The translations under genes and the position numbers were made by a program. This document shows, in pieces, positions 1 through 41,289 of a DNA stretch of 41,289 nt. Source of the DNA: Cochliopodium minus (lineage: Eukaryota > Discosea > Himatismenida > Cochliopodiidae). A model generated the notes under the pieces. That model made no database searches and was not told the origin of the DNA. It saw nothing but the letters and a program-made list of their open reading frames with translations. The stretch's first letter is position 1. Each line of letters opens with the position of its first letter. The stretch is taken from positions 2,781 to 44,069 of the forward strand of contig JAMYWO010000304.1 in assembly GCA_024220525.1 (NCBI GenBank), written 5' to 3'.

Positions 1-1049
1 AATTTCGCCGATATATGATAAAATTTTGAATTGGATGATTCCTTTGAATTTTCATCTTCATTTTCTGTATCAAATTCCTCTGTAATTTCCCCTATTTCAA
101 GTTTTTATTTATTTATTTTTATTTCAATCTTATTATATTTACCTTCCACCATTGAAGTTTCTCGAATCTTTAATGCTTTTTGAATATTCTATCAATTGAT
201 GGAAATATGTTTAATTTCAAAGATAAATATTGATGTTTTTACCGCAAATCTTTCAATAAATAAAAAATTAACATTCTTATAAAAATATATGAAGAGAGAA
301 ATAATCACCTGAAATATCTCTGTTTCGAATCCTTGAATGGTTTCTTGAATGAAACGTGATTAATGTATTTTTCATTGAAAAGATTGATCAGTTTTTGTTC
401 TGCTTCTGTTCTTTCTATATCAAAATGTTCCACCACCCAATCAACCTTTATATATTTAATGATTTTTATTGATCAAGAATTAATTATTTTTAATTTGAGA
501 TATATTGTTTATTACAGCCTTTTTTCCAGAGAAAGATTTCTCATATTTTTTACCATTTCTTCTATTTTCTTTCAACATCACTCCCTTCTCTACATCTGCC
601 AATTTCACAATGAATAGAGAGTACTTTTCGATATAAAAACGATGGATTATTAATAATAATATATTATTTTTGAGTATAATCTCTTATTACATCGTCCAAA
701 ATTGATTTATCATATTTTTCTACTTCAATTTTGATGGTTTGAGTTAAAGTATCGGAATTTTTGTCTTCTGTTTTTGAAAAAGATTGACAAATAAAAAAAA
801 TTTATAAAAGGAAAATTTAGGCGAAAAAATATTATTTTTACTCTTCTTTGAAAATATACTCTTTTTCTTTCCCTTTTCAATCACATTTTTTGTTTCTGGG
901 GTTGAAAGGGAATTATTGTTAACTTGACCGATCTTGGTTATGACAGGAGGTTCTTCATCTTCAAGATATTCCAAAAAACCTTTTGCACCACTTTTTAAAA
1001 AAAAATTTTATTAATTTGAAACAATCACTGATTGTTTGTGATACCTCAT
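1..1049 (-). CDS. DEP-domain protein, 5' part (gene runs off the left edge)
   Basis: Not a recognised ortholog; the visible part ends in a DEP domain, a fold that usually docks signalling proteins to membranes or GPCRs. Model exons: 1045-1049, 842-990, 691-767, 516-623, 309-445, 243-249, 143-167, 1-91. The start ATG lies in a 5-nt coding exon and the protein begins MSGAKGFLEYLEDEEPP. A Lys/Ser-rich stretch follows, then the DEP core: LADVEKGVMLKENRRNGK, KKAVDWVVEHFDI, then FKDSKQRYFRF. After it comes an acidic Glu/Asn/Ser-rich linker that is still open at base 1. The 7-nt exon 243-249 is needed to keep the acidic frame. Skipping it also gives an open frame, but with unusual codons, so that junction is uncertain. 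What lies beyond the edge (RhoGAP, RGS, kinase or other) cannot be seen. Confidence 0.75.
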
Positions 1050-1306
1050 TTAATTTTCAGTAATTTTTTTTTTTTATATTTTGATTGATCGAGAAAATTT
1101 TGAAACAAATGAAAAAAATTTGTTTACATGTAAGTTGAAATTGAATAATTCATCAAATTGTATTATGGCATTTATGTACAGTGGAATTTATTTAAGAAGA
1201 AGAATAATAAAATTATATAAAAATGTTTTTAGTTCCAATTTGTCTATTTAACTTTCAACGAAAGAAAGAGTATTTAAAAAAAAAGATACAAAATGATTCA
1301 TAGTGT

Positions 1307-3095
1307 TCATAATTTAATATTGTCCCTAAAATTGATAATTTCTTGTTTAAGAGAAGAAGGAATAAAAGATAAAGGATCATCTGTCTCTTTAAGAACAGTT
1401 CTACAACTGTTACAAACATACTTACAAAGAACGAGATTATCTTCCTTATTGTCATTATTGAGACTAGTAGTGTTCTTTAAAGCGTTTTGAAGATCAATTT
1501 TTCTGAAATAGCTGAGTAAAATAATAAAGAAAAAAAAGAGATTAAATGAAACTTAATTAAAAAAATAAAATTTTACATGGCACAAAGAGGGCAAAGAAGA
1601 TTATCAACATCTGAGTGGATTTCTTTGTTAATTTCTTTTGTTCTGAGTCTAAAAACTTTTTTCTTTGAACGTTGCTCTTGATTACCAGTGTTACTTTCTA
1701 AATCACTTGGAGGAGTATCCAAATTGGTATTATTCTCATTCAAAGTATCATTGTTTTCAGATTTAGGAAAAGTGAGGTAATGTTGAAAAGAAATGTTGAG
1801 AGGGGTGGGAGGTTGCAATTTGTTGGCACATCTGAGAAGAGAATAAAAAGTGTGATCAAAATCGTTCTGCAAACCAACCAAAAAGTGTTGAGTGAGATGA
1901 TCTACGCTAACTCTTTTATCTGTTGAATCGGAAGTAAAAGAAGGGTAACTCAAGTATTGCATCTTTTTGTGGTGAGCATATAAGTAGACATCTTTCCTTA
2001 TCGAGTTTTGGAGAGGCTTTACGATTTGGAAGGTGTCCTCTGTTTTGAATTTCTCGAAATATTCTGATTTTATATTGTTGAAAAGAGGCATTGATATGAT
2101 AGGATGACAACTAGAGGCAGAGCTGAAACCATTACCTACAAAAAATATTAATAACAAAAAAAATTAGTTTTGAAAAATATGCAGGATAAATGAATAAAAA
2201 GTAATAAGGACAAATGGAAAAAATAAATCACAATATAATTGAACAAGCAAATTTATTAATTTTAAATTTTATTTAATAAAATGTTTTACCTTTACAAACA
2301 GAGGAAATAAGATCATAAACCATGTTCTCTCCACATTCCCCTGTCACCAAGTTGTTACAATGCATCATCTGGCAACTTTTCAACAACAATTTTTTTCTCA
2401 GACACTTCAACAACTCCTCTTTGGCACTCATTGTGAGAGGTCTTTCGAATAATTTTTTGAGAGATGAAATGTCACCTTCCCTCTTTGTTTTTGGATAAAG
2501 AATTTCCATTTCCTTCACGACTTTTTCGTTTTTATGTATTATTTGGAGATAAGAGTCCAAAAATTGATCGTTTTGGAAGATTATGTACAGTGGAATTTCT
2601 AGTAAGAGATAGCTCGAAAAATTTTTGGCGCAATCTTCTCTCACAAACTTTGATACTTCTCTTTTATCGAATAGATCATCCTCGTTGATGAAGATTATTG
2701 ATACATCCAGATACATTGATGCTTTCTTTTTCTTTCTTGTCAAATCAATGTTGGCTCCATCCACTATTTCCATCAATAATCTTGAGCATAATCCTCCTGA
2801 ATATCCCAATCCCAATCTCGTTTTATGTTCTTTCCTCTTGCTATGTATAGATCTCAATATAAATATGCTTTTGTGAAACAAATGTCCAGAAAAACAATCC
2901 CTTTTCAATGGTATTTTGATGATTGGTATTTGTTTTATTCAATTTCTAATAATTTTCTCAAAAAAAAATTTACCAACAAAATGGTTCATTTCTTATCAAT
3001 GTTGCTGGTTTAACAATTTTACATTTGGAACAGTTATCCATACTGATATTATTTTTGATTTGTTTATCATCTTGTTCGAAACATTCACCATCCAT
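1307..3095 (-). CDS. CTU2: Cytoplasmic tRNA 2-thiolation protein 2 (CTU2/NCS2)
   Basis: CTU2 is the non-catalytic partner of CTU1/NCS6. The complex thiolates U34 of cytosolic tRNA-Lys(UUU), Glu and Gln, using sulfur carried by URM1. Model exons 2974-3095, 2290-2900, 1577-2135 and 1307-1511 give 498 residues, near the family length. Visible features: an N-terminal cysteine pair (NCSKC), then PFCWDCFSGHLF, which is the family's second zinc-type cysteine pair. Next come a degenerate PP-loop (LGYSGGLCSRLL, without the catalytic SGGxDS), a CNNLVTGE segment, and C-terminal CPLC and CNSC cysteine pairs. The cysteines and domain order make the assignment firm. The gene is divergent from the Pol III subunit gene at 3194, with under 100 bp between the two start codons. 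Confidence 0.9.
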
Positions 3096-3193
3096 TTTGT
3101 TTTATATTCTCCTTTAAACAATTTTTTTTTTATTTTGCAACATAAAAAATTAAAAAAAAAAAAATTGTTGAAAAGAATACAATTGGTGGAAAT
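3096..3193. promoter_or_regulatory. Short shared 5' region between CTU2 and RPC9
   Basis: These 98 bases separate the start codons of two divergent genes and must hold both 5' UTRs and core promoters. The segment is A/T-rich, with T runs near 3120-3135 and an A-rich stretch around 3148-3165. No TATA-like element or other named motif stands out against the composition. Co-regulation is inferred only from the head-to-head arrangement. Confidence 0.45.
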
Positions 3194-3808
3194 ATGTCAA
3201 AGTAAAGAGATTATATTATATTGTTATTTTTCATCTTAATTTAAATGTAGAATATTGGAACAAAAATTAATTACTGATTATGAAGTATTGCAACATTTAT
3301 GTGATAAAAAAAACAACGAAGGGGTTGAAATTTTGGTCAGTTATTTTTCCTTTTTCAAAAATAATCTCAAATAATTGAATTTTTTCATATGTAAAGGCAA
3401 AAACATATCTCCAAAATACAAATGCGGCAATAATAGATGATGGAAAAGAATTTATGGATCAATTAAATAAACTAGATTTGGATGTAAATGAAAAATTCAA
3501 TGTATTCAATAGAATTCCAACAAGAAATTCAGATATCCATTTGGTAAAATTAGGAAATGAAAAATTTAAAAAAAATAAAATAATTAAAAAAGATTATTGG
3601 TAATCGTGTGAGTGATTTGAACACTTACAAAGAAATAAAAAAGATAATATCAAACGCGGTACATCACGAAGAATATAACGAAGAAGAAGATATAGACTAT
3701 CAAATGTATCAACAACAAGCTGGCGAATACGAGTATGGAGGGTACAATGACAACATGGAAGATGAACAAAACAATAATAATGTAGATGATCAAAAAGAAG
3801 ATATATAA
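3194..3808 (+). CDS. RNA polymerase III subunit RPC9 (CRCP/Rpc17)
   Basis: RPC9 with RPC8 forms the stalk of RNA polymerase III and helps initiation on tRNA and 5S genes. Model exons 3194-3201, 3251-3335, 3397-3543 and 3593-3808 give 151 residues. The first coding exon is only 8 nt and encodes Met-Ser plus two bases. Signatures are ILEQKLITDYEVLQHL at the N-terminus and LDLDVNEKFNVFNRIPTRN followed by SDIHLIIGNRV, matching the CRCP pattern of a leading 'L(S/T)(N/D)(Y/F)EVL' and a later 'EK..L.N..P....E..LI'. The closest alternative is the Pol II paralog RPB4, but the LITDYEVL start fits RPC9 better. The C-terminal 60 residues are acidic and Gln/Asn/Tyr-rich. Confidence 0.75.
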
Positions 3809-3973
3809 GAAATAATAATAAAAAAAAACACTTTTTTCAGGAAAAAAAAAATAAAACTATTTATTTAATATACTTTTTTTTTTAGACAATGCATTTCCCT
3901 CTACCTTTTTTTTTTCTTATGTTGAAAGTATTTTTTCAACATTTTTTTTTTTTTTTTTTTTGTTATCCCATGT

Positions 3974-5518
3974 TTATGCTGGTTTCTATTTGCAGAAAAA
4001 AAAAAATCAATTTAATGGTTTTTTTTAAAAAGATTAAAAAAAATTTACCTTAAAGTTGGAAAGTACAGGAGAAATATTTTTAAATGCAGCCTCTACTCCC
4101 TTTTTGGTTTTGGCACCAGTAATTACAATTTTTCCAGAGACAAAAATCAAAAGGGTGACCTTTGGTTCGATCATCTTGTAAATCAAACCAGGAAAGAGCT
4201 CAGGTTCAAACCTACAACTGTTGATGTGCTCAGAAGTATTCAGAGCCTCTAAAGAGACTTTGTAACCAACTTCACAAGAAGCGACAATGTTCTGAACTTT
4301 GAAATCTTTAAAAGTGGCGGGAAAATCTAATTTTTTGACGATACGTGCAAACTTTTTACAAGCCAACTTTGATTCTGATTCGTTTTTAGCACCTGTAACC
4401 ACCACTTTTCCGGAAGAAAAAATGAGAGCGGTAGTTTGAGGGCTTTTGATTCTCATCACCAAAGCAGCAAATCTCTTAGGATGGTACTCGGTGTTACGTG
4501 CTTTCTTTTGGATTTTGGGTAAATCGAGCTTGCAATCCAAACTAAAGGTGGAAATGACATTCTGCAAAACGGGCTCCTTTTGATCATAGTTGAAATCATC
4601 ATCATTAGTATCTTTGTTGGTGTCTTGGCTACTTTCTTGAACATTTTCTTGAGTAGGAATGTATTGATTGAACTGACTCAGACCCAGTTGATTTAAACTC
4701 ATTTTTTTGATCTCCTCGTTCTCTTCTCCTCCCAAATCTAAACTTTCGTGACCAAGTCCGTTGAGGGGGTTGCTGAAAAAAGAGGGTGTGGAGAGGGAGG
4801 TGTACGATGGTGTGCTTGGAACATAATTAAGGGGATTTATTTTTGGTCTGCTTTGTGATAAAGGATTGAGATTTTTTATTGGTGGGAGTGCATTTGTTAC
4901 ATTGAGGGGTGCATTTAGATATCCTCCTATATTCCAAAATTATATTTAACAAAAAAAAAAAAAAGGAATAAATAAAAAAATGAGAAATTCTATCCACATA
5001 TTTGTCTCATAAAGTATTAAATTAATAACTCATAAATTATTTATTTCTCTAAACAAAGGATATTTATTTTTGAAGGAAAGAATTCTTATGATAATGATGG
5101 GATTTTCCCTTAATTCAAGACAAAAAACAATTTTTATTGAAAAATTATTGTAATTACCACTATTCATTTGATTATTAAATGGCATTGGAGAACTCATATA
5201 ATTTGAAGGAGATTGGATTGGAGGTAAATATTGTGATTGCCCAAGATTTAAATGACTATAACTATTTGAAAGATTCATATTGTTGTTTGATTGGAAATTA
5301 TTTGTAGATGTGACCAATGGTGATGTTGAGCTATTATTTGTATAATTATTATTATTTTGCAAATAGGAGAAATAATTGCTATTAGATAAGCTTGGTGATG
5401 GAGGAACTGTTAGAGTTTTCTCATTATTCCCATTATCATTGCTACTATTTTCACTATTCCCATTATTAAGATGTGAAGTATCAAAATTATAAGTAAATGA
5501 AAGTATTTGTCTATTCAT
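3974..5518 (-). CDS. TBP: TATA-box-binding protein (TBP) with long N-terminal region
   Basis: TBP is the DNA-bending core factor of all three nuclear polymerases. Model exons 5158-5518, 4049-4926 and 3974-3985 give 416 residues. The saddle core occupies roughly residues 238-416 with both direct repeats: [20 protein letters not shown] and [17 protein letters not shown], then [15 protein letters not shown] and [15 protein letters not shown]. The DNA-intercalating phenylalanines of these strands appear kept. The last exon is 12 nt and encodes Lys-Pro-Ala-stop after the conserved SNFK. The first 237 residues are Asn/Ser/Pro/Tyr-rich low complexity, much longer than in yeast or plants. The intron between exons 1 and 2 is about 230 nt, among the longest here. 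The start at 5518 is the first ATG in the open frame. Confidence 0.95.
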
Positions 5519-6018
5519 CTAATCATTTATTTCAAAAATATGGTTAAAAAAAAAGATTTATAATGAGTAATATTCTTATTTATTTCTTTTTATTAAGGAA
5601 ATATAATTTATAAAAGGTTTAAAGGTATTTTCAACATTACTCTATATGTTTTTATGCAAAGAGACAATTTTTTTTTTATTTATTTTTCTGAAATATGTGA
5701 AAATTATAAATGAAAAATTAAAATAAAAATGAGAAAGAGAGGAAAATTATCTTTATAATGAATCAAAACTAAAAAATACTTATTTGATAAAAGCTTTTAA
5801 ATTGTTCAAAGTATTGAGAAATCTTCTTAAATGAACTCAATATAATCTTTTTTTTTTAATGACTTTATCATAAAGTCGAAATTATAATGCACCAAATGCT
5901 TCCAAATTGCTTCCAACACAAAGTTATTTTTATATTTCAGAATGTATCCTTTTATATTTTGAATAAAATATAAAAAAAATTAGGTTTAATTTTTGATCAA
6001 ACAAACAAATATAAAAAA
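5519..6018. other. Divergent intergenic region, TBP / SH3 gene
   Basis: About 500 bases of A/T-rich DNA lie between two divergent start codons. I found no exon-like reading frame with splice signals, no RNA gene and no repeat beyond short A and T runs. It presumably holds both promoters. Confidence 0.5.
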
Positions 6019-6578
6019 ATGAGTGGTAAAGAATATTAAATTTTAAAGAAAATAGATTTAAGAAGATCTAAATGAATAACCTTTATATAATTAATTTTGT
6101 TCCTTATAAATTTGTTTATATATAGATGATGATGAATGGGGAGATCAAGATGTTAAAAAAGCACCAACCGTTATTGGAACATATTTGGTTATTAAAGAGT
6201 AAATTAACCATTTCCCTTTAAAAGTTTAAGGAATAAAAAAAATTTTAGTTATAATCCACCTTCAAATGATCAATTGACATTAGAATTGGATAATATTGTT
6301 TTTGTTTTCTCCAAAGGTATGAAATATTGAATAATTTTTTTTTTATTGAATAATTAATTTCGAAAAAAAATAGATACTGGTACTCCTTTTTAAAATGAAC
6401 AATTAATTGAAAAACAAAAACTAAAAAAATCTTTTGTAGGTGATCAAAACTACTGGTTTGGAGAAACCAAGGGTTGCAGTGGTAAATCTTTTGAAATTTT
6501 TGAAATCTTTTCTTTACCTATCTTAATCTTTTAGGAAAATTCCCACACAAAGGATACTTGAAACCAATCAATCTTTAA
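6019..6578 (+). CDS. Small single-SH3-domain protein
   Basis: The 79-residue product is an acidic leader (MSDDDEWGDQDVKKAP) followed by one SH3 domain and almost nothing else. SH3 landmarks are the ALYDY-like VIKDYNPP, LTLELDNIVFVF, the Trp-containing NYWFGE, GCSGKFP and the C-terminal GYLKPINL. SH3 domains bind proline-rich ligands. The partner is unknown, and the DH-PH RhoGEF next door carries Pro-rich stretches but is only a neighbour. Model exons: 6019-6025, 6126-6198, 6249-6316, 6374-6379, 6440-6481, 6535-6578. The 6-nt exon is optional: joining 6316 directly to 6440 keeps the frame and removes two residues. The first exon holds only ATGAGTG. No ortholog is recognised. Confidence 0.8.
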
Positions 6579-6712
6579 ATCTGCTAAATATAAAATTAAA
6601 AATGAATTATAAAACTTCAAAAATTTTTTTTTTTTTACATTAAAATTTTTATTTCTTTAGTTTACTTTTTAAAATTAAATAAAATTTAAAAAATTATAAA
6701 ATATTATATATC

Positions 6713-9585
6713 TCATTTATCAACACTCTCTTTGGGAGATTTAGATTGTTCGATACAACTCATCCAATCACGTTTTTGTTGACTACTATTACAAAAAACG
6801 ATAAAACGTATAGGATTTTCATCAATTCTGTGAACCTCAAAAACATTCTTTGCGTTTTTCCCGTAGAGGGGAGGGAAAGAATTGTCAAGAACATCTATCA
6901 CTATTGTATCTCTCAATTTAAACAACTCTTTAAGCAAAAGATTATCCTGTTTGCTGTCACAAATCAACAGAATGTCGCTGAGAAGTATAAACCTCATGTT
7001 TTCTATTGTTTTTTCCTTTCGCTTCTTTTCAAAATTCCATCTACAAAAAACCAAAGTTGATTCACAAACGAATGTTCTTTTTCCATCAACAAGATTCAGA
7101 GCCAACAACTTTTTTTATGAAAAAAAAAATATTGTTAGTTAACAAATAAAAAGAAATTTCTTTTTAAAGAAAGAGAAATATCTACATTAGATTTTGAGTT
7201 AAGAGACTTTTCTAATTTTTCAAGAATTGTTTGAGATTCTGCAAAAATTAAGGATTCATTAGAGTTATTCAAGATAGTTGTCATTGTGGAAAAAGTCTTT
7301 TGGAGAAGCTCCGATTCATTGGCGTCTTGTTCAATAAGATTTCCCTCTTTAGATTCTCCATTATCGTCTTTCTTCAAGTACAATTTTCGGATTTCTTTCA
7401 AAATGAGAGGGTATTTACAAATTCTTTGAACAGGTTTAATCAAGAAACTTGCCAAATCCAACTTTCTGCATTCTTTCATGGAAGACCTTTCCTTGAGAAA
7501 CTGAGCGAACCTTTGGTTAGTTTTGGTAGCTTCCATACGGACTACACGTGCATTGGATTGAGAAGAACAGTGGGAAATGTAGATGCTTTCGAATTCTTTA
7601 GAGAATTTCATAAAAATTTCGGTAAGAAAAGAAACAGGAGCTGGGTTGGAAAGAACTTGCTCCAAATTTCCGAGAAACTTGAAATGGAACTTGTAAAGAA
7701 TCTCATAAGAAAAGAAGATCTGGTCTATTTGTTCTTCTGAGAGAATAGGTGGCTCTATTTCTTGTAAGGGATATTGAAAGACCTCCAAAATGATCTTCAA
7801 ATCTTCCACGTAATCCTTTTCGGTGTCCAAAAGCTCCTTTAACAAAGTTTCTATTTTGTTTTCCGGATTTCTTTTCTGAGAGATCTGGCTGCTATAAATT
7901 TGAGTGTACTGTTCTATTTTACTTGAAACAGAAGTTCTTCTACCAGCAGTAGTACTCAAAATGTCATATTCCTTTGAATTCTTTCTCTCGTTGAGCCTTT
8001 CCCCAATAGAAGACTGCAAATCAAGACCATTCTCCATTTTTCCACCGACATTCCCATTGTTGAATAAATAATCTTCCAAGCTGAGTTCTTTGAGATACTG
8101 GATTCCTTCATCAGATTCTGATTTGTCCAAGTTTTTATCAGAAACAGGGAAAACAATATCAGAGTTGGTTTTTTCCATGCTTGGTTTTTTTTGTTTATCA
8201 GAGAGATCTTCCTCCATGATGGGCAAAAGAGGATCGCTGGTGTGATCGGTGTATGTGTGAGATTTGTTGAATTTCTTTTGGGCTCTGTTTTGTAGGCTTT
8301 CCTTCTTTGGGTTCGGAGTAGGTGGGGGTTTAATAGGTCTTGGTGGAGGTATTTCTGCAAAGTTGATTTGATGTAAATCACTGCTGAAACGAGGAGACAA
8401 GTTGTTGGGAGAAAATTTGCGGATGTTTCTCACTTTCTTTTTAAACTCCTCTTCTGCAACACCCATCTCCTTTGGAGAAGCAGTCTTTTTGAGATTGCTC
8501 ATCAAGATAAAGTGCTTGAGATTTTCATTTTCTAGGCGGAGGTTCCTGTTTTCCTTTTCGAGTTGATCTTTATCAGATTCATCTTCGTTACTTTGAACCT
8601 CAGAGTTGTTTTCGGAAGTAGATATTTCACCAGAATCGCCAAGAGGTGTCCGAAGAAATTCTTTGTTAGAAACAGGTAATACATCATTGGATCTTCTTGT
8701 GAGCTCTTTTTTATCTTCTTGAAAATTCACTGTTGAGATTATCGGATCTGTTTTAGAATTAGAGGGTGGTGTTCTATCGAAAACATTCAATGTTTTTCTG
8801 TATGAAATTTTTTTGGTCTCTTCTTTCCTTCTGGGTGTTACCAAAAAGCTTTGCACATTGCTTTTTTCCATTTGCACAGATTTCACTTTGGCTATTCTGT
8901 TTATTTCTTCTACAATCATCTGATGCTTCATTTCTGGGACCACTTGCTTTGTTGTGGAATTGGATGATTTCTTCTTTTTTAAATTATTGCTCCCTGGTTT
9001 ATCTTCCATGTAATCCTCTCCCAATTCATTCTCTGCCATTATGATATGCTCCATGATTTCATCGTATCTTTGGTTCAATCTATTTTTGCTCTGTATTTCA
9101 AAATCAGATATGAGTGTATCTGCGAATTCATAGAACAAGGATATCTCATTTTTTAATATTGATAAAATTTCCCTTGTCTTTTTTGTTTGATTAGCCAAAT
9201 TTTGAATCTTCAATACATTTATTGCCTTATCTTGAAGTACTGATTCGTATTCTATTTCTAAATTTTTCAATTTATTCATCAATCTTTTGTCATTCAAATT
9301 AGCCAATGGATTTTTTGTTTCAACTATAGGAGTATTTGGGAGGTGTGTGTTCGTATTATTGTTATTTTTTATTTCATTTTTTGGGGCAATTGATTTTATA
9401 TTGAGATTTGGTGTTGAAGGATTTTTATCTTTCCTATTTGAGAGTTTTTCCCCAATTTCTTCCCTCTCTTTTAATTCTTCCAATTTTTGTTGATTTCTCA
9501 ATAAATCTTTAAGTTCATTTGGATTAATAAAGGTCGATTGATGCCTTTTTATACTCGTATCTTTCTTTTTCCTAAAAAAAGACAT
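6713..9585 (-). CDS. Rho guanine-nucleotide exchange factor (DH-PH)
   Basis: Predicted GEF that loads GTP onto Rho-family GTPases. Model exons 7144-9585 and 6713-7108 give 945 residues; the 35-nt intron 7109-7143 is the shortest here and has a TAACTAAC branch-like box. N-terminal half: a basic start (MSFFRKKKD), a coiled coil near residues 110-175, a second around residue 345 (LEKENRNLRLENENLK), and Ser/Pro-rich linkers including IPPPRPIKPPPTPNP near 415. The DH domain spans about residues 575-800, with the CR1-like KELLDTEKDYVEDLK and the hallmark LASFLIKPVQRICKYPLIL near 715. The PH domain follows (about 815-930: IENMRFILLSDILLICDSK, and RFIVFCNSSQQKRDW with the PH-type tryptophan). An in-frame ATG 48 bases upstream is rejected because it adds a Lys/Phe-rich stretch unlike the rest. 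Confidence 0.88.
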
Positions 9586-9949
9586 TGTTGTCTCAAATAG
9601 AAAAAAATCAACAACTATTTTTTTTTTTTTCAAAGTTTAATTATATAAAAATACAAAGTGAATTTTCTCCTAGATACAAACTATTAATTGTCAAGAATGT
9701 TTAAATACATTAATATTGAATGAAATAGGAGATATTTGATTTAAATTAAAATCTGATTTTATGATTTCTAGTTAAATGCTCAAAAAAAAAAAGAATTTAC
9801 GAATTATAAACTTTTGGAGATTAGAATAAAAAAGACAAAGATACATAAAAAGGGTCAAAATTTGACCAACAATTTAATCAAAATCAAAAAGAATTTTTTA
9901 AAAATAAAAAAAAGAGAAGAAAAAGAAAAAGAAAAGAAAAAAAAAAGTT
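9586..9949. other. Intergenic region between two minus-strand genes
   Basis: About 360 bases between the RhoGEF start and the stop of the upstream poly(A) polymerase gene. It is A/T-rich with several A runs (for example near 9781 and 9900-9945). No gene, RNA or repeat can be supported. Confidence 0.5.
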
Positions 9950-12014
9950 TCAATATTGACCATTGGTAGCTTTTTGGTTGTTGTGATTCCTATTGTAATA
10001 AGAGTTGCCATTATAGTTGTTGTAGTTATGAGAACTTCCATTACTGCTATGCCTATTGTTGTGTTGATGAGAATTGCCATGGTTATTATTATAGCGATAA
10101 TTATTATTACTATTATAAGAGTGAGTCTTATCATTGAAATTATGATAAGTGTAAGACCTATGCTTATCAAGATGAGGGTCCAAGATAATGATTCGAGTCA
10201 AAATAGTGTTTGAGTTGGCATTTTCATCGGTCAATACTTCGTGGCAATCTTTGAAAAAATCTCTTATGGTTAGCACATGGTAAGTTGCACTTCCTAAATT
10301 ATTGGAAGGGTTGATAGGATCATCTACGTATAGCTTCCACGGGATTTGTTGGTCAATGAAACCTCTTTCCTCTTTTGAGAATGTACCGTCTGCACTAACT
10401 CCGTTGCTAACAAAATTAAATTCTCCAAAATATTTAAAAAAGTTGACAAGGAGTTCGCCCAAGTTTGGTCTTTTGAGTTTTCTTTTTTTGTTTTTTTCTT
10501 TTAATAAATTATAGATTTAAAAATATTCTTAATTAAAAAAAAAAAAAGAGTTTTACCTTTTTGATTTTCTGATTTGTTTTCAAGTAATCCATTTGAAGAA
10601 ATCTCTGACGGATTATGAAACAACTTTTCTTTATAACTCAGATTTTGCTTGTTATTTTTGTTGTTGTTGTGCGGTTGAGTGTGGCCATTTAATTTAACGT
10701 GGACATCACTCTTGGTAGCGCCAGAACTATTCTTAGGTACCACTTTGATATGACTAGAAGTAGAATGAGTAGATCCAATGGCAGGTTTATTCTTGTTAGA
10801 ATCAACACCATTGGTTCCTTCTTCGTTTGATGGGAAAAGATTATTTTGAGGAGATTTTTTGTTTTGAGAATCTCCACTATGGTTGGAATCAACGTTGTTT
10901 GCTCCAGTTTTTTTCTTGTTTTTCTTTTTTTGCTTGGCTCCATTCTTGATTGAAGTGGGTGGAAATCCATCTGTGGGGATCATTTTGGAGCTACCATTCA
11001 ACCCGCTTTTCTTTGAAGTGTTTTGCATTCTTGAGTTTGGTTTATCTTGGTTGTTGATCCCAAAAGATTGATTTTCTAATATTTTTTTTTGAATTAAAAA
11101 GTTGATTTGGAAAGATAGTTTTCAAGGAAATTGATAAATATTTGCCTTTATATATTTAATATTAAATAATATGATGATTTGGAGGATATAAAAGTTGATA
11201 AATTTAGTATTATATTAAAATGAGATTCGTAATGATGTTTACCATCTTCGTGAGAAGATTCAAATTCTTCATTATCTTGATTGTTTTCCTTGTAGTGTTT
11301 CGCCATTGGTCCAAATCCCCTCTTCCCCAAATAATAACACAAGAAATGTCGCAAAAGAACCAAAAGAGCAAAAGAACCAATTCCACCTTGAAAAGGAACG
11401 TTAAGATTTCTCTGGTAAAGAACATACTTTAAGATCAACAAGAGAGGTTTCAATTCAGGGAATTCATTGTTGTATTGTACAACAAGATCTTTCATTTTGT
11501 CAAAATTGATGTTGTGATCAAAGGTTATATCTATATTGCATCTCGATATCTTTTCTGAAACTTTGATTATTGGTATCTTTGCAGTGGCAATCACATCCAT
11601 ATTTTCAAAGAAATTATTTTTCTCTAATTCATCTGCCAGCTTATAAATTGGTCCTTCAGTGTATTTGTTCCCTCCATTTATCACAATATCTATATCACTT
11701 ACTGGTAAATACAAATCTAATGGAAATGATCCATATACACAAATTTTTGCATCTGGCCATATTTTCGTCACTACATTGTTCAATTTTTCAATAACATAAT
11801 CTCTCATTTTTTTCTCTTCATCGGTAGATTTAATATAATCTACAAAATCTTTTATCTCCTGATCCAATTTCTCCATCAAAGTTTTCTTGTCATCAGTAAA
11901 GGTATTTTTTCTCATCCATGGAATGATATTTCTATTATATTTTACATTTTTCCTATAATTATTATTGTTATTTTTGTGATATGCATTGTTGTTATTTTGA
12001 GAATAATTTATCAT
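9950..12014 (-). CDS. Non-canonical poly(A) polymerase, TRF4/PAPD5-like
   Basis: Nucleotidyltransferase of the TRF4/5 (TRAMP) type, expected to oligoadenylate aberrant nuclear RNAs for exosome decay. Model exons 11243-12014, 10557-11075 and 9950-10497 give 612 residues. The catalytic site is GSFPLDLYLPVSDIDIVI at about residues 91-108 (GS plus the Asp-x-Asp pair), with the third acidic residue in CNIDITFD near 160. The helical central domain starts with LKPLLLILKYVLYQRNL and FQGGIGSFALLVLLRHFL. A 170-200-residue Asn/Ser/Lys-rich insert (all of exon 2) then interrupts it. It resumes with RPNLGELLVNFFKYFGEF and VDDPINPSNNLGSATYHV, the PAP-associated segment. The last 90 residues are Asn/His/Tyr/Ser-rich. 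The frame is intact across both introns, so the insert looks like part of the protein. Confidence 0.85.
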
Positions 12015-12644
12015 TATACAGTATAAACAAATTGTTTTTTTTTTTTATTCTAATCTAAAGTAAAAATCTATATTATTATTTAGAAGGAAGGTTTTTGAAG
12101 ATAGAGCAGTTAGATTTTGGTTGTTTTGAGAATAGTACTTTCCTTTTATTATTTGAATAAATCTTGAAATATGAGATTTTATAAAGTAATATGAATTTTT
12201 TTTTTTTATTTTATTTTTTTAATTCATTGGTATATAACGAATTTCATTTAAGATAAAAAATATTTTTTCAAAAAAAAGGATGAAATTTGCTCTCTTTTTG
12301 ATGATAAATTAATTTATTTCGATATATAATTCAAATATTTTGGCCTATTTGTTTTCAACTAAACAAATAAAAAATATTCAAAAATTCGCCCTTTTTTATT
12401 GGAATTATTTAAAAATAAAATTTATTATTATTTTTATTCTCTTTCCACAAAAAGAAAAGAAGAAAAAAACAAATAATTGGTTCAAAATTTAAAACAAAAA
12501 ACTCAATTCTATATTATTTATATCTTGTTTCTTTTTCGATTGAGCTTTCCTTTTTTTATAATTTGATATATTCAAAAAAAAAAAAATTTTGATCTGTGTT
12601 TTTAAAGATCTGAGGAAGTTGAAATTTGATCCAAAATTAAATAA
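12015..12644. other. Divergent intergenic region, TRF4-like / ferlin
   Basis: About 630 bases, the largest gene-free stretch between intact genes. It is very A/T-rich with many T and A runs and no protein-coding exon I can defend. It presumably contains both promoters and 5' UTRs. Confidence 0.5.
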
Positions 12645-15600
12645 ATGAACAAAGATTTACTTGAACAAGATGATAAAGGTTTATTGATTGATAAAATTTT
12701 TTTCACAAGTTTGTTAAAATAAAAATATACTCAAAAATAATAAAGGCAGATTGAATTATCAAGTAAGAGTACATATAATAGAAGCAAGAGATTTAAAAGG
12801 AAGGTCATTGAAACAAATATATTTTAATTTTGGAAAATTAAATAACTATTTCCCCTTTTCCAAAATAGATCAAAGAATGGTAAAAAAATATATTCAAATA
12901 TACTTGTATAAATTAATTTCAATCAAATAGGACAATCTGATCCTGTATGTCTTGTCAATTGTTTTGGAAAAAAGAGATTTACATCCAAGCATAGAAATAC
13001 TACGAGTTGTATTTGGTAAAATGGATTTTTTTTAAAAAAGAATTTTCTTTTAATTTTATATATCTTGAATCGGATTCCTATGTGTCAATTATTCTATCAT
13101 TATTTCTTTATAAAGGGATCATTTGATGTTTTTCGAAACTGATCTCCCACCAAGTGAATGGGAAAAAGAAAAAATAACAATATCAGTTTTTGATGCAAAT
13201 ACATTCTTCAGAAATGAATTGATAGGATTATATGAATTTGATGTATCTTCTGTATATGGTAGAAAAGATCATGAAGTATACAGAAAATGGTTGGGTCTTA
13301 CTGATTCTGATAATCATACTGGTCTCCAAGGATTTTTGCAAGTATCCGTGACATGTTTGAAACCTGGAGATGATGCACCTCTTCATGAAGAGGAATACGA
13401 TGATGATGAAGGAGATAGTGAATCACAAGATCTCAATTCTTTGGTGCTTTTGCCACCAAAAATTACTTTGACAGGATATAATTTAATTGTGAGAATATAT
13501 AAAGCTGAACAATTATCAAAAATGGATAGAGGTAAAGAAATTTTAAACAAAATATCGAATTTTAAATTTGCTTTGAAAAATCTATTCTAAAATTTCGAAA
13601 TTTAGTGAGAAATACATCTTCTTATATTGGTGTAAGATTTGCGGGAAATAGATTGACTTGTACAGATGTGAAAAAAAATACAAATGAACCTTTCTGGAAT
13701 CAAGAAATTAGAATTCCCGTTTTCACACCAACTTTGTCCAATTTGATTGAACTTCAAGTCAACAACAGAGAAGGAGTAAAAAAAAAAAATTTTTCATTCT
13801 AAATTAATGATCTTTTATAATTTCTTTATTTTTAAAAAAAGGCTTTATCAACTGACAAAATGATAGGAACACCCATTTATTTCAAGTTTACGGACATTCA
13901 AAATGAAACTGTAAATCCTATGTGGGTAAATTTGTATGGATCAAGAGTAGGTGCTTTTGGAGAACAAATTAAAATGGCACTCAAGAAGGGAATCAAAGGA
14001 AAGGAAGTGGAAGCGACATCTTTCTCTGGGAGAGTCCTTCTTTCTGTAGATGCTGAAAGAAATGATGAACCTAGACTGGGAATCAAATCTATATCACCTT
14101 GTCAACTTCCATCAGAAGAGCCTTACAATTTTAGATTTGATCTTTATGAAGCTGCTGAACTTCCTTTGAACAACAGCGAAAATGTTAAGATTGTCGTCAA
14201 TTTGGGACCTACTAAACTTTACTCCAAGAAAAAATCTACAAAGGGTGGCAGAGCTACTTGGTATGAACCTTTTGCTGAACAAGTACTCAAACTCCCTTCC
14301 AATGTTGACAGTATTCCTGATATCATCATCAACGTTTTTGCAGAAAGCAAAGTTTTGGGTAAATCAAGAATTGGTTTTGCAAAATTGAAAGCGTCTGAAG
14401 TTCTTGGATTGAAAAACAAACCAAATTGGATCTCTCTTGAACCTGATAAAACAGTCACTTCTTTCAAAGAGGGAACTATCCCTGGTTTTCTTCTCGCAAG
14501 AATAAATTTGGGGCCTTCTTCTGATACTATCAACATACCTAGAAGTCCTATTAACCAACCTACAACAAAAGGGTATGAATTAAGAGCTCATATTTACCAA
14601 GGTAGGGAACTTCCTGCTTCAAACTACAATGGCTTCTCTGATCCTTTTGTTGAGGTTAGATTGGGACATAAAACTGGTAAGACTCATCATGTGAACTCCA
14701 CTCTTTATCCTAGATGGTACAAAACAGTAACTTTGCAAGTAGAACTTCCTCAGCCTTTAACTTTAGCTCCAAATGTTACACTGATGGTTCATGATCACAA
14801 TCAAGTCTCTGCAAATGTTTTTCTTGGAAGATTTGAAGTTCCAATTTTGAACATCCCGAAACGTTGGCCAGGTCATCCAAGATGGTACGACATCTACAGA
14901 AAAACACCTACCAAAGTGTATGGAGGTATCTTGGCTTCTTTTCAACTGATTCCTCTTGAAGAAGCAGCTAAATACCCTGTTCCTTCTATCATACCGGACT
15001 ATAAGGAGTGTCTCTTGGAAATTAATTCCGTCGGGATACGTGATTTATTGCCTTATGGTTTAAAACAGATCTCTTCTCCTTATGTAGAATACGATGTGGG
15101 AGATAGATCATCTGAAAACGGTATTGTGAAAACAGAGCCCTCTTCTATTCCAAACGGAGAAAATGCAAATCATTTACAAGTATTGCGTTTACCGGTTCGT
15201 TTGCCTCTCAACCCTCTTTACGCACCCACTGTGAATGTTAGAGTTTATGATTCTCGTTCTATCACAAAACCTTTGGTTGCAACTACTGCTATTCCTTTGG
15301 CTCCTTTGATGCCTTGGTCCAATCTCGAAAAGAAAAGAGAAAACTTGCCTCCTTTGGTAGACACTATTCCTGGTGCTTTGGATGAGCCTGGTGATAAAGA
15401 TGATATTCATTTAGATTTAGAAGGAGGCAGTATGAATGATGAAGTGGGATACAATGAAAAAGATGAACATGTCATTCCTGAAAATCTTGAATTATTGAAT
15501 GAACAGAAGGGAGCTACCTTGAAGTTTATCACCAAAAAGAATGATGATTTGATAGATTCACAGGGTATCAGAACTATTCCTGACGTAGAGGAAACCACTC

Positions 15601-17277
15601 TCCCTTTTGACGATGAAGATGAAGATCCATTCGGAATAAAAGAGAAAGATAACGAAGTAGGAGATCTTTATGAAGATAACAAACCTTCAAAAGAAAAAAA
15701 GAAGAGCAAAAAAAACGAAGAATTGGAGGGAATGAATGAAGACAAGGATCTTGGTTTCACTTCTCACGGATCCATCAAACACGAGCTTGAACACGATTTG
15801 AAAGACTGGCCTTTTGATGAATACACGCTTTTCAGGGGCAGACAAGCAGGAAGAAGCGGTGTAGAAAAACTCGTTGAAACAAAAAGAAGAAACGAAATGT
15901 CTAGAGCTCGTGTTGGTACTTTGAAAGCTTCCTTCAGAGTAATCGAAGTAAGCAAATTGGAAATATCTCCTAAATCTCTTGATTTGGAAGAGATGTACAT
16001 GCCAAGAAAGCTCGTGGTCCGTGTTTATGTCATCAAAGGTATCCAGTTCATTCCCAACAAAAATGGAAAGGGAACTCCCTTCTTGAAGTTAAGCACTGGA
16101 AAAAACAAAAACCAAAACTACGACGACATTTCCAACAGGAAGGAAAAGACCATTTCTCCTGATTTTTTCAAATGTTACGAATTGATCGCCAATCTTCCTG
16201 GAGATTCTAAATTAACAATAAATGCTTATGATTACTCTCCTATTGGTTTACACGATTTCATTGGTTCTACTGTTGTCGATCTTGAGAATCGTTATTTCTC
16301 TAGCGAGTGGAAGGATATCAGTCCTAAACCTATTGAGTACCGTAACTTGTGGACTCCTACTTCTTCTAATCCTCAAGGGAAATTGAAAATGTGGATTGAA
16401 ATCATGACTGAGATGGAAGCAGCCAATACTCCTATTGAAGTTATTTCTCCTCCTGTAAAATCTCATTTTTTTAAAGTTTACTTTTTTTTTTGTAAAACTT
16501 TTTTTCTTTTTTATCTTAGGTTCCAATCCCTTTCGAATTGAGAGCTGTCATTTGGAACACAAAGGACTGTGTTTTTAAAGATGATAATGGTAATGATATT
16601 TTCGTTTCTGCAAAGTTAGAAGGAAAGAAAAGACAGAAAACAGATATTCACTGGAGATCTGAAGATGGAAAAGGGGCATTCAATTGTAAAAATAATCAAA
16701 AAAATAAAATATTAAAATTATTTTAATTTTTAAAAATAAATAGACAGAATGATTTGGAAAGATGTTGTACTTCCAATGAAATGGCCTCGTTTCAACATAC
16801 AAATATGGGACAAAGATGTTTTGTCACCCAATGAAGCAATCGCAGAAGCAGTGATCAATCTCCGTGGTTTCTTCAACAAATCTTGGCGTAAAAAAGCTAC
16901 ACAAAAGATAAATAGACAATGGGTCAAAATGACACATCCTAATTTTGAAGGAACACAAGGTCAAGTAGAAATTGAATTGGAACTTTTGACTGAATATGAC
17001 GCTCTTAATCGTCCTGCTGGTCTTGGAAGAAAACCTCCTAATCAACATCCTCATTTGCCAGAACCTGAGAGACCTTGGTCTTCTTTCCCTCCTTGGCGTC
17101 TTGACAAACAGTTTCTCAACTTTTTTGTAAAACACCGTAAAAAAGCTTTCATTGTCATTGCAATTTTGATATTTGTTTTCGTCATATTTTTCTTGATTCC
17201 TTTCATCAAAAAAGGTAAACCCAAATTTCCCAAACTTTTATTTTCATTTTTTTTACCTTTTTTTACTAGATTTTTAA
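12645..17277 (+). CDS. Ferlin: seven C2 domains and a C-terminal membrane anchor
   Basis: Ferlins are tail-anchored Ca2+/phospholipid-binding proteins for membrane fusion and repair. Model exons: 12645-12678, 12746-12803, 12869-12879, 12931-13015, 13116-13531, 13606-13775, 13842-16454, 16520-16685, 16744-17214, 17270-17277; 1343 residues. C2-like starts: YQVRVHIIEARDLKG (residue ~14), NLIVRIYKAEQL (~180), FRFDLYEAAELP (~350), YELRAHIYQGRELP (~500), ECLLEINSVGIRDLL (~645), LVVRVYVIKGIQF (~980), FELRAVIWNTKDC (~1133). The fourth has the clearest Ca2+-loop signature (NGFSDPFVEV). An acidic linker fills ~780-900. A single transmembrane helix (about 1319-1339, FIVIAILIFVFVIFFLI) is followed by only five residues, mostly lumenal or extracellular. 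Two tiny exons (11 nt and a terminal 8 nt) are required by phase. Shorter than animal ferlins (~2000), but the order and tail anchor are typical. Confidence 0.92.
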
Positions 17278-17573
17278 TTGCGATTACAATCTTGTCTCTT
17301 GTCCAAATTTTTAAAAGAAAAGTTCAACAGATCATGAATAAAGTTATTTTTATTTAAAATTTGTTTTTACATTATTTTTATTAGTTGGAAAATAATATTT
17401 TTGAATTTTTCATTTATTTAAATCAAAAATGTTTTAAATGATTCTCTCCTCTTTGAGGTGTTCTTTATGTACATTTTGAATAAATTTTTGTTGTGTATGA
17501 AAAATCTTTGTTGTACAATTAAAAATATAAAAATTAAAAAAAAAAGGTCTTGAAAAAAAATTAGAGAAAAACA

Positions 17574-20500
17574 ATGAGCACACATAAAGACAATCATATT
17601 GCAAATGGTTTTATTGCGTTATTGGAAGAACCTCAATCTGAATTAAAAAAGTATGCACTGGAACAATTAGATAAAATTATTCCAGAATATTGGGCTGAAA
17701 TATCTTTTGCAATTCAAAAAATGTAATTCAAATTTGAACAAATAACGACAACAATCATCCAATTTTAAACATTATATTTAATTTTTAATAAAGTGAATTA
17801 CTTTGGGAAGATGAAAAATTTGAATCAAGAAATTTGGCTGCATTAGTTGCTTCAAAGGTAATCAATTTTATAGTCAATAAAAAAATGACAACAAATATTT
17901 ACATCAAAATTATTTTTTTTATTTTGAATAAAAGGTGTTTTATTATCTCGAGAAATATGAAACATCCATGAAATTTGCATTAAGAGCTGGAAAATTATTC
18001 AATGTTTCAGATAAATCTGAATATATAGATACATTAGTGGGTAGAAATAGTTTTTTTTATTTATTGACAGCACAAAAGCAAAATATAAAAATTCTATAGT
18101 GCATATTTCTTGAATTATTAAAACTTATAAAAAATTTTAAACGATATATAGCAAAATTTATTGATGAATATATCAGATTGAGAAAAGAAAATTATGGTAA
18201 AGGAGAAGATAATATAGATAAAGATTTGGTTTTGATTGTAGAAGGGATGTTTGGAAGATGCTTTGATGAAAAGCAAAATAAACAAGCAATAGGAATAGCA
18301 ATAGAAAGTAGAAGATTGGACAAATTGGAAGAAGCAATCAAGCAATCATCCAACACTTTAGATTTGATCAATTATGCTTACAGCATCTCCATGAAATTAA
18401 TAGAAAACAGAGTATTTCGTGGACATGTTCTCAAAAAATTGGTTGATATTTATTATTCTTTGAAAAAACCAGATTATAAGAATTTGTTTTCCATGTTGGT
18501 CTTTCTTGACGATCATGAGAAAGTTGCTGACGTATTTGTATCTTTGGTTAATTCATCAGAAGAAGATGACCAACTTTTGTCATTGCAGGTAAAATAAAAT
18601 CGATTATATATACTCTTCAAAACCTCAAATTAACTTTATTCCCCTCTATTATAATTATTATCAATTATATATAATCCTTTTATATCTTCTATTTTCCTCA
18701 AAAAAATGATAATATCTTGAAATTATAGAATTTATTCTCAAAATTTAATATATATAGTTGGCATTCGATTTGGTGGAAATCTCCAGCCAAAGATTTCTTT
18801 CTCATGTCAAAGATTCTCTTTCAAAAAACAAACAAGTCACAGAAACACAAAACAAAGAATTGTACACAACCCTTTCTGAAATCCTCACAGGAGAAAGATC
18901 AATTGATTTGTTTCTAAAGTTTCTCAACTGGCACAACAACACCGATCTTGTTCTCTTGGATCAAATTAGAGATGCTCTCCAACCAAGAAACACAATCTGC
19001 CACAATGCAACTGTAATTGCAAACGCATTGATGCACGCAGGAACAACCAAAGACACTTTCCTTAGAAATAACTTGAAATGGTTGGCTAAATCAACCAACT
19101 GGGCAAAGTTTACTGCTACTGCTGGTTTGGGAGTTATTCACAAGGGTCACATCAAAGAAGGTACCAAATTGTTGCAACCTTACCTTCCTCCTTCTGGTAA
19201 AAGCACCTATGAAAATGGAGGAGCACTTTACGCATTGGGTCTTGTTCACGCTAACCACGGTTCTGATGAAATCATCACTTACTTGAAAAATGCTTTGGAT
19301 CAATCCAAGAATGAAGTCATCCAACACGGAGCTTGTTTGGGATTGGGTCTTGCAGGTATGGCTACTGGTAACGAACAAATCATTGAGGACATCAAAAGCA
19401 ACGTTTTGTTCACTGATAATGCAGTCTCCGGTGAAGCAGCAGGTATCTCAATGGGTTTGATTGGTTTGGGTATGGGAAACCAAAACTCTTCTGAAAACTT
19501 TATCAGAGACATGCTCAACTATGCTCACCAAACCACCCACGAAAAGATCATTAGAGGGTTGGCTATCGGGTTGTCCTTGTTCATGTTTGGAAGAGAAGAA
19601 GAAGCAGACAACTTGATCGAACAACTTACAGATGACAAGGATCCTATCTTGAGATACGGAGGAATGTACACTATTGGTATGGCTTACAGTGGTACCGGAA
19701 ACAATCAAGCTATCAGAAAACTTCTTCACATTGCAGTAAGTGATGTGAGTGATGACGTAAGAAGAGCTGCAGTAATCAATTTGGGTTTCGTCCTTTTGCA
19801 AGAACCAGGAAGAGTTCCTCTCCTTCTTTCTTTGTTGAGTAAGAGTTACAACCCTCATGTAAGATATGGTGCTGCTCTTGCTGTTGGTATTGCTTGTGCA
19901 GGATCCAATTTGCCAGATGCGATCTCTCTTTTGGAGCCTCTTCTCAAAGATCAAACCGATTTTGTCAGACAAGGAGCCATGATTGCCACCTCCATGGTTT
20001 TCATCCAAATTTCAAAGTCACAAGACATCAAAGTAGAAGCTTTCAGACAATTATTGTATAGAAGAGTCGAGACTAAAGGAGAGCCTGTCATGTCCAAGTT
20101 TGGAGCTATTTTAGCAACAGGTATTTTGGATGCTAGTGGTAGAAACGCTACTCTTCAATTACAATCTTCTTCTGGTCATAAAAACACTGCAGCCATTGTT
20201 GGTATTGCTTTGTTCACTCAATACTGGTATTGGTATCCTTTGACTCATTTGATTTGCCTCTCTTTTCGTCCTACTGCCATCATTGGTGTCACTAGAGATT
20301 TGAAAATTCCAAAGTGGGAGTTTAAATCTTCTGCACGTCCTTCTCTCTTTGCTTACCCAGAGAAAGTTAAGGCTCCTGAAAAGAAAAAAGCAGAAAAAGT
20401 TTCCACTGCAGTTTTATCTATCACTAAAAAAGCTCAAGAAAAAGAAAAAAGTAAGCAAAAAGAAAAAGATAAAGATAACATGGACACCACAGATGACAAA

Positions 20501-20821
20501 TCTAATCTCTCTTCTTCCACTCTTTTGTTAGAAAACAAACCTAACGAAGAAAATAAACAAAATATTGAAAAGAAAGTAGTTGAGCCTAAAGAAGAAATTT
20601 TGAATAATCCTGCTCGTGTTACTCCTCTTCAAGTTAATTTTATTTCTTTCAATGTTAATGATAGATTCTTTCCTTTGCCTTCTCATTCTTCTAAATCTTT
20701 TGGTATCCTCGTTCTTAAGGATACTCAAAAAGATTCTCCTTTTGACTTTGTTGAAGGTCCTCCTGTTGTTGAAACTGTTGATGTTCCTGTACCAAAGCCT
20801 TTCGAGTATATTGAAGATTAA
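17574..20821 (+). CDS. RPN2: 26S proteasome regulatory subunit RPN2 (PSMD1)
   Basis: RPN2 is the large scaffold of the proteasome base that carries the ubiquitin receptor RPN13 and contacts RPN1 and the ATPase ring. Model exons 17574-17722, 17794-17857, 17935-18040, 18152-18588 and 18758-20821 give 939 residues, the normal family size. The N-terminal helical rod includes MGIAIECRRLDKLEEAI-type sequence (here IGIAIESRRLDKLEEAI). Proteasome/cyclosome repeats follow from about residue 375 to 690, visible as recurrent Gly-Leu-Gly-x-Ala helices (ACLGLGLAGMATGNEQ, GLIGLGMGNQ, VRRAAVINLGFVL). Next come HLICLSFRPTAIIGV and a Lys-rich linker. The C-terminal toroid ends RVTPLQVNFISF ... VPVPKPFEYIED. 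The last exon uses C-richer codons than flanking genes, as expected for high expression. Confidence 0.96.
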
Positions 20822-21015
20822 TCTCGAGGGGAAAAAAAAAACAAATAAAAATTAAAATTAATTAAATAAATTAATATTTAGAAAAAAAAAGAGATTTTCA
20901 CTATTATTTGAGTTCTTGCAAGTTTTGAGTTTGATGGGTGGAGAATTTCTCATTAGTTTATCTATGCTTTATTATATATTCTTGTAAAAATACAAATAAA
21001 AATATCAAAAAAAAA

Positions 21016-24000
21016 ATGAAGAAAGATAACAAACAATCATCAGATCAGAAGAAAGAAAAAAAATTTATTTATCAAAAAGATAAAGTAGAGAAAGAAAAGG
21101 AAATTCCTGATTTTAAATTGGTTGGAAATTTTCTGGTTGGTATATAAAAATACATTTTCCCTTTCTATTCTTTATTTAATTTGATGTTATAAAAAGATGG
21201 ATTCAGATACAAATGCCAAAAGGTAATCTTGATATTTTCCATTTATCAATAAAAAATTTCCCTTCATTTTAAAATCCTTTTTTCTCCAGATCAAGATATA
21301 TTTCTTGTCTCGTAAAAAATATTCCCATCAATAAAATAAAATATAACCTATTAAAATACAAATTTTGATAATTTAGATATGCATAGCGATCATTATGTTG
21401 GATTAAGTAATTATTGGAAAACATTATATTTTTTTTATTAATAATTTCCTTCAAAAAGCAAAAACATTTGATTATGGGAAGATATGTAAAAAACACAAGA
21501 AAGATTAAATTATTGAATTAAAAAAAAAAAAACCATAGATTGTACAAAAGTAACATACGAGTTAGCAATACAAATACTGGGAGTAAACAAATCTGCATTT
21601 GAAATTCTGGAAAGTAAAAACTGATATTTTTCTTTTCTTTTTATTTTCTCTTACTTTTTTATAATAAAATTTTTTAAAAATAAAAAGTGAATAAAGAGTA
21701 TGAAATAGAAGAAAACTGGAAAGTGACATGTGTAGATGCAAACCATTGCCCTGGAGCTTGTAACTTTCATTTTTTTCCAAAAAAAAAAATTTATTACAAA
21801 ATATCTTCAATTAAAAAAGGCTTGTTTTTGTTCAAATCACCAAGTGGTGAAACAACTCTGCATACAGGTGATTTTAGGTATTTTATTTCAATTTCTTTTT
21901 TTTTTTTATTTTCGATTTTATGATAAATTTTTTTGATGAAGATATTGCAAAGAAATGGAGAGCTATGAAGCATTTAAAGACCTAAAATTGGACAAACTTT
22001 ATCTTGACACCACTTTTTGCGATCCTCAATACACGTTTCCCCTCCGGCCTGTCGCAATACAAAGTGCTATCAATATCATTTTGGAACACATGGTAACATT
22101 AACACTTTTTTTTTTTAACTAATTCTTATTTCTTCAACAGGGAAGCAAAAATGATAATTGTTTATTTTTGGTTAAATTTCCTTTTTTTTTTTTTGTGATA
22201 TTTATTAAGAAATATTGTTGTTTTACGTTGATATTTTTATTTTTAAAATTTTATTAATTTTTATTACTTTGTTATTCATTTGATCTCTTTGTTTTTTTTT
22301 TGTTTATTATATGTTTATTTTAGATTGGGTCATATACAATAGGAAAAGAAAGAATATTTGTGGAAGTAGCCAAAAGTTTGGACAAAAAGATCTACCTTTC
22401 TTCAAAGAAATACACTTTACTTGAAAAGATGGAGTGTTTCGACATGTCTCTTTTCACCCAGGACCCTTCCAGCACCAACATTCACGTTGTAGAAATGAGA
22501 CAGCTGTCTTACAAACTCATCACTCCTCTTTATCATTCTTTCAAAAATAAATTTAACAAGATCATTGGGTGAAAATTTTTTTTTGTGATATTTTTAATTT
22601 ATTTCACCTTTTTTTTTTAAAAAAAATTTGTTTTTTATTTTTTTTAATTTTATTAATTCAATTTTTTTGTTATTTTTTTTATTCTCAAATTTTTTTATTG
22701 TAGGATTGAACCTAGTGGGTGGCAATTCAAAGGACAAAAGCAAAGATACACCAAAAAACAAATAAATTCAAACATTTTTGTATATGGGATTCCATACAGT
22801 GGTAACATTGACATTTTTTTATTCATATTTTTTATTCAATTTATATTTTTTCTTTTTTAATTTATATTTTTTCATTTTTTATTTTTAAAATTACAATTAA
22901 TTTTTATTTTTATTTTTATTTTTTATTTTATTTTTTATTTATTATTTTATATAGAACATAGTTCATTCAGTGAATTGAGGGATTGTGTCAAATTTTTTAG
23001 ACCTAAAGAAATCATTCCCACGGTGGATTGTAGCACCAAAGAAAAAGTGTCCAAACAACTCACCTACTTTGCAGACATTTTCAAAGGAGGAAGCAAAACA
23101 GCCACTCTCTTTTCTTACTTTAAAAAATTGGATTTCAAAACAGATAATGCCACTCAAAACAAAAACAATAATAATAATAATAATAACAATAACAAAAACA
23201 ATTATAATAATAATATTAATAACAATGACAATAACAACAATGATAATAACAACAATAACAATAATAATAATATAAATACTAAAAATATTATTTGTATTAA
23301 TGATGAAATTATTATTGATGGAAAAGAAGAAATGAATGATACATTTGGAGGAGATGATTTGAAATCTCCTTTTTCTCCATCATTTGTTGGATCTCCCAAA
23401 GAATTTCTGTCACCGGCCTATTTGAGTAACCCCAATAACATTCCCATCTCCCCCATCCCTCTCTCCTATGACCTGCTCGATCTTTCTTTGGATAATAATG
23501 ACAAACTCGAAAATGATCTCCTTCATTTTTCCTCTCAAAATTCCTCTTCTAAAATTAAAGTAGGTGATGATCATGGTGAAAATGATGAGGATGACTTTTT
23601 TTTTTCTTCTCAACCTTCTTTGAACTCTAATAAAAAAGATTCAGAAAAAGAAGTTACTTTTAAATTTTTGACTCAATCTAAAATGAGGCAAAACAGCAAA
23701 GAAAATGTTCTTAACTTTTCTTCTCAAATTGTCTCGTCCTCCTCTTCTGCTTCTACTTCTTCCTCTGCTTCTTCTTCCATTACTAAATCATCCTCTTCCT
23801 CTCTCACTTCATCTTCCTCTAAAAAAAGAGGTTTAAGCGACACAAAATCAAACAAAACTACCGATATTTCCAACAGGACTATTAAAAAGAACAACACCAC
23901 TAAAACTAACAATAATGAAACTAACACCAATAAAACTAACAATAATAATAATAAAATTAACAATAAAACAAACAATAATAATAAAATTAATAAAACGAAA

Positions 24001-24978
24001 ACCACTCCTAAATCAAGTACTAATAAAAATACTTCTAAAACTATTATTGTTAACAAAAGTAATAAAACGACTCCTAAAGGGGGAAGTAGAGGGGAAAGTA
24101 AAGGTGGGGGATTCTTGACTTTTTTCTCAAAAGTGATTTCAAAGGGGACGAGGTATTTCGGGTTTGGGAATAGAGGAGGCATTTCTGATGAGGAAGATAA
24201 TAAAAGAGAAAAATCTCTTTTTGATGACGTGGACGATGATGAGGGTGATGAAGGTGAAGATAGAAACATGAAACTCTTTTTAAAAAATTACAACAATAAC
24301 AACAAAAATAATGACAATAAAAATGTTAACAATAAAGATGATATTAACAAAATTAACAAAGATGAAAATAATAATGATGATACTGTTAAAATTCTTAATA
24401 AAGAAGAAGAAGTGGAAATAATTTCACAAAGTATTTACTCTCCTACTCCCATTTTGAAAAGCAACAAAAATGATACAATTAACAACAACGATCCTCGTAA
24501 ACAAAATGAAAATGATTTTGAAGAAAAGAATAACTTTGAAGGGATAAATGAAAAAGAGAAAGAAGAGGATCAGGTAAAAGAGAAGCAAATAGATCTTACT
24601 TTGAATAGTGAAAGTGATTTGGAAGATAAAGAGTTTGCTTTTACTGAATCCTTCCTCGAAGAAGATGATCCTTTAGTAACTGAAAATGATCTAGCAAATG
24701 ATCTCGTAGATCTCAACTCCTTTTCTTACTTTGATTGCAATAATCAAAGTAACAATGATAATGACGAGATTTCTATAGTCAGTATCAACAGTAACATGAA
24801 TGACAGTAACAGTAAGGAGAAAATGAAAAAAGAAAAGAAAAATAGGAGAGTTCCAAAGAATTACCCTCCCAAAAAGAGAAAACAACCCAAAGATACAAAT
24901 CCTAACATTAATTCTGATCTTAGTACTTCCAAAAAACAAAAATCTCTTTTGGATTTTGGTTTTGTTATGTATAAATAA
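21016..24978 (+). CDS. SNM1/DCLRE1A-type DNA cross-link repair nuclease
   Basis: Metallo-beta-lactamase/beta-CASP 5' exonuclease of the SNM1/PSO2 family. Model: 13 exons (21016-21139, 21197-21222, 21290-21311, 21377-21406, 21459-21485, 21539-21613, 21688-21759, 21820-21877, 21942-22092, 22141-22170, 22324-22568, 22704-22801, 22955-24978), 993 residues. Landmarks: VDGFRYKC, the metal motif HMHSDH (residues ~58-63), [41 protein letters not shown], then [12 protein letters not shown] with [11 protein letters not shown]. All are canonical for the DCLRE1A/B/C group, and the TYSIGKE-like element favours DCLRE1A/PSO2. Residues ~390-993 form an Asn/Ser/Asp/Lys-rich extension absent from the yeast enzyme. 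It ends in [11 protein letters not shown], a PIP-box-like element. A second PIP-like ATLFSYFKK sits just after the nuclease core. The front half lies on seven exons under 80 nt after the first. Confidence 0.92.
23158..23290 (+). repeat. AAT/AAC-type trinucleotide tract encoding poly-Asn
   Basis: About 130 bases made almost wholly of AAT, AAC and AAA codons with occasional GAC, TAT and ATT, inside the last exon of the SNM1 gene. It encodes a run of asparagines broken by Lys, Asp, Tyr and Ile. Shorter tracts of the same kind occur at about 23905-24000 and 24285-24380. The synonymous AAT/AAC mixture argues for long-maintained protein-level poly-Asn rather than fresh slippage. Confidence 0.85.
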
Positions 24979-25043
24979 TGAAAATTAAAATGAACCTTTT
25001 TTTTTCGAAATTTAATTTTTTTTTTCAAATTTTTTATTGATTT

Positions 25044-25523
25044 TTAAATATTAGGGAAAAAACGATCTTGTTGTTTGATTATCAATCCTTCATCTGTTGC
25101 TTTGATAACAATATGATCTCCTGATTAAAGGAATGTAAAAATAAATAAAAGTTTTATGTTAATATTTTGATTTAACTTTGGTTTACCATCATTAAGATCC
25201 AAATTTTTTTCTTGTCTTGCTTCATATAAAGAAATATCAACTACCAAATGAGCTTTTGAAGAGAATCCAGATTTATTTGCATTTACTTGAATTTCATCAA
25301 CCTCTTTTGTAGCTCTATATATTTCTTCACCAGCTTTCATATTTTATTTTATAAAAGTATTAAAAGTATTAGCAAGCTCAAATCAGTTTTAATTACCCAA
25401 TTTTATAACAACTGGATGTTTATCATCACTATTTTAAAGAATACTGAGGAAAATTAAGGAAAGTGTTAAATTTAATTACCAAGGCAAATTTAAAAGTTTG
25501 AAATAAAAGTCATAATCACTCAT
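25044..25523 (-). CDS. Conserved-looking 99-residue protein, function unknown
   Basis: Model exons 25480-25523, 25397-25428, 25187-25333 and 25044-25120 give 99 residues in one frame. The sequence starts MSDYDFYFKLLNLP and continues HPVVIKLAGEEIYRATKEVD. It ends LDLNDGDHIVIKATDEGLII plus a short tail (KQQDRFFPNI). There is no signal peptide, transmembrane helix or low complexity, which is unusual in this window, and four exons are kept open; both suggest a real, constrained, beta-rich domain. The C-terminal 'LxLxxGDxIxIxxxxxGLII' pattern resembles the end of small beta-barrel or swapped-hairpin folds, but this is only a pattern match. I do not recognise a family. Its stop is 65 bp from the SNM1 stop (convergent). 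Confidence 0.65.
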
Positions 25524-25625
25524 TTTTTAGAGAATTCGATTTTTTTTTTATTTTATTTTAATTTTTTAAAAATGAAGCTTAATGATTTAAGATCATGAAT
25601 TTTAGTTTGGACATTAAATTTTTAT

Positions 25626-27670
25626 TTATTCACTCTCTGTTTCAGAGGTATCATCATCCTCGTCACAATAACCATCAAAAAACCAATTTTGACAATTAGG
25701 AAAAAAATAAAAACTTTCTCCAATGATCTTCAAAATGATAGGTTTAGGAAAGATTTGTTTCATCTTCCTGGATAGAGTTTTTATGATCAAGATCACTTGA
25801 AAAACAATTTCTTGAAAAAACTTTGAAAAGTATTTATTCCTCGAAGTACTCCATAATGTCCCATTTTCGTAATCTGAAAAACAAGAATATTTTTTGGTTA
25901 AAAGAAAGTTTTTGTTTATAAATTTGTAGTTTTGTTGAGCTAACAAAACAATCAAAATCTCGTTTGAAAATTTGGAGGAAATTTTCGAAGAAAAAGAGTT
26001 TTTTTTTGTCAAATTTTGAGGAGAAATTAGTTTTACATTAGATTCCAAAATAAATTTAAGAATGAAAGGATCAATTTTATTATTTTGAAGGTAAACTTCT
26101 GCAAGAGTATTCGAATTTGTTCCTTCTGCTTTCAAATCCAACTTTAAATTAATCAAGAATTTGATTAATTCGAGAGAAACATTTTCATTCTTACAAATCA
26201 AATGCAAAAGGTTTTCATTGTATTTCGTTAAAATGAGTGGATCTGATTTTTTCTCAACAAAAAATTGAATAATGTCAACAGATATTGAATCGTTGGACAT
26301 TGCCACATGGAGTGGAGTCATTCCAGTAGAACTTTGATTATTTAATTTAGTAAACTTTTTCACTGTATTTTGCAAAAAACTAACAGAAAGGTTGGGGTTA
26401 GAACAAACTAGGTGGAGAAGAGATTCACCTTTACTGTTTTTTTTGTTAAGCTTTGCTTTTTTTTCGATTAAATAATTAATTATGTTGGCAGAAGAATGTC
26501 TCAAAGCGAAGAAAAAAGGCGGGTTTGAATGAAGGTTTTTTTTAGAATTCAAATTTGCATTATTCTCAACGAACAACTTTACTAATTCAAAATTGACATC
26601 CTTGTTATTCAAAAGGACATGCAAAGGAGTGTTTTTCAGAGAATTTAAAGCATTTATATCTGATTTCGCTTTGAGAAGGTAAGAAAATACTTCAAAGGAA
26701 GGATTATTATTTCGATTGGAAGCAACATGAAGAGGAGTAGCATTTTTGTATTTACTTTTTAATTTGCATTTGCTTTCTACAAAGTATTTTATCGTTTCCA
26801 AAGAAACCTCTTTATTTTGCAAAGCATAGTAAAGTGGAGAATTTCCCCTCTCACATTCATTCATCCCTCCTTTTTGTTCGACCATGTATTTTATCATTTC
26901 TAACGAACTTTTGGGATTTTTGCAATACAACTGCAAAGGTGTTTCAGTTCTTCCTCCCATATCGGCTTTGTATTCAATTAAATACTTGATTATTTTTTTT
27001 GAAGGGTTAATGTTTTTGCATGCTTTGATTAGTGGGCTTTCATTCTTTCTATTAATTTTGTTGACGTTGCTTTTTTTTTCCAACAACAATTTAATCACTT
27101 GAATCGAAGCTTTTCTGTTTTCCAAGTAATAATGGAGAGGTATATCTCCTGTATCGTTCTCAACATTCAAATTTGCTTTGCTTTCTAAGAGTAAATTTAT
27201 AATTTCCATCGAATTTTGATGATGGGTATTTATGCACAACAGAAAAAGGGGTGTTTCCAAAAATTCGTTCTGACAATCCACCTCTATCTTTTTTTCTATG
27301 AGATGTTTGATCATTTCTATTGAGATTTGATTATTTCTGCAAGCATAATGGAGGGGATTGTTATCAAACTCGTCTTTAATGTTTATATCTATTTTATTTT
27401 CAATTAGAAAATCTATTATTTCTTTATCACTATCCTTCAAGCAAGCTATATGAAGAGGACTCATTTTATTTTGATCTAATTTGAACAAAAAAAAATTTCA
27501 ATTTTAATTTTCTTAGTTTTTATATTACTCATTAGATTGGATAGATCTTTTGATTTCAAACATTTTAAAATAGATTCTTCATCTCCAAAAAAGGAAATAT
27601 ATTCCCTTTCTTGAAATTTATATTTTTCAAGTTCAGCAATTATTTTCAATCCATCTTCCATTCCTTTCAT
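25626..27670 (-). CDS. Ankyrin-repeat protein
   Basis: Model exons 27529-27670 and 25626-27475 give 663 residues. From about residue 50 to 480 there are some thirteen tandem ankyrin-type repeats of about 33-35 residues. Each has the TPLH-like start (SPLHIACLKDSDKE, NPLHYACRNNQIS, TPLHVLLNNKDVN, TPLHVAMSNDSIS) and a following 'xxIxxFLIExKxDxN' helix pair, forming a protein-binding solenoid. A C-terminal region (about 530-650) is not ankyrin. It is rich in Phe/Ile/Lys, contains FFQEIVFQVILIIKTL and IFPKPIILKII, and ends in an acidic tail (CDEDDDTSETESE). The FPKPIILKII element looks like an F-box/PRANC-like 'LPxEIxxxI' helix, which would make it a possible ubiquitin-ligase adaptor; that is inference. 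The Kelch gene upstream ends 50 bp before this start. Confidence 0.88.
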
Positions 27671-27720
27671 TTTTTTATTTAATGATCTTTTCTTGAATAG
27701 AAAAACAAAAAAAAATTTAT

Positions 27721-29832
27721 TCATTCAATTTCTTTAATTTTTTCGAGCAAAATATTAATATTTTGTCTTCTATTTTGTAGTTGTGAAATGGCTTCTTCTA
27801 AAGAATTGAGTGTTTGTTGAAAATCAAAGAGGATGAATTCTTCAAAAGTTTTGAATTTCAATGAATTTTCGAGTTTCTTGGAATTTTCGATGAAATCTTT
27901 CTTTCTTTTTAACTTATTATGAGAATTTGATACATCCTCTAAAGAATCATCTTTCAACAAAACTTTCTTGAAAGAAACATCTCGATCAAACTTGTTAAGA
28001 AAAGAAATATCCAAGTCGAGAATCGCCTTCATGTTTTTTTGTTTGAGCAGTGAAAAAAGAGAAAGAGAAAATAAGGAAAGAGGTTCAATCACTCCAAAAA
28101 AGTTTAGAATGTAAGAACAGTTTAAATAAACGAAATTTTCATCACATCCTAAAAAAATTTTTTAAAAGGAATTTTTAAAAAATAATTATTTTGAAATAAT
28201 ATTAATCAAAATACTATTTTCAATTTTAATTAAACAGAGAAAGTATTTTATAATCATTTTTGTTTTACCTCCATGAACGAGCAGTTGGTTTGAATTTATT
28301 GGAATAGAAATATGGCAATCTCTCGCTTTTATGTCTCCTTCTATTTTGCATTTTTTCCATTCAAAATTTTCAAGGTTCAAGTAATGAATTTCGTTGAGAC
28401 TCCTTGCACCTGTCTCTGATCCTAAAGATAAATAAATAAATAATTGAATAAGTATTGTATTAAAAAAATACCTTTATCATCATATTTTTGATCCCAACCT
28501 TTTAAAAAATTAATAAATAAATAAATAATAAATTATTTAAAAGAATCTTTTTTTTTAAACCTCCAACAATAACCTTTACACAAGAAATTAAAATTAAAAA
28601 TAATTTGAATTTCAATGATTAAAGTACTGTAAAAAATTCACCATGTATTTTTGTAAAAGAATGTTTGCCTATTATTTTAAATAATTGAAATTTTTTTAAA
28701 AAATATTTAAAAAATGTTACAGTATGTCCAGCACATTTTTCTTAATTTAATAATTTTTTAAAAAATTTTATTTTAAAAAAATAAATTACGAGGATTGTTC
28801 TCTTCATTTTTCACTTCAAAATTTTTTATCCATTCCATATTTTTTAAATCTAAAATATGCAAGTCACTAAATACCCTGTACTTTGCTTCGTGAAATAAAA
28901 AAATAAAAATTAAAAAATAATAAAAAAAATGCTTATAATAAAATAAATTATATTTACTTCTCCCTCCATAGACAAACATTTTTTGATCATGTATTACAGC
29001 AGAATGGTAATATCTCTTGGTGGGTCCATTATTTAAGTTGTATTTCTGAAACAAAAGAGAAGATTTATCCAAAACTATTAATTCCTCGTTAATTATTTCT
29101 GTCCCACAAATATGCCCGCCATAAAAAACAATTTTTCCTTTTATAATTTTTTATAAAAAAAAATTTGTTTTTAAAGTTATTTTTTCATTGAAAATTTTTT
29201 ACCCTCTTCCTCCCACTCACATGCACTATGTCCTTGAATTGTTGGAAAGAAATCGTTTTTGTTTAATGTTTTTAATACAACTTTTTCCCATTTCATCTGT
29301 AAAATTTATTAAATAATATATTTTTTTATTTTTCGAATCAAACAGTTCAAATTTTATATACTTTGTCAATATTGAGGCAATTAAATTCATTCTTCTTTAA
29401 ATTTGGATCATGTCCTATTATTAGTATGCAGTTTTCATCTTTTTCATTGTTAATTAAATTTGCTGTAAACGAAGTTAAATTATTCGGTGCTACTCCTTCA
29501 ATTTTATATTTCATTTTGCTCCATTTGGATGTTTCTTTTTTTTTTTTTGCATGAATGAAAATATTTGTTTGGAAAATATTTAATTAAAAAAAAAAAAATC
29601 CCTACCGATTGAAAATACGTCAATTGAATGATCTATAAAATTTGATTAAACTTTCAATAATACTTTATTGATGAATATTTTACTTGCTATCACCAATATT
29701 TTTGATTCTGAACAGATTTTGAAAATAAATTTTTATTGATAAGGATTATTTTCATTTTTAATTACCTAATTTAATTGCATAATGTGCTCTTTTTCCTTCC
29801 ATTGTTTTATTGTTGATTAATTTTAACCACAT
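27721..29832 (-). CDS. Kelch-repeat protein with C-terminal coiled coil
   Basis: Twelve exons (29766-29832, 29605-29631, 29362-29534, 29203-29296, 28958-29137, 28790-28885, 28721-28740, 28642-28668, 28561-28573, 28472-28498, 28269-28421, 27721-28148) give 434 residues in one frame. Kelch blades are marked by 'GHSA...GG', 'YYHSAVI...MFVYGGR', 'CAGHTANILLQKYMVIVGGW' and 'RDCHISIPINSNQLLVHGG', each followed by an aromatic strand such as LHILDLKNMEWIKNF. The last 140 residues leave the propeller: a hydrophobic, Leu/Ser-rich stretch near the exon start, then a charged helix ending with FDFQQTLNSLEEAISQLQNR and a likely coiled coil. The role is unknown; such proteins are typically scaffolds. Several exons are 13-28 nt, and each is supported by GT-AG borders plus phase. 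The weakest point is the 13-nt exon 28561-28573. Confidence 0.8.
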
Positions 29833-30139
29833 CTTTTCTCTTTGTTATTTTTTTTTATATTTTTTTAATTTCGAAAACAAACATAAATACGTTATGATAA
29901 CAAAATTAAAATAATTATTTATTGTTTCTTTTATCAGTATTCCAAAGTTATTCTGTCAACTCTTTGTGTTGTTCTATTTTTTTTTTTTAATTTTGCATGA
30001 AAAAGCCATGTTAGTTTGGGAGAAGTACCTTTGCTTAATATAATCACTATTTCAAATTTTACACCAATATGATGGATTCCAAAAATCTTTTAGGTTATAT
30101 TAAACTATAAAACTATTGATATTTAAAAAAAAATTGAAA
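29833..30139. other. Divergent intergenic region, Kelch / parvulin genes
   Basis: About 300 bases of A/T-rich DNA between two divergent start codons. There are T runs near 29850-29870 and 29975-29990. No other feature is supported. Confidence 0.5.
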
Positions 30140-30603
30140 ATGTCTGAAGAAGAAGTTATTAGAGCCTCCCATATTCTAATCAAGAATGTCAAATCAAGAA
30201 ATCCATCCTCCCATAAAGAAAAGAGTAACCAAATCTAATTATCTTTGAGATATAAAAAAAATATTAATATTGCTTTATTAGAAATAACAAGATCTGAAGA
30301 AGAAGCAAGAAAGATACTCGAAAAATTGATTGAAAAAATAAAAGGTGGAACCTCATTTGAAGAATTAGCAAAAGAATATTCAGACTGCGGTTCATACAGA
30401 AATGGAGGAGATTTAGGTGAATTTGATTATGGTAATTGATTCAACAAAATTCATATAAAGAAAGAAAAAAATTTTTTTTTTTTTTATTAATAGGATCTAT
30501 GTTGCCTGAATTTTCAAAAGCAGCATTCAAATTAGAGGTTGGTGAAGTGTCTGGTATTGTAAAATCTGATTCAGGTTTACATATTATTAAAAGAACAGGT
30601 TAA
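30140..30603 (+). CDS. Parvulin-type peptidyl-prolyl isomerase, Pin1-like without WW domain
   Basis: Catalyses cis-trans isomerisation of prolyl bonds, in the Pin1 group preferentially after phospho-Ser/Thr. Model exons 30140-30224, 30282-30431 and 30494-30603 give 114 residues, just the isomerase domain. Diagnostic segments: RASHILIKNVKSRNPSSHKE (the Lys/Arg phosphate-binding loop), ITRSEEEARKIL, FEELAKEYSDCGSYRNGGDL with the active-site Cys, LGEFDYGSMLPEFSKAAF, and SDSGLHIIKRTG with the C-terminal His. Human Pin1 has two adjacent arginines in the loop; here the second is Asn. The lack of a WW domain matches plant Pin1At-type enzymes. No targeting signal is visible, so it is probably nuclear or cytosolic. 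Confidence 0.93.
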
Positions 30604-30804
30604 AAGATCTTATTCATTAAAGAAACCTATAGTATAAAAATATAAAATTTATGTTGAATATTGTAAAGTTGTGAAAATCAAATATACAAATTTGTTTATT
30701 TCAAATCTATCAAATGAAAATATGGAAAAAAGATTTTTTTTCAAACAAATAAAATATTAAAATGTTAAAATAATTATATTTTTTAGTTATTGAACAAAAA
30801 ACTA

Positions 30805-30878
30805 GCCTTACTAGCTCAGTTTGGTAGAGCATGCGACTTTTAATCGCAGGGTCGTGGGTTCGAGTCCCACGTAGGGCT
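30805..30878 (+). tRNA. tRNA-Lys (anticodon UUU)
   Basis: A complete intronless cloverleaf. The acceptor arms GCCTTAC and GTAGGGC pair over seven base pairs, including one G-U. The D arm (GCTC/GAGC) carries the A box TAGCTCAGTTTGGTAGAGC. The anticodon stem is TGCGA/TCGCA with loop CTTTTAA, giving anticodon TTT. The T arm is GTGGG/CCCAC with GGTTCGAGTCC as B box. CCA is not encoded. This tRNA class is a standard substrate for the U34 thiolation complex that includes the CTU2 encoded at 1307-3095. Confidence 0.97.
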
Positions 30879-30881
30879 TTA

Positions 30882-30888
30882 TTTTTTT
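30882..30888 (+). terminator. Pol III terminator of tRNA-Lys
   Basis: A run of seven T begins four bases after the discriminator base of the tRNA, matching the oligo-T stop used by RNA polymerase III. T runs are common in this A/T-rich DNA, so position is the main evidence. Confidence 0.7.
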
Positions 30889-31088
30889 ATTTTAAATCTT
30901 TTGTTAAAATTTTGATTTTGATTTGGATTTTTTTTTTTTTGAAAAATGATTGTTCAAACCAAGTTTACCTTTTTGAATCATGGGGATTTTCAAATATTGT
31001 TTTCAAATTTTTTTTTAATTTTCAACATTTTAAAAATAAAAATATTAAGGTTGGATATTCAAGAAAGAGGTTTTCAAAGATCAACAAA

Positions 31089-33381
31089 ATGAAGAATTTA
31101 TTGAAATCAAATATATTCAAAAAAGAATTTTTGAAAAAACCAAATTTCAACTTCAAATTAAAGTTTAATACCAAATATTATGTCACTCCCCATTTTACAG
31201 AAGTAACAATACCAAGGAAAACCTATTATTTCAATGGAAATGCTTTTAAAATCAAATATATAAGCAAAAATGGTAAATATATAGAATTTTTACTTTTTCC
31301 ATATCAATATATCAATCCTCCTCATATACTATCCAATAAAAAATATCTATAATTATAAATAGACATAGTGAAAGAAATACCCAGCATTTCATTTAGAGAT
31401 ATAAGATCAATAGGGAATCAAAGTAGACAAATATCACAGATATTGGTGAGAGATAAAGCAATAATAGTGATGATGGAATTCGTCAGGCTCATAATTCAAC
31501 CCAATAGCATAATCATCTTCAATGCAAACCATATAGCAGTTGAAAAGATGGTTGATCAATTAGTTTCTATCCTTAAAGATCAAAATTATAAAACCTATGA
31601 AAATGCTGTCTTGGATACTCTATTACAAGTAAAATTGATCAAAATAAAATATATTTTTTTTCAGAGAATAATTTTTTAATAATTAATATTTTCTTAAATG
31701 GAAGAATATTCTTCACGATTTTGAAAACAGATTGTCAGTTATGACTCCAATAGTAAATAAAATACTTGATAGTGTTAATCCAGGAAAGACAAACAGTTAT
31801 TATGATCCCCAAGCTGTAGTTAAACTTTTGCCCAGTAAAATAATTTTTTTTTTTTGAAGTAAAAAAAAAATTTAAAATTATTAATCAAATCAATTTTATA
31901 ATAGTGAACCAATCTCTTATAAAATTTAGTGTAAAATTTTTTTTTATCATTTTTTATTTATTTTTTTTAATTTTTTATTTTTTTTTTAAAAAAAAGAACG
32001 CAATGAATGAGTTTAAATCTGCTTTGGACAATTTACTCCAACAAGACATTGCCAGATTCTCTTTCGAAAACAAAGAAGACTCTTCTGTCATTCTCGAAGA
32101 AATCTTTGAAGATTCTTCTAAAAGAGCAGAAGAAATCCAAAATGGTACTTTAAATCTTAATTATTACTTTTTGTTCATTTTTATTTTTATTTTTTAATTT
32201 TTTATCAATTTTTTTTTTTTATCTTCAATTTTTTATTTCAGATTTTTTATCAATTTTTTTTTTTAAAGAGATAGGAGTACTTCAACAGTCCATAGCAACC
32301 ACAAAGGAGACATTGGAACTTTCTTTGGACTCCACTCGTAACTCTTTGCTCACTCTCAATCTCCAAATCAGTCTCTCCGCCCTCGCCTTTGCTTCTGCTT
32401 CGACTGTTGGTAAATAAAAAAAAACATAAAAATAATTTCAACAAAAAAAAAAATTTCAAACAAAAAAATTTCAAACAAAAAATTTTTTTTTTAAGAATAA
32501 ATGAAATGAAAATAAAAGAAATAATTTCAAATAAAAAAATAAAAATTTTATTTTTAAAGAAACATTTTGATTTATTATTATCAAAATAAATAAAAATGTC
32601 GTGTAAATAAAATAAATAAAAAATAATTAAAACGTTAAAATGTAAATAATATAATTTTTAAAATAATCCAATTAAAAAAAATAAATAAAAAAATTTGAAT
32701 AAAAAAAAATTTCAAATAAAATAAAAAAATTGACTGAAAATAGGGAGTATTTTTGGGATGAATGTTGTTCATGGATTGGAACAGTCGACACCTTTGACTT
32801 TCGCAGCAATTTTGTCAACCATTTTCTTGACTTCTTTCGCTCTTTACTTGTCCTTTTATCGTTTGTACCGCCACGCCACTCCTCAGTACACTCACCACAA
32901 AATTAAGAAGCATTTATTTGATGCTCAAAAATTTTTTGATAACATGAATTCCACCAGATATGTTACCTCTCTTTATGACCAGGTTTTTTATTATTTTTTA
33001 TTTTTTTTTTTATTTTTGTTTTTTAAAGATTAATTAATCTTATTTTTTTTTATATTTTCATTTTTTTTTATAATTTCATTTTTTTTAATAAATTTCATTT
33101 TTATTTTTTATTTTTTTTTTGTAACTTTTTTAATTTCATTTTTTTAAAATATTGTTTTTTTTAATTTTTTTTAAAAAAAGACAGATTTGAATGAATTCAA
33201 AAATTTGGTTAAAAGTATCACAGGTGAAGAAGTCAATGACACTTTTGTTGAAACCATTTTTAATAACTACGATCTTAACAAGGACAATTTTCTTGACAAA
33301 GAAGAACTAGAGAGGGCTATCAAAAATGGAGAGTTTGAACCAAAGTATCAAACAAATGAAGACACTTTATTTGATAAATAA
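31089..33381 (+). CDS. MRS2: MRS2-type mitochondrial Mg2+ channel with C-terminal EF-hand
   Basis: CorA/MRS2 family Mg2+ channel of the inner mitochondrial membrane, acting as a pentamer. Model exons: 31089-31272, 31363-31628, 31705-31834, 31905-31930, 31997-32144, 32269-32409, 32744-32982, 33181-33381; 444 residues. The start is basic and Asn/Phe/Lys-rich without acidic residues (MKNLLKSNIFKKEFLKKPNF), like a mitochondrial presequence. The soluble domain has SFRDIRSIGNQ and ILVRDKAIIVMMEFVRLII. TM1 ends in the family's invariant GMN (SIFGMNVVHGLEQ). TM2 is AAILSTIFLTSFALYLSFY, followed by basic RLYRHATP. Unlike standard MRS2, the last exon adds a tail with one canonical EF-hand loop, DLNKDNFLDKEE (ligands D1, N3, D5, D9, E12), between predicted helices. 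With both termini in the matrix, this loop would sense matrix Ca2+ or Mg2+ (inference). Its stop lies 37 bp from the convergent stop. Confidence 0.9.
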
Positions 33382-33418
33382 AAAAAGTTAAATAAAAATT
33401 TAAATTTAAATTTTTTTT

Positions 33419-34258
33419 TTAATTGTTTTCAATATTTTCGTTTGTTTCAAATTTTTCATTGTCATCATTATTGTTGTCATTCTCTTTTTTATTTTCATTG
33501 TTGTTTGGTTTTTTATGTTCAAGTAGGATTATTTTTCTGTCATTGTAAATCATTTTTGTTTTTTCATTTTCGTCTAGCTTCAAGTCTATGTCTTGTTCAA
33601 AAGTAATCTCCATTTCTGGAACATTTTTCAACATTCTATTTATTTGTTTTTTTGCTCCATTAAAACTTTTACTGAATTCTTTTTCAATTAAAACAAAAAA
33701 AAAATTAAGTTTCTTTTAAAATTTTAAAATTTTTTTTTACCAATGACCATTTTTTTACAATTTCTTTGTAATTGAAAAAATTTTTTCCATCTTTTTCAAA
33801 AAATATATTACAAAAAAAATTCTTCAATTAATAATAAAAAAAATAAAAAATTTTCTACCCAGGATCCAACATTTTCAAATCTAAACCAATAATGACAATG
33901 CTGTAATTTCCTTTTTCTACCTCAAATTCACCACAGTCTTGAAACCTTTCACCAATGTACTGTATATTTTCCTCTTTCCCACTTTCGAGCACAGGATCTA
34001 TTACGATCAAATTTACATCTTTTTCAACAAATTTTGCCAATGAATTTAATCCTCCTTCACATTAATTAATTTTTTTTTTTTGAACAATTTTTTAAATTTT
34101 TGATTATTTTTTAACCTCCTATTTCTATTATATTCTTTTCATCTCCCAATAAATTCAATGCTATTGTTTGCCTTTTTAATTTAAATAAATATTTCAAATG
34201 AATTTATTCAGATATACACAAATTTCCAATCCATTCTTTCTCTCATTGATATTATCAT
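33419..34258 (-). CDS. Small Rossmann methyltransferase-like protein
   Basis: Model exons 34218-34258, 34116-34171, 33859-34054, 33741-33790 and 33419-33678 give 200 residues if the first of three in-frame ATGs is used (the others are at 34246 and 34234). The centre reads like a class I S-adenosylmethionine fold: motif I KNIIEIGGGLNSLAKF, a following strand ending in an acidic residue (NLIVIDPVLE), and a motif-IV-like strand NYSIVIIGLDLKML. A late strand CKKMVIEFSKSF follows. The last 60 residues are Asn/Asp/Glu/Lys-rich. At about 130 folded residues it is short for a methyltransferase and lacks a recognisable substrate motif, so it may be a degenerate or accessory member. Substrate unknown. 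Start choice and the first exon are the least certain parts. Confidence 0.6.
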
Positions 34259-34535
34259 TTTACTTTGAAAAATTAGGAAAAATCATTTTGGGGTTTGATG
34301 GGAGATCAAATTAGGTGAGAAATTATAAAGAAAAAAAAAATTAGAGAAACTATTACCCTGACTGAGAATTGAGGAGAGAGAAGATATGAATATTTTTTAT
34401 TTACATATCTATTGATGGAAGAATTTATTTCATTCTTTATAAATGCTTTATCTTTTTTCATTTTTTTTTTTTTTTTTTTGAAATAAATTTAATAAAATTA
34501 ATTAAAATTAATAAAAATAATTAAAATTGAAAAAA

Positions 34536-35405
34536 TTAGAGATTTGAATGTGGAATATATTGGTAATCGGCTCTCCTTTTCTTTACATAATAGAAAACTG
34601 CCACAGCAGCAATGATGAAAAGGGAGCAAAAGAAAAGAATCAAAATAATCCAGCCTGCGGAGAATTTTTTAGAAAACTCAGAATAACATTTCTTGTAATC
34701 ATCATATTGCAAATATTGGGATGTACACAAAATTTTAGCGTTACAGTTTTTGTCATTTGGAGTGCAAGTCTTTACTTTTTTTGAATCTAAACAAAATAGA
34801 AAAAATGTAAAATAATATTAAAATAGAAAAATCGAAATAAATTATAAAATAAAATATAATGAATAAAAGTGAAAATGAAGATAAAATATTAAAATTTAAT
34901 AAATTTTAGATTGAAAATAATTAAAATTAAAATAAGAAAAGTTTATAAAAGTTTGAAAAAATAAAATTAAAATTAAATTTAAATGTTAAAATAATATTTT
35001 TTTTAACCAGCAACACTTTTTGAACTGTAAATGGAAGACAAGGTAGTATTAGTGTGCATCTTATTAACTAAAGAAGCGACATTGGAGCTAGTGAAAGCTT
35101 GTAGGTTGTACTCTGTAACAAATGAAGAGTTTTTATACAAAGGTTCCCCTTAACATAAAAAAATAAAAAAAAAGCGATTTTAAAAAATAAAAAAACAAAA
35201 AATAAAAAATAAAAAATTTTATACAAGTTAAAGAATTTAAACTTCCATTTCCTTTTTCAATTTTGAGAACGTAATCGACCCAATCTACCACTTTGAGAGA
35301 ATCAGAATCGAAATAGTTTACTCTGAAAGAAGGATTATTGTTGTAAATTGGAGACAAACTTCCACTCAATCCCTGAAAGTATGTCCCTGGTACCAGTGGT
35401 CTCAT
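34536..35405 (-). CDS. Acid-sphingomyelinase-like phosphodiesterase, C-terminal part only
   Basis: Three exons (35225-35405, 35008-35148, 34536-34786) encode 190 residues that match only the C-terminal third of an acid-sphingomyelinase-like (SMPDL) metallophosphoesterase. They begin MRPLVPGTYFQGLSGSLSPI, with YNNNPSFRVNYFD as the family's 'NPSFR' signature, continue to a Cys-rich stretch (TCTPNDKNCNAKILC) and end in a transmembrane anchor (AGWIILILFFCSLFIIAAVAVF) plus a basic cytoplasmic tail. The first ATG is probably an internal Met: the exon starts right at a 3' splice site in phase 0 and no catalytic domain precedes it. Upstream on this strand lie two exons of an ABC transporter instead. 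The missing N-terminal part matches the plus-strand gene at 37667-39469, which ends in phase 0. The locus is therefore split by a rearrangement or misassembly. Confidence 0.85.
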
Positions 35406-35503
35406 CTAGAAAAAATTAAAAAAATTGAAATGAACTTCAAATTAAATTCATTAATTTTAAAAGATAAAAAATCGTTGAAATTTTAATACATTAAACGTTA
35501 TAC
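35406..35503. other. Breakpoint zone joining ABC-transporter and phosphodiesterase sequence
   Basis: Between the 3' splice site of the phosphodiesterase exon (35406-35407) and the 5' splice site of the ABCB exon (35502-35503) lies one intron-like A/T-rich stretch. Its right part (about 35465-35503) resembles intron 2 of the other ABCB copy (about 40920-40946). The left part does not. The junction is therefore near 35406-35465. The phases on either side (1 and 0) do not match, so splicing across it would not give a fused protein. Confidence 0.7.
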
Positions 35504-35850
35504 CTGGTAATAAGACTCCATTTCCTATTGCCAGTAAGGATCCAATCACCATTAATGGTATTTTGTTTCTTTATTTTGATTGAATAAAGATTAGTTTGAT
35601 TTTATAAAAAATTTCAATATTAAAAAAGAATATTGAAAGATTAATTGAGAGTGTATTAAGTGTTTAAATGTCAGAATTTGTTAATGTTTTTGATAGAATT
35701 TTCCATTTTGTTGATTATTTTCCATTTTTTTTTACCTATCGGCAAAAGATAATAATTTAAACATTGATACTGGTTTTTCTTGTGGTTCTTTCTTCTTTTT
35801 CTTCTCTTTACATTTTTGAAGGCAAGAAGTTTTTGAACTCATTTTTTATT
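35465..35850 (-). repeat. Segmental duplicate, copy 1 (ABCB 5' end)
   Basis: Nearly the same sequence as 40920-41289 in the same orientation, including exon 1, intron 1, exon 2 and the start of intron 2. By eye, intron 1 differs at roughly 5% of positions and exon 2 at about 20%. Similarity stops at about 35465 on the left and cannot be followed on the right because the window ends at copy 2. Confidence 0.85.
35504..35842 (-). pseudogene. ABCB transporter fragment (first two exons of a paralog)
   Basis: Two exons (35736-35842 and 35504-35568) encode the start of an ABCB/MDR-type half or full transporter. They cover a very basic leader (MSSKTSCLQKCKEKKKKKEP), then LLSFADRNKIPLMVIGSLLA, the first transmembrane segment of the family, ending AIGNGVLLPG. 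The rest of the gene is absent here; what follows is phosphodiesterase sequence on the same strand. The exon lengths (107 and 65 nt) and intron 1 are nearly the same as in the copy at 39643-41284. It may be a true truncated copy or the displaced 5' end of a complete second gene whose remainder is missing from the assembly. Confidence 0.8.
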
Positions 35851-36423
35851 TATTTATTTATTTATTTTTTTCATAATTTAATTTATCTTGTTAATTTTCT
35901 TTTGAGAATATTTGGAAAAGGAAATCGAATTTTATTTTTCGATTTTTCAAATATTTTCAATTAGGGTGATGAGTTTCAAAAAAAAGTTCAATTTGGATGA
36001 AAAGCTGTGACTAAATTTGAGGATCTTTCATTAAATTTAAAATTGTTTCTGAGGAACTTGAATTTGATCTTCCATTTTGAGGAACTTTATTTGAGGGAGT
36101 ATTTTCATTTGTTAAAAAAAAAGTTTAAAGAAGATTAATAGAAAAACGTGTCAAAAGTACAATTTAATTTTACAAAGAAAAAGATAATTTAAGATTTAAT
36201 TGTTCAAAGAGTTCAAACTCTTTGGATCTTTGAAAAGAAGTTCTAGATTATTATTAAAGAGTTAGTTAATTTTCTAAATTTTTCAAATACATATAAAAAG
36301 GAAAGAAAAAGTCCATACTATGAGTTAGAATCTTTAATTAGATTGGAATGCTTTTGGAAATTTATTTACAAAAAAAATTCAAATTATTTTGTTTCAGTTT
36401 TTTGATAAAATAAAAAAAAAAAA
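35843..36423. other. Divergent intergenic region, ABCB fragment / EF-Ts
   Basis: About 580 bases, A/T-rich. It contains a TTTA-type short tandem stretch near 35846-35868 and no supportable coding exon. It presumably holds the promoter of the EF-Ts gene on the right and that of the ABCB copy on the left. Confidence 0.5.
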
Positions 36424-37543
36424 ATGAAATTCTCCAACATCAAATTAAAATCCTCCAATTTATTCAACAAAATATCACAAAATAATACCTTCTCAACCAA
36501 ATTAAATGGGATAAATAAGAAGAATAACATTAACTTTAGATTTTATTCTTTAGAAAAAGTATCCATGGAAGATATTAAGGCAGTCAGAAAAGTAACTGGT
36601 GCAGGAATATCTGATTGTAGAGAAGCATTAGTAAAAACAAAGAATAAAGTACAAGATGCCATAAATTTATTGGGAGAAAAAGCAATCAATGCTGAAATAA
36701 AAAAATCAGCAAGTAGCAGTAAAGAAGGTCAAATCATCTTAAAAACAGAAAATGATGAGAAAGGTGGATTAGGGGTAAAAAAAAAAATATATACCTTTGA
36801 TAATTTTTATTGAACACATTCATATATAATATAAGAGATCTATAAATTTGGATCTTTAAATATTATTCATATTTTATCATATTCCTTATTAAACATATTT
36901 AATAAAGGTAATATTTGAAATAATGTGCGAAACAGATTTTGCAGCAAAATCCAATCCATTTGTTGAATGGTCCAAAATGATCAATGAAAGTGGATTTGAA
37001 TTGCACAAATCAAATGAATTGGGATTGACAGAATCAACCCTCGCAACCAACAAACTACAAGATCAAGATCTCCTCAAAGATTCAATCAAAAAAGTGACAG
37101 CAAAAATAGGAGAAAGAATAACGATAAGAAGATTGGGATCAATCAAAGAAGAAAATGGAGTGGTATGTGGATTCTTACATGCACCTAATAAAGTAGCAAA
37201 AGCAGGAGCAATTGTTTCTTTGAAATCAAATACACCTTACCGCCAAAAATTGCAAAGATTAGGAGAAGAATTGGCTGTCCATATCACTGCTTTCAATCCT
37301 AAATATCTCCGTCGTGAAGATGTACCTGCAGGAGAGAATGTGGATGATGAAGATATTTTGTTCTTGCAAGATTTTGAAGGAGGCAAAACTTTTGGAGATT
37401 ATCTCGCTCGTACTATCAAGAAGGATTTCCGCAAAGAGAATATTGAGGTTGCTTCTTATTATCGTTTTGGTACTGGTGAGGATTTGGAAGAGAACCAGAT
37501 TGTTTTGCTCAAGAGTGAAAACAAAGAATCTTTTGGTTTTTAA
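36424..37543 (+). CDS. TSFM: Mitochondrial translation elongation factor Ts
   Basis: EF-Ts is the nucleotide exchange factor for mitochondrial EF-Tu. Model exons 36424-36774 and 36908-37543 give 328 residues. The first 45 residues are basic, Asn/Ser-rich and free of acidic residues (MKFSNIKLKSSNLFNKISQN), fitting a mitochondrial presequence. The UBA-like N-terminal domain follows: MEDIKAVRKVTGAGISDCRE ... LVKTKNKVQDAINLLGEKA. The core has the diagnostic MCETDFAAKSNPFVEW (the CETDF motif), then KVTAKIGERITIRRL, HAPNKVAKAGAIVSL, LAVHITAFNPKYL, and the C-terminal FLQDFEGGKTFGDYL. Its presence implies an organelle that still translates, so the organism is not one of the genome-less hydrogenosome or mitosome lineages. 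Confidence 0.94.
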
Positions 37544-37666
37544 AAAAAAAATTGAGAGGTGTTTGTTCACATTGGGTTGTTCGATTTGAGAAACACCACT
37601 CCCTTTTTTATTATAAAATTAAAACAATATTTATTTTGGAATTAAAATTGAAAAATATATAAAAAA

Positions 37667-39469
37667 ATGAAAGCCACATTTTTCAAATTTCTTCCTTTTC
37701 TCTTCATCTTTTTTGTTATGAATGATGCTTCCACACTCAAATATTTATCTTTTTCCGATTTGCATTATGGTTTGAATAATTTAAAACTAATTTCAATTGA
37801 ATTCAAAACTAATGAAAATCAAAAAACAGATCCATTTTATGGTAAAGATATTATAATTAGATTCTAATTTTAGATATGATATGATAACTGAAATATAATT
37901 AGGTGTTGCTGGGAATAATACTTGCAAAGGTGGATATATTTTTAACTTTCTGAATAGATCAATTAAATAAAATATTTGATAGGAGCAAAAATAGATGGAT
38001 ATCCTTTATATGGATGTGATTCCTCATTTTGGCTTATAATGTCAATGTTTCAAAAAATGGGAGTAAATATTTTTTTTTTTGAATAATTTTTAATTAATTA
38101 AAAGAAAAAAAAAACAAAAACACAAAGGAAGTAGCAAGTGATTCTGAATTTGCAATATTTTGCGGAGATATACAAAGACATCAAATCGTATCGAACAATG
38201 TAGCGGGAGTATTCAAATCAATTTTAGAAACAGTCCAAAATCAATTGGAATTAACTTTTCCTTTCAGCAGGTTTCCTGGTAAAAAAAAAAAAAAAAAAAA
38301 ATAAAAAATAAAATAAAAAAAATAAAATAAAAAATTTGAAATCAATAATTTGAACTAAAAATTAAAAATAAAAGAAATTTAAATTGAACAATTTTTTTTT
38401 TTACATTAAAGCACATTTAAATTCACCTTTGTTCGCACTTGGAAATAATGGTAACCTAAAAAATAAAACCTTTTCTCGCACACTAATTTTCTTTTTTTTT
38501 AGATTTATATCCAAGATACCCTGCTCCACCAGAATCAGGATTTATAACGTGGTTGGATCCAATGCTTACTCAATGGTTAAAAAATGATATGTTATTTATT
38601 TATTTATTCAATCATTTGTTTATTCAATCTTTTCTTTATTTGTTTAATTATTTCTTTATTTTTTAATTTTAATTTTCTTGAAATTTAACAGGACATCCAT
38701 TTCTTTGTTGGATCAAGACAATTTACTTCAATTCAAAAAAACAGGATGTTATTCTTCTTTAAGTAATACCATCCCTAATCTACGTTTTATAGTTTTACAC
38801 GTAAATTTTTTTTCATTTTTCATTTTTATTTTTTATTTTTTTAATTATTTTTATTTTTTATTTTTTTTATTTTTTTTATTTTTATTTTTTATTTTTTCAT
38901 TTTTTTATTTTTTTTATTTACTAAAAGACAAATTATTGGTATGATGGAAATTCTAATACAAAAAATATGGTTGATCCATTAAATATTTTTCAATGGTTGA
39001 ATTCTACTTTGGCTTCTGCTAAACTCAATTTCCAAAAAGTTTGGATCATAGGTCTAAAAAAAAAATTAAAAATTAAAAATTAAATAATAAAAAAATTAAA
39101 CAATAAAAAATATTTAAAAATAAATAAAAAATAAAAAATCAAATAAAAATTAAAAAATAAAAAATAATATTTCATTTGAAAATTAAAGGACATATTCCTC
39201 CTGGTGTATCTGGTAATTTAAAATTAAAAAAAAATTCTTATTTTTTTTCAATCTTTTTTTAAAACTTTTTTTTGTTGATGAAGAATATCAAGGAATTAGA
39301 TCATGGCATGACCAATTTTTACAAAAATGGCTTCAAATAGTTCCACCTTTTGTCTCTGATGGTAAAAAATATTGCATTCACAAAACTTCCCTCAAAAAAT
39401 AATTTAAATCTTAAAAACTAAATAGGAACTATCACCAATTCTTTATTTGGACATGAGCACATTATTGCT
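37667..39469 (+). CDS. Acid-sphingomyelinase-like phosphodiesterase, N-terminal and catalytic part
   Basis: Secreted or lysosomal binuclear metallophosphoesterase of the SMPDL type. Eleven exons (37667-37841, 37903-37929, 37983-38062, 38128-38278, 38412-38450, 38503-38590, 38692-38800, 38928-39051, 39189-39212, 39284-39361, 39426-39469) give 313 residues in one frame. A signal peptide is evident (MKATFFKFLPFLFIFFVMND). Metal and catalytic motifs are SFSDLHYG, FCGDIQRHQ, ALGNNDLYP, GHIPPGVS and FGHEH (in place of the usual GHxH). DPFYGVAGNN and a Cys-containing CKGAKIDGYPLYGCDSSFW are also family-like. The gene is incomplete: after FGHEHIIA a 5' splice site (phase 0) opens into T-rich DNA and the single unknown base at 39642, beyond which lies antisense ABCB sequence. 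The missing C-terminus matches the minus-strand exons at 34536-35405. Confidence 0.88.
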
Positions 39470-39641
39470 GTAAATTAATATTTTGTTCTTCATTTTTTAT
39501 TTTATTTATTTTTTATATTACATTTTTTTATTTTTTTAATATTATTTTTATTCTTTAAAATATTATTTTTTATTTTTTATTTTTTATTTTTTATTTTTAT
39601 TTCTATTTTTTATTTTTTATTTTTTATTTTTTATTTTTTAT
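39470..39641. repeat. T-rich low-complexity stretch ending at an unknown base
   Basis: A 170-base intron-like segment dominated by TTTTTTAT-like units (clearest at 39560-39641). It runs directly into the single n at 39642. On the other side, composition flips to A-rich with AAAAAATA units (39675-39800). Such mirrored low-complexity arms around an unresolved base are typical of a weak assembly join. Confidence 0.8.
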
Positions 39642-39642
39642 N

Positions 39643-41284
39643 AAGTCCGAAACCTGCTGCACTGATAAACAAATTATAAAAAAATAAAAAGTAATAAATA
39701 AAAAAATGAAAATAAAAAAATAAAAAATAAATATTTTAAAAAATGAAAAAAAAAATTTAATAAAAAAAAGAAATGAAAAAAATAAAAAATAAAAAAAAAA
39801 ACCTTAAATGAGATTTCTTTTTTCCTTTTTCATAGAATTGGTTTAACAAATCAGAGTATCTTCTGAATGCTTCCTTTTCCCAAACGAAAGAATAAACAGT
39901 TCTGATTCCTGAAATGGTGTCTGTTGATAAAGTAGATGCTATCGATTTTACTCTAATTTACAAACAAAAATTATAAAAATCAAAAAGTAAATAATAAAAA
40001 AATTTAAAAAAATTAAGATTTAAATTAAAAATATTTAAAAATTAAAATCAAAGATTTAAACAAGAAATATTTAAAAATAAAGATTATTTATAAAGAAAGT
40101 ACTCTTGTTGTGACTGAGCACCACTCTTGATAAATTTCATTTGAAGAGCAGAAGCAATCACCATGGCAGGACTCATGGATATCAATACCAAGCTGAGTTT
40201 CCAACCATAAATCTAAAGAAAATAAAAATAAAAAAAAACAAATAATCAAAAAATTGTTCATATTCAAATAATTTTTTACAAACGCAATGATAATACCTGC
40301 GATGGCTTGAGACATGAATATAAAATAAGAAGCAATTTTATCTCCAACTTTTTTTGTGATTAAATTAAAATTAAAATCAATTTAAATATTTAAATATTTA
40401 AATATATAAAAAACCTCCACTTCCTATTACTGCAATATCAGATGAAAGATGATTTGTTATTTCTCCTGTGGAATGTCTATCAAAAAAAGAAATTTCTTGG
40501 GAGATCAAAGATCTGAATAGTTTTGTTGTAATATTCTTGATTATATTTTCTCCTACGATACCCCAACAAGCCAAAGCACCATAAGCTGATTTAAAAAAGA
40601 AAATTAAATTTCAATAAATTAATTTTTGAACTTTAAATGATTTTTGATAAATTGAATATTCAAAATTAATTCAATTCAAGAAATATGCAACTGAGAAGAA
40701 ACTTAATTGTAACTTTAAATTCTTTTAAATTTGGTAATTTTCTTTACCCAATAAAAAATTTCCCACTCCCAATCCCACAAAAGCTCCTGCTATTTTGGAT
40801 AAAGAACTATCTAATTGGGCTCCCGTTTGAGTGAAGAGAATGTTGAATAATTGTCCAAATACAATTGAAAATCCTGATTATTTAATTGTTTTATTTGAGG
40901 GTGGAATTAAAAAATCGTTAAAATTTTAATACATTTAAAGTATTACCTGGAAACATCACCCCATTTCCTATTGCAGAAAGAGTTCCAATAACCATTAATG
41001 GTATTTTGTTTCTTTATTTTGATTGAATAAAGATTAGTTGGATGTTATAAAAAATTTCAATATTAAAAAGGTATTTTGAAAGATTAATTGAGAGTGTATT
41101 AAGTGTTTAAATGTCAGAATTTGTTAATATTTTTGATAGAATTTTCCATTTTTGTTTATTATTTTCCATTTTTTTACCTATCGGCAAAAGATAATAATTT
41201 TAACATAGGTATTGGTTTTTCTTGTGGTTCTTTCTTCTTTTTCTTCTCTTTACATTTTTGAAGGCAAGAAGTTTTTGAACTCAT
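39643..41284 (-). CDS. ABCB/MDR-type transporter, N-terminal transmembrane domain (3' part missing)
   Basis: Membrane exporter of the ABCB family. Exons 41178-41284, 40947-41011, 40748-40873, 40415-40585, 40280-40347, 40103-40212, 39803-39952 and 39643-39661 encode about 272 residues of the first TMD. They contain a poly-Lys leader, LLSFADRNKIPLMVIGTLSA for TM1, the loop ILFTQTGAQLD, and the classical ABCB coupling segment RSLISQEISFFDRHSTGEIT (family pattern LLxQDIxxFDxxxTGEL) with HLSSDIAVI. Further on come IYGWKLSLVLISMSPAMV (TM4 region) and STDTISGIRTVYSFVWEKEA. The last visible exon starts SAAGFGL and is cut by the n at 39642, so no nucleotide-binding domain is present. Exon borders match the fragment at 35504-35842 where they overlap. 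The start ATG lies 5 bases from the window end, so no promoter is visible. Confidence 0.88.
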
Positions 41285-41289
41285 TTTTT
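40920..41289 (-). repeat. Segmental duplicate, copy 2 (ABCB 5' end)
   Basis: Partner of 35465-35850 in direct orientation. It includes the start codon region, exon 1 (107 nt), intron 1, exon 2 (65 nt) and about 30 nt of intron 2. The copy continues unbroken into the downstream ABCB exons here, so this is the more complete member. Confidence 0.85.

Follow-up and report, generated by a model that had tools for sequence, protein, structure and literature searches.

A phosphodiesterase gene in two opposite-strand halves of a Cochliopodium minus contig: a probable assembly artefact

Introduction

The closest described relatives of the gene considered here are the phosphodiesterases SMPDL3A and SMPDL3B. 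The metallophosphoesterase motifs and the order of the parts are common to these proteins and the present gene, and the C-terminal region is weakly similar. The gene differs from them in having a C-terminal hydrophobic stretch and a tail (read by eye), in the motif GNND (38441-38505) where the solved chains have GNHD, and in lying on two strands of the assembly. Gene models that have been cleaved in draft assemblies provide a second comparison. In a draft chimpanzee assembly, the cause of an extra gene was determined for 1,693 families, and in 1,279 of these it was gene cleavage (PMC4256071). Such models consist of complementary, non-overlapping gene parts split at a gap, which is also the situation here; the difference is that in the present case one scaffold carries both parts, in opposite orientation. 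A third comparison comes from Giardia, in which split nuclear genes are reported to be joined by trans-splicing (PMC4006730, PMC8494341). Those genes and ours alike consist of two parts whose broken ends carry normal splice sites, whereas here the pairing between the flanks is ordinary when set against A/T-matched sequence, residues are missing at the join and there is an assembly gap at the break.

Below, we describe the locus within a window of 41,289 nucleotides, by which is meant the whole stretch of DNA that was analysed (positions 2781-44069 of contig JAMYWO010000304.1, assembly GCA_024220525.1). The contig stops at 44,069, and thus the end of the window is also the end of the contig. 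We conclude that the split is very probably an artefact of assembly, and that the organism most likely has one intact phosphodiesterase gene beside the gene for elongation factor Ts (EF-Ts). The features on which the argument depends are as follows.

34536..35405, minus strand: C-terminal half of the phosphodiesterase (C-half); 3 exons, 185 aa; splice model, weak ASMase_C and SMPDL3B matches
35459..35470: junction of a phosphodiesterase intron and intron 2 of the ABC transporter; A/T-rich and free of N; proposed site of a misjoin
35465..35847, minus strand: ABC transporter gene, 5' end; comprises exons 1-2 and the first part of intron 2, interrupted at 35465; 92% identity to 40908-41289
36424..37543, plus strand: EF-Ts gene; two exons, bounds by eye; Pfam EF_TS E 2.1e-24
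37667..39469, plus strand: N-terminal half of the phosphodiesterase (N-half); 11 exons, 313 aa; splice model, PDB matches, Pfam
39481..39641: TTTTATT tandem array; 161 bp, abutting the gap; the N-half runs into it
39642: single N, the only one in the window; read as an assembly gap
39643..41289, minus strand: terminal piece; 1,647 bp, encodes the N-terminal portion of an ABC transporter that breaks off at 39643

The two halves of the phosphodiesterase gene

Both halves were recovered by sequence and by a splice model, in agreement with the initial annotation, which had described a gene in two opposite-strand parts with matching phase-0 splice sites. In the model, the 11 exons of the N-half give 313 codons without a stop. 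The N-terminus is hydrophobic, the metallophosphoesterase motifs run up to FGHEH, and the last residues, FGHEHIIA, are followed by a phase-0 donor. The C-half is preceded by a phase-0 acceptor and comprises 185 codons in exons 35405-35243, 35148-35008 and 34786-34536; its content is, in order, an ASMase_C-like region, a hydrophobic stretch that is read by eye as a putative membrane anchor, and a short tail. All 14 model exons are open, such that no decay is visible in either half. The introns are GT-AG in 12 cases out of 12, a result that is partly built in because the splice sites were chosen by eye as being GT-AG and leaving the frame open.

The family of the N-half can be read from several matches. 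Twelve distinct PDB sequences were found at E <= 0.001, the best being SMPDL3A (1.5e-22), and a PDB sequence search gave a best E of 8.6e-7 against sphingomyelin phosphodiesterase chains. The Pfam Metallophos match has an E of 2.1e-4 and, at 22.2 bits, lies above its cut-off of 21.5. From these similarities, the N-half is predicted to encode a metallophosphoesterase catalytic domain related to SMPDL3 and SMPD1, and the whole gene most likely specifies an acid-sphingomyelinase-like phosphodiesterase. The C-half can be assigned to the family weakly. It matches ASMase_C under the cut-off (E 0.0032, 17.9 bits versus 23.7), ABC2_membrane_3 gives a slightly better E (0.0022) that is likewise under its own cut-off, and residues 23-137 match SMPDL3B with an E of 0.08. 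There is also 39% identity across 41 residues to a paralog in the same genome (contig C217).

It had been proposed that the two halves fit together perfectly and that the C-half is exactly the missing C-terminal third. The C-half does appear to be the C-terminal region, at the weak level of assignment just given; the exactness is not borne out by residue counts between conserved motifs. In the SMPDL3B chain 9k2e, residue 311 of the N-half corresponds to 262 and residue 23 of the C-half to 300; the chain has 38 positions over this interval and the two halves, set end to end, have 25, so that 13 are lacking. From HTH to SLSPI, the paralog has 30 residues and the halves have 18, which leaves them 12 short. 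In a forced global alignment with the paralog, the HEH and HTH motifs were not matched to each other, and no gap was placed at the join. It follows from the counts that some 12-13 residues are probably absent after the last catalytic GHxH motif, at the join of the halves, and hence that about 36-39 nt are probably missing there; a short exon of this size is predicted to lie between FGHEHIIA and the MRPLVPG of the C-half.

The break sites and the ABC-transporter duplicate

The initial annotation took the inverted segment to run from about 35.4 kb to 39642. The inverted placement remains the best reading, and the left break is better put at 35465, where homology to the ABC transporter starts, than at 35405. 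At 35465, within ABC intron 2, the homology to the second ABC copy stops, and the phosphodiesterase exon starts 59 bases further on. The right end, 39642, is the lone N itself; neither the end of the contig at 41289 nor the direct duplication of ABC sequence had been remarked upon.

The terminal piece beyond the N matches Pfam ABC_membrane with an E of 5.4e-48 and has its 5' end at the end of the contig. Its outer 382 bases (40908-41289) repeat 35465-35847 at 92% identity and in the same orientation. When the ABC 5' segment was used to search the assembly, 57 matches were found, of which two are the two copies and 55 are short, spanning at most 169 query bases and falling for the most part in a stretch of low complexity. 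One gapped alignment of the copies, in which the intron bounds are approximate, gave 4 substitutions in 111 columns upstream and in exon 1, 7 in 167 columns (with 3 gap columns) in intron 1, 8 in 68 columns (with 2 gap columns) in exon 2, and 5 in 39 columns in intron 2; without gaps, 13 of 65 exon 2 bases differ. From this pattern, the copies are probably divergent alleles or paralogs rather than one sequence read twice. They diverge more in exon 2 than in intron 1, as if one copy had been partly homogenised. Searches of the assembly for the rest of the ABC gene, among them searches with ABC_membrane, ABC_tran and a generic probe, gave no clear continuation among the candidates scored, which in two of the searches were 40 out of 1674 and 19 out of 145. 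A working fusion of the ABC transporter to the phosphodiesterase was considered and rejected, as it would be out of frame, with phase 1 at the end of ABC exon 2 against phase 0 at the start of the phosphodiesterase exon (by eye).

In some scaffolders, a lone n may mark a negative gap; passages of PMC8110574 did not document this meaning. For comparison, lone Ns were sought in 75 loci totalling 223,605 bases, a set in which overlaps are counted twice and many loci had been selected via A/T-rich matches. These contain six further distinct lone-N sites, together with N runs of 2,780, 1,336 (to the end of the locus) and 296. None of the six has a duplicate across the gap within flanks of 275-2,865 bases per side, and the ORFs around them gave no clear gene order. 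Contig positions 1-2780, directly before the window, are 2,780 Ns, either masked or withheld.

Copies elsewhere in the genome

Searches for further copies covered the assembly of 44.65 Mb in 598 contigs. The N-half gave eight matches, seven of them in its own contig and the eighth the paralog (35% identity, 55 query residues covered), and all three matches to the C-half lie in its own contig; the search thus brought up no further close copy of either half. With EF-Ts DNA as the query, a single full match was obtained, along with two hits shorter than 100 bases. No other arrangement of the locus, with EF-Ts or either half in a different order, was found in the assembly. In the paralog (locus L018), the matches to the two parts share a strand and are separated by 210 bp; residues 242-304 of the N-half match 1501-1683 and residues 13-53 of the C-half match 1893-2015. 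It also has GNND, in common with the phosphodiesterase, where the solved SMPDL3 chains have GNHD.

Misassembly and its alternatives

Two points are inferred: that the assembly and not the genome is at fault, and the manner in which scaffolding failed. According to this scheme, 35465-39641 would have been placed backwards in the draft. Its right end would lie inside the intron that contains the TTTTATT array, where the assembly broke, and its left end would have been misjoined, within A/T-rich intronic sequence, to the other side of the phosphodiesterase gene. The sequence for about 12-13 residues would have been lost at the break; the intron region in which the A/T-rich break lies would have room for the missing short exon. 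The 1.6-kb ABC piece may then have been attached past the lone N, misoriented or misplaced, perhaps drawn there by the resemblance of its 5' end to the ABC 5' end at 35465-35847. Judged from the coordinates, turning 35465-39641 around would make the phosphodiesterase collinear on the minus strand; turning 39643-41289 around in place as well would bring the ABC 5' end to meet an ABC body in the right direction.

The initial annotation had named a polymorphism or a misassembly as the source of the inverted segment. The inverted placement is indeed the best reading, and the setting favours misassembly over polymorphism, because the array is followed by a lone N, the contig ends in a short terminal piece, a duplicate with 92% identity lies across the gap, and neither half is visibly decayed. 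Misassembly is also supported by the deficit of 12-13 residues, which fits sequence lost at a gap, and by the ABC repeats being direct, since direct repeats are not of the kind that mediates inversions. Several observations count against it. The 35465 join is free of N, and at only 92% identity the ABC duplicate cannot simply be one haploid locus whose overlap was left unmerged. The remainder of the ABC gene was not found in the searches, the six further lone-N sites lack a duplicate within the flanks compared, and a real inversion that was very recent or heterozygous would look alike. Such an inversion would have broken the phosphodiesterase intron and ABC intron 2, and the terminal piece would derive from the other arrangement or from another ABC copy. 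It would be expected to give a join without N at 35465, as the product of inversion between two introns, and two arrangements or copies might well be about 8% apart in their ABC 5' ends, as is observed. We nevertheless consider it unlikely. Neither half has visibly decayed, no rearranged second copy of EF-Ts or of the phosphodiesterase halves was found in the assembly, and no second ABC body was found in searches of which one scored 40 of 1674 candidates. The other break is the lone N at 39642. Among the 25 of 75 inverted-repeat pairs listed for 28000-41289 (at least 50 nt), moreover, none is more than 85% complementary, and those inspected are A/T-rich and of low complexity. A real inversion would amount to a rearrangement that broke the gene recently and has so far left both halves intact.

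Two paralogs that have each decayed, or trans-splicing of a truly split gene, are poorly supported by comparison with misassembly. The complementary loss of a half from each of two paralogs, raised as an alternative at the outset, has in its favour that the genome does contain a paralog, with 35% identity over 55 query residues, yet it is very improbable: both halves are open and spliceable and end or start near the same position in the protein, the search for separate copies elsewhere in the assembly yielded no second close copy of either, the paralog has its two parts on one strand, and complementary loss at one place would have to have occurred twice. Even less probable is a gene whose two transcripts are joined in trans. 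A phase-0 donor and acceptor are present at the broken ends, as in the Giardia genes, and the pairing between the flanks is reached by only 8 of 200 dinucleotide shuffles with 60-nt flanks and by 6 of 200 with 180-nt flanks. When the comparison is instead with A/T-matched sequence from the window, however, 189 of 400 (60 nt) and 40 of 150 (180 nt) pair as strongly or more so; one flank ends at the lone N, and the product would be about 12-13 residues short of complete. A combined scheme, in which a real inversion is accompanied by trans-splicing of the opposite-strand transcripts and a third tiny exon supplies the missing residues, is likewise very improbable. If the split is an artefact of assembly, as we favour, it matters for annotation only, and the phosphodiesterase and ABC models should not be taken as evidence of pseudogenes, a gene fusion or an inversion.

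Neighbouring genes

The EF-Ts gene lies between the two phosphodiesterase halves, inside the segment that is read as inverted. By its Pfam match it lies on the plus strand; the initial annotation had likewise placed it within this segment. Further upstream in the window, ten ORFs in 4037-31676 were scanned with Pfam, two of them without a match. The others include a TATA-binding protein, a RhoGEF, a nucleotidyltransferase (MTPAP-like) and a C2-domain protein, as well as RPN2, ankyrin, Kelch and MRS2-like proteins. A tRNA-Lys (TTT) gene is located at 30804-30879.
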